Positions 1 to 64,000 of a stretch of DNA of 64,000 nt are shown piece by piece. How positions within the stretch are numbered: position 1 is the first letter of the stretch; the number at the start of each line of letters is the position of its first letter. This DNA is from Bacteroidia bacterium (GTDB taxonomy: Bacteria > Bacteroidota > Bacteroidia > B-17B0 > Aurantibacillaceae). The notes under the pieces were generated by a model. It was given only the letters and a program-made list of their open reading frames with translations, had not been told where the DNA came from and ran no database searches. The stretch spans positions 1-64,000 of the forward strand of contig JAEUTQ010000057.1 in assembly GCA_016787445.1 (NCBI GenBank), in the 5' to 3' direction. The position numbers and the translations under genes are program-made.

Positions 1-589
1 AGGAATGATCATGATGGGGAAAGATTTTGAAAATCCGTGGGGAGAAAAAACACCAAAAGGAGAAACGAAAATGATGAGCGCTATTTTAGACGCTGCTGTT
101 TTTCCGGGAACACAAGGCGGACCGCTTGAACATGTTATTGCCGCAAAAGCTATTGCCTATGGCGAAGCATTAAGTGATGAATATATGCATTACTGTGTTC
201 AAGTTGTTAAGAATGCTCAAACCATGGCGAAAGCTTTAGTTACGAAAGGCTACAAAATCATTTCAGGCGGAACTGATAATCATTGTATGTTAATTGATTT
301 ACGTAATAAAAATATTACCGGTAAAGAAGCTGAGAAAGCGTTAGGTGAGGCAGATATTACAGTTAATAAAAATATGGTACCGTTTGATGATAAATCTCCA
401 TTTGTAACATCAGGCATTCGTATCGGTACAGCCGCTATTACAAGTCGCGGATTAAAAGAAAAAGATTGTTTGAAGGTTGTTGAATTATTAGACGCAACCC
501 TAATGAATAAAAACAACGAGAAAGAACTAGCGAAAATCAGAAAGAAAGTCAATACAATGATGAGTAAATATCCTCTGTTTAAAGACTAA
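1..589 (+). CDS. glyA: Serine hydroxymethyltransferase, C-terminal part (5' end outside window)
   Basis: PLP enzyme that interconverts serine plus tetrahydrofolate with glycine plus 5,10-methylene-tetrahydrofolate in the cytoplasm. The reading frame is open at the left edge (the first complete codon begins at base 2), so roughly the C-terminal half is present. The visible part starts just after the usual PLP-lysine region and carries the family sequence [18 protein letters not shown] followed by the conserved [15 protein letters not shown] segment. The catalytic lysine itself lies left of the window and cannot be checked. A strong hairpin with a T-run follows the stop codon directly, so glyA ends its transcript here. 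The family assignment is secure; the start and length are unknown. Confidence 0.95.
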
Positions 590-590
590 A

Positions 591-621
591 AAAAAGCCTG
601 TTCGTTTGAACAGGCTTTTTT
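591..621. terminator. Bidirectional intrinsic terminator
   Basis: Perfect 8-bp stem GCCTGTTC/GAACAGGC (596-603 and 608-615) with loop GTTT, flanked by an A-run on the left and a T-run on the right. It sits between the convergent glyA (+) and the small minus-strand gene ending at 620, so it can serve both. Confidence 0.9.
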
Positions 622-1015
622 ATTTTATTTTTATCGACTTCAACCAATTAATAGCCTCCTCTTCTGAGGAAAAAATCTGTGTAGGTGTAAGTGGCTTGTT
701 GGTATTAATGTAAAACGATGCCATTAACCGAGTCGATAAACTATTAATGACAAAAGCCGTAGCTTTCCGTAGTTTACAGTATTCCTCACTTGCGAATAAT
801 TTTTTTGCTTCCGAACTGTATGTATAATAACTGTTAACGCCATTCATTAACAAACAAAATGGTTCACCATTTGTTAAAGTTAGATTCGCCTCACGCATTT
901 TAATGGCGTCTTCCAATTCAATGTATTCCCCCTCTTTACCATCAATTCTAATAATATTTGATGCAATTAGCGTATGTGTTGTTTTGGAAAGTTGTATAGA
1001 CTCGGAGATAAGCAA
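620..1015 (-). CDS. Small STAS/SpoIIAA-like protein (DUF7793-like)
   Basis: 131-aa cytoplasmic protein without signal peptide or membrane helix. The composition (a central FCLLMNGVNSYYTYSSEAKKLF-type core shared here in part, then a helix and a C-terminal EEEAINWLK ending) resembles the STAS-like or DUF7793 proteins common in Bacteroidota, which are small single-domain alpha/beta proteins. Their biochemical role is not established, and I assign none. The gene stands alone: it converges on glyA through a shared terminator and diverges from the beta-barrel gene at 1090. A TAACTTTG element on the minus strand (1059-1052) could be its -7 box, but no -33 box is visible. Confidence 0.6.
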   Translation of the reverse strand: MLISESIQLSKTTHTLIASNIIRIDGKEGEYIELEDAIKMREANLTLTNGEPFCLLMNGVNSYYTYSSEAKKLFASEEYCKLRKATAFVINSLSTRLMASFYINTNKPLTPTQIFSSEEEAINWLKSIKIK

Positions 1016-1089
1016 TTTGACCTGTTTTTAGCTTTAGTAATTTATGTGCCACAAAGTTAGTAAATTTGATTCTATTCCATTTATTGTAA

Positions 1090-2172
1090 GTGAAAAACCT
1101 CAGTATAATATTAAGTGTTCTAACATCTGTAACATGTTTTTCACAACGACTTCAAGACACAAGCAGAAACGTAAATTTTTTGGCACTACCTGTAATTTTC
1201 AGAACTCCGGAAACAGGATGGGCATATGGCGCAACAGGCTCTATTGCTTTTAAAACGACACACCGAAACGATACGCTTACGCGCACTTCAGTTATCCAGG
1301 CGACAGGTATTTGGACAGAGCGCGGACAAAATTTACAAGGTTTAGACGCTACTATTTATTTTCCCAAGGAGAATTATATATTCTACTTCCAATCATCACA
1401 CACTTACTTTCCGGAAAACTTTTGGGGAATTGGCACAAAAACTCAAGACGAATGGGCCGAACGTTACGTTTATGAACAATTTCAAATTTCTCCGCACATC
1501 AAAAAGAAAATCTATAAAAGATTATTCATTGGGCTTATTGCGGATTATCAAAATGTATTTAAAGTAGCCTACTCACCTGGCGGTGTATTCGACAGCGCAA
1601 AAGTTTCCGGTAAATCACCTTATCAAATTGCAGGAGCGGGATTAAGTTTAAGCTATGATACCCGTAACAAAGCTTTCTGGCCCACCAAAGGTTTTTTTGT
1701 ACAAAGTACTTTTACAGGTTACAATAAAAATATTGGTTCGAGTTATGATTTTACGAAGTGGATAGTTGATGTTCGATTTTATCAACACTTATTTTTAAAA
1801 CATGTTTTAGCGGTTCAATTTTATAATTACTCTACGTTTGGTAATACACCGGTTAGAAATTATGCAGCCATTGGCGGTCAAGATAATTTACGGGGCTTTT
1901 ACAGGGGAAGATTCAGAGATAAAAATGCCGCAACAGTAATCGCTGAATTCAGAGCACCTATAATCTGGAAATTAGGCGTGTGCTTATTTGGCGGTGTTGG
2001 AAATGTTTACAGCACACAAAATCCCTTTGTAAAAAACGATTTACTCTACAGTTTTGGTGGCGGACTTCGCTTAACAATTCTAGAAAGAGATAAACTTAAT
2101 TTACGAATTGATTACGGTTATCACAACAAATACAACAGCGGACTTTACGTAACGATTGGTGAAAGCTTTTAA
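1090..2172 (+). CDS. BamA/TamA-family outer-membrane beta-barrel (D15 surface antigen domain)
   Basis: 360-aa protein starting at GTG with a Sec signal peptide (about residues 1-19, ending CFSQ). The rest is an alternating beta-strand pattern with many aromatic residues and ends in phenylalanine, as expected for a barrel substrate of the BAM machinery. Segments such as GAGLSLSYDTRNKAFWPTKG and IGGQDNLRGFYRGRFRD match the bacterial surface antigen (Omp85) barrel. There are no POTRA domains, so it is shorter than BamA or TamA and resembles the POTRA-less Omp85 barrels of Bacteroidota. The transported partner is unknown. A TAAATTTG element (1061-1068) precedes the gene. An alternative upstream frame at 1044 was rejected because it is out of frame with the conserved barrel. 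Confidence 0.75.
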   Translation: MKNLSIILSVLTSVTCFSQRLQDTSRNVNFLALPVIFRTPETGWAYGATGSIAFKTTHRNDTLTRTSVIQATGIWTERGQNLQGLDATIYFPKENYIFYFQSSHTYFPENFWGIGTKTQDEWAERYVYEQFQISPHIKKKIYKRLFIGLIADYQNVFKVAYSPGGVFDSAKVSGKSPYQIAGAGLSLSYDTRNKAFWPTKGFFVQSTFTGYNKNIGSSYDFTKWIVDVRFYQHLFLKHVLAVQFYNYSTFGNTPVRNYAAIGGQDNLRGFYRGRFRDKNAATVIAEFRAPIIWKLGVCLFGGVGNVYSTQNPFVKNDLLYSFGGGLRLTILERDKLNLRIDYGYHNKYNSGLYVTIGESF

Positions 2173-2177
2173 TCGAT

Positions 2178-3857
2178 TTACTTATAAAGCATCTTCATCA
2201 TTTTTTCATCACGTCTGTATATGTCAATATACATATGTAAGCCGGTAGAATCGTCGGCGCGAACGGTGTAATACTTTACGAAAATCGGAACCGGTTTCTT
2301 AATGCTTATTTGTCGTTGCACCGGTGTTAAAAAATACTCCATCAACGTGTCATAAGGTAATTTTAAAGTGTCATCACGAATCAAAAATTTCGCCGTCTCA
2401 ACAAATTTTTCCAAACGAATGCATCCATGACTTTGGTAACGATAAAATGTTTTAAAATATTTTTTACTGTTTGTATCATGCATATAAATGCCGTACTTGT
2501 TGTGAAAATTAAATTTACAAATACCCAAACTATTATCGCCGCCGATTCTTTGCCGGAATTTAAATGGTAAATAGTCTTTATTATATTTCTTCCACTTCAT
2601 TTTAGAAATATCCATCACCCTTCCCTTGTAATCCACACACTCAAAACCCTTCTTTCTCAAATAACTTGTGTCGCGTTGCACCATGGGTAATATCTCCTTC
2701 CACGCAATACTATAAGGAACATTCCAATACGGATACACCAACATATAATTGATTTTACTTTTTACTGCATGTGGCGTTGGCGTTTCGGGCTTCCCAACAA
2801 CAACATTCGACATTAAAACTAAAGTATCCCTCTTTTCTTTCTTGTCATATTCCCAAATGTGCAAATCGGCACTTGGGATATTTACCCAAAAATACTTTTT
2901 GGGGAATTCTCTTGGTTCCCATCGCCATCTCTCTAAAGCCATTTCCATCTGACGGATTATTTTTTCTTTATCGTAACCTAATGCTTGTCGCGTATACTTC
3001 CCTAATTTCCCGTCAGGTTCTAAGTTAAACTTAGGTTGAAACTTCTTTATTGCCTTCGCAATTTTCACACTATCATTTCCTTTTACCAAACTATCATACT
3101 CACCTGTAATCATCAATCTTCTCTTTAGATTCTGATAAAACAAAACTGTATCCGTCACGTTGGTGAACGAAATGGAATCCCATTGCAAACTATCGTTCTC
3201 TAGAATGAATTTCTTCAATTCAACCTTCAGAAATTTATAGCCTTCATGTTGAGGCTCTAATGAATCAAACGCAGCGCGAATGTTTCCGGTTTGCAAACCA
3301 TGATTGATTATACTTACCCAGTTACTATCCAGTTTTTTAGGATTCCACTCCAATAATAAACTATCGGGATAAAATCGTCCCTTATTTAAATGTGCGCCAA
3401 ACTTATAGCAAGCCTCCATTAATAATATTTCCGCTCTTGCAATTGCAAAGGCATCGTACACACTATCTTTCGAATTGAACCAAGTCTCCGACAATTCTAC
3501 AATCTTATCATAATGATAATCGTTCGGAATTAAACCATAATACCGTGCATCTTTGAATATGCTGATTAAGGTATCGGCTAACGAGTTCCATTTTGCCTTT
3601 TGTGTAAAATAAGGTGCTCCTTTTTCGAATTGAGGAAGAATATACTCCATGGTTCGGATGGTATCTTCCAAAAGAGCCAGTGTGCTGTAATTAATTCGTT
3701 TGGTTAGAAGAGAGAAGATTTCTTTTTTAACGGAAACATCCACATCCCGAACAATCTTAACCTTCACGACCTTTTTCTCTACAACCTTCTCCTCTTCGCA
3801 AGAAATTGCAAGCAATATAATGGCTATAAATAAAAAAGTTTGGTTAAGAAATCGCAT
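2178..3857 (-). CDS. L,D-transpeptidase, YcbB/LdtD type, lipoprotein
   Basis: 559-aa envelope protein that forms 3-3 peptidoglycan cross-links or related transpeptidation products. The N-terminus is a lipoprotein signal (hydrophobic stretch then AISC lipobox). A peptidoglycan-binding helix bundle is visible around residues 255-295 (KKFQPKFNLEPDGKLG then YTRQALGY). The YkuD catalytic domain occupies about residues 335-500 and contains SHGCIRL with catalytic Cys near residue 479 and His 477. The long N-terminal part before the binding domain is the scaffold domain typical of YcbB proteins. It lies 53 bp after the RND pump gene on the same strand and could be read through from the efflux operon, but no functional link is evident. 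The 3' end faces the outer-membrane barrel gene with 5 bp between stops. Confidence 0.88.
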   Translation of the reverse strand: MRFLNQTFLFIAIILLAISCEEEKVVEKKVVKVKIVRDVDVSVKKEIFSLLTKRINYSTLALLEDTIRTMEYILPQFEKGAPYFTQKAKWNSLADTLISIFKDARYYGLIPNDYHYDKIVELSETWFNSKDSVYDAFAIARAEILLMEACYKFGAHLNKGRFYPDSLLLEWNPKKLDSNWVSIINHGLQTGNIRAAFDSLEPQHEGYKFLKVELKKFILENDSLQWDSISFTNVTDTVLFYQNLKRRLMITGEYDSLVKGNDSVKIAKAIKKFQPKFNLEPDGKLGKYTRQALGYDKEKIIRQMEMALERWRWEPREFPKKYFWVNIPSADLHIWEYDKKEKRDTLVLMSNVVVGKPETPTPHAVKSKINYMLVYPYWNVPYSIAWKEILPMVQRDTSYLRKKGFECVDYKGRVMDISKMKWKKYNKDYLPFKFRQRIGGDNSLGICKFNFHNKYGIYMHDTNSKKYFKTFYRYQSHGCIRLEKFVETAKFLIRDDTLKLPYDTLMEYFLTPVQRQISIKKPVPIFVKYYTVRADDSTGLHMYIDIYRRDEKMMKMLYK

Positions 3858-3910
3858 AGGAAATTCTTAACCAAACTTACAAAAATAAATTAAGTGCTAT
3901 ATGTTAAATT

Positions 3911-6900
3911 CTAGTAATCCAGATTACCGTATTCCAGTTTCACTTTCTTAATTTTTAGAATGATGCGGCAAATCAAGATCATGAAAGGAACATACATCAT
4001 AACTATAGGCAATTCGAAATGATTCAAAATAATAATTGCTTTACGCTTCAATCTCTCTGCCATTAAATACATAGCCGGAACAACAACTAAAGTAATAACT
4101 GTTGCAAAGGCTAACCCGAATATCATTGTCCATGATAATGGTCCCCAAAACGTAACGTTATCACCGCCAAAATAAATATTAGGACTAAAGCTTGTAAACA
4201 ATCCTTCAAAATCAATATTCAAACCAACAGCCAATGGAATTAAACCTAATATAGCAGCAGTTGCCGTTAATATTACCGGCGTCATACGTGTGCGACCTGC
4301 TTCAACAGTTGCTTCCCATAAACTAACGCCACGCGCACGTTCCATTTCAGCAAACTCCACAAGTAAAATTCCATTTCGGACCGCAATACCACCTAAAGCA
4401 ATCACACCTACTCCTGTCATAACGATACTCATATCCATTTTGAAAATGGCTGTACCTAAAATAACACCAATTATACTAAAGAAAATTTCTGCCATAATAA
4501 TGATTGGTTTACCAAATGCATTAAACTGCATTACCAGAATCAATAACATTAATCCAAACGAAATTCCTAAAGCACCTAAGAGGAAAGAGCCTGTTTCTTT
4601 TTGCTCTTCCTGTTCACCGGTAAATGCAACTTCAACATTACCCACCGGATTATACAAGACTGCTGTGCGTTGTACTTTTGCAACCACTTCATTGGCATTA
4701 AATCCTTGCTTAACATCTGATGCTAACGTGATAACACGTTTAAAGTTTTTACGTTTAATTCCTCCGTATGTTTGAGCATAACGGATGTCGCACACCGACG
4801 ATAACGGAATAGAACGTAACATACCTCCCATATTCATATCGCGGAAAGTGATTTTTAAATTTTTGATGGTTTCAATATCGATACGTTGATCGTACTTGTA
4901 ACGCAATTGAACAGGGTACTCATCATCGGCATCTCTGAATTTTGTTGCCTCCGCACCAAACACCGCTCCACGAATCTCCATGGCGATTTGTCCGGTCATA
5001 ATTCCTTCACGATTAGCACGCTCACGATCAATGTCAAAAACAATTTCAGGTTTATTGTCTTCAATATCTTTCTTTAGCTCTACTACACCAGGAATTTTTT
5101 TCTCATCTATAAATCGTTTCAAGTTATTGGCATTGGCAATCAAATCCTCTAATCTTTCTCCTCTGATTTCTATGTTAATTGGTTTTGAGGTTGGTGGACC
5201 GGCCTGCTCCTTATTTGCAGAAATATCAGCACCCGGAATATTCCATTTTAAATTTTGTAATGCTTGCAAATATTTAGAAGTTGATTCTCCATTACGTAAA
5301 CCAAATCGCACAAAGTTAATTGCAATCTTTCCACGATTAGGATATGCATTTTGATCCTGATCTTGCGGGTCGGTTACACCAATAGTTACGTTAGTAATGA
5401 TGGATTCAACCACGGGATTATCTTTTCCTAAAACAGAATCTACCTTCGCTTCTACTTTGCGCATTATAGCATTTGTATAAACAGGGTCTGTACCAACAGG
5501 CAGTTTAACATAAACAAATACATTGTTCGGATCTCCTTGCGGGAAGAATACAACTTTAGGCTGACGTAGTGTGAAAAGTATAATTGCAATAACAAAAGTA
5601 GTTAATACAATTATTACCGGACGAACTGGTTTTGCTAAATTCCAATGTAAGAATTTTGTATAGGCGCGTTGAAAAGCAGGCCATGTTTTATTTTGCCAGG
5701 TACTGATGACTTTGTAAAGGATTAATCGATGCATTACCATAAATAATCCTAAAAATATCATGAGGTTACCAATTGCAGGATGGTTATTAATATGTGCTAT
5801 AATCGCAACTACTGTATATACAATAACCAATCGCCATCCTTTTTTTGAAATTTTCCCAAACTCTTTTTCCTCTTCGTGATGAGGCTTCATGAAATCAACA
5901 GCAAACACAGGATTAATAATGTAGGCAACAAAGAGTGATGCTAAAAGAGAAATAATGAGAGTAATTGGCATAAAGAACATAAACTTACCAATGATTCCTT
6001 TCCAGAAAGCAAGCGGAATAAATGGAGCTAAAGTTGTTAGTGTTCCGGACAACACCGGAAGGAATACTTCTCCTGCCGCCATTTTTGCCGCTGTTTTAAT
6101 ATCGCGCTTTCCATTATCAAACAAACGATGCGTGTTTTCTATTACAACAATCGCATCATCCACTACAATACCCAACGCTAACAGGAATGCAAACAACACA
6201 ATCATATTCATGGTAAAACCAATACCCGGCATGATCATAAAGGCAATGAACATGGATAATGGAACTGAGAGGGCTACAAACAAAGCATTCGTTACACCCA
6301 TGAAGAACATTAAGATAAACGTTACCAGAATAAATCCAATAATAATTGTATTAATCAAATCATGTAAGGTTACTTTTGTTTTATCCGACTGATCGCCGGT
6401 AATTGAAATTTCTAATCCATTCGGAAACTCCTTTTCCTTCATGTCTTTGATAATCTCACGGATTTTTTCGGAGGCTTCAATTAAATTCTCACCCGGACGC
6501 TTAATAATATTTAATGTAATTACATTTTTGCCTTTGCTACTCGAAAAACTTTCCTGTTCCTTAAATGAATCGATTACTTCCGCAAAATCTTTTAAGTAAG
6601 CTTTAGCGCCACTTTGTGATGTAATCACAATATTTTTTAACTCTTCAACTTCTTTAAATTCATTTTTAATACTCAAAGTACGTTTCATTCCATCCATTGG
6701 AACACTTCCCAAAGTAATTGATAAGTTTTCTGAGCCTAATGCACGCTGAATATCTCCTAATGTTAATTGAGACGCTTGCATTTTATACATATCAAGGTTG
6801 ATCTGAATTTCTCTTTCCAAATCACCCACCATTTTCGCTTCGTTGATTTCACGCAGACCTTCAATGCGGTCTTGTAAATCTTCCGCGTATTGCTTTAATT

Positions 6901-7375
6901 TTTTCAAATCATAAGCACCGGCAATGTTAATGTACATGATTGGAATTTCGGAGAAAGCAATCTCCTTAATCATTGGCTCACGCGTTAAGGTTTGTGGCAA
7001 GTCGGTGCGGGCTTCATCCACTGCGTCCTTCACTTTTTGCTTCGCCTTGTCAGGATTAATATCGGTATTAAACTCAATTACTACTACCGATACGTCTTGT
7101 AAAGAAGTACTTGTTACCTTTTTTATACCTGACACCGACTTTAATTTTTTCTCAATCGGTTTGGTAATAGTATTCTCAATGTTTGTTGGCGAGTTTCCGG
7201 CATTTACCGTATTTACGAAAATGGTAGGAACAGTGATATCAGGAAAACTTTCCTTAGGTAAACCGATATATGACATCACACCAACTATCGAAATAATGAT
7301 TGTGAGAATGTATACGGTTATCTTATTATCGATGGCCCAACTGGAGGGACCAAACTCTTTAAATTTATCTTTCAT
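3911..7375 (-). CDS. RND efflux transporter permease (AcrB/CzcA superfamily)
   Basis: 1154-aa inner-membrane proton-driven pump. It has the RND layout: TM1 near residue 20-40, a large periplasmic loop, the TM2-6 block at 340-495, a second periplasmic loop, and a final TM7-12 block. The acidic pair of the proton relay is visible in TM4 (LGIVVDDAIVVIE, Asp 406 and 407). About 50 residues at 510-560 between TM6 and TM7 are an insert with two extra hydrophobic segments (IVYTVVAIIAHI and NLMIFLGLFMVMHRLI), which ordinary AcrB lacks. The gene is the last pump component of the efflux operon, 28 bp after its adaptor. Substrate is not predictable: drugs, metals and lipids are all possible. Confidence 0.92.
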   Translation of the reverse strand: MKDKFKEFGPSSWAIDNKITVYILTIIISIVGVMSYIGLPKESFPDITVPTIFVNTVNAGNSPTNIENTITKPIEKKLKSVSGIKKVTSTSLQDVSVVVIEFNTDINPDKAKQKVKDAVDEARTDLPQTLTREPMIKEIAFSEIPIMYINIAGAYDLKKLKQYAEDLQDRIEGLREINEAKMVGDLEREIQINLDMYKMQASQLTLGDIQRALGSENLSITLGSVPMDGMKRTLSIKNEFKEVEELKNIVITSQSGAKAYLKDFAEVIDSFKEQESFSSSKGKNVITLNIIKRPGENLIEASEKIREIIKDMKEKEFPNGLEISITGDQSDKTKVTLHDLINTIIIGFILVTFILMFFMGVTNALFVALSVPLSMFIAFMIMPGIGFTMNMIVLFAFLLALGIVVDDAIVVIENTHRLFDNGKRDIKTAAKMAAGEVFLPVLSGTLTTLAPFIPLAFWKGIIGKFMFFMPITLIISLLASLFVAYIINPVFAVDFMKPHHEEEKEFGKISKKGWRLVIVYTVVAIIAHINNHPAIGNLMIFLGLFMVMHRLILYKVISTWQNKTWPAFQRAYTKFLHWNLAKPVRPVIIVLTTFVIAIILFTLRQPKVVFFPQGDPNNVFVYVKLPVGTDPVYTNAIMRKVEAKVDSVLGKDNPVVESIITNVTIGVTDPQDQDQNAYPNRGKIAINFVRFGLRNGESTSKYLQALQNLKWNIPGADISANKEQAGPPTSKPINIEIRGERLEDLIANANNLKRFIDEKKIPGVVELKKDIEDNKPEIVFDIDRERANREGIMTGQIAMEIRGAVFGAEATKFRDADDEYPVQLRYKYDQRIDIETIKNLKITFRDMNMGGMLRSIPLSSVCDIRYAQTYGGIKRKNFKRVITLASDVKQGFNANEVVAKVQRTAVLYNPVGNVEVAFTGEQEEQKETGSFLLGALGISFGLMLLILVMQFNAFGKPIIIMAEIFFSIIGVILGTAIFKMDMSIVMTGVGVIALGGIAVRNGILLVEFAEMERARGVSLWEATVEAGRTRMTPVILTATAAILGLIPLAVGLNIDFEGLFTSFSPNIYFGGDNVTFWGPLSWTMIFGLAFATVITLVVVPAMYLMAERLKRKAIIILNHFELPIVMMYVPFMILICRIILKIKKVKLEYGNLDY

Positions 7376-7403
7376 AATAATCTATTATTTGAGTAGTCGC
7401 TAT

Positions 7404-8513
7404 TTATTTATTATAAGCTACTTTATCACCCTCATTCACATTTTCAAAACCCATTGTAACAAGTAAATCACCGGCTGCTAAACCTTCCTTCACTTCCACC
7501 TTTCCATTATACTCGCGACCGGTTTTAATTACTGATTTTACCGCCTTATCATCCTTCACTACATAAACATATCTTTCGCCTGTTGTTGAATTTTGAATCA
7601 CACGAACAGGAATTACTACAACAGGTTGCGAAGAAACATAATCATTAATTTTTAAGCGAGTAACCATATTTGGATGGTATTCCTTCTTGTTATCTAACAA
7701 TACTTCAGCTGTAAAAGTGCGTGACATTGGATTAATTGCGCGAGAAGCATAATTAACTTTTGATTCCACCGAATCATTTAAATCCGGAAAATAAACTTTT
7801 GCAATATCATTTTTCTTTACTCTGCCGGCATAAGATTCTGCCAATTCAGCTTTCACCTTTAAATTCGCGAAATTGATAACACGAATAGCAGGAATACCGG
7901 GAGCAATGGCATTACCAACTTTAATATCCACGGCATCAACAGTTCCGTCGATTGGAGAAATAATTTTCGACATGCGTAATTGCTCTTGCAAGGTTGCCAT
8001 TTTCTTTTCTAAGCTTTCTTTATTTGTTTTGGCTTGTAAAAACTGAACCTCAGTTCCGATTTTTTGTTCCCACAGATTTTTTTGCTTTTCATATAACTGA
8101 TTCACCAGGTCAACATTCGTTTGTAAATCAGAAATACCTTGCTGAATAGCGCGACTATCGGTTTCAGCCAACACCTGACCTTTAGAAACTTCATCGCCTA
8201 CTTTAACATTAATTTTTGTAACCGTTCCGGGCATTTCGCTCGACAGGGCTACGTTCTCATCCGCATCCACTTTCCCTTGCACATCAATGTAGGTAGAAAA
8301 TATTTCAGGCGCTACTGATAACACCTCTACCAAATTTGCTTTCACTTCAACAGAATCGCCCATGTCTTTCTTGATTTCAACTTCCAACTTTTCTATTTGT
8401 TTGGTTAAGGCTTCGTGCTGAGCCTTTAACTTTTCAAGCTGAGCTTTCTTATCGGGTTGCGAACATGAAGCGATAAGGGCAGTAATTGCCATTAATAAAA
8501 CAACTTTTTTCAT
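7404..8513 (-). CDS. RND efflux periplasmic adaptor subunit, lipoprotein
   Basis: 369-aa membrane-fusion protein that links the RND pump to an outer-membrane channel. I take the ATG at 8513 because it begins directly with a lipoprotein signal (MKKVVLLMAITALIASC). The frame extends 12 codons upstream with Lys-rich sequence that would spoil it. After the lipobox comes a coiled-coil (about residues 20-55), a biotinyl-lipoyl-like half (GTVTKINVKVGDEVSKGQ), a second coiled hairpin (LQTNVDLVNQLYEKQKNLW), the returning lipoyl half (SPIDGTVDAVDIKVGN) and beta-barrel domains. It immediately precedes the RND gene, so it pairs with that pump rather than with the ABC pump, which has its own adaptor at 10493. 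Confidence 0.88.
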   Translation of the reverse strand: MKKVVLLMAITALIASCSQPDKKAQLEKLKAQHEALTKQIEKLEVEIKKDMGDSVEVKANLVEVLSVAPEIFSTYIDVQGKVDADENVALSSEMPGTVTKINVKVGDEVSKGQVLAETDSRAIQQGISDLQTNVDLVNQLYEKQKNLWEQKIGTEVQFLQAKTNKESLEKKMATLQEQLRMSKIISPIDGTVDAVDIKVGNAIAPGIPAIRVINFANLKVKAELAESYAGRVKKNDIAKVYFPDLNDSVESKVNYASRAINPMSRTFTAEVLLDNKKEYHPNMVTRLKINDYVSSQPVVVIPVRVIQNSTTGERYVYVVKDDKAVKSVIKTGREYNGKVEVKEGLAAGDLLVTMGFENVNEGDKVAYNK

Positions 8514-8554
8514 TTTTATAGATTTTACTTTTATTATCTTCTTTTTCATAATTT

Positions 8555-9229
8555 TTAATTTACCACTTCACCATCATGAAGTCTTATTATTCTATCCGTT
8601 TTATTTGCAAAATTGTTATCGTGTGTTACAATTAAAATTGTTTGATTATATTTTTCTTTCAACTCTTTTAAAATTTCAAAAACAATATCAGCGTTCTTTG
8701 AATCTAAATTTCCTGTGGGCTCATCGCCAAAAATTATTTTCGGCTCGTTAATTAAAGCTCTTGCAATAGCCGCACGCTGTTGTTGTCCACCCGAAAGCTT
8801 ATTGGCCTTCTTCAATGCCTGATCTTCCAATCCTAACATTTTTAACTTACTCATGGCGTTCTCTTCAATTTGTTTTTGATCAAGTTTCGCCAATTTCAAT
8901 GCCGGCAACATTACATTCTCCAGTACAGTAAACTCAGGAAGTAAATAATGAAATTGAAAAACAAATCCTATTTTCTCATTTCTTATTTCCGCCAAATCGT
9001 TTTTACTCTTTAAACTTAAATCCTCTCCGTCTAAAAATAAATGCCCCTTATACTGTGTATCCAATGTGCTTAACACATAAAGCAAAGTTGATTTTCCACT
9101 TCCGGAAGAACCCATAATAGACGCAAATTGTCCTTTTGGAATTTGCAAATCAACATTCTTCAACGCCTGAAATTCGACAGGGTCGTAAAAGAATTTTGAT
9201 AATTGTTTTGTTTCCAAAATAGCTTCCAT
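8555..9229 (-). CDS. ABC transporter ATP-binding protein, MacB/LolD type
   Basis: 224-aa cytoplasmic ATPase. Walker A GSSGSGKST is at residues 40-48, signature LSGGQQQR at 145-152, Walker B IIFGDE at 165-170, and the D-loop and H-loop (VTHD) follow. Size and motifs fit the MacB/LolD/FtsE branch, which drives mechanotransmission ABC permeases that work across the periplasm. Its start codon shares a base with the stop of the permease gene upstream (9229), so the two are translationally coupled and form one transporter. Confidence 0.92.
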   Translation of the reverse strand: MEAILETKQLSKFFYDPVEFQALKNVDLQIPKGQFASIMGSSGSGKSTLLYVLSTLDTQYKGHLFLDGEDLSLKSKNDLAEIRNEKIGFVFQFHYLLPEFTVLENVMLPALKLAKLDQKQIEENAMSKLKMLGLEDQALKKANKLSGGQQQRAAIARALINEPKIIFGDEPTGNLDSKNADIVFEILKELKEKYNQTILIVTHDNNFANKTDRIIRLHDGEVVN

Positions 9230-10491
9230 TACTTACTTCTAATAATATCTACCGGATCAATTTTACTTGCTTTGCGTGCGGGGATATAACCGGCTATTGC
9301 AGTTACCACCATACCAAACACAAATGCAAAAGCGAAAAAATATGGCGACTGATTAAATTGCAAATGTTCCATAGCTACAAATCCTTTCATATTCATTCGT
9401 ATGCTACCCACAATTTCTTGCAGCGTAAACCCTAAAATCAAACCAAGAATACCGCCAAAGAATCCAATGATTAATGACTCTGACAAAAAAATTGTTTTTA
9501 TATCGCGATCCTTATAGCCTATGGCTTTTAGTATGGCAATGTCTTGCATCTTCTCATAAATAATCATCATTAGAATATTAAAAATTCCAAATCCCGAAAC
9601 AACAAGTATCGATGAAATAACAAGTCCGGTAATCATATTTTGAATTTTAAACAAACCAAAAACATTAGCATTGGCATCCTTCCAGTTTTGAGCTGTGTAG
9701 CCATAGCGTGCTGTAAACTCTCTTGATAGCTCTTCTGCTTTATCAATATTTTTTAACTTAATATTGATATCCGTTAAATAAGATCCATCCACCTGCAACA
9801 GTTGCTGTGCACTTCTTAAGTTTACAAATGCGCGTGTTTTATCTACCTCAACAATCCCTGAACGATGAATGCCAACCACCTTTAAGATGAGTTCGACACC
9901 CTTTGGAGAAACAACAGTAATATTATCACCTACCTTAGCACCTAATAATTCTGCTAATCCAATACCAAGAATTAATCCGTTGGGTGTATTTTCCAAACTT
10001 AAAATATTTCCTTCAGCCATATTATCCTGAAGTGCGAATAATAAGTTTTCCTTTTCAATATCCACTCCGGAAACTCTGCCTGAAGTTTGTGCAATGCCTA
10101 ATCGGAAAATAGTTTGTGTACCCAAAAAAGGCGATACACCGGCAATTTCGGGATGCTTCTCCAGTTGCTTTATTATTTGATAACCATTTTTAATATTAGT
10201 TTGCTCATCTTTTACTTTTTGATTTCTTACCACAATCCATTCATTATCCTTTTCACCTGCATTTTGCAATACGCTTTTACGTTTATTGTCAGGCTCATTA
10301 TAAATTCTGATGTTAGCGGTAGTATTGATGGATTGTTCAATAAAAACAGTTTGAAACCCCGACATTAGGCCCGCCTGAAAAATAAATATTGCAATACCAA
10401 AAGTAACCCCCAACATAGCAACTATCGTTTGTCGTTTTTTAGACAACAAATGAATGAGCGCGATTTTTATGTTAGGTGATTTTGCTTTCAT
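9229..10491 (-). CDS. ABC transporter permease, MacB/FtsX family
   Basis: 420-aa inner-membrane protein with the four-helix MacB layout: TM1 at about 20-40, a large periplasmic domain (about 45-280), then TM2-4 at about 290-310, 335-360 and 385-405. The cytoplasmic coupling region has DIAILKAIGYKDRDI, a typical FtsX-domain sequence, and the C-terminus IPARKASKIDPVDIIR is a family hallmark. With the ATPase at 8555 and the adaptor at 10493 it makes a MacAB-like tripartite exporter. The upstream adaptor stop is 1 bp away. Confidence 0.9.
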   Translation of the reverse strand: MKAKSPNIKIALIHLLSKKRQTIVAMLGVTFGIAIFIFQAGLMSGFQTVFIEQSINTTANIRIYNEPDNKRKSVLQNAGEKDNEWIVVRNQKVKDEQTNIKNGYQIIKQLEKHPEIAGVSPFLGTQTIFRLGIAQTSGRVSGVDIEKENLLFALQDNMAEGNILSLENTPNGLILGIGLAELLGAKVGDNITVVSPKGVELILKVVGIHRSGIVEVDKTRAFVNLRSAQQLLQVDGSYLTDINIKLKNIDKAEELSREFTARYGYTAQNWKDANANVFGLFKIQNMITGLVISSILVVSGFGIFNILMMIIYEKMQDIAILKAIGYKDRDIKTIFLSESLIIGFFGGILGLILGFTLQEIVGSIRMNMKGFVAMEHLQFNQSPYFFAFAFVFGMVVTAIAGYIPARKASKIDPVDIIRSK

Positions 10492-10492
10492 T

Positions 10493-11596
10493 TTATTTCA
10501 CCGGATTTTCCAAAACATCACTTTCAGTTAATCCTTCCTTTACTTCAACAAATTCTAAATCTTCAATTCCCTTTTTTATGGTAACAAGTTCTTCCTTACC
10601 CTTTACTTTCACTTTATTAAAATCAAAAACATATTCGCGTGGAATAACCATTACGATACTTCGCTTTTCAATTATGATATTTGCCTCCACCGACATACCC
10701 GCATACACTTGTTGCGCTCCATTAAAAGAAATAGTCGCCAAAACTTTTGCAGTTTTATTAATAGGATTAATGCTTAAATAATTTTCAACCACTTCCCCTT
10801 CAAATTTTTCATTGTTCTTAAAAGCATCCGCTTCATAAATGATTTTTTGTCCGGCTTTTACCAATTCCACATCTGTTTCATCTATATTTAATTCTACTTC
10901 AAATCTTTCAGGTTTGCCAATTTCCATCAACATTCTCTGTTGATTCACTAACTCACCTATTTTGACATCTACGTTGAAAATCTTTCCTGACTGTTCTGCA
11001 ATTATCACAAAATCATTTTTTGACGAAAGTTGTGTTTCATAATTGATGCGTGCGTTTTGAGCATCTAAATTTGCTTTATCCGAAATATTACTCAACGCAT
11101 CTGTAGCTTTATGATAATTGGCCTTAGAAATTTCGTATTGCACTTTAGCCTGATCGAATTGTAATTGCGTAGTTGCATTTTCTTTCAACAATTGAGAATA
11201 ACGGATAAAGTTCAGAGAATCCAACTTAAGTTTAGTGGCGGCCGCATTTAAATCATTTTGGTAGATGCTGATATAATCTGAATTACTTCCTGCATTTTTC
11301 TGAGCCAGATTCATCAAATTTTTAGCTGATTCGGCTGCAAAGTCTGCCTGATCATTTCTGATAGCAATAAGTGTATCACCCTTTTTAATTAAATCGCCCG
11401 GTTTTACATAGATTGCCTTTACATATCCCGGATATTTAGCCTGCAATTTATAATAACCAATAGGAAATACTTTTCCGGAAGCATAAACAGCCTGTACCAG
11501 ATCTTTCTTAATCGGACTAACGGTTTTATGCCCTCCACTGCAGGAAAAGAGAAGTATCGCTGCGGAAAAAATTGCAAATTTGGTTATTACTTTCAT
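10493..11596 (-). CDS. HlyD/MacA-family efflux adaptor, lipoprotein
   Basis: 367-aa periplasmic adaptor with lipoprotein signal (AAILLFSC). Domains in order are the first lipoyl half (YVKAIYVKPGDLIKKGDTL, about residues 55-73), a long alpha-helical hairpin (about 75-190), the returning lipoyl half (SGKIFNVDVKIGELVNQ) and beta-barrel and membrane-proximal regions. It lies between the TolC gene and the ABC permease with a 1-bp gap to the latter, so it is the MacA-like partner of the ABC pump. Its substrate is unknown. Confidence 0.88.
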   Translation of the reverse strand: MKVITKFAIFSAAILLFSCSGGHKTVSPIKKDLVQAVYASGKVFPIGYYKLQAKYPGYVKAIYVKPGDLIKKGDTLIAIRNDQADFAAESAKNLMNLAQKNAGSNSDYISIYQNDLNAAATKLKLDSLNFIRYSQLLKENATTQLQFDQAKVQYEISKANYHKATDALSNISDKANLDAQNARINYETQLSSKNDFVIIAEQSGKIFNVDVKIGELVNQQRMLMEIGKPERFEVELNIDETDVELVKAGQKIIYEADAFKNNEKFEGEVVENYLSINPINKTAKVLATISFNGAQQVYAGMSVEANIIIEKRSIVMVIPREYVFDFNKVKVKGKEELVTIKKGIEDLEFVEVKEGLTESDVLENPVK

Positions 11597-11629
11597 GTGG
11601 CCTTAGTTTAATTAAACAATGAGTGCCCT

Positions 11630-12982
11630 TTACTTTATATTTCCTAATGCTTTATCTAAATCAGCTTTTGCAATAATTAAATCGTAAACTGCATTTAAAT
11701 AATTGGTTTCAGCTTCCTTTAATGAGGTTTCTGCGGTTACCACTTCAAGATTTGAACCCACACCTGCTTCGTACTTCTTTTTGGCAGTTTCAAATATGGA
11801 TGTTGCCAATTCTCGGTTTTTCTTTTGTGTTAACAGAGACGCAAAAGCGTTTTTATACGAGATAGACGCTACATTTACTTCCAATTCAATAGCTGCTTTA
11901 AGATTAAGCATGGTATTATTGGTTTTAGCCAAATTAACCTGAGCTTGCTTTATTTTATAATACTTTTGTCCGCCGGCGAATATTGGAACATTCATAGTAA
12001 CACCGAACAATCCAATAGGATACCACTTTTTATCAAAATCCGCGAAATCAAATTTAGAACGCTGTGCTTGTTGCAGGTAAGTAGCATAAGCTGCTAATGT
12101 TGGAAGATGCTGTAGTTTGTAGCGTTTTAATTCCAATTTATTTAATTTCTCCTGACTTTGTAACAAAGCGTATTCCTGACGTGCTTCATAATTCACTTTT
12201 GTATCGCTTAATAATTCGATGTCCTGTAATTGGTCGGCTTTTATTTCGTCAGTTAAATTAATTGGCTGTTTCAAATCGTATCCCATTTGAAATTTCAACA
12301 AGGTTTCCGAAACACCAACTAAGCGTTCCACTTTTTCCTTTTCAATCGTTAAATTATTGTAAGCAAGCTCCAATCGGTCTACATCAATTTTCTCAACAAA
12401 TCCATTTTGATTTAAAGCTTTAGTATCGTCGAATAATTTTTTTAAGCGAACAATATTCGCATCTAAGGTTTTTAAACGTTCGCGATTGATTAAAACAGAA
12501 TAATAAGCCTTAGTAATTGTAACAATAGTTTCAACTTTAGTTCTTGACAAATTCTTTTCCGACAAAGCCTTTAATTCTTTTGCCGCTTTTAATCCTACGA
12601 TATAATCACTGCTAAAAAGCAATTGAGAGATGGTACCACCTGCTTGCATATTATATTGTACACCGAATTTTACGGGAATAAAAGTTCCGGGAGGCGCACC
12701 AAAAAACTGACCAGGTAATAATGAGGTAGGTAACTCAAAATAATCTTTGTAGTCAATGCTTCCGCTAATTTGAGGCAAACCAATTCCGGTAATTTCCTTG
12801 CGTTTATACTCATTCATTTTCACATCCAGTTCAGCGTTTAAATAATTCGCATTATGCTTAATGGCATAATCGATGGCTGTCTGTAAAGAAAAATCTGCGG
12901 GTTGAGTAGTTTGCGAATGTGCATTAAGCGCCATCACTATAACCACTACAGTTGTTTTTAATTTATTAAACATACTATTCAT
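11630..12982 (-). CDS. TolC-family outer-membrane efflux channel
   Basis: 450-aa outer-membrane factor with a signal peptide (about residues 1-23, ending AHSQ) and two long coiled repeats, each about 200 residues, of the OEP family. Features include SLQTAIDYAIKHNANYLNAELDVKMNE at the start of repeat 1 (partly quoted by the pattern YLNAELDVK) and AGVGSNLEVVTAETSLKEAE in repeat 2. It is the only outer-membrane channel in the operon, so it probably serves both the MacAB-like and the RND pumps. The start could be the ATG 3 codons downstream (MFNKLK), which fits a signal peptide equally well. Five bases separate it from the TetR gene. Confidence 0.9.
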   Translation of the reverse strand: MNSMFNKLKTTVVVIVMALNAHSQTTQPADFSLQTAIDYAIKHNANYLNAELDVKMNEYKRKEITGIGLPQISGSIDYKDYFELPTSLLPGQFFGAPPGTFIPVKFGVQYNMQAGGTISQLLFSSDYIVGLKAAKELKALSEKNLSRTKVETIVTITKAYYSVLINRERLKTLDANIVRLKKLFDDTKALNQNGFVEKIDVDRLELAYNNLTIEKEKVERLVGVSETLLKFQMGYDLKQPINLTDEIKADQLQDIELLSDTKVNYEARQEYALLQSQEKLNKLELKRYKLQHLPTLAAYATYLQQAQRSKFDFADFDKKWYPIGLFGVTMNVPIFAGGQKYYKIKQAQVNLAKTNNTMLNLKAAIELEVNVASISYKNAFASLLTQKKNRELATSIFETAKKKYEAGVGSNLEVVTAETSLKEAETNYLNAVYDLIIAKADLDKALGNIK

Positions 12983-12987
12983 AAAGT

Positions 12988-13602
12988 TTATTCGTCTTCG
13001 TTTAATTCTTTGTATTTATTAATCAGTTTATGCCCTTTTAGTGTACAAACACCATATAAGAAATGCTCATCCAATGAAAGTTGCACTTCAATGATGTTAA
13101 ATTTATCAGGAGGATAAATGTTAGGATTAAAAGCCATCTCTACCTGTTCCATTCGTAAGCGTGCTAAAATTTTCACATTCACATCGTGTCGTACCAGTCC
13201 ATCCTTTTTCCCCTTCTCCAAACTGACTTCCACCATTTTCTGGACAAAGTTTGTTTTAAAATCGCGGAGTAATTTCCATGTTTTAGGATAAAACTTTTGT
13301 AACTCATAAAACAATTGTGGATTTACTTTACCGAAAATTTCTGCCATTCTTTTCATCATTTCAAAAACTTCCTCAACTACATTGTTGGCGTTATCATAAA
13401 TAGATTTAAATGCACATTCATGTCCTTGGACATCACACTGCATTAACCTGTGAACAATCTCCTCTTTCTCTTTAAAATATTGGTATATCGTTTTTTTCGA
13501 CATACCCAGGTTTTTAGCAATATCATCCATGGTTACGCTTCGTATACCATATTTATAGAACAGTTCCTGAGCGCCTAATAATATTTTTTCTTCCGGAGTC
13601 AT
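12988..13602 (-). CDS. TetR/AcrR-family transcriptional regulator of the efflux operon
   Basis: 204-aa DNA-binding repressor. The N-terminal helix-turn-helix (about residues 8-50) reads VTMDDIAKNLGMSKKTIYQYF, a textbook TetR recognition region, and is followed by an all-helical ligand-binding domain with no recognisable ligand specificity. It is the first gene of the operon, 5 bp before tolC, so it most likely represses its own transcript and thereby all six efflux genes. A promoter with a repeat element overlapping its -7 box lies just upstream (13618-13650). Confidence 0.9.
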   Translation of the reverse strand: MTPEEKILLGAQELFYKYGIRSVTMDDIAKNLGMSKKTIYQYFKEKEEIVHRLMQCDVQGHECAFKSIYDNANNVVEEVFEMMKRMAEIFGKVNPQLFYELQKFYPKTWKLLRDFKTNFVQKMVEVSLEKGKKDGLVRHDVNVKILARLRMEQVEMAFNPNIYPPDKFNIIEVQLSLDEHFLYGVCTLKGHKLINKYKELNEDE

Positions 13603-13617
13603 GATTTCAAAATCGGG

Positions 13618-13650
13618 GACAAAACTATGGAAACTATTATTGTCTTACAA
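13618..13650 (-). promoter_or_regulatory. Promoter of the TetR/efflux operon with overlapping operator-like repeats
   Basis: On the minus strand a TTG (13650-13648), 20 nt, then TAGTTTTG (13627-13620) match the Bacteroidota -33/-7 pattern, ending 17 nt before the regulator ATG. On the plus strand AAACTAT occurs at 13622-13628 and 13631-13637 (9 bp apart), overlapping the -7 box, and the block is framed by GACAA (13618-13622) and TTGTC (13640-13644). Autorepression by the TetR protein is inferred from this position. Confidence 0.6.
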
Positions 13651-13695
13651 GTTTCTTAAAGAAAATTTATTTTTCGGATATTTGTATTTAAGCTA

Positions 13696-14568
13696 ATGGC
13701 TGAGGAAAAACATAGTCGCTGGAAAATTCTTACCGATCAGTTAAAAAACAAGTATCGTCTTGTAATACTGAACGATACAACGTTCGGGGAGAAGTTTTCG
13801 CTTCGTCTTTCGCCCCTTGGATTGATCATTGCCATTAGTGCTGTAACCATTATTATGACCACTTTGGTTATTAGTTTAGTGGCTTTTACATCCCTACGCG
13901 AGTATATTCCGGGCTATGGCGATGTGGCAGAACGCAAAAGTTTGTTAAATCTTAGCCTTAAGGCCGACTCTATTGAGCAATCTGTTGCTGCACGGGATTG
14001 GTATATAAAAAACCTGGTGAATGTTTTAGAAGGTAAAACGGAAGGTAAACCGGAAAAACCAACGAAAGATACCAGTGGCAAATTTCAAAAGGTAAATACA
14101 AAACCAAGTGAGAGTGATGTGCAGTTTAGAAAAGATGTAGAGAATGAACCGGCTTCATTACAATTTGCAGGAACTACGGTTAAAAAAAATGCCTTGGCAC
14201 AATATTTATTTTTCTGTCCTGTAAAAGGAATGATTACTACTTCTTTTAATGCTGCCGAAGAACATTACGGTGTTGATGTGGTGGCAAAGAAAGACGAACT
14301 GATTAAATCTACACTCGATGGAACGGTAATTTATGTGGGCTTTACGCCTGCCGACGGACATATCATTCACATACAACACGACAATAATTTAATTAGCATT
14401 TATAAGCACAATTCTGAAGTTTTAAAAAAGATGGGCGAGCGTGTTCAATCAGGTGAGCCTATTGCAGTAATTGGAAATTCAGGAGAAACGAGTAAAGGAC
14501 CGCATCTTCATTTCGAATTATGGCATAACGGTCTGCCCATTAACCCCGAAGAGTTTATTGTGTTTTAG
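13696..14568 (+). CDS. M23-family metallopeptidase, membrane anchored (LytM domain)
   Basis: 290-aa inner-membrane protein that cleaves peptidoglycan cross-bridges or regulates such cleavage. There is one transmembrane helix at about residues 41-66 with a cytoplasmic N-terminus, then a helical linker, and a LytM domain at about 172-285. All zinc and catalytic positions are present: H190 and D194 (EEHYGVD), H238, and H270/H272 (GPHLHFE). It is therefore likely an active enzyme, unlike the degenerate EnvC or NlpD types. It is divergent from the TetR regulator and is followed by a repeat-rich gap. Confidence 0.9.
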   Translation: MAEEKHSRWKILTDQLKNKYRLVILNDTTFGEKFSLRLSPLGLIIAISAVTIIMTTLVISLVAFTSLREYIPGYGDVAERKSLLNLSLKADSIEQSVAARDWYIKNLVNVLEGKTEGKPEKPTKDTSGKFQKVNTKPSESDVQFRKDVENEPASLQFAGTTVKKNALAQYLFFCPVKGMITTSFNAAEEHYGVDVVAKKDELIKSTLDGTVIYVGFTPADGHIIHIQHDNNLISIYKHNSEVLKKMGERVQSGEPIAVIGNSGETSKGPHLHFELWHNGLPINPEEFIVF

Positions 14569-14570
14569 CT

Positions 14571-14706
14571 ACGAACACTTCATGAAGATTTTTCATTTTT
14601 TGTTATATGTTTATTATTTCAACACTTAACATATAACACTTAACAAGAAATGATTAAGTGTAAATAAAAATCCCACATTCTCCGTGGTGAGTTTTGGTGT
14701 GTTCGT
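14571..14706. repeat. Nested inverted repeats in a convergent intergenic gap
   Basis: Outer arms ACGAACAC (14571-14578) and GTGTTCGT (14699-14706) bound a 136-bp segment. Inside are perfect 11-bp arms TGTTATATGTT (14601-14611) and AACATATAACA (14628-14638), and ACACTTAA / TTAAGTGT arms around 14637-14661. No coding potential was seen. It could act as a terminator for the M23 gene or be a small dispersed element. Confidence 0.5.
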
Positions 14707-14727
14707 GCTTTAGTGACTGAAAAACAT

Positions 14728-15147
14728 TTACAATAATCCCATTCTTTTCTTCCAGGCTTCGAAGTAAGGCGGATTGGTGATATACAATTCCTTTGTAACT
14801 GGATTCATAAATACTTGTGTGGTTTGTCCTTCACAGGCTAAATAACCATGCTTTGCACTGTAAATCTTAAAATTGAAAATTATTTTTGCCGCTGCTGAAT
14901 TAACGAATACAGTTTCAATAATCGCAGAATCGCTGTATTCTAATGGTCTTTTATATTGCGCTTGAACATCTACAATCGGAACGGCTAATCCATCCGCATC
15001 ATATACATCCAGATAAGTTAATCCGTGTTCTCTTCCAAAAGCTTCGCGCCCGTCTTCAAAAAACTTTACGTAATGTCCGTGCCATACCACACGCAACGAA
15101 TCTACTTCGCTAAAACGAATCGGAACTTCTGTCTTATTAGTAAGCAT
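14728..15147 (-). CDS. Acyl-CoA thioesterase, 4HBT hotdog family
   Basis: 139-aa cytoplasmic hotdog-fold enzyme that hydrolyses acyl-CoA thioesters. The catalytic-Asp segment near the N-terminus (SEVDSLRVVWHGHYVKFFEDG) corresponds to the D..GVV.H..Y pattern of the YbgC/4-hydroxybenzoyl-CoA thioesterase group. Substrate chain length is not predictable. The ATG shares a base with the stop codon of gatC (15147), so the two are co-translated. Confidence 0.85.
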   Translation of the reverse strand: MLTNKTEVPIRFSEVDSLRVVWHGHYVKFFEDGREAFGREHGLTYLDVYDADGLAVPIVDVQAQYKRPLEYSDSAIIETVFVNSAAAKIIFNFKIYSAKHGYLACEGQTTQVFMNPVTKELYITNPPYFEAWKKRMGLL

Positions 15148-15449
15148 TAATTATTTTGATCAATCACCTTAGGAACTTTGAAATAATCGGAGTCGCGCTT
15201 CGGTGCATTCTTTAAAGCCTCATCCTGTGTAAGTGTTACTTTCACATCATCTTCACGTAACACGTTTTTTTCATCGGTCATGTAAATTAATGGCTCTACT
15301 TTATCCGTATCCAGTTCATTTAATTTGTCAACGAAAGCTAACATGCGGTTCATGTCGTTCAAAATTTCGCCCTTCGCCTCGTCGTTAAATTCCAAACGAG
15401 CTAAGTGCGCAATTTCATCCACCATTTTAATATCAATCTTCTGTGCCAT
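15147..15449 (-). CDS. gatC: Asp-tRNA(Asn)/Glu-tRNA(Gln) amidotransferase subunit C
   Basis: 100-aa small subunit of the GatCAB complex that converts mischarged Glu-tRNA(Gln) or Asp-tRNA(Asn) to the amide form. IDEIAHLARLEF-like N-terminus (here VDEIAHLARLEF) and the C-terminal ending LREDDVKVTL...NAPKRDSDYFKVPKVI are diagnostic. The gatA and gatB genes are not in the window. The gene overlaps the end of the upstream acyltransferase by 17 bp, and its stop overlaps the thioesterase start. Confidence 0.95.
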   Translation of the reverse strand: MAQKIDIKMVDEIAHLARLEFNDEAKGEILNDMNRMLAFVDKLNELDTDKVEPLIYMTDEKNVLREDDVKVTLTQDEALKNAPKRDSDYFKVPKVIDQNN

Positions 15450-16185
15450 AATATTTATCTAATTCGGTTTTTATAAATTCATGAACCTGTGTACGCAAAT
15501 CTACTAAATTTTCTTCTGTCATCCCTTTAGTAGAAATGGGCGCACCTACAATAACCCTGGCTATACCCGGACGTCCATTGGCTTTAAAAAAACCTCCATT
15601 CTGTAACAATTGCCAGTTATTAATGTTCACGACAGGTATAATCGGTACTTGTTTTTCTATAGCCAGTTTAAACGCGCCGTTTTTAAAATTTCGCAGTTTC
15701 CCCTCGTTGGAAATAGTGCCTTCGGGGTAAATAACCATGCCAAAGCCTTGCTCAATTTTCTCGCCCGCTTGTTGCAAAGCCCTATGCGAACCTGTATTAC
15801 TTTTTCGATTAACAGGAATATCCATGTATTTAAAAAACTTTCCGAATAAAGGTGCTTTTAAAAGCTCCACCTTCCCCATAAACAAAGCCGTATGTTTCAT
15901 GTAAAACACGCTCAAACAAATATCGAGATATGATGTGTGATTAGATACCACTACACATTTGTGCGGCCATTTGAATTTCTTTTTATACTTGATTACAGGA
16001 ATAATTCCCGCAAATAGAACAATTAAAAATGCCCATACTTTTTTGAGTGCATAGGCGAACCTCAACTGTTTTGTGATGAAAGCAACATAAAACAGTGGGT
16101 ATAGGATTAAAAAAGGAATTGAAAAACACAATATAAACCACACTTTCCAAAGCGGCATAAGGGTGTATTGATAAAGTGTTTTCAT
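15433..16185 (-). CDS. 1-acyl-sn-glycerol-3-phosphate acyltransferase (PlsC family)
   Basis: 250-aa membrane acyltransferase. An N-terminal hydrophobic region (about residues 10-65) with two predicted helices precedes the catalytic NHTSYLD (HX4D motif) at about residue 92 and the YPEGTIS motif near 155. The family transfers acyl chains to lysophosphatidate; some Bacteroidota members instead O-acylate N-acyl-glycine (GlsA role), so the substrate stays open. It overlaps gatC by 17 bp and heads a three-gene acyltransferase-gatC-thioesterase operon. Confidence 0.88.
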   Translation of the reverse strand: MKTLYQYTLMPLWKVWFILCFSIPFLILYPLFYVAFITKQLRFAYALKKVWAFLIVLFAGIIPVIKYKKKFKWPHKCVVVSNHTSYLDICLSVFYMKHTALFMGKVELLKAPLFGKFFKYMDIPVNRKSNTGSHRALQQAGEKIEQGFGMVIYPEGTISNEGKLRNFKNGAFKLAIEKQVPIIPVVNINNWQLLQNGGFFKANGRPGIARVIVGAPISTKGMTEENLVDLRTQVHEFIKTELDKYYGTED

Positions 16186-16266
16186 TGATAAAATTCAAAA
16201 GGCTAAGTTACTAAATTAATGTCAATGCCGGTTTATACAGGTAAAATTGTATTTTTACAGTCAATT

Positions 16267-17241
16267 ATGGCGCGCATATTAACAGGCATACAAAGCACCA
16301 ATGTTCCGCATTTAGGAAACATATTAGGTGCTATTTTACCGGCAATCGAATTAAGTAAAAATCCAAAAAATGAATCTTTATTCTTTATTGCCGATTTACA
16401 TACTTTAACTTCGGTGAAAGATCCGCAGTTTATTATTAATAGTACAAAAGCGGTTGCTGCAACCTGGTTAGCTTTTGGGTTTGATACTACTAAAAATATG
16501 TTTTACCGCCAGAGTCGTGTTACGGAAGTGTGTGAATTAACCTGGTATTTGAATTGTTTTACGCCATACCCGATGTTGGCTAACGCGCATTCGTTTAAAG
16601 ACAAAAGCAATCGTTTAGCAGATGTGAATTCAGGATTGTTTACTTATCCGGTATTAATGGCTGCAGATATCATTTTGTATGATGCGAATTTTGTGCCGGT
16701 GGGGAAAGATCAATTACAACATTTGGAAATGACACGCGATATTGCAAGCGCGTTCAATAATAAATTAGGCAAAGAAATTTTTGTAATTCCGGAAGCGTTA
16801 ATTGATGAGCGTGTAATGATAGTACCAGGTACCGACGGACAAAAAATGAGTAAGTCGTACAACAACTTCATTAATATTTTCCTTCCGGAGAAAGAATTGA
16901 AAAAAGTGGTGGGTGGAATTGTAACAGACAGTACGCCATTGGAAGAACCGAAAAATCCTGATACGTGTAACGTATTTAAATTATATCAATTATTGGGCAG
17001 CGCCGAACAAACTGAAAGTCTCCGACAAAATTATATAAAAGGTGGTTTTGGTTATGGCCATGCAAAAAATGCTTTGTTTGAATTGATACTGGAAAAATTT
17101 GGCGAGCAGCGCCAATTATTTAATGAGTTGATGAGTCATCCAACGAAACTCGAAGAAGAATTAAGTATTGGCGAAAACAAAGCCAAAAAAATCGCTCAGG
17201 AAAAATTAGCTGTCGTGAGAAAAGAATTGGGATTTGCTTAG
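16267..17241 (+). CDS. trpS: Tryptophan--tRNA ligase
   Basis: 324-aa class I aminoacyl-tRNA synthetase that charges tRNA(Trp). HIGH-type motif PHLGN (residues 14-18) and KMSKS (193-197) are intact, and the tryptophan-pocket sequence YPVLMAADIILYDA is present. The frame is open from 16219, but the ATG at 16267 gives MARILTGIQ, the usual start for the family; the upstream 16 codons are not conserved and overlap a TATTTTTA promoter-like element. The stop overlaps the convergent NHL protein stop by 4 bp. Confidence 0.95.
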   Translation: MARILTGIQSTNVPHLGNILGAILPAIELSKNPKNESLFFIADLHTLTSVKDPQFIINSTKAVAATWLAFGFDTTKNMFYRQSRVTEVCELTWYLNCFTPYPMLANAHSFKDKSNRLADVNSGLFTYPVLMAADIILYDANFVPVGKDQLQHLEMTRDIASAFNNKLGKEIFVIPEALIDERVMIVPGTDGQKMSKSYNNFINIFLPEKELKKVVGGIVTDSTPLEEPKNPDTCNVFKLYQLLGSAEQTESLRQNYIKGGFGYGHAKNALFELILEKFGEQRQLFNELMSHPTKLEEELSIGENKAKKIAQEKLAVVRKELGFA

Positions 17242-18566
17242 TGTTGGATTACAATTTTCTTTGTAATTACTCCTTCAGTTGTGAAGAGTCGTAAATTATA
17301 AATTCCTTCACTAATGCTGCTAACGTCAATTTGATTAGTGGAGTTAGTTCGTAGTACTCTTACTCCAAGTGAATTTATAATTTCTATTTGAGAGCTCTTA
17401 ACGTCTAATATCCCAAAATCCATTTTTAATAAATTATTCGCAGGATTAGGGAATATTTTAATTTCATCATTCGCATCACCATATTCCTCCACGCCAATTG
17501 CACAACTATTAATACATACTATCCTTATTCGATGATTTGATCCATCAGCTATTAAAATATTCCCATCAGCATCCAGTGCTATATGTTGTGGTGATATTTG
17601 TGCATTAATTGCCGGACCATTATCGCCAGAATAACCCGGAACACCTGTTCCTACAATAGTACTAATTATTCCGGCAGTATTTATTTTACGAATAGTGCCA
17701 AAGGCATAATCCGCAACATAAATGTTACCTGAAGCATCTAAAGCTAATCCTCTTGGGTTTCCGAGTTTAGCTAAAGTAGCAAGGCCCCCATCGCCTGTGT
17801 TCCCGTATAATCCGCCGATACCGGCTATCGTAGTGATGACACCTGAGGAATTTATTTTACGCACACAATTGTTTCCAAACTCAACAACGTAAATATTACC
17901 TGTAGCATCCAATTCGATTGCTTGTGGCGAATAAAGCTGTGCCAATGAGGCAAGGCCACCATCCCCTGAAAACCCTGCCGTTCCAATCCCTGCTACCGTT
18001 GTAATAATGCCCCCAGTATCTATTTTTCTAATCCTATGATTGCCTGCGTCTGCAAAATAAACATTACCAATTGCATCAAGTGCTACATCCCAAGGCTCTC
18101 TGATGTTGGCAGTTGTGGCCAATCCTCCATCACCTGAAAACCCAGGTACACCATTTCCTGCAATGGTATTAACAATACCACTAGTATTTATTTTTCTTAT
18201 TCTATGATTTTGTCCATCCGCAATGTAAATATTTCCCATTGGGTCTAATTCAATACCCCTCGGATTATAAAATTGAGCTAAGGTAGCAGTACCACCATCT
18301 CCCAAACTTGACCCGCCTCCTGCTAAAGTTGATATTATTCCTGCATTATTTACTAATCGTAAAGTGCTATAATAACCAGTGGTAAAGTATAAATTGTTAA
18401 AGGCGGACGCAATTCCAATCGGAAGATAGACCTGAGCTGAAGTTGCAGGCCCTCCATCTCCGCTATTTGCGGTGCAGGTCCCAATTCCTGCATAAGTATA
18501 AATGTTTTGAGCATTAAAAGAAATACTCCAAAAAAACAAAAAAATAAAGGTGTGTTTCAGTTTCAT
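17238..18566 (-). CDS. NHL-repeat secreted protein with T9SS type A sorting domain
   Basis: 442-aa secreted beta-propeller. I start at the ATG at 18566 (MKLKHTFIFLFFW), which gives a clean signal peptide ending FNAQ and removes an overlap with the next gene. About six NHL-like repeats of 50-57 residues follow, each with the pattern GNIYVADxxNHRIRKI then TIAGxGxxGFSGDGG. The last 75 residues form a Por secretion-system type A domain (IKIFPNPANNLLKMDF, ending IVIQH), so the protein is exported by T9SS and probably held at the surface. NHL propellers bind proteins or RNA or act as lyase-type enzymes; no catalytic site is recognisable. It is the last of a minus-strand run of secreted proteins. 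Confidence 0.85.
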   Translation of the reverse strand: MKLKHTFIFLFFWSISFNAQNIYTYAGIGTCTANSGDGGPATSAQVYLPIGIASAFNNLYFTTGYYSTLRLVNNAGIISTLAGGGSSLGDGGTATLAQFYNPRGIELDPMGNIYIADGQNHRIRKINTSGIVNTIAGNGVPGFSGDGGLATTANIREPWDVALDAIGNVYFADAGNHRIRKIDTGGIITTVAGIGTAGFSGDGGLASLAQLYSPQAIELDATGNIYVVEFGNNCVRKINSSGVITTIAGIGGLYGNTGDGGLATLAKLGNPRGLALDASGNIYVADYAFGTIRKINTAGIISTIVGTGVPGYSGDNGPAINAQISPQHIALDADGNILIADGSNHRIRIVCINSCAIGVEEYGDANDEIKIFPNPANNLLKMDFGILDVKSSQIEIINSLGVRVLRTNSTNQIDVSSISEGIYNLRLFTTEGVITKKIVIQH

Positions 18567-18588
18567 TAACATAAATATACCAATACAA

Positions 18589-18957
18589 TTACTTCTTTCC
18601 AATATAACGGCTTGAATTAGGTCCCATACCTGGAGTGAAGTCTATGTAAACACTATCATTAACAAATCTTCCAAACAAATGCATTCTTTGATCGAAAAAT
18701 TTAGAGTTTCTTAATTTAGTTACAAACACCCCTTCTTGCATTTCAATATTCAACATCGAATCAGCGGATGACTTACTAATTACTATTGTAAAATTATTAG
18801 TGCTTGATATGAAAGACTTGCTTTGTGCATCACAATATCTTACAGTACGCACCGATGCAAAATTTCCGCAATATGCATCGCGGTAATCTGAAGGTTTTAT
18901 AGCAAATGAAGTAATCAAAGTAAAAAAAAGAAGTAAAAATATATTTAGAATTTTCAT
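18589..18957 (-). CDS. Small secreted protein of unknown function
   Basis: 122-aa protein with a clear Sec signal peptide (residues 1-19, IFLLLFFTLITSFA). The mature part has two cysteines (DAYCGNF and VRYCDAQ) that could form a disulfide, and a beta-rich C-terminal half. It carries no T9SS sorting domain. I recognise no family. It sits 18 bp after the GH16 gene and just before the NHL gene, so it is probably co-transcribed with these secreted proteins. Confidence 0.65.
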   Translation of the reverse strand: MKILNIFLLLFFTLITSFAIKPSDYRDAYCGNFASVRTVRYCDAQSKSFISSTNNFTIVISKSSADSMLNIEMQEGVFVTKLRNSKFFDQRMHLFGRFVNDSVYIDFTPGMGPNSSRYIGKK

Positions 18958-18975
18958 ATTATTTAATTGTAATTG

Positions 18976-20037
18976 TTAATTTGGACATTCGGTAACGCGC
19001 ATTAAAAAAGATCCGGAACCATTATCATTTATTGTTGTACCTTCATTAAGTAATACAAAATCTGTTGCCCAAAAGCTAACATTACTTCCTGTATTTATTG
19101 TACTTGTACAACTAGAGCCTCCGATTGTTACCGATTTTTTAACGGCATATGTGTATGACCCCGCACTGAAATTACAAATATTCTCTACTGTGCTGCAATC
19201 TGGAGTAAGTTGCCATAAATTGAAATAATTAACCTGAAAATAAGCTGGAAAAACAGTATTAGGGTCAGGAGGGTTTAGCCAGTTTGATGGGATAATTGCA
19301 AAGTTAATTATTGTAGAAAGTGAATGACTTGGCACATGCGCAGGATCATTGTCTACTGAAAAAACAGGAGAATCATCGAAAAAGTAGGTGAATCTGTCTG
19401 GCTCCCAAAACACAGCATACTTATGTTCATTTGCAATATTTGTCCCAACATCGATCCCTGGTGGGATGACACTACCGCCTGGACATGATGGCAAGGCTGG
19501 GCAAGGTGGTGAAACAGGCGAAGGATAATACCAGTAGTTAAACCCCATTTGATTTCCAAGTGAGGAAACAAGACCGCCATTTTCGACAATGTCAATTTCG
19601 TTATACCAGCAATATGGTGTATCACCCATTCCCCAAATCCAAAAAGCCGGCCAATAACCCATCCCTACAGGTAATTTGGCTGATATTTCATAATAGCCGT
19701 ATTTGGCTGTCCATGTTGATGAAATAACACCACTTTGATATTTGTATGGTGAGTTCGGTCCTGCGGTATATGTTATTGGAGTTACTGTTTCACACTTTAT
19801 TGCTAAATACCCTGTACTGTACGTTAATAAGAGATTTGATGCGCTATTATATTCATCACCATTGTTAACAGGCGCACCCCAAGGATATGTTGTAATCCAT
19901 TGGGGACTGAGTGTATTCGTATTGAAAGCGTCTTGTTGGGTAAGCGACCATGTTGCATCACTTAAAGGCAATTGCGCCCGCATAAATACAGAGATGTTAA
20001 AAACAACATATAAGAACAACGTTAAAGTCCTTTTCAT
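18976..20037 (-). CDS. Glycoside hydrolase family 16 beta-glucanase
   Basis: 353-aa secreted enzyme of the laminarinase/lichenase type that cleaves beta-1,3 or mixed-linkage glucans. Signal peptide about residues 1-21. The GH16 catalytic motif EIDIVE is intact, with nucleophile E147, D149 and acid/base E152, preceded by the substrate-cleft segment GYWPAFWIWG. The last about 90 residues (starting TPDCSTVENICNF) resemble the short beta 3-coathanger modules found at the ends of Bacteroidota secreted proteins. No T9SS type A or B sorting domain is visible, so it may leave by Sec only and stay periplasmic. Substrate specificity is inferred from family only. Confidence 0.85.
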   Translation of the reverse strand: MKRTLTLFLYVVFNISVFMRAQLPLSDATWSLTQQDAFNTNTLSPQWITTYPWGAPVNNGDEYNSASNLLLTYSTGYLAIKCETVTPITYTAGPNSPYKYQSGVISSTWTAKYGYYEISAKLPVGMGYWPAFWIWGMGDTPYCWYNEIDIVENGGLVSSLGNQMGFNYWYYPSPVSPPCPALPSCPGGSVIPPGIDVGTNIANEHKYAVFWEPDRFTYFFDDSPVFSVDNDPAHVPSHSLSTIINFAIIPSNWLNPPDPNTVFPAYFQVNYFNLWQLTPDCSTVENICNFSAGSYTYAVKKSVTIGGSSCTSTINTGSNVSFWATDFVLLNEGTTINDNGSGSFLMRVTECPN

Positions 20038-20039
20038 AG

Positions 20040-21224
20040 TTACTCAGTTAAAATCATTTTCTTGGTTTCAATTTCCTTATTATTTACAACCAGACTGTAG
20101 TAATACATACCTGGTGCAAAATCGTTAGCGTTTATTGTAATTGTACCCTTGCCTGAAGATAGAGCTTTAAGTGTTTTTAATAATTTACCGTTCATATCAA
20201 AAACTAAAACAGAGGAGTTAGCATTTCTTTCGGCAATAAAATATTCAATAACTGTTTCTTTGTTAAACGGGTTAGGGTTGTTTTGTTTAATGTAAGAACT
20301 GTTATTACTTTCATCAGCACTTCCATTCTCCGGTGCAATTAATCTGTTATTACCGCTTGCCTTCGCACAACAATTATTTACATCATTTTCTAATTGCGCA
20401 ACCTTTGCATTTTGTTCTTTAAGTGCCTCAATTAGTAAACCCACTAACATTTCATAGCAAACGGCTTTTGTTCCATCTTGCATCGTCTTTACCACTTGTG
20501 GGGCAACTGCTTCTACATCTTGTGCAATTACACCCATGTATTCCTTTGCACTACCATAAACACTTGGGTTCTGTTTTTCTACTTTTAGTTTGTAGGTAAC
20601 GCCATTGATTTTATTTACTTTGCTCATCGCGCTATCTATGCCTTTTATCTCATCTTTAATGTTTTTATCTGAACCCAAATAATTACCATCAGAAAAAATC
20701 CAACCCTGTCCTGCTACATAAAACTTAGTTGTGCCATTTAACTTAACTAAGTAATTAGCAGAATTTGCCCTGTTTGTAGCAGTAATCATAGACTGATACC
20801 AATCGCCAGTATGGCTGGCATTAATGTGAATTCCAGTAGCTATTGTATAAATACTTAGGTTTCCATTATCTGTTGTCGTATTTATCAATAAGTTTCCGGC
20901 TGAATTAATTCGCATCTTTTCACTGCCATCGATTGTGAAACCCATAACATTATAAGCCGGATGAAATAACCCGGTTTGGTCATTACCGTACCATGTAAAG
21001 TCTGGCGTGTTAGCTGCTGAATAACCATTATTACCGCGTATGCGGGCAGCTGAACCACTAATTGATGAAGCTGAACTTACAACTAGGTCGCCTGTAAACT
21101 TATGCTTTTCGCCACCTCCAGGTGCAGTTGTTGAACCATAAGACACAGCCCCACCACTAAATACTTTAATTTGCGCAGATGCAACTGTTGTTAAACTCAT
21201 AAAGAGTAAAATAATTCTTTTCAT
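20040..21224 (-). CDS. Secreted tail-fibre-like protein: S74 intramolecular chaperone plus T9SS sorting domain
   Basis: 394-aa protein with a signal peptide (about 1-18, ending ASAQ), a beta-rich region 20-180, then a peptidase S74 domain at about 182-265. The S74 catalytic dyad is visible as Ser 185 and Lys 190 (LGSDKNIKDEI), followed by GVIAQDVEAVAPQVV. A coiled coil (about 262-285) with a Cys pair (285-286) follows, then a T9SS type A domain from about 314 (NNPNPFNKETVIEYFI to the end). S74 domains trimerise tail-fibre stems and then cut themselves off at the Ser. Here the sorting domain is on the far side of that cut site. It precedes GH16 by 2 bp. Confidence 0.82.
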   Translation of the reverse strand: MKRIILLFMSLTTVASAQIKVFSGGAVSYGSTTAPGGGEKHKFTGDLVVSSASSISGSAARIRGNNGYSAANTPDFTWYGNDQTGLFHPAYNVMGFTIDGSEKMRINSAGNLLINTTTDNGNLSIYTIATGIHINASHTGDWYQSMITATNRANSANYLVKLNGTTKFYVAGQGWIFSDGNYLGSDKNIKDEIKGIDSAMSKVNKINGVTYKLKVEKQNPSVYGSAKEYMGVIAQDVEAVAPQVVKTMQDGTKAVCYEMLVGLLIEALKEQNAKVAQLENDVNNCCAKASGNNRLIAPENGSADESNNSSYIKQNNPNPFNKETVIEYFIAERNANSSVLVFDMNGKLLKTLKALSSGKGTITINANDFAPGMYYYSLVVNNKEIETKKMILTE

Positions 21225-21315
21225 AATCCTTTATTGCTTTTAACAAAAATAGTGAATGTTTTAACATAGGCAAATTTGCTTATGATAAAAATTGCATATA
21301 TGATGAATATTGTGC

Positions 21316-21540
21316 GTGGCATACCTGCGCAGTAATAAATTCTTAAAGGCTTTTGGGCAAAACTTAAAAAGGGTTAGGCTCGCAAAAAATGTATCGCAAG
21401 CCGATTTAGCTTACAATTGCGGAATGGAAATAAGCCAAATCAGTCGACTTGAAAGAGGTTTATTAAATACAGGGATTTCAAACATATATTTAATTGCAAA
21501 ATACCTAGAAGTTGAACCGAAAGAGTTGTTCGATTTTTAA
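21316..21540 (+). CDS. XRE-family helix-turn-helix regulator
   Basis: Short cytoplasmic DNA-binding protein, about 74 aa. A single HTH_3 domain is visible: FGQNLKRVRLAKNVSQADLAY and ISQISRLERGLLNTGISNIYLIAKYLEV. No ATG exists at the front; the start is either TTG at 21310 or GTG at 21316, and I give the GTG. The conserved domain begins 10 codons later, so either is possible. It is divergent from the S74 gene and its stop overlaps the stop of the ABC exporter by 4 bp. Its target is unknown. Confidence 0.75.
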   Translation: MAYLRSNKFLKAFGQNLKRVRLAKNVSQADLAYNCGMEISQISRLERGLLNTGISNIYLIAKYLEVEPKELFDF

Positions 21541-23390
21541 TCCTTAACCCACTCTAATTGCATTTTATTCAACTTGTAGTAAAAGCCATTTTCATTGGCA
21601 ATTAAGTCGTGGTGCGTGCCGGTTTCTTTTACTTCGCCTTTGTGTAACACCACAATCTTGTCGGCATTTTTAATGGTAGATAAACGGTGAGCAATCACAA
21701 TGGAGGTTCGTCCCACCATTAATTTATCTAAAGCTTCTTGCACTAATCTTTCGCTTTCTGCATCCAAACTGCTGGTCGCTTCATCTAAAATTAAAATGCT
21801 TGGGTTCTTCAATACCGCACGCGCAATAGCCACACGTTGTCTTTGTCCGCCTGATAATTGTATACCTCTGTCGCCAACTACCGTTTCAAATTTTTCAGGG
21901 AAGCTCATGATGAAATCGTAAGCGTTCGCTTTTTTAGCGGCTTCAATAATTTCATCCATGCTCGCATCCGGTTTACCGTACAAAATATTTTCTCTAATAC
22001 TTCCACCAAATAATAATACATCCTGCGGTACAATCGCCATTTGATCTCGTAAAGCCGTTAACTCGTAGTCGGTCGATTTTTTACCATCGATGGTATAGCT
22101 GCCGGCCGTTGGTTCGTAAAATCGCAACACCATAGAGGCAATGGTAGATTTACCGCTACCGCTGCTTCCTACTAATGCTAATGTTTGTCCCGGTTCTATT
22201 TTAAAGGATACATCTTTTAATACTTCAAAATCCTTTCGTGTAGGATACGTAAAATTGATATTCTTAAACTCAATTTCTCCTTTTAATCTTTCGAGGTTAG
22301 ATTTTTTCTCTTCTAAATTTATTTTTTCAATGTTACCGTCAATCAATTCAAAAATACGTTCGTTGGCACCCATGGCACGTTGTATGGAAGCTATCTGATC
22401 CGGTAATCCGCCCAATGAGCCTGCCACGAATAAGGAAAGCATCAAAAATTTACCAAACTCTTCCGCTGTAATTTCACCACTGTTTTTAAGAAGTAACATT
22501 CGCCACAAAATAAAAAACACGGCGCCAAAAATAAATGTTACCACAAAAGCAAAAAACGAACCTCTGAAAATTCCGAATTTTAATCCGAACTTTCTTACTT
22601 CTTCCGTATTAGCTGTGTAACGATTAATTTCAAATGTTTCATTGGTAAATGATTTTACATTCGCAATTCCGGTTAATGCTTCGCCAACGATAACATTACT
22701 TTGCGCGATTTTATCCTGAAACTGTTTAGAGTATCCTCTGATTTTCTTTCCAAAAACAAGTGCAATTACAATGAGTGGAGGAATGATGATTAAAAACAGT
22801 TGCGCCACTTCCCAAGAGGTGTAATAAATGATAAATACCAATCCACCCAAGCCAACAATACTCTGGCGAATTAATTCGGCGATGTTAACTGTAAACGCGT
22901 CTGAAACCACATTAATATCAGTTGCAATGCGGCTGCTTAATTCTGCTACTTGATTTTGGGAGAAAAATTCCATCGGCATTTGAATGATGCGTTTAAACGA
23001 ATCTGTTCTCAAGCCTTTTAAAATACTTTCGGTAACCTGCGCGAACATAAATACACGTCCGAATGAAAACACACCTTGTACTACCAAAATCAACAGGAGC
23101 ATTTGTCCGATGTCGATTAACTCGGTATTCATTTGTTCCACACTTTTTCCGGTTTGTCCGAAATACCCAAACATTTTACCGGAAATTAAAGGGAAGTATA
23201 AACCAACACCGGCGGTGCCGAATAAAAAGAACATACCCAACACAAATTTCCATTTATGCGGACCCAAATAGGAGAATAAGCGTAATGATTTCTTTAAGTT
23301 GGCAAGCGTAAATTTGGCCTTCGGTAATTCTTCCTTCTCACTTTTACTCATTCGGTTACCACGGGTACCTGCAGCAGGACTTTTTGCCAT
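21537..23390 (-). CDS. ABC exporter, fused permease and ATPase (MsbA/BmrA type)
   Basis: 617-aa half-transporter that works as a homodimer. A six-helix ABC membrane domain spans about residues 45-340, followed by the ATPase domain with Walker A GSSGSGKST (near 405), signature LSGGQRQRVAIARA (near 515) and Walker B ILILDEATSSLD. The N-terminal 30 residues are charged and unstructured. Members export lipids, peptides or drugs; the Bacteroidota orthologue next to rpmH-type genes has no settled substrate, so I call it exporter of unknown cargo. Confidence 0.9.
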   Translation of the reverse strand: MAKSPAAGTRGNRMSKSEKEELPKAKFTLANLKKSLRLFSYLGPHKWKFVLGMFFLFGTAGVGLYFPLISGKMFGYFGQTGKSVEQMNTELIDIGQMLLLILVVQGVFSFGRVFMFAQVTESILKGLRTDSFKRIIQMPMEFFSQNQVAELSSRIATDINVVSDAFTVNIAELIRQSIVGLGGLVFIIYYTSWEVAQLFLIIIPPLIVIALVFGKKIRGYSKQFQDKIAQSNVIVGEALTGIANVKSFTNETFEINRYTANTEEVRKFGLKFGIFRGSFFAFVVTFIFGAVFFILWRMLLLKNSGEITAEEFGKFLMLSLFVAGSLGGLPDQIASIQRAMGANERIFELIDGNIEKINLEEKKSNLERLKGEIEFKNINFTYPTRKDFEVLKDVSFKIEPGQTLALVGSSGSGKSTIASMVLRFYEPTAGSYTIDGKKSTDYELTALRDQMAIVPQDVLLFGGSIRENILYGKPDASMDEIIEAAKKANAYDFIMSFPEKFETVVGDRGIQLSGGQRQRVAIARAVLKNPSILILDEATSSLDAESERLVQEALDKLMVGRTSIVIAHRLSTIKNADKIVVLHKGEVKETGTHHDLIANENGFYYKLNKMQLEWVKD

Positions 23391-23489
23391 ATTTGTGTAA
23401 TTTTAAGAGCTCAAAGGTACCTGATTTTGTTGGCTAAAATCTTAAAATTGATGTTTTTGGATCAATTTTAACGAAATTTGAGTCTTTTG

Positions 23490-23520
23490 TTTGTGGGAAA
23501 GCAAAAACTCTTTATATTTG
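23490..23520 (+). promoter_or_regulatory. Bacteroidota-type promoter of rpmH
   Basis: TTTG at 23490-23493, 19 nt spacer, then TATATTTG at 23513-23520, a perfect TAnnTTTG -7 element. It ends 40 nt before the rpmH ATG. A second TTTG at 23486-23489 is at a less good spacing. Confidence 0.85.
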
Positions 23521-23560
23521 CAGTCCATTTTAAAAAAAGAACATTTAAAATTTATATACA

Positions 23561-23722
23561 ATGAAACGTACTTTCCAACCATCGCAACGCAAGAGAAGAA
23601 ATAAGCATGGATTTCGTGAGCGTATGGCAACTGCCAATGGCCGTCGCGTGTTAGCTGCACGTCGTAAAAGAGGTCGTAAAAAATTAACTGTATCTAGCGA
23701 AAAGCTACACAAACGTCAGTAA
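23561..23722 (+). CDS. rpmH: 50S ribosomal protein L34
   Basis: 53-aa ribosomal protein at the tunnel side of the large subunit. It begins [20 protein letters not shown] and continues [21 protein letters not shown], which is the universal L34 sequence. It is too short for many ORF finders and lies in a minus-strand shadow frame. It has a perfect Bacteroidota promoter 5' and a strong terminator 3', so it is a single-gene transcript. The usual neighbours rnpA and dnaA are absent, as expected for this phylum. Confidence 0.97.
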
Positions 23723-23748
23723 GAATTTGATTTAATATATCAGGTTAT

Positions 23749-23783
23749 AAAAAAACCGCGAGTAGATACTCGCGGTTTTTTAT
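23749..23783 (+). terminator. Intrinsic terminator after rpmH
   Basis: Stem CCGCGAGT/ACTCGCGG (23756-23763 and 23768-23775) with a 4-nt AGAT loop, preceded by an A-run and followed by a T-run. It may also serve the minus-strand decarboxylase gene ending at 23821. Confidence 0.93.
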
Positions 23784-23820
23784 TTTGTCTCCCTTTCCAT
23801 TCAGGGAAGTATTATCGGGA

Positions 23821-25218
23821 TTAATACCCTAAAATCTTTAACATCGATTTATAGCTTTGTTCTTTGGCGAACAAACGCGTTGTAAATTCACCGTCATCTT
23901 CCCTGTCAATTAAAACATGCTTTGGTGCCGGTATTAAACAATGCTGCGTTCCACCGTAACCACTCAAGGCTTCCTGGTAGGCACCTGTGTGAAAGAATCC
24001 AATATACAAAGGTTGCTTTTCGGTTTTCTCAATCTTAGGTAAGAATACCTGATTGGTGTGTGCCTCACTGTTATAATAGTCCATGCTATCGCAAGTTAAG
24101 CCACCCAAGTTGACCGGAACATACGGCTTATCCCAATGATTAATGGCCATCAAAATAAAACGCTGATTAATCCCCCAGGTATCCGGTAAAGTAGTGATAA
24201 AAGAGCTATCAATCATGTACCAGCGTTCGCGGTCGTTTTGCATTTTCTGATCAACAACAGAGTACAAAGTTGCTCCGCTCTCGCCTACAGTAAATGAGCC
24301 GAATTCGGTAAATATGTTAGGTTCATCAATCTCATTTTGGACACAGAAGTTCTTAATTTGAGCCACAATCTCTTCGATCATGTACTCATAATCGTATTCA
24401 AACCCCAAAGAAGTACGAATTGGCATACCCCCTCCGATGTTAAGAGAATCCAGGGTTGGACATATCTTCTTTAATTCCAAATAGATGCTTAAACACTTAT
24501 TTAATTCAGTCCAATAATAAATAGTATCCTTAATTCCGGTATTGATGAAGAAATGCAGGAGCTTTAGTTCGAACTTAGGATTGCTTTGTATCTTCTCCTT
24601 ATAGAGGCTCATGATATCAGTGTAGCGAATACCAAGGCGGGATGAATAGAAGGCAAAGGAAGGTTCTTCTTCGGTGCTGATGCGTATCCCGAGCTTGCAC
24701 TTGTCTACCTTCACATGCTTCTTGTAGTAGTCGAATTCATCCAGGTGATCCAGAACCGGAATCACATTAAAATTATCATTAATCAACTCGGTGATATACT
24801 GCTTGTACAGAGTACGTTTATACCCGTTACAAATAATATACGTATCTTTGGTAAGCTTCTTTTTTTTGTACTGCTCTTTGAGTATTTGGATATCATAAGC
24901 CGAGGAAGTCTCGATATGAACGTCGTTTTTAAGGATTTCATCCAGCACAAACGAAAAATGCGAGCTTTTGGTGCAATAACAGTAAATGTATTTGCCTTTA
25001 TAATCGGCCTTAGCCATAGCTACGTTAAATAAACGTTTCGCTTTTTGAATCTGGCTGCTGATTTTTGGTAAATAAGTTATTTTTAACGGAGTTCCGTATT
25101 GCTTGATAATACCCATTAAAGGTATTTCATTGAAATACAGTTCATTATCTTTTACATCAAATCCTTCTTGAGGAAAATTAAAGGTTTGGTGTATTAAATC
25201 GGAGTATGTATTGTCCAT
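23821..25218 (-). CDS. speA: PLP-dependent arginine decarboxylase (fold type III)
   Basis: 465-aa cytoplasmic enzyme, alanine-racemase-like barrel plus beta domain. The Schiff-base lysine is in YIYCYCTKSSHFSF (K84), and a phosphate-binding glycine stretch NIGGGMP and the FGSFTVGESG segment follow. Length and sequence fit the short SpeA-like decarboxylases of Bacteroidota, which make agmatine from arginine for polyamine synthesis. It could also be a related diamino-acid decarboxylase, as this fold includes ornithine and diaminopimelate enzymes. It is divergent from the arginase gene through a region with two copies of a dyad operator, which supports a role in arginine use. Confidence 0.75.
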   Translation of the reverse strand: MDNTYSDLIHQTFNFPQEGFDVKDNELYFNEIPLMGIIKQYGTPLKITYLPKISSQIQKAKRLFNVAMAKADYKGKYIYCYCTKSSHFSFVLDEILKNDVHIETSSAYDIQILKEQYKKKKLTKDTYIICNGYKRTLYKQYITELINDNFNVIPVLDHLDEFDYYKKHVKVDKCKLGIRISTEEEPSFAFYSSRLGIRYTDIMSLYKEKIQSNPKFELKLLHFFINTGIKDTIYYWTELNKCLSIYLELKKICPTLDSLNIGGGMPIRTSLGFEYDYEYMIEEIVAQIKNFCVQNEIDEPNIFTEFGSFTVGESGATLYSVVDQKMQNDRERWYMIDSSFITTLPDTWGINQRFILMAINHWDKPYVPVNLGGLTCDSMDYYNSEAHTNQVFLPKIEKTEKQPLYIGFFHTGAYQEALSGYGGTQHCLIPAPKHVLIDREDDGEFTTRLFAKEQSYKSMLKILGY

Positions 25219-25227
25219 TTTTAAAAG

Positions 25228-25279
25228 AAGTAAGTGAGTTACTTTATAAAATTTTGGCTAAAGTAAGTAATTTACTTTA
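25228..25279. promoter_or_regulatory. Duplicated dyad operator between arginine decarboxylase and arginase
   Basis: AAGTAAGTGAGTTACTTTA at 25228-25246 and AAGTAAGTAATTTACTTTA at 25261-25279. Each is a dyad, AAGTAA-N5-TTACTT, and the two are 33 bp apart (about three helical turns, same face). They fill the 86-bp divergent gap and must overlap both promoters. The protein that binds is not identifiable from this window. Confidence 0.75.
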
Positions 25280-25304
25280 ACCGCATGTTAAGAAACTAAA
25301 ATAT

Positions 25305-26267
25305 ATGAAGGCAATGATTAAACCTATCCGAATAGTTGAAGTTAAAAGTGAAATTGGTGCCGGAACACGTGGTGCCAGTATGGGAATTGATGCTATTAAG
25401 ATAGCTGCCCTCGATTTCGGGAGTCCCTTTTTCAAAAAATTTAAAACCGTTGAAATTCCTAATGAAAACAACCTGCTTTTAGAGCCGGTGGTGAATGATT
25501 ATGCTAAGCGTATTAAAGGTATTTACAACCTGAATGAACGTTTAGCCAAGGAAATTTCAAAAATCATGACAAAGGATGAGGTTCCAATTGTATTAGCCGG
25601 CGATCACAGCTCGGCATTAGGAACCATTTCCGGTATTCGTATGGCTTATCCCGAGAAACGTTTGGGCGTAATTTGGATTGATGCACATGCCGATTTGCAT
25701 AGTCCGTATACCACGCCTAGCGGTAATATGCACGGAATGCCTTTGGCTTGTGTATTAGGAGAAGATAATAAAGATCGCCAGCAAAATAAACCCGATGACG
25801 AAACCATAGAGTATTGGGAAAAATTAAAAAACTTAGGCGGTATTGCTCCGAAAATTCAACCAAACGATTTAGTATTTGTAGCGCTTCGTGATTTCGAACC
25901 TCAGGAAGATTATATTATTAAGAAAAATAAAATTCGCGTCTTCAATTTACAGGAGATCCGCAAAAAAGCCGTTGAGCGTGTTGCCATCGAATCACTGAAT
26001 TATCTTGATCACTGTGATTTAATTTACGTAAGCTTTGATGTGGACAGTATGGATTCACGTATCTCCAGCGGAACAGGAACACCTGTACCAAATGGTATTA
26101 CAGAAAAAGAAGCCGGTAACTTGATTTATTACATCATGCGCAGTAAAAAAATATGCTGCTTCGAAATGGTTGAAATCAATCCAACACTTGATAAAGAAAA
26201 TTTAATGGCTGAAAATGCTTTTGAAATTTTACAAAAAGCAACTAATCAATTGAGTCACGATTTTTAG
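25305..26267 (+). CDS. rocF: Arginase (ureohydrolase)
   Basis: 320-aa cytoplasmic manganese enzyme that splits arginine to ornithine and urea. Metal ligands are H101 (GDHS), D126, H128 and D130 (DAHADLH), D245 and D247 (SFDVDSMD). The substrate-recognition segment SGNMHG (139-144) plus TGTPV (257-261) match arginases (human arginase has SGNLHG and TGTPV) rather than agmatinases. If it were agmatinase it would complete a putrescine pathway with the divergent decarboxylase; I favour arginase on the motif. Its stop codon TAG forms the start of a dispersed repeat (26267). Confidence 0.82.
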   Translation: MKAMIKPIRIVEVKSEIGAGTRGASMGIDAIKIAALDFGSPFFKKFKTVEIPNENNLLLEPVVNDYAKRIKGIYNLNERLAKEISKIMTKDEVPIVLAGDHSSALGTISGIRMAYPEKRLGVIWIDAHADLHSPYTTPSGNMHGMPLACVLGEDNKDRQQNKPDDETIEYWEKLKNLGGIAPKIQPNDLVFVALRDFEPQEDYIIKKNKIRVFNLQEIRKKAVERVAIESLNYLDHCDLIYVSFDVDSMDSRISSGTGTPVPNGITEKEAGNLIYYIMRSKKICCFEMVEINPTLDKENLMAENAFEILQKATNQLSHDF

Positions 26268-26291
26268 TTCTCGACTACGCTCGAACTGACA
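26267..26291. repeat. Half copy of the CTCGACTNCGCTCGAAC dispersed repeat
   Basis: GTTCTCGACTACGCTCGAAC then TGACA matches the right arm of the palindromic repeats at 53853 and 54111 with one change (A for C). The left arm is missing. It starts at the last base of the arginase stop codon and fills the gap to the hydratase gene. Confidence 0.75.
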
Positions 26292-26310
26292 AAACAATAT
26301 CTAAACAATT

Positions 26311-27087
26311 ATGAATTTCATCACCTCCGAAAAAAAAGATAAAGTAACGGTTATCACATTAAACCGTGCCGATAAGTTCAACAGTTTCAATCGTGAAATG
26401 GCTTTGCAATTACACGCCGCACTCGATGATGCTGAAAATGATAAAGAATGCCGCGCTATTGTATTAACCGGAAACGGAAAAGCGTTTTGTGCCGGACAAG
26501 ATTTAGCAGAAGCAATTGACCCAAATGGTCCGGGTATTAAAAAAATTGTGGATGAACATTACAATCCGATTGTAATGCGTTTGCGTAAAATTGAAAAACC
26601 AATTATCGCTGCAGTGAATGGTGTTGCAGCAGGTGCCGGTGCTAACATTGCTTTAGCTTGCGATATTGTTACAGCAACTTCGTCGGCCAGTTTTATTCAG
26701 GCATTTAGTAAAATCGGATTAATTCCTGATAGCGGCGGAACTTTTTTCTTACCACGATTAATTGGCTTACAACGTGCATCCGCTTTAATGATTACGGGCG
26801 ATAAAGTTTCGGCAGCCGATGCTTTACAAATGGGCATGATTTATAAAGTGTTTGATGATGCAACGTTTATGGTTGACACATTAAAATTCGCTGCTGGAAT
26901 TGCGGATATGCCAACCAAAGGTATTGGGCTAACGAAACGTTTATTGAACGAAAGTTTTTATAATACTTACGATAAACAATTACAATTTGAAAGTTTTATC
27001 CAAACCGAAGCGGCTGCAACTTTTGATTACAACGAAGGCGTAAAAGCATTTTTAGAAAAACGTAAACCTGAATTTAAAGGTGAGTAA
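26311..27087 (+). CDS. Enoyl-CoA hydratase/isomerase, PaaG-like
   Basis: 258-aa crotonase-fold enzyme. The oxyanion-hole and active-site segments are clear: GKAFCAGQDL (about residues 55-64), VNGVAAGAGANIALACDI (105-122) and FIQAFSKIGLIPDSGGTFFLPRL (about 130-152). The IGLIPDSGG sequence is characteristic of PaaG, the 1,2-epoxyphenylacetyl-CoA isomerase, but related hydratases also have it. No other phenylacetate genes are adjacent, so the substrate is open. It ends at a shared terminator. Confidence 0.85.
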   Translation: MNFITSEKKDKVTVITLNRADKFNSFNREMALQLHAALDDAENDKECRAIVLTGNGKAFCAGQDLAEAIDPNGPGIKKIVDEHYNPIVMRLRKIEKPIIAAVNGVAAGAGANIALACDIVTATSSASFIQAFSKIGLIPDSGGTFFLPRLIGLQRASALMITGDKVSAADALQMGMIYKVFDDATFMVDTLKFAAGIADMPTKGIGLTKRLLNESFYNTYDKQLQFESFIQTEAAATFDYNEGVKAFLEKRKPEFKGE

Positions 27088-27107
27088 TATTTAAAATTCC
27101 TTTAAAC

Positions 27108-27140
27108 AAAAAAGCCACTCAAATTGAGTGGCTTTTTTTA
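27108..27140. terminator. Bidirectional intrinsic terminator
   Basis: Stem GCCACTC/GAGTGGC (27114-27120 and 27126-27132) with AAATT loop, A-run before and T-run after. It separates the convergent hydratase (+) and the giant secreted protein (-). Confidence 0.9.
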
Positions 27141-27157
27141 TTTATCCTTAATACTTA

Positions 27158-30100
27158 TTATCGAATCAATGTTACGTGTCCTTTGTATTCGTGTGCTTTA
27201 CCAAACACATCTTTCACGTTGATTAACCAAGTATAAGTGCCTTGTTCTACAGGTTTATCGCCTCTTCCTTGGTAACGTCCATCCCATGCCTCTTCAAACT
27301 TCTTAGTTGTGAAGATTCTCTCACCCCAACGATCGAAAATTTGCAATTGATATTCTACAATACCAAATCCTTTTGGTTGGAATACATCATTCAATCCATC
27401 CGCATTTGGCGTAAATGCGTTCGGAACATAGATTCCGAAATCTTCACCAACTACTAATGGTCTTACAATTGTATCCATACAACCGTGATCACTTTTTACC
27501 ACTAAGGCTACAGCGTAAGTTCCTGCTTCGGTATACAGGAAAGTTGGGTTTTGCATGTTAGATGTATACTGCGCTGTATTCATAAAGAACCAATTCCAGC
27601 TTACAATGTTTGCGCTGTGTGAAGCATCTGTAAACACAACGTCACCATCAATATTAATTATTGGTTTAATAGGAGCGTGGTTAAAATCAGCCACCGGATT
27701 CGGATACACTTCAGTAGTATATGTTGCTTCCGCACTACATCCGTTTTGGTCAGTTACTACGGCGGTAATTGTATAAATTCCTGGAATGTTATAGCAAGTC
27801 TCCGCGAAATTAATTCCATTAGCAGAACTTCCGTTACCTAAATTCCACGCTGCGTTTGCAATTCCTGCAGCTGCATTAACTGTATACTGAACACAAATTG
27901 GAGCACAACCTGTGTTTGGTCCTGAAACAATTGAAGGAACCGGTAATGGATTTACAGTTGCATTAGCTGAAGTAGCAGCGGTACAACCATTCGCGTCTGT
28001 TACAACTACATTATACGTTCCTGTGTAGTTTGTTGAATTCGCTTGAATAGTTGGGTTAGATACACTGGCAAAGAATCCGTTCGGACCAGTCCATTGATAA
28101 TTAACACCGCCTGTTGCGTTGAGGTTTAAAATATTATTTACACAAATCGGACTATTTATCATTGCTACCGGTGTAGGCAATGGATTCACCGTTAGATTAC
28201 TGAAGCCTGTGCTCACACAACCTACAGCGCTTGTTACAACTACGGTGTATTGTCCTGCATTGGATAAAGAAGCATTTAAAACAGATGCATTTTGAGATGC
28301 AGAAGTAAATCCACCCGGACCACTCCATGCATAAGTTGCTCCACCATTTGCACTTAATGTAGTATTACCATTTTCACAAATCACAGGATTATTTACAGAA
28401 ACAACTGGCAATGGATTTACCACAACATTTGTTACCGCACTATTAATACAGCCGTTTGCATCTGTTACAAATACTGTATATGCACCGCTGTTTGAAACAG
28501 CCGAATTAGAGATAGTTGGATTTTGCTGACTTGAAGCATATCCGCCCGGACCACTCCAAGTATATGTGTTGTAGGCACCAACATTTAATAGTATGGCATC
28601 ACCGGCACAATAAGCGCCCGTATTAGTTGGATTAGGAAGCGGCAAGGCGTTAACCGTTACTGAAGTGGATGCTGTTGCAAAACAGTTTCCAATTGTAATA
28701 GTAACATCATAGGTTCCGCTCATCGCTGTGGTAGAACCGGCAATTGTTGGGTTTTGTAAATTGGAAGTATATCCACCTGGGCCACTCCAATTATAAGCTG
28801 TACCTGCACCGGCATTCAATTGAATGCTTGCACCCGCACAATATGGCCCCGTATTTGAGGCTGAAGCTGTAGGCGTGGTTACGGTTGCGTTCGTGCTTGT
28901 TGTGCCTGAGCAACCTGCAACAGTTACAGTTAAATTATAAACTCCACTTGCCGCAGGGGTGGCCGACGTTATAGTAGGATTTTGAACAGCAGAGGTAAAT
29001 CCACCAGGACCACTCCAAGAATAAGTTCCGCCACCATTACCGGTAAACGTTAGATTAGAACCGGTACATATTGGTCCGTTATTGGCAGCAACAGCCACCG
29101 GATGCGGATTAATAGTTATCACTGATGTAGTACTTGCAGTACATCCTGTATTTGTAATGGTATGTCCTACTGTATATGTACCGGGAGCTGTAAAGCTAAC
29201 TGGTCCATAATTATTGGTACTTCCATTAGGCGGTGCACCGACAACAGGATTAAAATCATAGGTATGTGTACCTGTTGCTTGTATCGCATTAAACGTAAAT
29301 GAATTTCCATTTAAACACTGCGTATACGTTGGAGTGGTAAACGCAGGGTCGGGAGGCGGAGGCGGCGTGACGACCATCGAGGCCGTTGAGTTACACGTTC
29401 CTATCGCTACATTTTGATAAACGGTGTATGTTGCCGAACTCGGGAAGACGACAGTGCTTGTTGCGGCAGTAGTTGTATATGATGCAGGTGCACTTGGTCC
29501 AACAAATGAAAATGTTTGAACTGCCGGAGCACCAGCTCCTGTATTAGTAAATGTATAAGATGTACATGCGTTAGCTGAAGTAAATCCTGAAGCAGGAGGA
29601 GGAGTTACTAAGTATGTTGCAGTTTTTGCTGTTGCAGCACATGCAGCGAATGGTGTGTAATCACAGGTATAAGTACCCGGAGCCAATGCGGTAATACAAC
29701 TGGTAGTTACAACTGGTCCACTTGGCGGAGTCCATGTATAACTTTGCATACCTGCAGGTCCACACAATGGGCCCGGACAAACAGTACCTGATGGAGTAGC
29801 CGACATACAATCAGCATCGATGTAACAATATCCCCAATCGTAGTTATAAATACACCAGTTACAATCGATACGAACCGTAATGTTCTGACCGTTATATGGA
29901 GAAAGATCCATAGCAATCGTTTGCCAAGGCACATAAGTAACAGGGTAAGATTGATTACCGATATTAACACCATTGAGTGGTGAAGTTTGAGTAGTTCCCG
30001 GAGGCATACCTACGAAAGCTCCCGGAGGATTTGCATAATAACAAGAGAAACTAGGACAAGATAAAGGTTGATTAGCTGCGTTCAAGAATTGAATTTTAAA

Positions 30101-30676
30101 AATTGCAGCTGCATTTCCGGGGTGAGGGAAATTTAAAATACAAAACGCGAAATGTAATTGAAACTGGTTATTAATAGCTGTAACAGGAATAACACGTGAA
30201 GCACTCGCTGTAAAATTTACTTTCCCTGAAATATTATTATCGTTTAGTCGCAATGAAAAATTTCCGCCCGGTTTTACTTTTGGAAATCCACCAAAAGGAT
30301 CATTACCCATAGCTGTTGTTTGAATTTGGTTGTCACCGGTTACAGTCCAACCCGAAGTGTTACCAGATTCAAAATCTATATTACTGCAACCTGCTGGTTG
30401 CGGACCTTGTTGAATAGTGTTATTGCCAATTCCTTTTGAAACTGAACCATCAGCATTCACTACCAATGCATTTTGCTGAGCATGAAACTTGCTGTATACA
30501 TAAGTGCGCTTAGCATGTTCCATAAACTTATATTTCTCAACAGCAGTTTTCATGTGTGATGCGTGCTCTTGTGCACCAACGAAATCAAAACCGGCTAAAG
30601 AATCTATAGCGTTTTTTTGACCGAAAGAAAAAATCGATAAACCAACCGATAATAGAGACCAACATAATTTTCTCAT
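27158..30676 (-). CDS. Giant secreted protein, Ig-like/PKD repeats, T9SS type B (gliding-motility-associated) C-terminus
   Basis: 1172-aa cell-surface protein. Signal peptide about residues 1-19 (ending FSFGQ). The N-terminal part (about 100-290) looks like a jelly-roll carbohydrate-binding module (GNTSGWTVTGDNQIQT then FSLRLND). The centre has five Ig-like repeats of about 70 residues with a WSGPGGF/Y-type signature. A PKD domain (about 1000-1080, SWNWFF...PTFLYTEAGTY) follows, and the last 85 residues are the CHU_C/type B sorting domain (YVPNAFTPNADGLNDVF, FDRWGERIF). T9SS type B cargo includes adhesins and enzymes; I infer an adhesin. No catalytic site was recognised. Confidence 0.85.
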   Translation of the reverse strand: MRKLCWSLLSVGLSIFSFGQKNAIDSLAGFDFVGAQEHASHMKTAVEKYKFMEHAKRTYVYSKFHAQQNALVVNADGSVSKGIGNNTIQQGPQPAGCSNIDFESGNTSGWTVTGDNQIQTTAMGNDPFGGFPKVKPGGNFSLRLNDNNISGKVNFTASASRVIPVTAINNQFQLHFAFCILNFPHPGNAAAIFKIQFLNAANQPLSCPSFSCYYANPPGAFVGMPPGTTQTSPLNGVNIGNQSYPVTYVPWQTIAMDLSPYNGQNITVRIDCNWCIYNYDWGYCYIDADCMSATPSGTVCPGPLCGPAGMQSYTWTPPSGPVVTTSCITALAPGTYTCDYTPFAACAATAKTATYLVTPPPASGFTSANACTSYTFTNTGAGAPAVQTFSFVGPSAPASYTTTAATSTVVFPSSATYTVYQNVAIGTCNSTASMVVTPPPPPDPAFTTPTYTQCLNGNSFTFNAIQATGTHTYDFNPVVGAPPNGSTNNYGPVSFTAPGTYTVGHTITNTGCTASTTSVITINPHPVAVAANNGPICTGSNLTFTGNGGGTYSWSGPGGFTSAVQNPTITSATPAASGVYNLTVTVAGCSGTTSTNATVTTPTASASNTGPYCAGASIQLNAGAGTAYNWSGPGGYTSNLQNPTIAGSTTAMSGTYDVTITIGNCFATASTSVTVNALPLPNPTNTGAYCAGDAILLNVGAYNTYTWSGPGGYASSQQNPTISNSAVSNSGAYTVFVTDANGCINSAVTNVVVNPLPVVSVNNPVICENGNTTLSANGGATYAWSGPGGFTSASQNASVLNASLSNAGQYTVVVTSAVGCVSTGFSNLTVNPLPTPVAMINSPICVNNILNLNATGGVNYQWTGPNGFFASVSNPTIQANSTNYTGTYNVVVTDANGCTAATSANATVNPLPVPSIVSGPNTGCAPICVQYTVNAAAGIANAAWNLGNGSSANGINFAETCYNIPGIYTITAVVTDQNGCSAEATYTTEVYPNPVADFNHAPIKPIINIDGDVVFTDASHSANIVSWNWFFMNTAQYTSNMQNPTFLYTEAGTYAVALVVKSDHGCMDTIVRPLVVGEDFGIYVPNAFTPNADGLNDVFQPKGFGIVEYQLQIFDRWGERIFTTKKFEEAWDGRYQGRGDKPVEQGTYTWLINVKDVFGKAHEYKGHVTLIR

Positions 30677-30735
30677 GGGATGAATTTTTATTAAAGTAAA
30701 GGTAGACTATGTATACATCTACCCAAATTACTCAC

Positions 30736-30780
30736 TCATTCAGTCATAAAGCTTACTAAATGACGACTTTGAGTGAATGA
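30736..30780. repeat. Interrupted dyad upstream of the type B surface-protein gene
   Basis: TCATTCA (30736-30742) and TGAATGA (30774-30780) with inner GTCAT (30743-30747) and ATGAC (30760-30764) form an imperfect inverted repeat 60-105 bp upstream of the 1172-aa gene start. It could be an operator; no binding protein is known. Confidence 0.4.
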
Positions 30781-30901
30781 AAAAATTAAAATGATTTAGC
30801 TCGTTAAGCAACAATATATAATACTGTATTTCAACTACTTAATTGTATTTCGGGTTAGATTTTTATCGAAAAGGGGCCGGTACTAAATGTGACTAGAAAT
30901 T

Positions 30902-31588
30902 CTATGCCTCGATAAATTGTATGATTAGCTCACCTAGTTGTTTTGGGTTTACTGTTTCGATAGGATGCTTTGTTTCTGCCAACTCAAATTGCTTGGCGTT
31001 TCTAATATTTGCTGCTACGAAATTTGTTTCATCTCTAGATACCATAGTATCATTATCTGCTAAACCAATCCAAACGCGATTGGAGATTTTTGCAAATTCT
31101 TTTTCCGTTAAAGCATTGTTTCTTCCCAACTCTAACATCATCTCTGCAGTTTTTTGTAAAAGGAGTTTCCATTTTTCGCCATGGCGTTTTTCAAGAGCTT
31201 CTGCAAATTTTGGAACCTTTTCCGAAATAGTAACAGGATCTAACATTTTTATTTCCTTAGCGGCAATTTCGGGCGACCATTCGAATTTTGTTCCTAAAGT
31301 GACAATACTTCCCAGTAAATCTTGTCTTTTCGATGCTAAGTATAAGGCCACAAATCCACCCATACTGTATCCAAAAACATGTGGCTGCTTTAAATTGTTG
31401 GACTCTATGAAGCTTTCCAATTCACTTGAAAAAGCCGCAATTCCAAAACCGTTAGTAAAAGATTTAGTGCCATGACCGGAAAAATCCAATGTAAAACATT
31501 CGTATCCTTTGCTTTTAAGTTCTAAGCTAAGCGGATTGAGTTGATCGGAGGCACCAATAGCTCCGTGTAGTAAAATAATCTGCTTCAT
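30902..31588 (-). CDS. Alpha/beta-hydrolase
   Basis: 228-aa serine hydrolase of the alpha/beta fold. Oxyanion segment ILLHGAIG near residue 7, nucleophile elbow GYSMGG with Ser 75, an acid near LADNDTMV and the catalytic His in TKHPIE near residue 207 are all visible. There is no signal peptide, so it is cytoplasmic. It matches the general esterase/MenH/BioH-like group, and the substrate is not predictable. It lies between the two giant secreted proteins on the same strand. Confidence 0.85.
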   Translation of the reverse strand: MKQIILLHGAIGASDQLNPLSLELKSKGYECFTLDFSGHGTKSFTNGFGIAAFSSELESFIESNNLKQPHVFGYSMGGFVALYLASKRQDLLGSIVTLGTKFEWSPEIAAKEIKMLDPVTISEKVPKFAEALEKRHGEKWKLLLQKTAEMMLELGRNNALTEKEFAKISNRVWIGLADNDTMVSRDETNFVAANIRNAKQFELAETKHPIETVNPKQLGELIIQFIEA

Positions 31589-31604
31589 TTAAACGAATTT
31601 AAAC

Positions 31605-31632
31605 AAAAAAGGGATACCATAAAGGCATCCCC
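31605..31632 (-). terminator. Intrinsic terminator of the 1307-aa surface-protein gene
   Basis: Hairpin GGGATACC/GGCATCCC (31611-31618 and 31624-31631, one mismatch, ATAAA loop) followed on the minus strand by a six-T run (31610-31605). It ends the transcript reading through 31683. Confidence 0.75.
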
Positions 31633-31682
31633 TCTTTTAAAAACAACATAATCTATACCTTATATGTGTTGCTCTTATTCTT

Positions 31683-34600
31683 TTATTTATTTACTACAAT
31701 TTTTGCTTTTGCAGATTTTCCTATCAGATAATAAATGCCATCTGCTAAACTTGTAACAGAAACAGCTTGAGAATTATCCTTTACTTCTATAGTTTCTACT
31801 ACCTGACCAATTGAATTTACAATCGTGTAATAACCGCTTTCAGGAACACTAATAGTAAAGTCGCCATTATTAGGATTAGGAAAAATAACTATGGATGTAA
31901 TGTGTGATTGCACTTCATTTAATCCTGTACATGCACTTACTACTAATGCGAGTGTTTGTACATCAGTACAACCTGCGCTATTCGTCCCAATAACAGTATA
32001 AGTTGTATTTGAAGTTGGACTAACTACAACAGCAGCACCGGTTAAAGATCCCGGATTCCAGTTATAAGAATTGGCACCCGTTGCACTTAACGTTGCACTA
32101 TTTCCTAAGCAAATAATCGAAGAAGAGCTAGATGCCGCCATTGTTGGATTAGGACTCACAGAAATTGATATTGTATTTGTTCCGCTACATGATCCACTCG
32201 TACCCGCAACCGTATACGTTGTTGCTGTTGTTGGTGTGATTATAATACTCGATGCATTTGAACCTGTATTCCATGTGTAAGATGTTGCACCACTTGCTGT
32301 AATTGTTCCAGAACTTCCTATACAAATAGTAGAAGGACTTGGAGTTAAAGCAATACTAATTGCAGAGCCAACTGTTACGCTCAATGTTCGTGTATTTGTA
32401 CAAGTTCCAAAACTTGTTCCTGTAACGGTATAATTGGTGTTTGAAGATGGTGTAACGAGTATAGATGAAGTTGTGGCGCCGGTATTCCAGGAATATGTTG
32501 TAGCACCCGATGCTGACAAGGTAGCCGTACCTCCCGGACAAATTGTATAATTACTTACAACAACAGTTGGAGTATTATACACAGTTACATTAATGGTGCT
32601 TGTTCGGGAACAACCTAAGGTATTTGTTCCAACAACTGAATATGTTGTTGTACTTGTAGGCGTAACGGCAATAATTGCTGTTGTTGATCCGGTGTTCCAG
32701 CTATACGTTGATGCGCCTGTTGCTGTTAATGTAACACTTGATGACGAACCCGAACAAATTGAAGCAGTACTTGCGGTTACATTTACTGTTGGTGATGGAG
32801 TAACGGTAATTGTCTTTTGATTTGCACTTGCACATCCACTTAAAGATCCAAATAACATATAATTCGTCGTTACTGTTGGACTTACAACAATAACCGTATT
32901 CGTATTTCCACCTGTCCATGTATAAGAAGATGCGGTACCCGATGCTGTCAGTGTTACTGAATTACCTGCACATATACTATTTGAGCTTGCTGTTATTGTA
33001 ACGGTTGGTAAAGGAATAATAGTTTGTGTAACAGTAACACTGTTTGAACATGCATTGATAAATCCTGTTACTGTATATGTAGTAGTAGAAGAAGGAGCCA
33101 CACTTATCGTTGCTGTAGTTGCTCCCGTGCTCCAAGAATAAGTAGATGCTCCACTCGCACTTAAAAATGACGTACCTGCACCACTACATGCGGTTGGTGT
33201 AGCTGCAGTCGCAGTTAATGTAGGAGAGATTCCTGCGGTTACAGTGTGTACATCCATATATACACAACCTGTTGTTGCTGTATTGGCAACTAGTGTATAG
33301 GTAGTTGTTACGGTTGGTGAAATTAATACTGATGATGTGGTTGCTCCAATTGGACTCCAACTATAACTTGAAAATCCGGAACCTGAAGCAGATAATGTTG
33401 TTGAGCTTGAACAAAGTGTTGTAGTTCCGCCAGCGATATTGAGTGACAAATTCTGACAAGCATAAAATTTTGCTAAAAATCCGTCTTCAACCCCTCCACC
33501 ATAACTAGCTTGATGACTACCGGTAGTTGAAATTATGCCTGCTGCACCAGTTTGAGCTGTAGAACCAGCAAGGTAAACATTCCCTACTCCATCCGGCTTA
33601 CACGACCATCCATTATCAGTTAATGTGCCTCCGTAATATGAACCGAATAACAGTACGCCTAACGGATTAAATCCTGCAATATAAGCATCACTAACGGCAC
33701 CGCCTCCAAAAGTAGTTTGGTGACTTGAAAAAGATGAAATATTTGCTGTTGACATAGTAAAACCAGTCATATAAATATTACCCGTATTATCTAAACTGCA
33801 AGCCATGGCCTCATCAGCATTGGATCCACCATAATAAGTTCCCCATAATCTGGTTGCACCATTTGAACTAATTTTTACCAGGTAAGCGTCAGAAGTACCA
33901 CCCCCAGCTGTTGACTGATGGCTTCCGGCACTTCCCAAATTAGAACTTGGACTGTTGTCGGTTCCTACTGCATAAACATCTCCTGCAGTATTTATTGCGC
34001 AAGAAAAAATTTCGTCGCTTGAACCGGCATAATAAGTTCCCCATTGTCGAACACCTGATTGATTAAATTTTACTATAAAGGCATTACCACCTGTTTGGTA
34101 AGCACCAGCTGTAACAATACCAGTAGGAGATCCGGAACTATATCCAACAAAAGCAATATCATTTGTAGTTTTATTTACATCGCAACCATAAACGAATTCG
34201 TTTGTTGTGCCTCCGTAATAAGATCCCCATTGTCTAACGCCGCTTGAATTAAATTTTACAATAAAACCGTCTGTATTTGCTCCGGTGGCACTTTGATGAG
34301 AGCCGGGTGTTGCAATTAATGTTGAAGTGGGAGCATTTGAAGTTGTTCCTACCGCGATTATATTATTTGCGCCATCAACAGCACAGTCGTTTCCATAATC
34401 ATTATTAGTATTACCATAAAAAGTACTCCAGACTCTTGCGCCTGTCGCGCTATTAAATTTAAGTAAGAACGCATCAAAACCACCAGAGTTGGTTGTTTGA
34501 TGTGCACCGGCAGTAGTAATTACCGTTCCCGATGAACTGGAATAACCGGTTACATAAAGGTTTGGAGTAGCAACCCCATCGATTGCGTTGGCCATTGCAT

Positions 34601-35606
34601 AATCGTCACCCACACCACCATAAAATGTAGCCCATTGACGAACACCCGATGGATTAAACTTGGCAATAAAAGCATCCCATGCTCCTCCTCCGCCAGCATG
34701 CGAAGTTTGAAATGCCCCGGAAGTTGCAATGATAGTTCCGGCTGCTGTTGAGCTTGTGAATCCTACAACATATGAATTATTACTAGCATCGGTGGTTACG
34801 TCTCTTATTCTATCACCTACAGTTCCTCCATAATAAGTTCCCCAAAGCCTAACCATAGGATCAATCGTTAGTGTTTTATTATGATCGTACGATGAAATAT
34901 TGAATTGCAGTTCGTTATTTTTTAATTCCCATTTCGCTTTTATTTCTTTTCCATCTTGGTAAGCTACCGGTGCCATTTCTGTAATTTTGCCAAGTGGAGT
35001 AGTAATTTCTAACTGTCCCTTTTCATTTATTCTTAATTTTTTTGCTCCATTAATTTGAAATTTAATTTTATCAGGATCAGCATTTGGAGAAACGATAAAA
35101 TCATACTCTAAGTTTCCATTCTTCTCATACCACTTTAAGTCGATACCGTTGTAAATATTCTTGTAAGTAACATCTGAGTAACTTTTTACGTTTAGAGCAC
35201 CGTTAGGACATTGTTGTAAGTAATAATTCGCTTCGCCTTCAAGTGGATTCCCTTTTTCGATTTTTACATTATTATTAATACCCATCCATTTCACATCAAT
35301 TCTATAAATTGATGTTACATTAGGAGCTCTTAATTTAGTTTTGGTTTTTTCTTCTATTGTTTCTTTCCAACTTTCAATTTTACTTAGTTGATAGCTAATT
35401 CCTGTATTGGTTAAATGATAAACCATACCATCAGAAGTACCACTAAACATCACATCTGGACGTGGCTTGAGATTTTGATCACACACTTGGCCCTTGTTTT
35501 CAGTAAAACTAATGCCTGTTTGTTTTATGGAAGGTTCTGATGCATTTACATTAAATGCAGCTGTTAGAGCTAAGATGGTTATTGCCGTTGTTAAAGTTAC
35601 TCTCAT
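31683..35606 (-). CDS. Giant T9SS surface protein with SBBP propeller and Ig-like repeats (type A sorting domain)
   Basis: 1307-aa cell-surface protein. Signal peptide about 1-22. Residues 25-250 form a DUF7948-like N-terminal domain. Then seven SBBP repeats of about 60-65 residues (each with a W/F-G-T/S-Y/F-Y-G-G core) span about 250-720 and probably make a beta-propeller. Seven Ser/Thr-rich Ig-like repeats of about 75 residues follow (each with an SYSWNTG-like and TTTYTVxG core). The last about 80 residues are a type A T9SS sorting domain (IVIFPNPNNGDFTISV). No enzyme motif was found. A 21-bp-period motif array 85-125 bp upstream suggests control by the LytTR regulator next door. Confidence 0.85.
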   Translation of the reverse strand: MRVTLTTAITILALTAAFNVNASEPSIKQTGISFTENKGQVCDQNLKPRPDVMFSGTSDGMVYHLTNTGISYQLSKIESWKETIEEKTKTKLRAPNVTSIYRIDVKWMGINNNVKIEKGNPLEGEANYYLQQCPNGALNVKSYSDVTYKNIYNGIDLKWYEKNGNLEYDFIVSPNADPDKIKFQINGAKKLRINEKGQLEITTPLGKITEMAPVAYQDGKEIKAKWELKNNELQFNISSYDHNKTLTIDPMVRLWGTYYGGTVGDRIRDVTTDASNNSYVVGFTSSTAAGTIIATSGAFQTSHAGGGGAWDAFIAKFNPSGVRQWATFYGGVGDDYAMANAIDGVATPNLYVTGYSSSSGTVITTAGAHQTTNSGGFDAFLLKFNSATGARVWSTFYGNTNNDYGNDCAVDGANNIIAVGTTSNAPTSTLIATPGSHQSATGANTDGFIVKFNSSGVRQWGSYYGGTTNEFVYGCDVNKTTNDIAFVGYSSGSPTGIVTAGAYQTGGNAFIVKFNQSGVRQWGTYYAGSSDEIFSCAINTAGDVYAVGTDNSPSSNLGSAGSHQSTAGGGTSDAYLVKISSNGATRLWGTYYGGSNADEAMACSLDNTGNIYMTGFTMSTANISSFSSHQTTFGGGAVSDAYIAGFNPLGVLLFGSYYGGTLTDNGWSCKPDGVGNVYLAGSTAQTGAAGIISTTGSHQASYGGGVEDGFLAKFYACQNLSLNIAGGTTTLCSSSTTLSASGSGFSSYSWSPIGATTSSVLISPTVTTTYTLVANTATTGCVYMDVHTVTAGISPTLTATAATPTACSGAGTSFLSASGASTYSWSTGATTATISVAPSSTTTYTVTGFINACSNSVTVTQTIIPLPTVTITASSNSICAGNSVTLTASGTASSYTWTGGNTNTVIVVSPTVTTNYMLFGSLSGCASANQKTITVTPSPTVNVTASTASICSGSSSSVTLTATGASTYSWNTGSTTAIIAVTPTSTTTYSVVGTNTLGCSRTSTINVTVYNTPTVVVSNYTICPGGTATLSASGATTYSWNTGATTSSILVTPSSNTNYTVTGTSFGTCTNTRTLSVTVGSAISIALTPSPSTICIGSSGTITASGATSYTWNTGSNASSIIITPTTATTYTVAGTSGSCSGTNTISISVSPNPTMAASSSSSIICLGNSATLSATGANSYNWNPGSLTGAAVVVSPTSNTTYTVIGTNSAGCTDVQTLALVVSACTGLNEVQSHITSIVIFPNPNNGDFTISVPESGYYTIVNSIGQVVETIEVKDNSQAVSVTSLADGIYYLIGKSAKAKIVVNK

Positions 35607-35633
35607 AAGATATAGATTTAATAATTTCTATAT

Positions 35634-35641
35634 CAAATTTA
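35634..35641 (-). promoter_or_regulatory. -7 element of the 1307-aa surface-protein gene
   Basis: TAAATTTG on the minus strand, a perfect TAnnTTTG box 28 bp before the ATG. No TTG is found 17-21 nt upstream of it, so it may need an activator. Confidence 0.6.
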
Positions 35642-35690
35642 GAGTGGTAGGCTGAGAGATTTTCCGCGTTTTACTGCGCGAGAAGAGAAG

Positions 35691-35724
35691 TTTAATAAGT
35701 GATGGATTTAGTTTATTAAGTGAT
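35691..35724. promoter_or_regulatory. Two direct repeats of the TTTAWYAAGTGAT motif, 21 bp apart
   Basis: TTTAATAAGTGAT (35691-35703) and TTTATTAAGTGAT (35712-35724), exact 21-bp spacing. The array lies 50 bp beyond the -7 element of the surface-protein gene. LytTR-type response regulators bind paired direct repeats about 21-22 bp apart, so this is a candidate target for the regulator at 35730. Confidence 0.75.
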
Positions 35725-35729
35725 TTTGC

Positions 35730-36482
35730 CTATAGATTATTAAGCAATTCCAATATTTGCTCCTTTTTCCTTTGTGAAACCGGAACCACTTGTTTATTCT
35801 CGAGAATTAATGTACCACCGTCGGCTTTATCAAAACGCACAATACGCTTTACGTTGATAAGGTGTGAGTGATGGGTGCGGATAAATCCATAAGGCTCTAA
35901 TAACTCTTCGTATTCCTTTAAACTTTTTGAAATAGTTATTTTTTGCTGTGGCACCAAATAGAACTCTGTGTAAGGCCCTTCTGCTTTACAATGTACAATA
36001 TCCGAAACCTTTACAAAATAAATGGATTCGCTATCCTTTAATACAATTTTCTTCTCATTGATAGTGATGGAGCTTAAACTCTCTTGTAATATTTGAAATT
36101 GCAAATCAAGCGTTTTGCTTTTTATGTTCTGCTCCGCCTTATCTACCGCGTTAATTAAGTCTTCAGCGTCAATTGGTTTTAATAAAAAATCAATCGCGCT
36201 TAATTTAAATGCATTGATAGCATATTTATCGTGGGCCGTTATGAAAACAAGTTGGAAATTAAATGTTCCCAATTTTTTAATGAGCTCAATTCCTGTTCCA
36301 TCATCCATTTCCACATCCAGAAAAACCAGATCAGGTTGAAGAGCATTTATGGCTTTAATCCCTTCTGCTACTCCACCGGCCTCATGTATTTCGGTAACCT
36401 GAGGACACAATGCTTTGAGTTGTTTCACCAATCCTTTACGGATCTGCTCCTCATTATCAATCACCAATGTTTTAAGTGCCAT
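35730..36482 (-). CDS. LytTR-family response regulator
   Basis: 250-aa regulator. I start at the ATG at 36482 (MALKTLVIDNEEQ), the normal beginning of a receiver domain; five upstream codons are discarded because they lie in the promoter. Receiver domain about 1-118 with phosphoacceptor D56 (DLVFLDVEMDDG) and Thr/Ser-Ala switch (FITAHDKYAINAF). LytTR DNA-binding domain about 145-250 (KEYEELLEPYGFIRTHHSHLINV then KKEQILELL). Its kinase partner is at 36580, about 100 bp upstream on the same strand. Its gene is preceded by three 21-bp repeats, indicating autoregulation. Confidence 0.92.
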   Translation of the reverse strand: MALKTLVIDNEEQIRKGLVKQLKALCPQVTEIHEAGGVAEGIKAINALQPDLVFLDVEMDDGTGIELIKKLGTFNFQLVFITAHDKYAINAFKLSAIDFLLKPIDAEDLINAVDKAEQNIKSKTLDLQFQILQESLSSITINEKKIVLKDSESIYFVKVSDIVHCKAEGPYTEFYLVPQQKITISKSLKEYEELLEPYGFIRTHHSHLINVKRIVRFDKADGGTLILENKQVVPVSQRKKEQILELLNNL

Positions 36483-36486
36483 ATAA

Positions 36487-36494
36487 CAAAGATA
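36487..36494 (-). promoter_or_regulatory. -7 element of the LytTR regulator gene
   Basis: TATCTTTG on the minus strand, perfect TAnnTTTG, ending only 4 nt before the ATG, so the transcript would be nearly leaderless. No -33 box at the proper spacing. Confidence 0.65.
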
Positions 36495-36533
36495 CACTAA
36501 AATTCAGTTTAGGGAATTAAGGTCATGCTTGAC

Positions 36534-36588
36534 TTTAACAAGTGATGAGGCCGATTTATTAACTGATTGATTTACTTTATTAAGTGAG
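36534..36588. promoter_or_regulatory. Three direct repeats of the TTTAWYAAGTGAT motif, 21 bp apart
   Basis: TTTAACAAGTGAT (36534-36546), TTTATTAACTGAT (36555-36567) and TTTATTAAGTGAG (36576-36588), each 21 bp after the last. The third overlaps the 3' end of the kinase gene (stop at 36580). The array lies 40 bp beyond the regulator's -7 element and 10 bp nearer than the matching array at 35691, one helical turn. Confidence 0.8.
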
Positions 36589-38472
36589 AATAGGTAATGT
36601 AACTTCCACCAGTATTCCTTTACCTGTGGGATTTTTACTTAGATTATAGCCGGCCTTAGTTTTATGCCTTTTATTTAAAAGCATTAACCGGTCGCTTATT
36701 ATTTGTGTAGCTCTTGAAGGATATTCCTTGTGTAATGCCTCGGTATTAAATCCAACCCCGTTATCACTTAATTCTACCTTTAGTGAATCATGCTCTTTAA
36801 AGAAACTAATCTTTAACTCTCCTTTATAATCAATATTTTTAAATCCGTGCTCAATGGCATTTTCAATAAATGGTTGCAATAACATACCAAGAACTTTTAA
36901 CTCATCAATTTCCAACTTATCATCCACCTTAATCTCATAATCGAACTTGTTGTTATAGCGTAGCTTTTGAATATCAAGATAATTAGTTAAAAAGGAAACT
37001 TCTTCTTCTATGGTCGATAGCTCGTCGTACGTACTCTCAAGCGATTGACGCATAATTTTTGAAAATTTAGAAATCAAGGAAGGTACTTTTTTATTGTTCT
37101 CTTCATCCATTGATAAAGTTTGAATGGATGACAAAGCGTTAAAGAAGAAATGCGGATCCATACGCGCGCGGTTCAATCGCTGTTCTGTTTCAAGCGCTTT
37201 GAATTTGTTTTTCAAGACAGATTGACGATAAAAGAAAACAATAACCACAATAACGAGCACGGCTGCCAGAATAGCCACAATTAATATCTTTACATTCAAC
37301 GAGGCAATTTCGTTTTTTCTATTTAACTCATTAATTTCCTTTTCATTTTCGGACTTATTATATTTCTGCATTAGATCATTTATCGCAGCATTCTTTTCTA
37401 GATTATACAAACTGTCTTGCAAGGTTTTGAATCTTTCAAGTCCTGACAAAGACTTACTAAGATTTTCGGCATCCTTATTATAAGCATACACTCTTTCATA
37501 TAAACTCATTTGATAATAAGGGTCGTTTATTGAAGGTAAAATCATGGCAACAGAATCCAAATAACTTAACGAATTATTGTATTGCTTAAGTCGATTATAG
37601 CAGTCGCTCAAATTCAAATAACTGATTAGTATTTCGTTTGGCAGTAAATATCTTCTGAATTTGAGCGATTGCAAACAATACTCAAGAGCCATTAGAGAAT
37701 CATGCTTTAAATAATATGCATTTGACACCGAATTACATAATTGGTTTGCCTTTGAATAATATTCATTTTTTACCACTAGATCCAACGCCTCTTTAGCATA
37801 AACAATAGATGAGTCTAAATATTTTTCGTCTTGAATTCCTGCTTGCACATAAACGCCGGATAAACCTGAGAGGGTAGTAACCTTTATAAAAGGGTCCTTT
37901 ATTTTATTTATCAGTTGTGCTGATTTACCTGCATAATTAATGGCTTCGTTTAATTGCCCTTCATTATTAAATAATGCTGCTAATCGACAATAGGTCAAAG
38001 CAAGTTCGTCATATTTTTTACTCTGTTGAAACTCTTGAATTGCCCTTAAATAATTTCCGAGTGCCTCTTTGTTTGAATTTAACCGGTATTGATTTAATCC
38101 AAGTGTAAAATAAATATCGCCTAATAGAAACTTTGAGTTCGTACTATCTAGTAAGAGTTCTCTTAATATAACAGAACTACTATCATACAAATTCTTTAGT
38201 TGTAATGCATTTGCAACTGAGTATTTTGATTTTAATATATCATTTCTGCTTTTGTTTTTTTGTGCCAAATCAAATGCCTTATACGAATACACTAACATCG
38301 AGTCTGCCTGAGCATATTTTTCAAAATATAATTTACCGATTTGTAAATAAATGTCAACTCGCGATTTTTCAGGGGATTCCTGTGCTGCACTTTTTAATTG
38401 AGAAATTTCTTGAGCGTTTGAAAAAAACGTCAAAATAAATATTAATAAAAAGGATATGAATTTAAGACGCAT
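36580..38472 (-). CDS. TPR sensor histidine kinase, LytS/YehU type
   Basis: 630-aa membrane kinase. I start at the ATG at 38472 (MRLKFISFLLIF), which yields a clean signal segment ending SNAQ; the frame has 8 more upstream codons. About nine TPR-like repeats span residues 25-370, probably outside the membrane. One transmembrane helix follows at about 392-415, then a His_kinase domain with phosphoacceptor H441 in MDPHFFFNALSSIQ and a C-terminal HATPase with the N-box near FIENAIEHGFKN. It belongs to the LytTR system at 35730. What the TPR domain senses is unknown. Confidence 0.9.
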   Translation of the reverse strand: MRLKFISFLLIFILTFFSNAQEISQLKSAAQESPEKSRVDIYLQIGKLYFEKYAQADSMLVYSYKAFDLAQKNKSRNDILKSKYSVANALQLKNLYDSSSVILRELLLDSTNSKFLLGDIYFTLGLNQYRLNSNKEALGNYLRAIQEFQQSKKYDELALTYCRLAALFNNEGQLNEAINYAGKSAQLINKIKDPFIKVTTLSGLSGVYVQAGIQDEKYLDSSIVYAKEALDLVVKNEYYSKANQLCNSVSNAYYLKHDSLMALEYCLQSLKFRRYLLPNEILISYLNLSDCYNRLKQYNNSLSYLDSVAMILPSINDPYYQMSLYERVYAYNKDAENLSKSLSGLERFKTLQDSLYNLEKNAAINDLMQKYNKSENEKEINELNRKNEIASLNVKILIVAILAAVLVIVVIVFFYRQSVLKNKFKALETEQRLNRARMDPHFFFNALSSIQTLSMDEENNKKVPSLISKFSKIMRQSLESTYDELSTIEEEVSFLTNYLDIQKLRYNNKFDYEIKVDDKLEIDELKVLGMLLQPFIENAIEHGFKNIDYKGELKISFFKEHDSLKVELSDNGVGFNTEALHKEYPSRATQIISDRLMLLNKRHKTKAGYNLSKNPTGKGILVEVTLPILT

Positions 38473-38498
38473 TACCGCTTTACGGTAAAGATACAATT

Positions 38499-39257
38499 TT
38501 AAGCTTTCGCTTTAAACTGATTAATAGCATTCACAGTAAACTCAGATAAAACTAATTTACCACTCATGCCTGCACGTTCAATTAATAACTGATCCCAGTT
38601 TTCCGTACCTTCCCACATTATTTTCTTTAGCATCGCCATCGCTTCAGGATTACTTGTGGCTAATTTGTTTGCAAGAACGTCAATAGCTTTGTCCATATCT
38701 GAAACATTCGCGAATAACTCAGCGTATAATCCTTTTTCTTTTGCCCATTGCGCACTTTGCCATTCTGTTGCATTGATCGTAAGCTGACAAAAAGCAGAAG
38801 TGCCAACCTTACGTTCTACCGCCGGACCCACTACAAACGGACCAATACCTACGGCTAGTTCACTTAGCTTTACAGATGCGCCTTCTACAGCGTAAGTATA
38901 ATCAGCCGCTGATGCAATACCTACGCCTCCTCCAACTGCTTTACCTTGTACTCGCGCCAAAACAAACTTTGGAGCCTTGCGCATAGCGTTAATAACAGCT
39001 GCAAATCCGGAGAAAAATTTTAATCCGGTATCAATATCTTTTATTTGAATTAACTCATCGAAACTTGCGCCTGCACAAAATGCTTTCTCACCTTCACTTT
39101 TTAAAACGATTACCTTACACCCATCATCCTTTCCTAATTTTTCAACTTCAGCAGCTAAATTTCGTAATTGCGCTCCCGGCATTGAGTTACTTTGCGGATG
39201 AAAAAAAGTAATAGTTCCAATTCCGTTTTTTATTTCAGATTTTACAAATGCTTCCAT
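38499..39257 (-). CDS. Enoyl-CoA hydratase/isomerase family protein
   Basis: 252-aa crotonase-fold protein. Visible segments are EKAFCAGASFDEL (about 57-69) and VQGKAVGGGVGIASAADYTYA (about 104-124). The second catalytic acid expected near residue 140 reads LAVGIGPFVVG, with neither of the usual Glu or Asp residues obvious there, so activity or substrate may differ. A methylglutaconyl-CoA hydratase-like role is one option. It follows aceF by 37 bp and precedes the kinase by 26 bp, so it is part of the same long minus-strand unit. Confidence 0.8.
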   Translation of the reverse strand: MEAFVKSEIKNGIGTITFFHPQSNSMPGAQLRNLAAEVEKLGKDDGCKVIVLKSEGEKAFCAGASFDELIQIKDIDTGLKFFSGFAAVINAMRKAPKFVLARVQGKAVGGGVGIASAADYTYAVEGASVKLSELAVGIGPFVVGPAVERKVGTSAFCQLTINATEWQSAQWAKEKGLYAELFANVSDMDKAIDVLANKLATSNPEAMAMLKKIMWEGTENWDQLLIERAGMSGKLVLSEFTVNAINQFKAKA

Positions 39258-39294
39258 TTAATAGTTCGATGTGGTGATTATCAATTCGGATTAA

Positions 39295-40881
39295 TTAAAT
39301 TAATGTTGCGATAGGATTTTCCAGGTACATTTTTAATGTTTGTAAAAACGCTGCGCCTGTAGCTCCGTCCACACTGCGGTGATCGCAAGCTAAAGTTACT
39401 TTCATAACGTTCCCCGGCACTACGGCACCATTTTTCACAACAGGCACCTGACGAATTGCACCTACTGATAAAATACATGATTCAGGTGAATTAATAATGG
39501 ATGTAAATTCCTCGATGCCAAACATACCTAAATTGGAAACTGTGAATGTATTACCTTCCCAATCCTGTGGTTGTAATTTCTTTTCCTTCGCGCGTTTTCC
39601 TAAATCCTTTATTTCAGAAGCCACTTGCTGTAATGATTTCTCATCCGCAAAACGCACAACCGGAACTAAAAGTCCGTCTTCAACGGCAACGGCAACTCCA
39701 ATATGAATGTGATTATTGATGCGAATCTTATCACCCATCCAATAGCTATTTACACGTGGATGTTTGCGCAATGCTGAGGCACATGCTTTAATCACTAAAT
39801 CATTGAATGATATTTTCACATCACTCACCTGATTGATTGCATTACGAGAAGCGATGGCATTATCCATATCTGCTTCGATCGTTAAATAGAAATGTGGTGC
39901 TCCATTTTTGCTCTCCAATAAACGACGAGCAATGGTTTTACGCATTTGTGAAGCCGGCTCATCCGTAAAGCTCTCCACTCCTCCTGTAAAGAAGGATTTT
40001 TTAGAAGTGCCCGGTGTAAATGTCTCAATATCCTTTTTTGTAATGCGTCCGTTATCACCCGAACCACTTACCATAGAGATATCAATTCCTTTTTCCTTGG
40101 CTAATGCTTTTGCTAATGGCGACGCCTTTACGCGACCATTCGTAGTTTTATTTGAAACATTTGTTGTAGCTGCAGACGCTACGGTTGCCGCCACTTTCTG
40201 AACTTGTGTTTCTACTTTTGGTACACTAACGGTTTCCGACTTACTGCTTGTTGAAGTTCCTACTGCTGCTAAGATTGCTTTTACATCTTCGCCGCCCTTT
40301 CCTAAAATAGCCAATACGCTGTCTACCGGAGCACTCTTACCTGCTTCAACACCAATATGAATAAGTACACCATCCTGGAATGATTCAAACTCCATGGTAG
40401 CTTTATCGGTTTCAATATCCGCTAAAAGCTCTCCGCTCTTTACTTTATCACCCACTTTTTTATGCCACTTTGCAACTACGCCTTCGGTCATAGTATCACT
40501 TAGTTTAGGCATTCTTACTACTTCAACGCCTTTTGGTAACTCAGCTTTTGCAGCGGAATTATTGTCGGCTGGAGTAGTTTTTTCAACCTTAACTTCAGTT
40601 TTTGGCGAATCGTTTCCGTTTAATAATGCGGAAATATCTTCACCTTGCTTTCCTAAAATAGCTAATATAGAATCTACAGGAGCTGCTTGTTTTTCTTGAA
40701 CTCCAATATGCAATAAAACTCCATCCTGGAATGATTCAAATTCCATGGTGGCTTTATCGGTTTCAATGTCCGCTAATAGTTCTCCGCTCTTCACTTTATC
40801 TCCAATTTTTTTATGCCATTTAGCAACCACGCCTTCCGTCATGGTATCACTTAGTTTGGGCATTCTGACAATTTCAGCCAT
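39295..40881 (-). CDS. aceF: Pyruvate dehydrogenase E2, dihydrolipoamide acetyltransferase with two lipoyl domains
   Basis: 528-aa core of the pyruvate dehydrogenase complex, which moves acetyl groups from E1 to CoA. Two lipoyl domains have lipoylation lysines K43 and K160 in ETDKATMEF. A peripheral-subunit-binding domain lies at about 250-290 (ASPLAKALAKEKG), and the catalytic domain ends with DHRSVDG (H501 active site). The two lipoyl domains are nearly identical at DNA level, marking a recent or homogenised duplication. It follows pdhA by 14 bp. Confidence 0.95.
   Translation of the reverse strand: MAEIVRMPKLSDTMTEGVVAKWHKKIGDKVKSGELLADIETDKATMEFESFQDGVLLHIGVQEKQAAPVDSILAILGKQGEDISALLNGNDSPKTEVKVEKTTPADNNSAAKAELPKGVEVVRMPKLSDTMTEGVVAKWHKKVGDKVKSGELLADIETDKATMEFESFQDGVLIHIGVEAGKSAPVDSVLAILGKGGEDVKAILAAVGTSTSSKSETVSVPKVETQVQKVAATVASAATTNVSNKTTNGRVKASPLAKALAKEKGIDISMVSGSGDNGRITKKDIETFTPGTSKKSFFTGGVESFTDEPASQMRKTIARRLLESKNGAPHFYLTIEADMDNAIASRNAINQVSDVKISFNDLVIKACASALRKHPRVNSYWMGDKIRINNHIHIGVAVAVEDGLLVPVVRFADEKSLQQVASEIKDLGKRAKEKKLQPQDWEGNTFTVSNLGMFGIEEFTSIINSPESCILSVGAIRQVPVVKNGAVVPGNVMKVTLACDHRSVDGATGAAFLQTLKMYLENPIATLI
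40371..40524 (-). repeat. Direct repeat, lipoyl-domain copy 2 within aceF
   Basis: 154 bp nearly identical to 40722-40875, at an exact 351-bp (117-codon) offset. Both copies encode the segment from the lipoyl N-terminus through ETDKATMEF and the following strand. Differences are mostly at third codon positions. Confidence 0.85.
40722..40875 (-). repeat. Direct repeat, lipoyl-domain copy 1 within aceF
   Basis: N-terminal copy, the partner of 40371-40524. Confidence 0.85.
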
Positions 40882-40895
40882 AATAGTGTACAGTT

Positions 40896-41909
40896 TTATT
40901 CTTGTATAAAAGGATAATTTGGTTCTAAATAAACATCATTATAAAGTTCTTCAGGCTCCGGGTACGGACTCTCTTCAGCAAATTTTACCGATTCATCCAC
41001 TAAAGCTTTTACTTTTTCTTCCATCGCCTCAATGCCTGCATCATCAATCCATTTATTTTTCTTCAAAGTATCAATCACTTTTTCAATCGGATCTTGTTTT
41101 TGATATTCTTTCACCTCATCCTTGGTTCGATATGTTTGTGCATCACTCATGGAGTGACCTTTATATCGATAGGTTTTCATTTCTAAAAAAGTTGGTCCGT
41201 CGCCTCTGCGTGCGCGAGCAACAGCCTCTTCAATGGCTTCATGAACAGCTTCTACTGACAAACCATCAACCGGTTTGCTTGGCATATCGTATGCTAATCC
41301 CAATTTCCATAAATCGTGAACATTACTTGTTCTCACCACAGATGTTCCCATAGCGTACATGTTGTTCTCCACTATAAAAATCACAGGTAATTTCCATGTC
41401 ATCGCCATATTAAACGCTTCGTGTAAGGCACCCTGACGAACTGCGCCATCACCCATTGAACAAACACAAACATTATCAGTACCCATATATTTTTCCGCGA
41501 AAGCAATTCCTGCTCCTAACGGTACCTGCCCTCCTACAATGCCATGTCCGCCAAGGAAATTATGCTCCTTACTGAAAATATGCATAGATCCACCCTTACC
41601 TTTACTGCATCCGGTAATTTTCGCATACATTTCAGCCATTACATATTTAGGATGCATGCCCAATCCAATCGGATGCGCGTGATCACGATAAGCTGTAATG
41701 TGTTTATCTTCTTTTTTTGTAGCACTCACAGTCCCGGCTACGATAGCTTCTTGTCCGATGTACAAGTGACAGAAACCTTTTATTTTTTGTTGAACATACA
41801 CTTGTCCGGTTTTTTCTTCAAAGCGGCGCATAAGCAGCATCGATTCATACCATTTCAAGTATTGTTCTTTAGTGAACTTCAGTTTTTTTTCTACTGCGGT
41901 TTTAGACAT
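40896..41909 (-). CDS. pdhA: Pyruvate dehydrogenase E1 component, alpha subunit
   Basis: 337-aa thiamine-diphosphate subunit that decarboxylates pyruvate. The ThDP-binding motif begins with MGDGAVRQGALHEAFNMA and ends with IFIVENN, and the phosphorylation-loop region RYKGHSMSDAQTYR is the conserved E1-alpha sequence. The beta subunit (pdhB) is not adjacent, which is normal for this phylum, where it usually lies elsewhere. It is 61 bp after cdd and 14 bp before aceF. Confidence 0.95.
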   Translation of the reverse strand: MSKTAVEKKLKFTKEQYLKWYESMLLMRRFEEKTGQVYVQQKIKGFCHLYIGQEAIVAGTVSATKKEDKHITAYRDHAHPIGLGMHPKYVMAEMYAKITGCSKGKGGSMHIFSKEHNFLGGHGIVGGQVPLGAGIAFAEKYMGTDNVCVCSMGDGAVRQGALHEAFNMAMTWKLPVIFIVENNMYAMGTSVVRTSNVHDLWKLGLAYDMPSKPVDGLSVEAVHEAIEEAVARARRGDGPTFLEMKTYRYKGHSMSDAQTYRTKDEVKEYQKQDPIEKVIDTLKKNKWIDDAGIEAMEEKVKALVDESVKFAEESPYPEPEELYNDVYLEPNYPFIQE

Positions 41910-41970
41910 AAGAAACGCGTTTTAAGAACTACAAAAATAAGAGAAATTGCCAAATAAATGAATAATATAA

Positions 41971-42474
41971 TTATTTGTTTTTCAGCTGTTTAGAATTAAA
42001 TTGAAGGGGTAAAAGTTGATTGATACCATTGCACACATAAACCTTACCTGTTTCGCCTGCCATTATTATACGCATTCCCTTTCCAAACTTCTCTTCGTAT
42101 TCGGCAATAACTTGTCGGCACGCTCCACACGGTGTAACAGGCTCAGTTATTACCACACTCGATACTTTACAGGTTACTGCAATTGCCTTGACAGAAACCG
42201 ACGGAAACTCAGAGGATGCTGAAAATAAAGCAACGCGCTCGGCACATAAACCTGAAGGGTATGCTGCATTCTCCTGATTATTTCCCTCAATGATTTTACC
42301 ATTCTCCAATAGAATAGCTGCACCCACATGAAAATTTGAATAAGGAGCATAGGCTCTGGTAACAGCCAGTTTAGCATGATCGAGTAATTTCTTTTCCTCG
42401 GGTGCTAAATCATTCTCAGAAGCATAAACTTCCACCTCTGTACTCAACTTCATTAAATTAAAATCACCTGCCAT
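41971..42474 (-). CDS. cdd: Cytidine deaminase
   Basis: 167-aa zinc enzyme that converts cytidine or deoxycytidine to uridine or deoxyuridine (pyrimidine salvage). I use the ATG at 42474 (MAGDFNLMKL); the frame runs 15 codons further up without conservation. The zinc and catalytic motifs CAERVALF and PCGACRQVI fit the small tetrameric class. Substrate segment FHVGAAILLENG is present. It heads the pdhA-aceF unit and is divergent from the PD40 gene at 42554. Confidence 0.93.
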   Translation of the reverse strand: MAGDFNLMKLSTEVEVYASENDLAPEEKKLLDHAKLAVTRAYAPYSNFHVGAAILLENGKIIEGNNQENAAYPSGLCAERVALFSASSEFPSVSVKAIAVTCKVSSVVITEPVTPCGACRQVIAEYEEKFGKGMRIIMAGETGKVYVCNGINQLLPLQFNSKQLKNK

Positions 42475-42553
42475 TTCGGATATTAATATTGATTTGTTTA
42501 AAAGTAAGAAATATATCAATTAAAGCTCACTTTAAATGCACTTAATTTATTGT

Positions 42554-44647
42554 ATGAAAAAATCTACCCTACTCTCACTCTTATTCGCCTTTTTTGTTAT
42601 TGTATCATTCGCGCAAAAAAGTGGCGGGTTATTTTATCAAAAATCCGGGCTTAAAAATCTAAGCAAAGAAGAAAACGAAGCTTTTGAAACAGCTAAAGAA
42701 ATGCTGGATGAAAAACTTTATCCATTCGCATATAACTGCTTTAAGGATTTATCTTCTAAATATCCTAACGAAACCTATTTGAAATATTTAATGGCCATTT
42801 GCGGAACTTTTATTGGAGATAAACACGATGAAGCGATTACACTTTTAGCAGAAGTAAAAGAAAAAAACAAAAAAGCCGCTTATCTGACTTATTATGAAGC
42901 CATCCTCAATCATAAAACTTATCAATTCGACAAAGCTATTGAATTAGCGAACCTTCAACTTAAAGACACTAAGCTCGAACAGGATCAAATTAAAATTTTA
43001 AATCAGCTCATTCAATATTGCAACAATGCCAAAGAGTTGGTGAAAAATCCAATTCAGGCTACCATTGAAAATGCCGGCTCGCCTCCCAATACTGAAAATG
43101 CCGAATACTCGCCCGTTATCACAACCGATGAAGAAACTATGTTGTTCACCTATCGCGGTGTAGAAAGTACAGGCGGATTACGTGATTTTCAAAACAATGA
43201 AAACAAATACGGTTGCTATTTCGAGGATATTTTCCTTTCAAAAAAAGTAGATGGAAAATGGCAAAAGGCTGTGAGCATAGGCGACAACAATACAAATGGA
43301 AATGATGCAGTCATTGCTATTTCTAACGACGGACAAAAAATATTCTTGTATCGCTTTATGGAGAGTGACGGAGGGGACATCTACGTAAGTAATCGTGATG
43401 GTGATAAATTTTCGGAGGCGGTTCGCTTAGAAGGTGATATTAATTCGGGTTATTGGGAAGGAAGTATGTCACTATCCGGTGATCATAAAAAAATATTTTT
43501 TGCAAGTGAAAGACCCGGTGGATTTGGTGGTAAAGATTTATACTCGGCTGTGTTGATGCCTGATGGAAAATGGGGAAACATTAAAAATTTAGGTGATAAA
43601 GTAAATACTCCGTTAGATGATGATGCGCCGTTTATTCATCCCGATGGAAGAACTTTAGTTTTCAGCTCAAAAGGACATAACTCCATGGGTAATTATGATA
43701 TTTTTCTATCTGACATTGATGAAATTGACAGTACCTGGAAAAAACCAACCAATATCGGATATCCAATCAATACACCAGATGATGATATTTATTACTTCCT
43801 ATCAGCTGACGGAAAACGTGGTTATTATGCCAGCGCTAAATCAGGAGGTTATGGCGACAAAGACATTTATATGGTTGCACCTGCAGTGAGTGCAAAAAAA
43901 TCTTATCTGACTGTGTTAAAAGGAAAAATTACAGAGAACCTCCAACCTTACTCCGGAGAAGTGGTTGTAATTATAAAGAGTGGCAACAAAAATTTCGGGA
44001 CGTTTAAATCCAATTCAGCCAACGGACATTATCTTTTAAGCTTGCCATCGGGATATAATTATAAAATAACTTTCTATCATAAATCTTACGGTGAGAAAGT
44101 AGCCGATGTGATTACTGAAAAACTAAACGGCTATGCCGAAAAAATAGTAGATATTAATTTTGGAGAGAATGATACTTTAAATAAATTTCAGACCATAGTA
44201 CTTGAATCGCCTGCTGAAAATGTGCCGGCTACTGTTACCTCTACTCCAACTACACCGCCAACAACAGAAGCTCCAGTTACTACAGCATCAACGAACACTG
44301 ACATAAAAAGCTTGTCCCGCGACCAATTGTTCAACAAATTTGCCGACCTAAAAGTTGGAGGTTTGAGTTTTATTGTTCAAGTTGGAGCTTATCGTCATCC
44401 TGAAAACTATAAAGGCGAGAAACTTAAAAATTTAGGTGGACATAAGCGAGACGGAACAATTATGGGGGATGTCCATTTGATTATAGCCACAAAGGAGTTT
44501 GCCTCCTGGCGAGAAGCCGATGATTTCTGCAAAAAAGTGAAATCTGCCGGAACTTACGACGCTTTTATTACAGCCAGTTTAAATGGTAAGCGCATGTATT
44601 TAAAGGAACTGACCGAACAAGGCGTTTGGCTGAATACCGGTATGTGA
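42554..44647 (+). CDS. PD40 beta-propeller protein with TPR front and SPOR-like end (paralogue 1)
   Basis: 697-aa secreted or outer-membrane-associated protein. I start at the ATG at 42554 (MKKSTLLSLLFAFFVIV) for the signal peptide; six upstream codons are discarded. TPR-like helices span about 35-145, then six or so PD40/WD40-like blades (about 170-430; marker SERPGGFGGKDLY). A carboxypeptidase-regulatory-like beta domain follows (about 445-560), then a Thr/Pro-rich linker, then a C-terminal about 90-residue module starting SFIVQVGAYRHPEN that resembles a SPOR domain. Such proteins resemble the OmpA/PD40 proteins near T9SS genes. It is followed 70 bp later by a close paralogue. Confidence 0.8.
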   Translation: MKKSTLLSLLFAFFVIVSFAQKSGGLFYQKSGLKNLSKEENEAFETAKEMLDEKLYPFAYNCFKDLSSKYPNETYLKYLMAICGTFIGDKHDEAITLLAEVKEKNKKAAYLTYYEAILNHKTYQFDKAIELANLQLKDTKLEQDQIKILNQLIQYCNNAKELVKNPIQATIENAGSPPNTENAEYSPVITTDEETMLFTYRGVESTGGLRDFQNNENKYGCYFEDIFLSKKVDGKWQKAVSIGDNNTNGNDAVIAISNDGQKIFLYRFMESDGGDIYVSNRDGDKFSEAVRLEGDINSGYWEGSMSLSGDHKKIFFASERPGGFGGKDLYSAVLMPDGKWGNIKNLGDKVNTPLDDDAPFIHPDGRTLVFSSKGHNSMGNYDIFLSDIDEIDSTWKKPTNIGYPINTPDDDIYYFLSADGKRGYYASAKSGGYGDKDIYMVAPAVSAKKSYLTVLKGKITENLQPYSGEVVVIIKSGNKNFGTFKSNSANGHYLLSLPSGYNYKITFYHKSYGEKVADVITEKLNGYAEKIVDINFGENDTLNKFQTIVLESPAENVPATVTSTPTTPPTTEAPVTTASTNTDIKSLSRDQLFNKFADLKVGGLSFIVQVGAYRHPENYKGEKLKNLGGHKRDGTIMGDVHLIIATKEFASWREADDFCKKVKSAGTYDAFITASLNGKRMYLKELTEQGVWLNTGM

Positions 44648-44717
44648 TTAAACAGATAGAAATCAGTATGATACTTTGTAAATTTTATTATCTTAGCACA
44701 CTTTGAAAAATCAACCT

Positions 44718-46724
44718 ATGAAAAAACTTATCTACTTAGTTTTGTTTTTTGCATTCCTTCAGAACATTAACGCACAAGATGCGCAAACCAAATCTTGGTC
44801 GGCCGACGATAAAAAGACTTTTGAAGCTGCTAATAAACTCTTCAACAAACGTTTTTATGCGCAAGCATATGAAAAGTACAAATCTCTTTTCGCATCACAT
44901 GAAAATGATATTTTTTTAAAATTCGTGACGGGCGTAAGTGCGGTTTATTTAAACGATAAACACGATGAAGCAGAAACTTTATTAAATGAAGTGAAAGCGA
45001 AGGATAAAAAAAATAAAGACGTAGATTATTATCTCGCTCTTCTTTATCACAAAACATATCAATTCGACAAAGCCCTTGAGTTAGCGAATGCCTTACTGAC
45101 TAATCCTAAAATCACTCCTGAAGATAAAGCAGAACTTGAGCGTTTGGTTTTCTTCAGCAAAAACGGAAAAGAATTATATCAAACTCCGGTAGATGCTAAA
45201 ATTGAAAACTTAGGTTCGCCAATTAATACGGAAAATGCAGAGTACGCTCCTGTAGTTAGTCCGGATGAAGAAACCATCATTTATACTTACAGAGGAAAAG
45301 AAAGTATGGGCGGATTGGTTGACGAGAACAATAAACCAAATCCAAAAGGAGATTACAATGAAGATATTTTTGTGGCTAAAAAAATAGATAAAGTTTGGCA
45401 AACTCCTGCCGGCTTAAGTGAGTTAAATACCATTGATAACGACGCTGCCATTGCTTTATCTCCGGATGGTGAATTGCTTTTTATTTTCAAATATACCGGT
45501 GATAATGGTGATATCTATGTTAGTCACCGCGATAATGGAAAATACGGTCCGGCAGAAAAATTAGCCGGTGAAATTAATTCTCCTTCATGGGAAGGAAGTG
45601 TATCCATGTCTACTGATCAAAAGAAAATCTATTTTGCAAGTGAACGTCCGGGTGGATTTGGCGGAAAAGATTTATACGTAGCCACCAAAAATGAAGATGG
45701 ATCTTGGGGTAATGTGAAAAATTTAGGAGATAAGATTAACACGAAATACGACGAAGACGCGCCGTTTATCTCTCCTGACAGCCGTACCTTAGTTTTCAGT
45801 TCTGAAGGCCACAATAGTATTGGTGATTTCGACTTATTTACTTCCGATTGGAATAAAAAAGACACGACATGGTCGGCTCCAAAAAATTTAGGTTACCCAA
45901 TCAATACTACCGATGATGATTTGTTTTATGTTTTATCTGCCGATGGAAAGCGCGGTTATTTCTCAAGTGCACGTAAAGGTGGTAAAGGTGATCAGGATTT
46001 ATATATGATTGAACCGGCTATCGCCGCAAAGAAAACATTCATAACTATTATTAAAGGTAAGGTTACTGAAAATTTAGTGCCATACGAAACTGACATTACC
46101 GTTAGCGTTGAAGGTGATTCTAAAAATTACGGGACTTACCGTTCAAACCCTGAGAGTGGAAACTTCGTTGTAAACTTACCTTCCGGAAAAAATTACAAGT
46201 TGACATTCTACCATGAAGTTTTAGGTGATAAAATTTTCAATGTAAGTACAGAACAAGTGGAAGATGATTACGCAGAAAAGTTAGTGAATGTGAATTTTGG
46301 TATGAGTGATACAGCCACTTTTAATCCGCAAAACATTGTGATAAAACCAGGAGCTGATACTGGTAAAGTAGCCACTGTTACAAACAATACCCCAACTACA
46401 GAAGGAGATGTATTTAGCAAATACGGCTCTGTAAAAATTCCGGGATTAAAATACTATGTACAAGTTGCAGCAACAGCTAATCCAGGAAGCTATGACCGAT
46501 CGATACTAAAAAAACTGTGTAAAATTAAAGATGGTGGTGTATTGAGAGATAATATCAAATTATTGATTACCGATAAGGAATTTGACACATTAAACGATGC
46601 CAATGCCTTCTTAAAAGAAGTTCGCGCTGCAGGTCAGCCCGACGCGTTTATTACTGCTAAACTCAACGGTCAACGTTACTATCTAATTGATTTAATAAAA
46701 ATGAAAGTGTGGGATTCAAAATAA
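44718..46724 (+). CDS. PD40 beta-propeller protein with TPR front and SPOR-like end (paralogue 2)
   Basis: 668-aa protein with the same domain order as the gene at 42554. Signal peptide ends NAQ (MKKLIYLVLFFAFLQNI); the ATG at 44718 is preferred over an upstream TTG. TPR about 22-140, PD40 blades about 165-415 with the same SERPGGFGGKDLY landmark, then the beta module with PYETDITVSVEGDSKNYG and a short linker (paralogue 1 has a longer Thr/Pro stretch), then the SPOR-like end (KYYVQVAATANPGSYD). The pair is a tandem duplication with strong divergence outside the propeller core. Function is inferred to be envelope-associated only. Confidence 0.8.
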   Translation: MKKLIYLVLFFAFLQNINAQDAQTKSWSADDKKTFEAANKLFNKRFYAQAYEKYKSLFASHENDIFLKFVTGVSAVYLNDKHDEAETLLNEVKAKDKKNKDVDYYLALLYHKTYQFDKALELANALLTNPKITPEDKAELERLVFFSKNGKELYQTPVDAKIENLGSPINTENAEYAPVVSPDEETIIYTYRGKESMGGLVDENNKPNPKGDYNEDIFVAKKIDKVWQTPAGLSELNTIDNDAAIALSPDGELLFIFKYTGDNGDIYVSHRDNGKYGPAEKLAGEINSPSWEGSVSMSTDQKKIYFASERPGGFGGKDLYVATKNEDGSWGNVKNLGDKINTKYDEDAPFISPDSRTLVFSSEGHNSIGDFDLFTSDWNKKDTTWSAPKNLGYPINTTDDDLFYVLSADGKRGYFSSARKGGKGDQDLYMIEPAIAAKKTFITIIKGKVTENLVPYETDITVSVEGDSKNYGTYRSNPESGNFVVNLPSGKNYKLTFYHEVLGDKIFNVSTEQVEDDYAEKLVNVNFGMSDTATFNPQNIVIKPGADTGKVATVTNNTPTTEGDVFSKYGSVKIPGLKYYVQVAATANPGSYDRSILKKLCKIKDGGVLRDNIKLLITDKEFDTLNDANAFLKEVRAAGQPDAFITAKLNGQRYYLIDLIKMKVWDSK

Positions 46725-46740
46725 TCCCGCACTTATTTTT
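46707..46740 (+). terminator. Terminator overlapping the stop of the second PD40 gene
   Basis: Stem GTGTGGGATT/AATCCCGCAC (46707-46716 and 46723-46732; one G-T pair) with a 6-nt loop, then TTATTTTT. The hairpin contains the last coding triplets, the stop codon and the end of the convergent aroE. Confidence 0.8.
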
Positions 46741-47473
46741 CATTCCATATTTCCCAACTTTTTTCAGCTTGAAGCTTAAGCATGCTTAAACCATTTATGG
46801 TTGTGGCGCCTTGCTCTCTGCATTTTTTTAAGAATAAAGTTTCTTCAGGATTATAAATTAAATCATAAGCCAGATGATCGGCGGTAACCTGTTCATATGG
46901 AATCGCCGGAGCTTCGTGAATGTTCGGGAACATTCCGAGTGGCGTACAATTTACCAGTAATAAAAATTGCTTAAGTATAACCGGATTGAGTTCGGAATAA
47001 AAGAAAGTATTCGGTGTTTTTTTAATGTTTGAAGAAGTCACAAAATAATACTCCACGCCAATACTTTTTAATGCATAAGCTACCGCTTTAGAACTTCCGC
47101 CGGTGCCAAATATCAAGGCGCGAATATGCTTAGGTTCCAGAAATGGTTTGATGCTAAAACGAAATCCGAATTCATCTGTATTGTACCCTTTTGTTTTACC
47201 ATTCGTGATTTTTATGCAATTCACAGCTCCGATCGCCTTAGCTTCTTCTGAAATTTCGCTGAGAAAAGGCATCACCTCTTCTTTATAGGGTACGGTGACG
47301 TTTAATCCGGAAAGTTCCGGGTTATTTTGAATAAAAGATGGGAATTCTTTTATGTTTTCTAATTCGAAATTATTGTAGGAATAATTATTCAAGCCCAGCG
47401 TTCCAAATTTCTCCTCAAAATATTTTTTAGAAAATGAATGTGATAATTTCTTACCTATTAGTCCGAATTGCAT
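46733..47473 (-). CDS. aroE: Shikimate dehydrogenase
   Basis: 246-aa NADP-dependent enzyme of the shikimate pathway. Substrate-binding segment LNVTVPYKEEVMPF with catalytic Lys (about residue 64) and NADP motif FGTGGSSKAVAYAL near 119 are intact. It is slightly shorter than the common 270-aa form. It is convergent with the PD40 pair, and a terminator of the upstream Omp28 transcript lies before its start, so it has its own promoter. Confidence 0.93.
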   Translation of the reverse strand: MQFGLIGKKLSHSFSKKYFEEKFGTLGLNNYSYNNFELENIKEFPSFIQNNPELSGLNVTVPYKEEVMPFLSEISEEAKAIGAVNCIKITNGKTKGYNTDEFGFRFSIKPFLEPKHIRALIFGTGGSSKAVAYALKSIGVEYYFVTSSNIKKTPNTFFYSELNPVILKQFLLLVNCTPLGMFPNIHEAPAIPYEQVTADHLAYDLIYNPEETLFLKKCREQGATTINGLSMLKLQAEKSWEIWNEK

Positions 47474-47483
47474 GTACGAATAT

Positions 47484-47512
47484 AAAAAAAGCCCGTTTAA
47501 TAACGGGCTTTT
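47484..47512 (-). terminator. Intrinsic terminator of the TlpA-DUF6029-Omp28 operon
   Basis: Stem GCCCGTT/AACGGGC (47491-47497 and 47502-47508) with TAAT loop, followed on the minus strand by a seven-T run (47490-47484). It lies 18 bp past the Omp28 stop. Confidence 0.88.
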
Positions 47513-47529
47513 AATTTTAGATTATGCTT

Positions 47530-48438
47530 TTACATGATATGCACCTTCTCTACTTGAATAACTTCCTTATTACTTGCTTTATAAATAAACACAACCACAC
47601 TCGTATGCTTTAGATTGTATTTTGGATTGGACGGCTTCACAGGCCAAGGGTTTAATTTAAAACATTTATAAGTTTTAGTTACGGTGTCATTAATTGCAAT
47701 AGGGGCTTTCTTTATTTCATCCCCCCATGAACCATTAACAGCGCCTCTTAATGTATGCTCGAAATTATAATCAGGTCGTTCATCACCGTTAATTACAGTA
47801 GCGCCTACCGGTGGTGAATAATCCTTTTGTGCACCAATAATACTATCTTCGGTAATCACCACGCTTAAAAAAACATCATCCGTAAATGCCTTTAAGAAAG
47901 TTGTTTTAACCTCCACATTTAATAACAATTGCGTTGTGTCAAGTGTTGTTGTCACCAACATTTTAGCGTCTTGCGGATTATTTAATAAAGCATCAACCGT
48001 TACCGACCAGGTCGTGCGAGGTTGAGGGTATGGAGTTTGTGAACGGTTTACGCATCCCTTTGGTAATCCGGCTGCAGACATACCTAAAAAATTATCCCAA
48101 TCAGTTCCTGCCGGTGTACGGAAATCTTCAGGATAATTAGGAGGAACCGGAGGCGCAAATTGTGTTCCTGCATGCACCGCAATAACAACTACACTATCGC
48201 CGTGACGGTTAACAATAGTGGTAGCATTTTCCGCCGCGCGCGGACAGTTACCACAGGTGTGGCCGGTATAATCTTCTACCAATACCTTTCTGAAATTCAT
48301 TTTCGTAAGATTAGACTTAACGAAGTGCGGATTAACCGTACAATCAGTAACGGCATCCGGGTTTTGATTCGGATTCTCTACCTTATCACAGGCAAAAAAT
48401 AAAATCACCGGAAGTATTAATAATGCAATATTTTTCAT
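47530..48438 (-). CDS. Omp28-related outer-membrane lipoprotein
   Basis: 302-aa envelope protein. I start at the ATG at 48438 (MKNIALLILPVILFFAC), a lipoprotein signal with Cys lipobox; 10 upstream codons are dropped. A thioredoxin-like fold with CxxC (GHTCGNCPRAAENA, about residue 66) occupies the first two-thirds, and the last third is beta-rich. Omp28 proteins of this phylum are outer-membrane-associated; their redox role is not proven. It is the third gene after the TlpA and DUF6029 genes, and a terminator follows it. Confidence 0.85.
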   Translation of the reverse strand: MKNIALLILPVILFFACDKVENPNQNPDAVTDCTVNPHFVKSNLTKMNFRKVLVEDYTGHTCGNCPRAAENATTIVNRHGDSVVVIAVHAGTQFAPPVPPNYPEDFRTPAGTDWDNFLGMSAAGLPKGCVNRSQTPYPQPRTTWSVTVDALLNNPQDAKMLVTTTLDTTQLLLNVEVKTTFLKAFTDDVFLSVVITEDSIIGAQKDYSPPVGATVINGDERPDYNFEHTLRGAVNGSWGDEIKKAPIAINDTVTKTYKCFKLNPWPVKPSNPKYNLKHTSVVVFIYKASNKEVIQVEKVHIM

Positions 48439-48486
48439 GCTTTTGATTTCTATACCTAAGTTAATCATTTAATCAATTTCTATTTG

Positions 48487-50205
48487 TTAAAAGCTGCTGG
48501 TTATAGATAACGTTATACCATTAGATGCGGGAACCACGCGGCAAACACCACCAACACAAAAAATACCGGCGCTTTGTTTACCATAACTTAATGAAATACG
48601 GTGTGCATCTTTATTATATCCAATGGTTCCTAAATAATAATGAACTTGTAATTTAGGATCAGGGTTACCAAAATTCCATTGATCAAAAACAGCAATGAAT
48701 AAATGTCCGTTTGGCCACCATTCAATCATACCCGTTGCCCAATCGCCTTTCGCAATTAAGTTAGAGTTGGTCTCAACTGACTTTCTATCTGCATCTGTAA
48801 ATAATCCCTGGAATTCAAATCGAATAGAAGAAGAAGATTTGTATTTGTAAGTGACATCAATCACCCCAATTTGGGTGCGTAGATTTTTGTAACCGGCATT
48901 AGGAGCATTAAACTGAATAATATTACGATTATAAAACTGATTAGCGTAAACAAAAGTTGCCTTAATTTTTTTACTGAATTTCTTATTGACTTCAACAAAA
49001 AAATCGTGATAATATTTTTTATTATTATCACGCAGTTCTTCAAAATCCCATTTCGTTTGATAATAAGTCATTGCAGTACTTGAGTCACGAACACCATATT
49101 GATTTAATCCACAAGCTTGCGAGTAATTAACTGTAATTTCCATTCCATACTTACCTCCGATAAGTGAACCCTTCTTTACCCTGTACTGTGCTTCTGCCAT
49201 AAAACCAATCTCGCCGTTTAATTGTGTGGCATATGGATTTAAAGCTAATAAAGTGTAGGAATGCTGCTTCGTTGTTGCAGGCAAATAATTAATTAATAGA
49301 TTTTGCAAGCCCTCATTTCTATCACTTCGATAACTCATATTGTCAATTCGTTTTCCTTGAAGTAAAATGGAAAATCCTTTTCCGGCGTAAGAGATGGTAG
49401 AGAATAAAGCATCGCCAAATTTATACGATCCATTATTATCTGCTGTTGGATCGTTGATTTTATAAGCGTACTCTGTATTAAAATTAAATCCTTCACGGAT
49501 AATGTTAATGCGTCCGCCGTAACAACCAACATTCTCCGGAATTACTAAGTTATTGTCTTGATCAGCTTGATACTTGCTTACGAAACTTCCACCTAAAATT
49601 ACACGTGTTTTTTTGTTGCCAAGAATAGAATCAAACAATTCATTCACGTTTAACTCTCCATCAAAGCCACGCACAATTCCCGGACCTTTACCAAAGAATA
49701 AACGTTGTTTACCAATGATTCCTTTAAAGGTAAATCCTTTATAAGGACTTGAAATAATTCGTGCCCCATCAATAGAATTATCATAAAGTAATCCCGGCTC
49801 GTAGTAAGCGCGCAACATTAATCCGTTTCCGAATTGCTCGTAAAAATTACCAATGGTAATATCTAATAAATCCGTTTGATAACGCGCAAAGCGATTGACA
49901 ATACCTTCACCCTTGTAAGAAGGAAGGAAACCCTGACGGACATTGTTGTAAGCTTCATAACGAACACCCGCCGAAAATTTACCACGGGTATAATTAATGT
50001 TTCCAAAAACGTTCGATAATAATTTTTCCGGAACTTTAGGAGCACCAATTAAAGAATCGGTTTCGTAATATTGAGCGTCTATCTGAAAATTTCCGTGTAT
50101 TGAATTTAATTCATCCACAACCGGATTTTGTGCTCTAAGGGTTTGCACACCTGCAACCAGAGTTCCAAAAAGAAATAACTTTACCGAAGTCTTTAAAAAC
50201 GTCAT
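48487..50205 (-). CDS. DUF6029 outer-membrane protein
   Basis: 572-aa outer-membrane barrel protein. Signal peptide about 1-25 (ending LRAQ), then a long alternating beta pattern with many aromatic and charged residues and a terminal phenylalanine. It matches DUF6029, a Bacteroidota-only porin-like family without defined function. It is 7 bp after the TlpA gene and 48 bp before the Omp28 gene, so the three form one operon. Confidence 0.8.
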   Translation of the reverse strand: MTFLKTSVKLFLFGTLVAGVQTLRAQNPVVDELNSIHGNFQIDAQYYETDSLIGAPKVPEKLLSNVFGNINYTRGKFSAGVRYEAYNNVRQGFLPSYKGEGIVNRFARYQTDLLDITIGNFYEQFGNGLMLRAYYEPGLLYDNSIDGARIISSPYKGFTFKGIIGKQRLFFGKGPGIVRGFDGELNVNELFDSILGNKKTRVILGGSFVSKYQADQDNNLVIPENVGCYGGRINIIREGFNFNTEYAYKINDPTADNNGSYKFGDALFSTISYAGKGFSILLQGKRIDNMSYRSDRNEGLQNLLINYLPATTKQHSYTLLALNPYATQLNGEIGFMAEAQYRVKKGSLIGGKYGMEITVNYSQACGLNQYGVRDSSTAMTYYQTKWDFEELRDNNKKYYHDFFVEVNKKFSKKIKATFVYANQFYNRNIIQFNAPNAGYKNLRTQIGVIDVTYKYKSSSSIRFEFQGLFTDADRKSVETNSNLIAKGDWATGMIEWWPNGHLFIAVFDQWNFGNPDPKLQVHYYLGTIGYNKDAHRISLSYGKQSAGIFCVGGVCRVVPASNGITLSITSSF

Positions 50206-50212
50206 AAATTTT

Positions 50213-50725
50213 TTAGTGCTTTAGTTTTTCGCCCTTAGCTAATGCCTGAATGTTTTCGTACAATTTATCTTCGTCACCCTCTGCATAAGAATTGTGACTC
50301 CAAACTATTTTACCGCTACCGTCAACTAAAAAAGTATGAGGTACGTTATTTACATTCATAGCGCGTTTGAAATCTTGATTTTCATCAATGTAAACTTCAT
50401 ATTCCCAACCTTTGGTTTTAACATCGGTTACTACTTTACTTGAGCTACGTGCATCATCAATAGAAATTGCGATTAACTTAACACCGGTTTCCTTTTGCCA
50501 CTCCGAATAGTTTTCGGCAATAGCATCTAATTCTTTTTTGCAAGGCTTACACCAGGTTGCCCAGAAACTAATCACGATAGGTTTACCGTCATTGCTAAAA
50601 GTAGAAGAGTTTACTTTGGAACCATCCAGTTTTTTTAAAGTTGCAGCAGGAATTTTATCACCATCAGATTTTACAGCGGCGGTTAATGTTACGAAGGCAA
50701 TAGCCAATAAAAATAATTTTTTCAT
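50213..50725 (-). CDS. TlpA-family thioredoxin-like oxidoreductase
   Basis: 170-aa periplasmic thiol-disulfide enzyme. Signal peptide about 1-18. The redox motif WATWCKPCKKELD (CxxC, about residues 57-60) and thioredoxin-fold cis-Pro region VNNVPHTFLVDG are present. It is the first gene of the operon with DUF6029 and Omp28, both predicted envelope proteins, and Omp28 itself has a CxxC motif. Together they look like an extracytoplasmic thiol pathway; the substrates are unknown. Confidence 0.9.
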   Translation of the reverse strand: MKKLFLLAIAFVTLTAAVKSDGDKIPAATLKKLDGSKVNSSTFSNDGKPIVISFWATWCKPCKKELDAIAENYSEWQKETGVKLIAISIDDARSSSKVVTDVKTKGWEYEVYIDENQDFKRAMNVNNVPHTFLVDGSGKIVWSHNSYAEGDEDKLYENIQALAKGEKLKH

Positions 50726-50796
50726 AGTGTTTAGATTTTACAAATATTGAAAGTATTTAAATCAAATAAAATGCCAATAAAGAGCGTATTTAAATC

Positions 50797-50855
50797 AAAA
50801 TTGTATTCTTAACATAATTTCAGGAATACAATTTTATCCCGATAACTATCGGGAT
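50797..50855 (-). terminator. Two adjacent hairpins after the PaaY-like gene
   Basis: First hairpin: ATCCCGAT/ATCGGGAT (50836-50843 and 50848-50855) with AACT loop. Second: AAAATTGTATTC/GAATACAATTTT (50797-50808 and 50824-50835, perfect 12-bp arms). Read on the minus strand they follow the stop at 50898, so they can terminate that gene. Confidence 0.6.
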
Positions 50856-50897
50856 TAGAATTATAAAGCTAATTGAATTAAAATAACCTGCAAAGAA

Positions 50898-51596
50898 CTA
50901 TTTCTTTTTCTTTTTTGACTTAGAAATAGGTGCTTTTTTAGCCTGCTTTTTAGGTTCTTTTTTAGATTTTACATTCTCCTTTTTAGGAGTTGCGGAAGGC
51001 TTTTTGGTATCAGCCCAGGTTTTATAAATATCCTGTTGCACAGGACGGTACGCCGGCTCACGTTGCAATGGCTCACATTCCCTTAATGTGGTATGACATT
51101 CATAAGGTAACTGTTGATACAACTTAGTGCCCTCTGTCTTCCAGGCAATCATAGCATCACTCACATCTTTGATCACTTTTCCGGGATTTCCAACTACTAC
51201 TTTACGCTTAGGAATAACCGTATCAGCCGGAATAAAACATAGCGCTCCGATGATACATTCATCCCCGATAACAACATTATCCATCACAACACTATTCATC
51301 CCAACCAAAACATTTTTACCAATGGTACCACCGTGTATAATAGCTCCGTGGCCGATATGAGCTCCCTCTTTTAACAAAACGGTAGTGCCCGGAAACATAT
51401 GAATCGTGCAATTTTCCTGAACGTTACATCCATCTTCAATGATGATTTGTCCCCAATCGCCGCGAATAGCCGCACCGGGACCAACATATACATCGCGACC
51501 AATAATAACATTACCGGTTACGGTTGCATTCGGATGAATAAAAGCGGATTTATGTATAACAGGTTTATACCCGTTAAATTCGAACACATTTGCCAT
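50898..51596 (-). CDS. Left-handed beta-helix (hexapeptide) protein, PaaY/gamma-carbonic-anhydrase type, with Lys-rich tail
   Basis: 232-aa protein. Residues 1-185 are hexapeptide repeats with the family segments KSAFIHPNATVTGNV and NCTIHMFPGTTV, GHIGHGAIIHG-type His ligands, and a C-terminal helix with the PaaY/CaiE marker EGTKLYQQL. The family includes PaaY thioesterase and gamma carbonic anhydrases; His residues at the metal positions (near 66, 84, 89) suggest a zinc site. The last about 40 residues are a Lys-rich basic tail not seen in the core family, which may bind nucleic acid or membrane. It is not with other phenylacetate genes. Confidence 0.8.
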   Translation of the reverse strand: MANVFEFNGYKPVIHKSAFIHPNATVTGNVIIGRDVYVGPGAAIRGDWGQIIIEDGCNVQENCTIHMFPGTTVLLKEGAHIGHGAIIHGGTIGKNVLVGMNSVVMDNVVIGDECIIGALCFIPADTVIPKRKVVVGNPGKVIKDVSDAMIAWKTEGTKLYQQLPYECHTTLRECEPLQREPAYRPVQQDIYKTWADTKKPSATPKKENVKSKKEPKKQAKKAPISKSKKKKK

Positions 51597-51610
51597 TTTT
51601 AGCCGGCAAA

Positions 51611-51847
51611 TTATTTAACGTTCATGACTTCACATTTGTGATCGCCTTTAGGCGCTAAATTATTGCGATACATATCCGTACAACGATCGCGTGCGCCTTG
51701 TTCGTTGTATTCTTTCACGTTGTATTGCGTTTGGTTAATATAACCACCGTTTTGAGCGGTACTAATCTCGTGACAGGTACAGCTAAAGTTCTTTTTACAA
51801 GATGCCAATACAAACAAGGCAGGAATCAATAGAATTAACTTCTTCAT
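51611..51847 (-). CDS. Small lipoprotein of unknown function
   Basis: 78-aa protein with lipobox (LASC, Cys 17) and four further Cys (SCTCHEI, RDRCTDM, HKCEV) that could form two disulfides. It has no recognised domain. It is 14 bp before the PaaY-like gene on the same strand and likely co-transcribed with it. Confidence 0.7.
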   Translation of the reverse strand: MKKLILLIPALFVLASCKKNFSCTCHEISTAQNGGYINQTQYNVKEYNEQGARDRCTDMYRNNLAPKGDHKCEVMNVK

Positions 51848-51937
51848 TTCTTAAAAGTTTATGTAAAGATAATAAAATTATGGATTATTAGCATTTTAGT
51901 TTGCTACTTTAATGGTTATCTTTATGGCCTATTGACT

Positions 51938-52876
51938 ATGCAGCCAATAATTGATAAAGTTCCAAGAGAGGCCTTATTGGCCGAATTGAACAAAGACCGC
52001 TATGTGCGTAAGACCAATAACGGCAATAACGAAATTTATATTATCACTAATCACGATTCGCCTAACGTTATGCGCGAAATCGGTCGCTTGCGTGAGGTAA
52101 CCTTCAGGAATGCGGGCGGCGGAACCGGTAAGGAAATTGATATTGATGAATATGATTTAAGCTCACATCCCTATAAGCAATTATTGGTTTGGAACCCGGA
52201 AGATCAGGAAATTGTTGGAGCCTACCGCTATATTGCCTGTAAAGATGCTGAATTTAGAGATGGCAAAGTGCATTTAGCCACGACTGAATTATTTGATTTT
52301 AGTCCGAAATTTTATGCTGAATTTCTACCCTATACGATCGAATTAGGTCGTTCGTTTATTCAACCCATGTATCAACCTTCGGAGCAATTCAGAAAGGGCT
52401 TATTTAGTTTGGATAATTTATGGGACGGATTGGGAGCCATTGTTATCGACAATCCTTACATTCAGTACTACTATGGTAAAGTAACCATGTACACTGATTT
52501 TAATGTAACGGCACGTGATTATATACTTTCGTTTTTAAAACATTATTTTCCGGATCCGGATAACTTAGTTAAACCCATTCATTCGGTTCAATATAAAACG
52601 GATGTAACCGATTTTTTAAATGAAATAAAAAATTTACCGTATAAAGAAGGACACAGCGTTTTAAATAAAAAAGTACGTGCCTTAGGCGAGAACATTCCGC
52701 CATTGATGAATGCTTACATGAATTTATCGAGTACCATGCGCGTTTTTGGTACTGCTATCAATCCAACGTTTGGTGGTGTTGAAGAAACAGGTATCCTGGT
52801 GAGGATTTCCGATATTTATGAAAGCAAAAAAGAACGCCATCTTAATTCCTACTTACAGGAAAAAGGATTGCTTTAA
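51938..52876 (+). CDS. GNAT-family acyltransferase (hemolysin-like/GlsB type)
   Basis: 312-aa cytoplasmic enzyme. I start at the ATG at 51938; an in-frame TTG lies 2 codons upstream. Residues 80-190 have the acyl-CoA-binding GNAT pattern (LGRSFIQPMYQPSEQFRKG) of the PF13444 family, related to OlsB and the Bacteroides glycine-lipid enzyme GlsB, which add a beta-hydroxy-fatty acid to an amino acid. A second part (200-312) is helical. The GlsA-type PlsC partner may be the acyltransferase at 15433, which lies far away, so a pairing is only inferred. It precedes engB by 11 bp. Confidence 0.8.
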   Translation: MQPIIDKVPREALLAELNKDRYVRKTNNGNNEIYIITNHDSPNVMREIGRLREVTFRNAGGGTGKEIDIDEYDLSSHPYKQLLVWNPEDQEIVGAYRYIACKDAEFRDGKVHLATTELFDFSPKFYAEFLPYTIELGRSFIQPMYQPSEQFRKGLFSLDNLWDGLGAIVIDNPYIQYYYGKVTMYTDFNVTARDYILSFLKHYFPDPDNLVKPIHSVQYKTDVTDFLNEIKNLPYKEGHSVLNKKVRALGENIPPLMNAYMNLSSTMRVFGTAINPTFGGVEETGILVRISDIYESKKERHLNSYLQEKGLL

Positions 52877-52887
52877 TTGAAATTACC

Positions 52888-53505
52888 TTGCAAATAAAAA
52901 AAGCCATATTCGCCAAGTCATCGGCCAAAATAACGGAATGCCCTAAACCCGTGATGCCTGAGTATGCTTTTATCGGACGAAGCAACGTTGGAAAGAGTTC
53001 ACTCATTAATATGTTGTGCAATAACAACAAATTAGCACACACCTCTTCCACACCGGGCAAAACAAAAATCATGAATCATTTCTTAATTAATGATAATTGG
53101 TATTTGGTGGATTTACCGGGATACGGTTATGCTAAAACAAGTAAAGTTGTAAGAGGAGAATTCGAACAAATCATTACCGATTACATCACCAAACGAAGTA
53201 ATCTCGTTTGTTTATTTGTATTGGTGGATTACCGATTACCGCTTCAGCAAATTGACGCGGAATTTATGGAGTGGCTCGGCAAAAAAAATGTTCCGTTTTG
53301 TATTGTATTTACAAAGGCCGATAAACTCAGTAAAAGTGAATTGAAAAAAAATCTGGAAAATTACTTATTAAAGGTGTCTTACATTTTTGAAGACGAACCC
53401 AATTATATCATCACCTCCGCCGAAAAAAAGACAGGTAAAGAAGAGTTGTTGGAATTTATTGAAGCCCATTTTGATTTGTTTAAGCGTGATAGAGATGAAA
53501 AGTGA
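52888..53505 (+). CDS. engB: Ribosome-biogenesis GTPase EngB/YsxC (TTG start)
   Basis: 205-aa GTPase needed for 50S subunit assembly. G1 GRSNVGKSS (about 33-41), G3 DLPGYGYA, G4 FTKADK (about 137-142) and G5 ITSAEK are all present. There is no ATG near the front, and TTG at 52888 gives MQIKKAIFAKSSAK, matching the family start, so TTG initiation is likely. The gene overlaps the next gene by 11 bp. Confidence 0.95.
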   Translation: MQIKKAIFAKSSAKITECPKPVMPEYAFIGRSNVGKSSLINMLCNNNKLAHTSSTPGKTKIMNHFLINDNWYLVDLPGYGYAKTSKVVRGEFEQIITDYITKRSNLVCLFVLVDYRLPLQQIDAEFMEWLGKKNVPFCIVFTKADKLSKSELKKNLENYLLKVSYIFEDEPNYIITSAEKKTGKEELLEFIEAHFDLFKRDRDEK

Positions 53506-53824
53506 TTGGCAAGTATTACAGGAAAAACTAAATGAGCGTTTCGGCAATGAAATGGATTATGATGCCATTTTATATTTAATCGGATTGCAAGAGCTCGGCA
53601 AACTTCATCAAAAATTTAAAAAGGATCAAAAACTCGAAGTGATGCACATTGCTATTTGCACACTACTGGAGCCATTTGGTTTTTACGAATATAAAGGTCG
53701 TGATGAAGAAGGATGGCCGCATTGGGAGTTAAAAGAGAATTTACCATTTCTGGAGCCAAAGCATCAAAACAAATTAATTATTGATGCCATTGTCGATTAT
53801 TTTAAGCGCGAAGAATTTATTTAG
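53495..53824 (+). CDS. Conserved protein of unknown function downstream of engB
   Basis: 109-aa cytoplasmic, acidic and helical protein. The frame is open further up, but the ATG at 53495 (MKSDWQVLQEKL) overlaps the engB stop by 11 bp in typical coupled fashion, and the upstream part is only a shadow of engB. Segments YLIGLQELGKLHQ and EEGWPHWELKENLPFLE are distinctive, but I recognise no domain. Coupling with engB suggests a ribosome or cell-physiology link, which is inference. Confidence 0.75.
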   Translation: MKSDWQVLQEKLNERFGNEMDYDAILYLIGLQELGKLHQKFKKDQKLEVMHIAICTLLEPFGFYEYKGRDEEGWPHWELKENLPFLEPKHQNKLIIDAIVDYFKREEFI

Positions 53825-53852
53825 TATGTCACGTCGAGCGTTTTTTGTCCCG

Positions 53853-53898
53853 TCGAGCGGAGTCGAGACGCGTTATATCAGTTCTCGACTCCGCTCGA
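53853..53898. repeat. Palindromic repeat, copy A
   Basis: Arms TCGAGCGGAGTCGAGA (53853-53868) and TCTCGACTCCGCTCGA (53883-53898), perfect 16-bp inverted repeat with a 14-nt loop. The tail AACTGACA then GACTAAGCTCGAACTGAC follows. Confidence 0.9.
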
Positions 53899-54110
53899 AC
53901 TGACAACGACTAAGCTCGAACTGACAACAACTTCACCCGAGCAGACAGCGACTACTTTTGAATTGTGTTTCTTTTATCAGAGCTCGTTGTCATTCCGACC
54001 GAAGGGAGGAATCTAAAAGAGTACAAGATTTCTCACTACGCCCTCCTTCTCTGCGTTTCAGAGGGTAAATTCGAAAGGAAAACTATTTCTAATCGATAAT
54101 CTTTGTCACG

Positions 54111-54156
54111 TCGAGCGGAGTCGAGACGAGACTAAACAGTTCTCGACTCCGCTCGA
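54111..54156. repeat. Palindromic repeat, copy B
   Basis: Same arms at 54111-54126 and 54141-54156, 258 bp from copy A with the same tail after it. Half of the unit is also found at 26267. Confidence 0.9.
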
Positions 54157-54235
54157 ACTGACAGCGACTAAGCTCGAACTGACCATTTATATATTTTAAA
54201 TCCTCTGCGTAAATCCGCGCTATCTGCGGGAGACC

Positions 54236-54994
54236 TCAATTAAAAATTTCCTCCGCGTTTTTGGTGGTAATTTCCGCTACCTCAGCGATTGTAGAATTCT
54301 TTAACTGCGCAACTTTCTCGGCCACCATCATCAAATAGGAACTTTCGTTACGCTTTCCTCGAAAAGGTACCGGCGCTAAATAAGGTGAATCCGTTTCCAA
54401 TACTAAATGCTGCATATCTAATTGCTCAACTACTTTATCCAAGCCCGAATTTTTAAACGTCACAACGCCGCCAATTCCCAATTTAAATCCTAAATCAATT
54501 ATTTTATTCGCTTGCTCTAAATTTCCGCTGAAACAATGAAAAATACCTTTTGGTAATTTTTTATTCGCGGCCAATACGTGGAAAATTTCATCAAAGGCAT
54601 CGCGACAGTGAATCACAATGGGTAAATCATATTGCAGTGCCCAATCAATTTGTTTTTGAAACGCCATTTTTTGCTGCTCAAAAAAAGTTTTATCCCAATA
54701 CAAATCCATACCAATCTCACCAACCGCGCAAAACTTTCTCTTACCCAACCACTCTTCTACTATTTTTAGTTCCTGCTCCACATTTTCATTTACTGAGCAA
54801 GGATGCAAACCCATCATGGGAAAACAATTCTCAGGATACTCCTTTTCCAATTGTAACATCCCCTCAATACTTGTGCTGTCGATATTGGGCAAAAATAATT
54901 TGTTGACGCCGGCACCAATCGCTTTTTTGATAATCTGAGAACGATCGTGATTGAATTCCTCGGAATAAAGATGTGTATGTGTATCGATGAACAT
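54236..54994 (-). CDS. TatD-family DNase/hydrolase
   Basis: 252-aa metal-dependent hydrolase. Metal-binding and catalytic sites: DTHTHL (4-9), GEIGMDLYW (about 91-99), HCRDAF (about 129-134), HCFSG (about 153-157) and ETDSPYLAP (about 200-208). It is a 3'-5' exonuclease or deoxyribonuclease in related organisms. It is flanked by the repeat-rich gap and a divergent T9SS gene. Confidence 0.93.
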   Translation of the reverse strand: MFIDTHTHLYSEEFNHDRSQIIKKAIGAGVNKLFLPNIDSTSIEGMLQLEKEYPENCFPMMGLHPCSVNENVEQELKIVEEWLGKRKFCAVGEIGMDLYWDKTFFEQQKMAFQKQIDWALQYDLPIVIHCRDAFDEIFHVLAANKKLPKGIFHCFSGNLEQANKIIDLGFKLGIGGVVTFKNSGLDKVVEQLDMQHLVLETDSPYLAPVPFRGKRNESSYLMMVAEKVAQLKNSTIAEVAEITTKNAEEIFN

Positions 54995-55066
54995 GAGCTA
55001 AATCAGTACAAAGATAATCAGTAAAATGTTATTTATTTTAATATATTTGGTTTAAACTAAAGTAAT

Positions 55067-56062
55067 ATGAAATCAACTTATACTCTCTTTCTCATTTGCT
55101 TTCTTAATATTTTGAATGCTCAATATAGCATAACCCAATCAGCGATGCCTTTGCCCGGTGATGTTGACACACAATTCTATTTAGATTCAAACAATCTGCA
55201 TCTTGGAACCTCGGGTATCAATCAGGTGTGGAATTATTCCTCTATTACCAGTAGTATGTCGCCAAACACCTCAACATACGTTGCAATTTCTTCTGTTCCC
55301 AATGCTTCCCTATTTCCAAATGCGACTATTGCGTTGGAATATGGAGCTGGCGGTTTCTATGAAATGTATAATATGAATGGGAAAAAGGAATACTTAGGCA
55401 CTGCCTCTTCAACTCTTTCTAACTGCGCGGTATGGAATAATCCGCTCAGATACTATAATGTGCCTTTTGCCTATGGAAATTCATCCTCAGATTCATTTAA
55501 CTTTTTTCAGAGCGGTGATACATATAATGGAACTATTTCAGCCAATGCGAATGGAACCGGAGTTTTGATAATGCCAACTTATACCCTCTCAAATGTTTTA
55601 AGAATTCAATATGCATTTAGTTATACAATAACCGGAACAAATCCGGGAAATTACGTTGGTACTCAGGTAGAATATTATGCTGCTGCAAATAAGTTTCCAA
55701 TCTTAAGTGTTGGACACGGAACCTACAGCGGAACTTTTGGAACCTCTGTCAATAAAAATGGAAGTGCCAACGGCGCTTATTTTACGGGGATGAAAGAAGA
55801 CAAAACACCATTCATTTTTTCCTTGTTCCCTAATCCTGTTACCAATAACGAACTAACTATAAATTTAACTCAGAATTCAGATTATCCCGCTTCAATTTGT
55901 ATCCGCAACATAATCGGACAAACGATTGCAACTTATGAGTATACTTTTTCCGCGAGTAATACCAATTTTAAAATAAATACTGCGAATTTCGACAAGGGAA
56001 TATATCTGATTGAAATCAAAACAAAGGAAGGAAGCCTTTCCAAAAAAATAATAATTGAATAG
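55067..56062 (+). CDS. Secreted T9SS type A cargo, no recognised catalytic domain
   Basis: 331-aa protein. Signal peptide 1-18 (ILNAQ). The middle (30-245) is beta-rich and of unknown family. The last about 80 residues are a type A sorting domain (FSLFPNPVTNNELTIN, ending LSKKIIIE), so it is delivered by T9SS to the surface. A TATATTTG element lies at 55042-55049 without a clear -33 box. It precedes the glycosyltransferase gene. Confidence 0.8.
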   Translation: MKSTYTLFLICFLNILNAQYSITQSAMPLPGDVDTQFYLDSNNLHLGTSGINQVWNYSSITSSMSPNTSTYVAISSVPNASLFPNATIALEYGAGGFYEMYNMNGKKEYLGTASSTLSNCAVWNNPLRYYNVPFAYGNSSSDSFNFFQSGDTYNGTISANANGTGVLIMPTYTLSNVLRIQYAFSYTITGTNPGNYVGTQVEYYAAANKFPILSVGHGTYSGTFGTSVNKNGSANGAYFTGMKEDKTPFIFSLFPNPVTNNELTINLTQNSDYPASICIRNIIGQTIATYEYTFSASNTNFKINTANFDKGIYLIEIKTKEGSLSKKIIIE

Positions 56063-56083
56063 CATTTAGTACATTTGTGCTAA

Positions 56084-57046
56084 GTGAAAATTCTTATCAT
56101 ACGTTTCAGCTCTATCGGCGATATTGTTTTAACAACGCCGGTGATTCGTTGTTGTGCGCAACAAATTAAAAATGCTGAAATCCACTTTGTATGCAAAGCT
56201 TCTTTTAAAAGTACACTGGAACACAATCCTTATATTCATAAACTCATTACTTTCGATAAAGATATTAATGAAGTTATTCCCGCGCTTAAAAAAGAAAGCT
56301 ACGACATAATTATCGACCTACACAACAATCTCAGAAGTCGTCGCTTGAAATTAGCGCTCGGAATAAAGAGTTTGTCGTTTGATAAACTAAACATTAAAAA
56401 ACTCTTAGCCGTTGTACTTAAGAATAAAAATTTATTGCCCGACATTCACATCGTGCAGCGCTATCTGCAGACCGTTAGTTCGTTAGGCGTAAAAGATGAT
56501 GGCAAGGGATTAGATTATTTTATTTCAGAAAAAGACAATGTCGACCTCAGCACTATTCATCCTGAATTAAACAAAGGTTACATAGCTTTGGTGGTGGGCG
56601 GTTCGTATTACACCAAAAAAATTCCGGTAAATAAATTAATTGAGATCTGTAACAACTCTAAACTCCCTCTTGTTTTATTGGGAGGGAAAGAAGATTCAAG
56701 CATAGCGGAGCAAGTGGTTTCAAAATGTAAAAACGCCATCAACATTTGCGGTAACTACTCGCTCAATCAATCGGCATTTATTATTCAACATTCATCATTT
56801 GTCATTACATCCGACACCGGACTCATGCACATCGCTTCCGCTTTTGGAAAAAAGATTTACTCGCTGTGGGGAAATACCATTCCTGAGTTTGGTATGTATC
56901 CGTATAAACCGGGTGAAGGCAGTAAAATTTTAGAAGTAAAAAATCTGAAATGCCGTCCTTGTTCTAAGTTAGGCTATGGTAAATGCCCGAAAGGCCATTT
57001 CAAATGCATGAATGAGATTGATGTGGGATTAGTTGGTAGTTCGTAG
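56084..57046 (+). CDS. Glycosyltransferase family 9 (heptosyltransferase-like), GTG start
   Basis: 320-aa cytoplasmic enzyme of LPS-core assembly. The family start KILIIRFSSIGDIVLTTPVI (residues 2-21) and the C-terminal donor-site segment SDTGLMHIASAFGK are intact. It uses a GTG start; a TACATTTG element (56070-56077) is 6 nt before it. The last 16 bases, which contain the stop codon, coincide with a dispersed repeat (57031-57046), so the C-terminus VGSS may come from the repeat. Sugar specificity is unknown. Confidence 0.9.
   Translation: MKILIIRFSSIGDIVLTTPVIRCCAQQIKNAEIHFVCKASFKSTLEHNPYIHKLITFDKDINEVIPALKKESYDIIIDLHNNLRSRRLKLALGIKSLSFDKLNIKKLLAVVLKNKNLLPDIHIVQRYLQTVSSLGVKDDGKGLDYFISEKDNVDLSTIHPELNKGYIALVVGGSYYTKKIPVNKLIEICNNSKLPLVLLGGKEDSSIAEQVVSKCKNAINICGNYSLNQSAFIIQHSSFVITSDTGLMHIASAFGKKIYSLWGNTIPEFGMYPYKPGEGSKILEVKNLKCRPCSKLGYGKCPKGHFKCMNEIDVGLVGSS
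57031..57046. repeat. 16-bp dispersed repeat, copy 1
   Basis: AGTTGGTAGTTCGTAG overlapping the 3' end of the glycosyltransferase gene. An exact inverted copy is at 59711-59726, and a one-mismatch inverted copy at 57796-57811. Confidence 0.75.
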
Positions 57047-57077
57047 CTCGTAGACTGAGAGTCCATAGTTCTTAAGG

Positions 57078-57108
57078 TTGAAAATCAACAAAAAATAATG
57101 TATCTTTA
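57078..57108 (+). promoter_or_regulatory. Promoter of the mntA-hepT pair
   Basis: TTG at 57078-57080, 20-nt spacer, TATCTTTA at 57101-57108, close to the Bacteroidota pattern. It ends 4 nt before the ATG at 57113 and overlaps the earlier in-frame ATG at 57098, which argues against that start. Confidence 0.55.
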
Positions 57109-57112
57109 CCTT

Positions 57113-57421
57113 ATGGGTATTTTAGAGTCAAATATTGATTTAATCAGGGACTTATGTTCAAAATATAACGTCTCTAAACTCTTTGTTTTTGGCTCTGTTC
57201 TAACTCCCGGATTTTCAAAAAAAAGTGATGTTGATTTTATTGTTTCGTTTAACAATGTTAGCCTTTATGATTACGCCGACAATTATTTTAATTTGAAAAG
57301 TTCACTTGAAAAAATACTTCAAAGACCAGTAGATTTATTGGAGGATAAAGCCATTAATAATCCTTTCTTAAGAGAATCTATTGACTCATCCAAACAAATA
57401 GTGTATGGACATAGAGATTAA
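57113..57421 (+). CDS. mntA: MntA-like nucleotidyltransferase antitoxin
   Basis: 102-aa minimal nucleotidyltransferase. The signature GSX10DXD is complete (G27-S28, D39, D41 in FGSVLTPGF and SDVDFIV). Homologues add AMP to a tyrosine of the HepT toxin and so block it. I use the second ATG (57113), because the first (57098) lies inside the promoter. It overlaps hepT by 17 bp, the usual arrangement of the pair. Confidence 0.88.
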   Translation: MGILESNIDLIRDLCSKYNVSKLFVFGSVLTPGFSKKSDVDFIVSFNNVSLYDYADNYFNLKSSLEKILQRPVDLLEDKAINNPFLRESIDSSKQIVYGHRD

Positions 57422-57755
57422 AACCTGGCTATACGACGTACTTCAATCCATCAATGAGATTGAAAGTTATTATGATGGTAAACAAAAACTATTTGAAGAG
57501 TATGTAGCCGACATTAAAACAAAAAGAGCGATTGAAAGGGATTTGGAAATTATAGGCGAGGCAGTTAACAGAATTTCAAAAAAGAACCCTGATTTCAAAC
57601 TAAACAATGCAGACAAAATTGTTGGCACACGTAACCGCATCATTCACGGTTATGACAAAATATCTGATGAGTTAATTTGGAGCATCGTGATTAATCATAT
57701 TCCGAAATTAAAAGAGGAAGTCTCATTGCTCCTTAGTGAAGGAGATTGTTTTTAA
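57405..57755 (+). CDS. hepT: HepT-like HEPN toxin
   Basis: 116-aa all-helical HEPN RNase. The catalytic motif RX4HXY is intact (R76, H81, Y83 in RNRIIHGY), and the Tyr is the site that MntA AMPylates in characterised pairs. With mntA directly upstream and overlapping, this is a complete type VII toxin-antitoxin module. It could aid phage defence or plasmid-like maintenance; target RNA is unknown. Confidence 0.9.
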   Translation: MDIEIKTWLYDVLQSINEIESYYDGKQKLFEEYVADIKTKRAIERDLEIIGEAVNRISKKNPDFKLNNADKIVGTRNRIIHGYDKISDELIWSIVINHIPKLKEEVSLLLSEGDCF

Positions 57756-57958
57756 TTGGGTTCGTAGATATTTCGTAATTCATTTGCTACACCCTCTACG
57801 AACTCCCAACTAATACAAGCTTTGAATTTTACTTTTAAATATTTAAATTAGCTTACCTAGCAGGACTCATAAAATCACCCCAATCTTGCAAAGATTGCAA
57901 GCTTAGGATAAAATATAGCTCCTTTAAGGAAGTTAGCAGGCATTAATTGGACGTAGAC
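57756..57958. other. 203-bp gap with a hairpin and the 16-bp repeat
   Basis: Holds the inverted 16-bp repeat (57796-57811), a perfect 7-bp hairpin CTTGCAA-AGA-TTGCAAG (57885-57901) and two TAGCAGG copies (57858 and 57935 regions). No gene seen. The hairpin could be part of a leader or terminator. Confidence 0.45.
57796..57811. repeat. 16-bp dispersed repeat, copy 2 (inverted)
   Basis: CTACGAACTCCCAACT, reverse complement of the repeat at 57031 with one mismatch. Confidence 0.65.
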
Positions 57959-59656
57959 ATGAAAAAACATTTATACATAATAATTTTCTTTTTCTTCCTT
58001 AATATAATTAAAGCCCAAACTATAAACTTTCAATGGTCCGATCAAATCGGAGGGACTTTTAACGACAGCGGAAACTCCATTGCGCTAGACGGTTCAGGAA
58101 ATGTTTATTCAATTGGTAGATTTACTGGCACGGTAGACTTTGATCCAGGTGTAGGTATATCTAATCTTACAGCACCGAGTGGCTTCTCTGACATCTTCAT
58201 TTTAAAACTTAATTCCTCTGGCAATTTTATTTGGGCAAAACAACTCGGTGGAAATAATGACGATTATGGTTATGCATTAACCATCGACGGGGCTGGAAAT
58301 GTTTTAGCAACAGGATGCTTTCAAGGTGTTGCTGATTTTGATCCAAGTGTCGGAACATTCACTTTAAGTGCAAAAGGCCAATATGATTCATTCATTTTGA
58401 AATTAGACGCCGCAGGAAATTTTATCTGGGCTAAACAATTAGGCGGATCTAAGGACGACATTGGATATTCAATTATAGTAGATAATTCTAACAATATCTA
58501 TTCTACAGGAAATTTTATTGACACCGCCGACTTTGACCCAGGTGTTTCCGTTTATAACCTTATTGCAAAAGGCGGACTGGATATTTTTGTATCTAAATTA
58601 GACTCGTCTGGTAATTTTATTTGGGCCAAAAAATTTGGTGGAAATTCCGACGATTATAGTTATTCAATCGTAACTGACGCTTCGGGAAATGTTTTTACCA
58701 CAGGTGAATTCACAGACACTACGGATTTCGACCCAAGCTTTTCTGTTTTTAATTTAATTTCCGCTTCACCCTACTTTAATTCCTTCATCTCAAAATTAGA
58801 CCCTTCTGGCAATTTCGCCTGGGCTAAAATGATTGGTGGCACAAGAGAAAACGCAGGAAGTTCCATTAAATTAAATGCAACTGGTGATGTTTTCGTTGCA
58901 GGACCATTTAGTGGTACGGCTGATTTTGATCCTAGTCTTTCAACCTACACACTTAATACAAATTTATTCTTCGACATATTCGTTCTTAAACTAGATGGTT
59001 CAGGAAATTTCGTCTGGGCAAAACAAATGGGCGGCACTTCAAATGACTATGCAACTTCTTTATCCCTTGATAACTCTGGTAATGTTTATACAACGGGTAT
59101 ATTTCGTAATTCCGCTGACTTTGATCCAAACGTAGGCACATATAATCTAACTTCTGTAGGTTTCGAGGACATATTCGTTTCAAAACTAGACCCCGCAGGA
59201 AATTTTATTTGGGCTAAATCGTTCGGTAGCACTCAACAAGATAATGGAGCTTCAGTTGCTGTTGATGGCTTAGGCAACGTTTACACGACTGGCTTTTTTG
59301 AAAGCATTTGTAATTTTGATTTTGGTAATAGCAATTTTTCCCTAAGTTCTTTTGGTGGCTGGGACGCTTTCGTTTGTAAACTAAGTCAAGGCACTTTAGG
59401 TTTAGTTGAAAATACTCAAGAGAAAGCTATTTCTATTTATCCCAATCCCACAAATGACAAAGTGTATTTTTTTAATAAAGAGGAACTAATTCAAAGTTTC
59501 AAATTATTAAACAGCATTGGTCAATGTCTTATTGAAAAAACAAATATTCAATTTCACAATGTTACTTTGGACCTTTCCGACTATCAAAATGGAATATACT
59601 TTCTTGAAGTAAATTCGGCTGATTGCATTACACGAACTAAGCTGGTGAAAAATTAA
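57959..59656 (+). CDS. SBBP-repeat propeller protein with T9SS type A sorting domain
   Basis: 565-aa secreted protein. The ATG at 57959 (MKKHLYIIIFFFFL) begins a clear signal peptide ending IKAQ; an upstream TTG adds four codons. Seven repeats of about 63-65 residues follow, each with FIWAKQLGG-like core and DFDPxVG (Asp-rich, perhaps calcium binding), suggesting a propeller. The last about 80 residues are the sorting domain (ISIYPNPTNDKVYFFN, ending TKLVKN). It is similar in plan to the SBBP part of the protein at 31683. Likely a surface adhesin. Confidence 0.82.
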   Translation: MKKHLYIIIFFFFLNIIKAQTINFQWSDQIGGTFNDSGNSIALDGSGNVYSIGRFTGTVDFDPGVGISNLTAPSGFSDIFILKLNSSGNFIWAKQLGGNNDDYGYALTIDGAGNVLATGCFQGVADFDPSVGTFTLSAKGQYDSFILKLDAAGNFIWAKQLGGSKDDIGYSIIVDNSNNIYSTGNFIDTADFDPGVSVYNLIAKGGLDIFVSKLDSSGNFIWAKKFGGNSDDYSYSIVTDASGNVFTTGEFTDTTDFDPSFSVFNLISASPYFNSFISKLDPSGNFAWAKMIGGTRENAGSSIKLNATGDVFVAGPFSGTADFDPSLSTYTLNTNLFFDIFVLKLDGSGNFVWAKQMGGTSNDYATSLSLDNSGNVYTTGIFRNSADFDPNVGTYNLTSVGFEDIFVSKLDPAGNFIWAKSFGSTQQDNGASVAVDGLGNVYTTGFFESICNFDFGNSNFSLSSFGGWDAFVCKLSQGTLGLVENTQEKAISIYPNPTNDKVYFFNKEELIQSFKLLNSIGQCLIEKTNIQFHNVTLDLSDYQNGIYFLEVNSADCITRTKLVKN

Positions 59657-59710
59657 CAGTCACTAACAACGGCTAAGCTACACCATACATAATTCCACAC
59701 TTTCTCCAAT

Positions 59711-59726
59711 CTACGAACTACCAACT
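59711..59726. repeat. 16-bp dispersed repeat, copy 3 (inverted, exact)
   Basis: CTACGAACTACCAACT, exact reverse complement of 57031-57046. It follows the SBBP gene and lies before the convergent thioesterase. Confidence 0.75.
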
Positions 59727-59736
59727 CCGAACTCCT

Positions 59737-60252
59737 CTAATCTTTCACAAACAAAGCTTTCAATTCTGTAGCTTCATCCGGTTTCATTCTTCCTGCTAAG
59801 ATTAAGGATAACTGACGGCGACGTAAAGCGGAATCATAACGCTTTTTTTCTTCTTCGGTTTCCGGTATCAATTGCGGAACAGGCAAAGGCGCTCCGTTTT
59901 GATCGATGGCCACAAAGGTTGTAATAGCTTCGTTACATTTTGTTTTTTGTCCCGTCACCGGATTCTCTACCCAAACATCAACAAACACTTCCATACTGCT
60001 GTTAAACGCACGACTTACTTTAGCTTCAAACGTTACAATGCTGTTTTGCTTAATTGGATTATCAAACGAAACATGATTGATGGAAGCGGTTACCACCACT
60101 CTGCCGCAATGTCTTTGCGCTGCAATCGCCGCGGAAATATCCACCCACTGCATTAACTTACCACCAAATAAATTTCCAACGTGATTCGTATCATTTGGTA
60201 ATACCACTTCTGTATTAATGGTTAGGGATTCGCGCGCAAATTTTGGCTTCAT
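59737..60252 (-). CDS. Acyl-CoA thioesterase, YciA/ACOT hotdog type
   Basis: 171-aa hotdog-fold enzyme. The conserved start NHVGNLFGGKLMQWVDISAAIAA (about 20-42, quoted in part as NLFGGKLMQW) and the SINHVSFDNPIK region contain the catalytic Asn/Asp and substrate residues of the YciA group. Cytoplasmic, general acyl-CoA hydrolysis. It is divergent from hemJ. Confidence 0.88.
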   Translation of the reverse strand: MKPKFARESLTINTEVVLPNDTNHVGNLFGGKLMQWVDISAAIAAQRHCGRVVVTASINHVSFDNPIKQNSIVTFEAKVSRAFNSSMEVFVDVWVENPVTGQKTKCNEAITTFVAIDQNGAPLPVPQLIPETEEEKKRYDSALRRRQLSLILAGRMKPDEATELKALFVKD

Positions 60253-60282
60253 GGCTGTTTCTGTTTTATGATGCTAAATTAC

Positions 60283-60290
60283 TACCTTTG
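60283..60290 (+). promoter_or_regulatory. -7 element of hemJ
   Basis: TACCTTTG, perfect TAnnTTTG, 15 nt before the hemJ ATG. The -33 box is not clear. Confidence 0.4.
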
Positions 60291-60305
60291 TTTTAAATAA
60301 GCGCT

Positions 60306-60887
60306 ATGGATTTCTTATATATTAAATCATTACACATTGTTTTTGTGGTTACCTGGTTCGCTGCCCTGTTTTATATGGTGCGCTTATTTATTTATACCAC
60401 CGAAGCGCAAAACAAACCTGATAACGAAAAAACAATCATCACCGAACAATTGCTTACCATGCAACGCAAACTCTGGTACATCATTGGATGGCCGGGCGCA
60501 ATAGGTTCTTTGGTGTTTGGATTTTGGATGTTGTTTTTAAACTGGAGTTATTACCTCACACAACCCTGGATGTGGCTTAAATTGATTTTTGTAGGTTTTT
60601 TAGTACTCTATCATTTGCAATGTCATATGTTGTTTAACAAACAACGTACCGGGATTTTCAAATGGAATTCTTTTCAGTTGCGATTATACAATGAATTAGC
60701 CACTGTTTTTTTAGTGGGCATCGTTTTCTTAGTTGTTGTTAAATCAACCGGAAGTTTAGTGTGGAGCTTGTTAGGCTTATTTATTTTCGCCGCTTTATTA
60801 ATGGCATTTGTGACCATTTATAAAAACATGCGTGATAAAGAAGGAAAGAAAAAATCTGAAAAAAATTCGACTACTCCTGAGTCATAA
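60306..60887 (+). CDS. hemJ: HemJ-type protoporphyrinogen oxidase (CopD/UPF0093 family)
   Basis: 193-aa membrane protein with four helices (about 5-25, 55-80, 85-105, 130-165). The N-terminal IKSLHIVFVVTWFAALFYMVRL with the conserved His and Arg is the HemJ signature. It catalyses the sixth-last heme step in bacteria that lack HemG and HemY. The C-terminal Lys-rich tail overlaps the SPOR gene by 17 bp in convergent orientation. Confidence 0.88.
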   Translation: MDFLYIKSLHIVFVVTWFAALFYMVRLFIYTTEAQNKPDNEKTIITEQLLTMQRKLWYIIGWPGAIGSLVFGFWMLFLNWSYYLTQPWMWLKLIFVGFLVLYHLQCHMLFNKQRTGIFKWNSFQLRLYNELATVFLVGIVFLVVVKSTGSLVWSLLGLFIFAALLMAFVTIYKNMRDKEGKKKSEKNSTTPES

Positions 60888-61938
60888 CCCAAGCGGATGG
60901 GTATTTTGATTTGATGGATTGAAGCAAACTAACTGCGCTTTCTTTATCATCGAATCCGCCGCTACTTACCACATACATGCCTTTTGCATTAGTACCGCTT
61001 ATTGTAGCATTTAGATTTTCAGCCGCTAATTTTTTAATCATTTTGCGTGCATTGGCTTTTACACTAAAGCATCCCATCACCACTTGATAACGGCCGGAAG
61101 ACACAACATGACTCATGTTTGTGTTTACCGAATGCGACGTTGTATTTACCGCATGAATATTTACGGCTACGTGTTTATCTTCAAACAATGTAATACCTGC
61201 GTATCCATTGGCATCTACTACATAATTGGAAGTCTGACTTAATTCGAGTTCAGTGAATTTGGAGTTATAGTTCACCGGTGTATAATTAGCGTGGGTACCT
61301 CCGCCAAAAATCGCAGCGAACGAATTAGAATTTGGCTGCATTTGTTTTACGGCAAACAACAATGCAAATCCAATCACCGGAATTCCGATGGCTAAAGCTG
61401 CAATGCGTTTGTAATTTGTTTTTCTTACCGGTAATTTATCAGAAGCTTCCGCTTTTACTAAACGATCCTGCGGTTCGAATGCATGCTTTACAACAACTGT
61501 TTCCTCAACCGGTAATTCTTTTAAGGTAATACTGCTTAATCCGAAACTATCAATTAAAAAATTAACGTCTGTTTTAGGTTCGAAGCAAATGTTGTTCTCG
61601 AAATCAACATAAAACAATCCTAAATTTTCAAACTCCAAACGACGTTTGGTGTCGAGCAACATTTTGCAATGTGCCGCAAATTCTTCTAAATGTTTAGTTG
61701 CCTGAATAAAATCGCATTTCACTTCTTCCTTCAACCAATTCGCCAATACGCCATCGTTTTGCTTTAACTGTACATTAAATACAATTGATTTTGAAGGCGG
61801 GAATAAAACTTCCTTGTTTAAGGAATAATGCGATGCCTGTGAACGGGATACAAATCCGCCAAAGCCCGGCACCACTACATAATCGTGATTATATAGCAGT
61901 TCGGAAATTCCTTTTAATATGGCTTTTTGTACCAACAT
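60871..61938 (-). CDS. HU-CCDC81-like and SPOR-domain protein
   Basis: 355-aa protein with an unusual order: two HU-like CCDC81-type domains at about 1-145 (YVVVPGFGGFVSRSQ near the start), a linker, one transmembrane helix at about 178-197, and a C-terminal SPOR domain at about 278-355 (YQVVMGCFSVKANARKMIKKL). HU-like domains face the cytoplasm, while the SPOR domain, which binds denuded peptidoglycan at the septum, lies in the periplasm. The protein may link DNA-binding to the division site. This family is Bacteroidota-specific and its function is unproven. Confidence 0.85.
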   Translation of the reverse strand: MLVQKAILKGISELLYNHDYVVVPGFGGFVSRSQASHYSLNKEVLFPPSKSIVFNVQLKQNDGVLANWLKEEVKCDFIQATKHLEEFAAHCKMLLDTKRRLEFENLGLFYVDFENNICFEPKTDVNFLIDSFGLSSITLKELPVEETVVVKHAFEPQDRLVKAEASDKLPVRKTNYKRIAALAIGIPVIGFALLFAVKQMQPNSNSFAAIFGGGTHANYTPVNYNSKFTELELSQTSNYVVDANGYAGITLFEDKHVAVNIHAVNTTSHSVNTNMSHVVSSGRYQVVMGCFSVKANARKMIKKLAAENLNATISGTNAKGMYVVSSGGFDDKESAVSLLQSIKSKYPSAWVMTQE

Positions 61939-62071
61939 TTTAATGGGGCATCAAATTTAGCATTTAATACCAAATTTAGTCTTTAGAAGGGGGTAAATCA
62001 AGTAAAAAAATTTAATAATTATAGAGGCTTTTCAACCTAATGTTCAAAAACTATATTACTTTTGTGACCCT

Positions 62072-62929
62072 ATGTTTTTGAAACGCAGCTTATTGGTTTT
62101 TGCAGGGTTTTTTACCCTCTTGAGTTTTAGTGTTTTGGGTCAACACAAAGAAAACATTAATACCAAAGAATTACTTCTTAAAATGGTAAAATCCATTAAG
62201 GAGGTACAGGGTTTAAAGTACAGTCTTAAAATTACAGAGCGTGGAAAGAAGGGATATAATCATTATGAATCGTCGGTTAAATTAATTCGTAAACCTCGTC
62301 AGCTTTACATTTACATTAAGGGAATTGAAGTATTATGGACGCAAGGCACTAACGATAAAAAAGCTTTAGTAAAACCAAATTCATTTCCTTATATCAATTT
62401 GAATCTTGACCCGATGGGGAACTTAATGCGTCAGGATCAACACCACACCATTAACGAAATGGGCTTTGATTATTTTGGAAGCATTATTGAGTATGTGATT
62501 TTGAAATTTGGCGATAAGTTAGAAGACGGTGTAAAATACGACGGTGAAGAACGCTATAATAATCGTCCTTGTCACAAAATCACCATCAACAACAAAGACT
62601 TCGCGCAAACTACGTATACTGTTGGAGCTTCTGAAAATTTAACCTCCATTGCCAGAAAATTATTTGTAGCAGAATACATGATTGTGGAGATGAATCCGAA
62701 ATTGAAAGATTACTTTGATATACTTACTCCCGGACAGGTCATTAAGGTTCCGAACTATTATGCGAAGACGGTTATTCTTTATATCGATCAATTTTACAAT
62801 TTACCTATTGGCGTAAAAGTGTATGATGATAAAGGTTTGTTTGAAGAATACAATTACCACTTCTTACAAGTGAATCCGAAATTTGACGAAAAAGAATTTA
62901 CCCGCGACTACAAGGATTATAAATTCTAA
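62072..62929 (+). CDS. DUF1571 protein with an inserted LysM domain
   Basis: 285-aa envelope protein. Signal peptide about 1-24 (ending VLGQ). The N-terminal DUF1571 half spans about 30-180 (GMRIYV-like region KGIEVLWTQG). A LysM domain is inserted at about 181-229 (TYTVGASENLTSIARKL then LTPGQVIKVPNYY). The DUF1571 fold resumes at 232-285 (ILYIDQFYNLPIGVKVYDDKG). LysM binds peptidoglycan, so it may anchor the protein. TACTTTTG at 62057-62064 ends 7 nt before the ATG, giving a near-leaderless mRNA. Confidence 0.82.
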   Translation: MFLKRSLLVFAGFFTLLSFSVLGQHKENINTKELLLKMVKSIKEVQGLKYSLKITERGKKGYNHYESSVKLIRKPRQLYIYIKGIEVLWTQGTNDKKALVKPNSFPYINLNLDPMGNLMRQDQHHTINEMGFDYFGSIIEYVILKFGDKLEDGVKYDGEERYNNRPCHKITINNKDFAQTTYTVGASENLTSIARKLFVAEYMIVEMNPKLKDYFDILTPGQVIKVPNYYAKTVILYIDQFYNLPIGVKVYDDKGLFEEYNYHFLQVNPKFDEKEFTRDYKDYKF

Positions 62930-62933
62930 GAGT

Positions 62934-64000
62934 CTATTGCTTTGCTTTTTTAGCGAAGGAAGCCAGCCAAATAAAAAGTGTATTAAAGAATGCGAAGAAG
63001 CTGACGCCGGATTGGGTTTCGAGTGTATCTTCCGTAAAAAAAGACACAACAGCAATTAAAAGAAATACGAAATATAATCCGTGCAAATAATTTCTCAAAG
63101 CAATAGCCGGATACGCAAGTGAGAATAAAAACACGACAAGTCCGATTACACCGAAGGCAACAGTAATAGCTAAAAATTGGTTATGTGAACGCAAGCGCCA
63201 TTCGCGACTAAGTTTTGTTTCAGTGCGGTAATACGCTTTTTCGAAAGCACGTTGTGCATCGCCGGTACCAACACCAATCCAGGGACTTCGTTTTATAATG
63301 TAAATCGCTGCTTTCCAAAACTCCATTCGCATCAGCAAGGTATTACCTGAGGGATTACTTCCTTGTTTATAATCTCTGTATTCCCAAAATAATTCGTGCA
63401 ATCGATTCGCAATCGGTGATGCATCAACATACAAATAATTAGTAACTCCGCTTTCAATATTGGCTATATCTTCATTGGTTAAGGAAGCAATTCCAACTGA
63501 ATCTTTCGTTAAACCTTTACTGGATAAATAACGAATTAATGTCCAAATGACTTTCCCACCCTTCTTATCCTTTCCATATACAGGTAATTTGCTGCGTAAA
63601 GGCCATTGTTCATGCAACTCATCGTACTGCAAATTATATGTGATGAAATAACCATTTTCTTTGTGTTTATTGGCAGTATCGGGCGTAAAATATGCGCGGC
63701 CTGAATAACTTGTGCTTTTTTGAGAGTTTGATTTGTCGGTTGAAACGAAGTTAAATTGTTGCCACTCGGATTTAAAAAAATAAAATGTTATGGCTGCAAC
63801 AATAATTATTGCCGATAAACCTGCCACCTTATAAATAGTTTTTTGCTTCAACACTAAGTAGAGCAGATACACTCCCACCATAATCGTAAGCATTACCAAA
63901 CCTGTAACCAGACTTAATACGAACATGGTGGTAATTAAAAAAAGAACAACAAAAAGCACACCTAATTTTCGAGTTAGATTTTTTGTCTCTTTAAAGAAAT
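62934..64000 (-). CDS. O-antigen ligase-like membrane protein (5' end outside window)
   Basis: The frame is open to the right edge (341 aa from the first internal GTG, and further upstream codons beyond it), so the N-terminus is missing. The visible part has two hydrophobic segments, then a long periplasmic loop with the WzyC/WaaL marker region (KRSPWIGVGTGDAQRAFEKAYY then RSHNQFLAITVAFGVIG), then three C-terminal helices. The family joins O-antigen or polysaccharide to lipid A or elongates such chains. It is convergent with the LysM protein, 4 bp apart. Confidence 0.85.
   Translation of the reverse strand, partial: FFKETKNLTRKLGVLFVVLFLITTMFVLSLVTGLVMLTIMVGVYLLYLVLKQKTIYKVAGLSAIIIVAAITFYFFKSEWQQFNFVSTDKSNSQKSTSYSGRAYFTPDTANKHKENGYFITYNLQYDELHEQWPLRSKLPVYGKDKKGGKVIWTLIRYLSSKGLTKDSVGIASLTNEDIANIESGVTNYLYVDASPIANRLHELFWEYRDYKQGSNPSGNTLLMRMEFWKAAIYIIKRSPWIGVGTGDAQRAFEKAYYRTETKLSREWRLRSHNQFLAITVAFGVIGLVVFLFSLAYPAIALRNYLHGLYFVFLLIAVVSFFTEDTLETQSGVSFFAFFNTLFIWLASFAKKAKQ

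Follow-up and report, generated by a model that had tools for sequence, protein, structure and literature searches.

The window (the whole 64,000-nucleotide stretch of DNA that we analysed) carries a 394 aa open reading frame on the minus strand at 20040-21224, an interval in which the minus strand is open and the plus strand is full of stops. Frames and profile matches show that the coding sequence (20040..21224, minus strand, as are all features below) runs from a signal peptide through a fibre passenger, S74 and a predicted coiled coil to a T9SS type A tail. The Sec signal peptide, read from the sequence, spans residues 1-18 (21171..21224) and has an ASAQ end, its exact limit, at the Ala ahead of the Q18/I19 region, being approximate. 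It is followed by a passenger of ~165 aa (~residues 19-184; 20673..21170), delimited from sequence and an AlphaFold model and rich in predicted strands throughout, at moderate model confidence; this is the part that would be set free from the sorting tail by a cut, if one occurs. The S74/ICA domain (residues 185-246; 20487..20672) was identified by fold match and by Pfam PF13884, matched over profile positions 1-58 of 58 (E 7e-14; 52.3 bits against a cut-off of 22). Behind it, the C-terminal S74 helix (residues 257-292; 20349..20456) is predicted from the model and an alignment to form a trimeric coiled coil, with hydrophobic heptad positions at 268, 275, 278, 282 and 285. The AlphaFold model, a monomer model with a mean pLDDT of 78, assigns low confidence to the linker between this helix and the T9SS type A sorting domain (residues 317-391; 20052..20276), which is supported by PF18962 (E 2.1e-8), by TIGR04183 (E 3e-9; 36.7 bits against a cut-off of 23) and by the model. 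The initial annotation's central claim, an S74 domain placed ahead of a T9SS sorting domain, is thus borne out, with the tail at 317-391 where 314-394 had been given.

The S74 half of the protein resembles both viral and eukaryotic counterparts. Its PHROGs matches are phage tail fibres (best E 1e-25), and the sequence matches the phage long tail fibre chain 6f45_A (E 2.8e-8). With the AlphaFold model as the Foldseek query, the best solved match was the MyRF ICA (7dc3; E 1.1e-4); the T9SS CTDs 8gl6 and 6za2 and the endoNF chaperone 3gw6 also matched, with weaker E-values and among unrelated matches. Chance resemblance to S74 can be ruled out, as profile, fold and all 39 alignment members agree (the alignment, A4, takes 38 of the 52 listed relatives). 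A prophage fibre at this locus was considered and rejected, the neighbours seen being housekeeping and secreted genes. A scan of viral contigs with the 394 aa protein found no relative (two pattern matches, neither confirmed), and matches among 577 phage records were below 60% identity, none covering 80% of the protein.

Three genes follow in a row. A GH16 glycoside hydrolase gene (18976..20037; 353 aa; PF00722, E 1.9e-12) starts 2 bp past the S74 stop and contains EIDIVE, an instance of ExDxxE, which we take to be the GH16 motif. Next come a 122 aa ORF with a signal-like N-terminus (18589..18957), with a relative at the syntenic position in one congener (L120), and an NHL-repeat protein with a T9SS type A tail (17238..18602; Pfam and TIGRFAM-type profile matches). 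A promoter and terminator scan gave results at chance level. GH16 genes were present in 40 of 283 loci, overlapping pairs included: 11 in the GTDB-family loci L001-L140 and 29 in the 78 named-genome loci; our own profile detected no T9SS tail on the GH16 frames of those 40 loci. Of the three GH16 genes in the window's genome, two lie next to its two S74 genes; congeners G052, G057 and G058 have two each, one beside an S74 gene. From the GH16 density of this genome, the binomial p for GH16-S74 adjacency is 1e-40, ignoring kinship.

The predicted scissile bond is G184|S185 (both codons, 20670..20675), given that S185 corresponds to Pfam column 1 and the family cuts before Ser; K190 (20655..20657), the second residue of the Ser-Lys dyad, was assigned from profile column 6 and conservation. 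Both residues are intact, as had been proposed from the sequence, and their +5 spacing equals that of S911/K916 in endoNF and S587/K592 in MyRF. The MyRF cut is described as falling between P586 and S587 and as requiring S587 and K592, equivalent to endoNF S911 and K916 (PMC8326128), and the T5 cut as Thr1263-Ser1264 (PMC4690869). Since the bond lies ahead of the sorting domain, a cut at G184|S185 would cost the passenger its sorting tail.

Phage enzymes are described as employing an Arg 14 residues ahead of the Ser (R897 of endoNF, PMC8326128; R1250 of T5, PMC4690869). An Arg at -14 is absent here (A171), and R/K at this position is rare in relatives (3% of T9SS-tailed and 4% of untailed domains). 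MyRF is reported to cut with no stalk Arg at work, aided by two tyrosines (PMC8326128). Column 27 is aromatic in 99 of 100 tailed domains and is Y211 in the 394 aa protein; judging from spacing, we read it as the nearest counterpart of a MyRF tyrosine. In the relatives studied, the Ser is dispensable for folding, T5 S1264A (PMC4690869) and MyRF S587A (PMC8326128) both having been crystallised, and MYRF K583A is reported to oligomerise still (PMC3742443).

The dyad is conserved in relatives, as the initial annotation had suggested checking. Among T9SS-tailed S74 domains (87 from the GTDB family and 13 from a phylum sample), Ser was found in 99/100 and Lys in 100/100. Untailed domains retained them at the same level (Ser 95/97, Lys 96/97; Fisher p 0.62 for Ser), so the presence of a T9SS tail does not relax the dyad. 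A separate set of named genomes had Ser in 55/59 (three Ala and one Cys) and Lys in 59/59, with 7 more ORFs undeterminable; this count leaves out 7 ORFs with an unaligned start, 3 without T9SS and 1 duplicate, and since the GTDB and named sets overlap (L060 = L206, L121 = L208), their dyad counts were not summed. The tailed domains, whose mean pairwise identity is 38% in profile-aligned rows, vary least at Ser, Asp, Lys and one Gly, and the conserved Ser is encoded by both codon classes (TCN 77, AGY 22). The best tree of 136 domains has 14 changes of the T9SS label, four or more of them on well-supported branches (the tree has few columns and many open forks); the dyad has therefore persisted while the tail was gained or lost several times. 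Natural S-to-A variants with a T9SS tail also occur (L140, L234, L235 and L245). The Cys case is a T9SS-tailed S74 protein at L220 (2497-3774), in which Cys replaces the catalytic Ser.

The same domain order was found widely when relatives were searched, and the picture of an odd single protein falls short: the most frequent S74 architecture within the GTDB family has a T9SS tail behind the domain (87 of 136 domains, compared with 13/61 in the phylum set). S74 was present in 64/87 genomes of the family and in 39/148 of an even phylum sample, and the window's genome encodes two S74 proteins, both T9SS-tailed. Most untailed S74 proteins stop right after the coiled coil. When named genomes were searched with this subfamily's tail end, 78 loci came back, including ones from Bacteroidales, Prevotella, Porphyromonas crevioricanis, Fluviicola and Chitinophaga. 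The profile used to call tails in these sets was built on tails of the window's genome and of the family and replaced TIGR04183, so T9SS types B and C could be missed. The family and phylum counts leave out nine loci without S74 by our own profile (L135, L169, L186, L190, L191, L195, L197, L200 and L203), four domains open at the 3' end, three duplicates and fragments starting past profile position 6.

A natural control came from short secreted proteins in the phylum sample that consist of a signal peptide and S74 only, with relatives gathered in two Bacteroidota families. In these secreted S74 proteins without a passenger, Ser was retained in only 10/40 and Lys in 26/40, whereas the structural Gly of the GxIAQ motif was present in 41/41 (this alignment includes one fragment left out of the 40). 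Relative to tailed domains, the losses gave p 7e-21 for Ser and 4e-9 for Lys, values obtained on related sequences: the 40 come from two families and do not represent 40 independent events. The passenger-bearing fragment L332 was excluded from the 40, and 13 of 54 matches, longer than 210 aa, lie outside the control. Two further residues of the GxIAQE motif, Ala and Gln, drift as well in the passenger-less set. Because the dyad is lost without a passenger while the Gly stays, and because published Ser and Lys mutants fold or oligomerise, the dyad appears to be kept for cutting and not merely for the fold. The simplest reading is that it is retained because a passenger is there to be cut off, and the persistence of the cutting residues across the phylum suggests that cells make use of the cut when they build or release the fibre. 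The initial annotation had left two branches, a cut that frees the fibre after export or a cut that is blocked; the passenger-less control favours cleavage, while we infer the cut itself and its timing after export. These proteins offer a natural comparison that parts cutting from folding.

A twin cysteine, C285-C286 (20367..20372; from sequence and alignment), lies at the end of the S74 helix and is a candidate interchain staple. Within the family, 31/87 tailed domains and 1/49 untailed ones have it (p 2e-6, ignoring kinship), and within the phylum set 1/13 tailed and 0/48 untailed. The sole untailed case, L093, owes that label to a weak T9SS match that was earlier scored as a tail but missed the threshold once the set was enlarged. 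When the association of twin cysteine and T9SS tail was tested on the tree, the median p was 1, with only 4 independent pairs and so no power. The heptad pattern would, as we read it, put C285 at a core position, and an interchain staple at C285-C286 is plausible. Twin cysteines in the same phylum are described as forming lasting disulfides in the SprF motif (PMC12635249); a literature search for neighbouring cysteine pairs in trimeric coiled coils brought no relevant result.

The protein combines features of three known systems. It shares with the MyRF ICA (MYRF, MrfA; 7dc3) the S74 fold, the +5 Ser-Lys dyad, a C-terminal coiled coil (here predicted), the lack of a working stalk Arg and a targeting part C-terminal to the domain, parted from the passenger by a cut that is here predicted; MyRF, however, is a eukaryotic transcription factor held in the ER by a transmembrane segment, whereas this is a secreted bacterial protein with a T9SS tail. 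With phage S74 proteins (endoNF, T5 pb1) it has in common a fibre passenger, the SDxxxK start of S74 and a chaperone coiled coil (here predicted), but in those S74 is the very C-terminus and Arg stands at -14, while here we find a T9SS tail, A171 and no phage region. Like the T9SS type A cargo proteins RemA and RemZ, it has a Sec signal and a type A CTD (the model matches the RemA CTD, 8gl6), and it differs from them in having a domain of self-cutting type directly ahead of the CTD.

Our evidence favours a working cleavage joint in T9SS cargo that would be common in this part of the phylum. In the reading that we prefer, and to which we give about an even chance, the protein is a T9SS cargo in which S74/ICA serves as a trimerising chaperone and a MyRF-like self-cutting release joint. 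In MyRF, the cut sets the N-terminal trimer loose while the C-terminal half remains membrane-anchored. Type A substrates are described as leaving CTD first, the CTD being bound inside the SprA pore with PorV (PMC10994853), and PorU usually removes the CTD, accompanied by release or LPS attachment (PMC11285876). SprA is encoded in the window's genome (2460 bits, contig C55). After Sec export, single chains would pass SprA/PorV in turn, each led out by its CTD. Once outside, the S74 domains of three chains would meet and zip up via the coiled coil, perhaps locked in this protein by C285/C286. Fibre folding by the S74 trimer would be followed by the cut in front of S185, which would release the trimeric fibre while the S74 part stays behind at the sorting end. 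Trimerisation, the cut, its probable timing after export and the role of the cysteines are the inferred parts of this proposal. Since known S74 domains cut on trimerising, export as monomers followed by assembly outside would resolve the conflict between the cut and the tag. The missing stalk Arg and the natural S-to-A and S-to-C variants speak against this reading. So does MYRF, described as processed in every system its authors tried (PMC3742443): were trimerisation to take place in the periplasm, the passenger would be left stranded.

A more detailed version, which we offer as a tentative and somewhat doubtful extension, is a Bacteroidota form of MyRF-like release at the surface. Tail-first monomers would trimerise outside, a ring of twin cysteines would lock the base, and the S74 base left after self-cutting would be covalently closed. 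For one widespread subfamily, this version adds that the fibre would act with a co-encoded, tail-less GH16, which might ride out on it.

The alternatives differ in where the trimer forms and whether it cuts. The main rival to monomer export, unlikely in our judgement, has the trimer cutting in the periplasm, with the passenger and the S74-CTD part staying non-covalently joined and leaving through the T9SS together. Such a route needs no delayed assembly and agrees with the intact dyad and with the constitutive cutting described for MYRF (PMC3742443), but three CTDs would have to travel on one rod through a translocon seen with one CTD (PMC10994853), and the hold of chaperone on fibre must, as the T5 authors argue, be weak enough for release (PMC4690869). 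Were a periplasmic cut instead to split cargo and tag for good, the S74-CTD part would be exported and the passenger would act in the periplasm, an outcome that would follow if periplasmic trimerisation were as fast as in phage and MyRF. We regard it as very improbable: the tail would be useless for the passenger, yet well over half of the family's S74 domains (87/136) have this architecture, and S74 with the part upstream of it resembles phage fibre tips.

It is also conceivable, though we think it improbable, that no cleavage occurs, S74 serving only to join fibre and sorting tail permanently as a trimeric base, with Ser and Lys kept for structure or by descent. The missing stalk Arg, the natural S-to-A variants with T9SS tails and a twin-cysteine staple, which would suit a lasting base, all point this way. 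Set against them are the near-invariance of Ser and Lys at 38% mean identity and the loss of the dyad in passenger-less S74 with the fold's Gly kept. Moreover, S-to-A mutants of T5 (PMC4690869) and MyRF (PMC8326128) are reported to fold regardless, and MyRF to cut without the Arg (PMC8326128).

A domain otherwise met in phage fibres and in a single family of eukaryotic transcription factors would, if it cuts here, commonly serve to mature or release proteins that Bacteroidota secrete. A trimerisation-triggered cutter placed between cargo and export tag would also pose a question of timing for the T9SS, as it would report whether substrates leave as monomers. Proteins that combine S74 with Por_Secre_tail already appear in domain databases. 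Searches of the openly licensed literature for S74 with intramolecular chaperone, tail fiber domain and endosialidase, each with T9SS, found no paper joining S74 and T9SS; a search for peptidase S74 in Bacteroidota yielded one paper, on contractile injection systems, and a further search on tail fibres and T9SS gave none on an S74-T9SS architecture among the matches listed.

Several loci depart from the simple arrangement. In L021, L064, L078 and L080, two S74 domains per frame precede one T9SS tail, all with Ser and Lys, and in L080 no passenger separates the second S74 from the first. At L269 (3499-4474) and L261 (3163-4510), the S74 start is in one ORF and the T9SS tail in another, owing to a frameshift or to separate genes. 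Small S74-only secreted proteins form the sets L288-L317 and L318-L326 from two Bacteroidota families, in which the dyad is often lost.

The syntenic congener gene at L120 (1551-2771), which has the same GH16 neighbour, shares with the window's gene the tail and an N-terminal part with 83.5% DNA identity over window positions 20911-21177. Its middle (~residues 105-283, including S74) has no DNA-level alignment to the window's gene, and in protein alignment its S74 is of another type with the dyad intact (SDQSVK). Fibre tip and S74 have been exchanged as a module between congeners at one locus, with the N-terminus and the T9SS tail kept.

Follow-up and report, generated by a model that had tools for sequence, protein, structure and literature searches.

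The window, by which we mean the whole 64,000-nucleotide stretch analyzed, derives from an uncultured Bacteroidota bacterium and contains two divergent genes separated by an 86-bp gap (25219–25304). The leftward gene encodes a predicted fold-III PLP decarboxylase whose best solved relatives are the arginine decarboxylases 3nzp, 3n2o, and 3nzq. Its best matches to the NCBIfam SpeA/arginine decarboxylase models reach 155 and 150 bits, below the respective cut-offs of 369 and 624, and arginine is its assumed, not certain, substrate. The rightward gene encodes an arginase. A 76-residue HTH_3 (Cro/CI-type) protein is encoded at 21310–21540, 2.3 kb from the decarboxylase; this family does not recur among decarboxylase neighbors in relatives.

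Table 1. Genes and promoter features of the decarboxylase–arginase locus, in window coordinates.
Feature	Coordinates	Strand	Remarks
Predicted fold-III PLP decarboxylase, arginine decarboxylase-like, 465 aa	23821..25218	-	Pfam PF02784
Dyad 1, decarboxylase-proximal, GAAGTAAGTGAGTTACTTT	25227..25245	.	Matrix score 23.1 bits
Candidate decarboxylase -7 element, TACTTTAG	25258..25265	-	One mismatch to TAnnTTTG; overlaps distal dyad; inferred
Dyad 2, decarboxylase-distal, AAAGTAAGTAATTTACTTT	25260..25278	.	Matrix score 23.0 bits; center 33 bp from dyad 1
Arginase, 320 aa, divergent neighbor of the decarboxylase	25305..26267	+	TIGR01229, 234 bits, above the cut-off of 227.6

Two dyads lie within the gap. 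The preliminary description had read them as AAGTAA-N5-TTACTT repeats 33 bp apart; the two copies, their spacing, and the gap length all stand, with the 17-mers placed exactly at 25228–25244 and 25261–25277 (33 bp start to start), but the five-base spacer is not free. In relatives, about 92% of sites have T at position 8 and A at position 10, numbering from 0. With the spacer thus constrained, each site is a 19-bp palindrome of 9-1-9 architecture, for which a palindromic matrix gives the consensus AAWGTAAGT-N-ACTTACWTT. A genome-wide search, suggested in the preliminary description, recovered AAGTAA-N5-TTACTT without mismatch only twice in the 3.77-Mb genome, both times as the dyads of this gap. 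Single dyads with one mismatch number 53 genome-wide versus 78 for a reversed control pattern, and 12 dyads with at most two mismatches occur in the window versus 8.65 expected. Since single dyads are at background level, the signal resides in the pair.

Conservation was assessed using homologs of the decarboxylase and arginase from 60 relatives and a species-level genome collection. The palindromic matrix was trained on the divergent gaps, with a minimum of 15 bp as the sole spacing rule, and pairs were then sought within 300 bp upstream of the decarboxylase at any spacing from 19 to 69 bp. Under this free search, every distinct strong pair (25 bits or more) was spaced at 33 bp (35 pairs) or 34 bp (27 pairs), i.e., 62 of 62, as were 21 of 30 weaker pairs; shuffled sequences gave these spacings in 4%. 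None of 1840 dinucleotide shuffles reached 25 bits, their maximum being 18.3 compared with 46.2 bits in the window. Conservation of the pair persists although the gap ranges from 67 to 241 bp among the loci that carry it. Comparison of relatives identifies a real, conserved, gene-specific tandem operator. The possibilities raised earlier, that the dyad is absent from the corresponding gaps of relatives or occurs at random, do not agree with these results.

The pair was found upstream of the decarboxylase in most relatives examined, including members of the same family, members of further families in its class, and a single genome from a different class of the phylum. In this last genome, the pair, spaced at 33 bp, separates the decarboxylase from a divergent nitroreductase-like gene, an arrangement suggesting that the decarboxylase gene and its operator were inherited or transferred as a unit. 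Bacteroidales loci are mixed, with strong pairs (three loci), weak pairs, or none. A phylum-wide sample of 392 genomes, in which 14 candidates were scored per genome, yielded a strong pair in one genome besides the window's own, a count that probably underestimates the spread owing to the few candidates scored. The operator also occurs in Acidiluteibacter ferrifornacis S-15, a named strain whose genome has been sequenced, so it can be studied before the window's species is brought into culture. One genome with 7% contamination contains two decarboxylase/arginase pairs, with a strong match to the pair profile upstream of one and a weak, partial match (18.2 bits) upstream of the other. Genus g3 of the same family (two loci), together with a similar third locus, keeps the divergent gene pair and has no dyads. 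The operator was lost naturally in this genus, and its control is dispensable, given that the genes persist divergently without it; the loss could also help to identify the regulator as a protein that is missing there.

The preliminary description had assigned the site to both genes, a view that comparison of rearranged loci does not sustain. At seven loci where the decarboxylase stands alone, the pair is retained at 33 or 34 bp; seven stand-alone arginase loci have no pair. In five genomes, the arginase is encoded away from the decarboxylase, and the pair accompanies the latter. We also ran a sequence-only profile of the pair over 80 relatives, and all 30 of the best 30 places retrieved were directly upstream of the decarboxylase. 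A regulon extending beyond this gene was rejected, as the weak profile matches at other places show one dyad or none, and most fall within coding sequence next to unrelated genes. The pair thus tracks the decarboxylase, not the arginase, and is unique to that gene within each genome.

The position of the dyads relative to the promoter bears on the direction of control. In Bacteroidota, the -7 element is TAnnTTTG, located at -12 to -5 (PMC9723704). The candidate element for the decarboxylase in the window departs from this consensus at one position, and three relatives of the genus carry an exact TACTTTTG in the same place; a clear -33 element was not seen for this candidate promoter. Of 62 loci, 19 have a decarboxylase-directed TAnnTTTG at +13 relative to the distal dyad, 13 have one at +13 relative to the proximal dyad, and 15 have one 11 bp ahead of the distal dyad, whereas elements directed away from the gene occupy the mirror places in only 3 and 1; where the two overlap, the dyad arm TTACWTT supplies part of TAnnTTTG, such that only the following TG is independent. 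Because the dyads overlap or abut the core promoter or transcript start, repression is favored and appears the most likely mode of control. We consider it unlikely, though worth bearing in mind, that the pair instead serves as an activator site, or that its regulator activates one divergent gene while repressing the other. Many relatives have a divergent gap, and in many loci the arginase-near dyad is situated 31–42 bp from the arginase start codon; both features would suit such an arrangement. Against it, in most loci showing a decarboxylase -7 element, the pair coincides with this element or lies downstream of it, and the pair is retained without the arginase.

The search for a regulator was approached from the gene neighborhood, the literature, and the protein families encoded by operator-bearing genomes. 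Clustering the decarboxylase neighbors at 80 loci revealed no recurrent small DNA-binding protein, just one enhancer-binding-like reading frame in 4 loci. The literature search returned nothing on the motif or on a regulator of this decarboxylase in Bacteroidota. This agrees with the earlier proposal that the dyads, separated by three helical turns, are bound by a regulator not known to have been described for such a site. NrdR (TIGR00244) was not detected in the window's genome or in any of 80 relatives, while control genomes gave matches. Lrp/AsnC (PF01037) and GntR (PF00392) were not found in the window's genome or its seven relatives of the genus, with the AsnC-type domain being present in other families. 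No ArgR (PF01316) match exceeded the cut-off in 80 genomes, the window's genome giving a weak partial match of 21.8 bits over 31 residues. HxlR (PF01638) was not found in four operator-bearing genomes of the same genus. Absence from operator-bearing genomes excludes Lrp/AsnC, ArgR, NrdR, HxlR, and GntR or makes them very unlikely. PadR (PF03551) was not detected in one 99% complete genome that carries the operator, and with this single genome as the evidence, PadR is an unlikely regulator.

The preliminary description had named MarR/HxlR-type proteins as binding similar half-sites; the HxlR part is not supported, given the four genomes above, while 78 of the 80 genomes encode MarR (PF01047) and the remaining two have no strong operator. 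We regard a MarR family regulator as distinctly unlikely. MarR genes are present in every strong-operator genome among those searched, and MarR dimers bind palindromes of about the length of the 19-bp dyad. The two MarR genes inspected per genome in the genus (two of the three in the window's genome), however, adjoin YceI-like or efflux genes, and, except for a single weak match in coding sequence, no dyad lies near these or near the PadR genes of the genus. Genus g3, which has no operator, encodes MarR as well. Because MarR occurs whether or not a genome has the operator, its presence is uninformative.

Variation within the half-sites reveals whether the dyads are read as DNA or as RNA. Besides AAWGTAAGT, the half-site variants include AATCTAAGT, AATCCAAGT, and AATCCGGGT, and swaps from GT to CC or CT are uncompensated across the dyad. 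Mispairing at the fourth arm position affects 56 of 124 dyads and exceeds that in shuffles. Watson–Crick pairs at the most variable paired positions number 68 (fourth position, n = 124) versus 76.9 in shuffles, and 81 versus 87.6; the oppositions at the fourth position include 36 C–C and 16 G–G. Since half-site changes go uncompensated, the dyad is a DNA operator and not an RNA stem. A weak arm is nearly always opposite a strong GT arm, the pattern that a symmetric protein requiring a single good half-site would select for, and the opposite of that expected from an RNA stem. An RNA function, in which the inverted repeats form hairpins in the 5′ leader (as an attenuator, a terminator, or the site of an RNA-binding protein), is accordingly very improbable. 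Each dyad could fold into a hairpin and one terminator-like stem is present on the minus strand (25256–25282), but this stem is the distal dyad itself, compensatory changes are absent, the 33/34-bp spacing is fixed whatever the leader, in many loci the promoter and the distal dyad overlap, and no Rfam family matched at its gathering score. The chance that two similar AT-rich palindromes simply fell close together is negligible: single one-mismatch dyads are indeed no commoner than the control pattern in the genome, but the pair is conserved, spacing included, across many families and dozens of loci, which together with the shuffles refutes an accident.

Given these results, we favor, with a probability of about 0.72, a tandem DNA operator dedicated to the decarboxylase, on which two dimers of a putative regulator act cooperatively or as a tetramer to repress the gene. 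One dimer would occupy each 19-bp palindrome, and the two, 33 or 34 bp apart, would lie on the same face of the helix, where they may bind cooperatively or as a tetramer. Binding would repress the decarboxylase because the sites overlap or directly follow its -7 element. Repression would be most likely when polyamines, from the product pathway, are sufficient or when arginine, the substrate, is scarce. A divergent arginase, as in the window, may also fall under the control of this operator.

A bolder proposal, which we put forward only tentatively and hold to be doubtful, is that the pair is read by a new tetramer-forming repressor encoded apart from its target, i.e., a polyamine/arginine sensor that sets the first committed step of polyamine synthesis and has a one-gene regulon. 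If true, this single-gene regulon would have been kept across families of a class with no detected ArgR and, in the window's genus, no Lrp either. Polyamine and arginine regulation is little described in Bacteroidota; ArgR and NrdR were not found in the group, nor Lrp in the genus. A deeply conserved, gene-specific operator with strict geometry provides a ready bait for its regulator.

Several known operator systems share features with the dyad pair. HxlR/MarR operators have TTACT/AGTAA half-sites similar to the dyad arms, but HxlR is missing from operator-bearing genomes. ArgR/AhrC ARG boxes are likewise palindromes paired at arginine genes; they differ in being 18 bp long and about 3 bp apart, and ArgR did not exceed the cut-off in the 80 relatives. 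Lrp/AsnC operators consist of tandem palindromes in helical phase at amino-acid genes, an arrangement resembling that described here, whereas the window's genome and its seven relatives of the genus have no AsnC-type domain. NrdR, a repressor of ribonucleotide reductase, requires both of its boxes (PMC12051234). The dyads differ from NrdR boxes in sequence (19 bp, with an odd center) and in target, and no NrdR gene is present. In geometry, the pair is closest to this system: NrdR acts best with 15–17 bp between 16-bp boxes, corresponding to 31–33 bp center to center (PMC12051234), and both arrangements place two palindromic boxes approximately three helical turns apart at a promoter, here at 33 or 34 bp.
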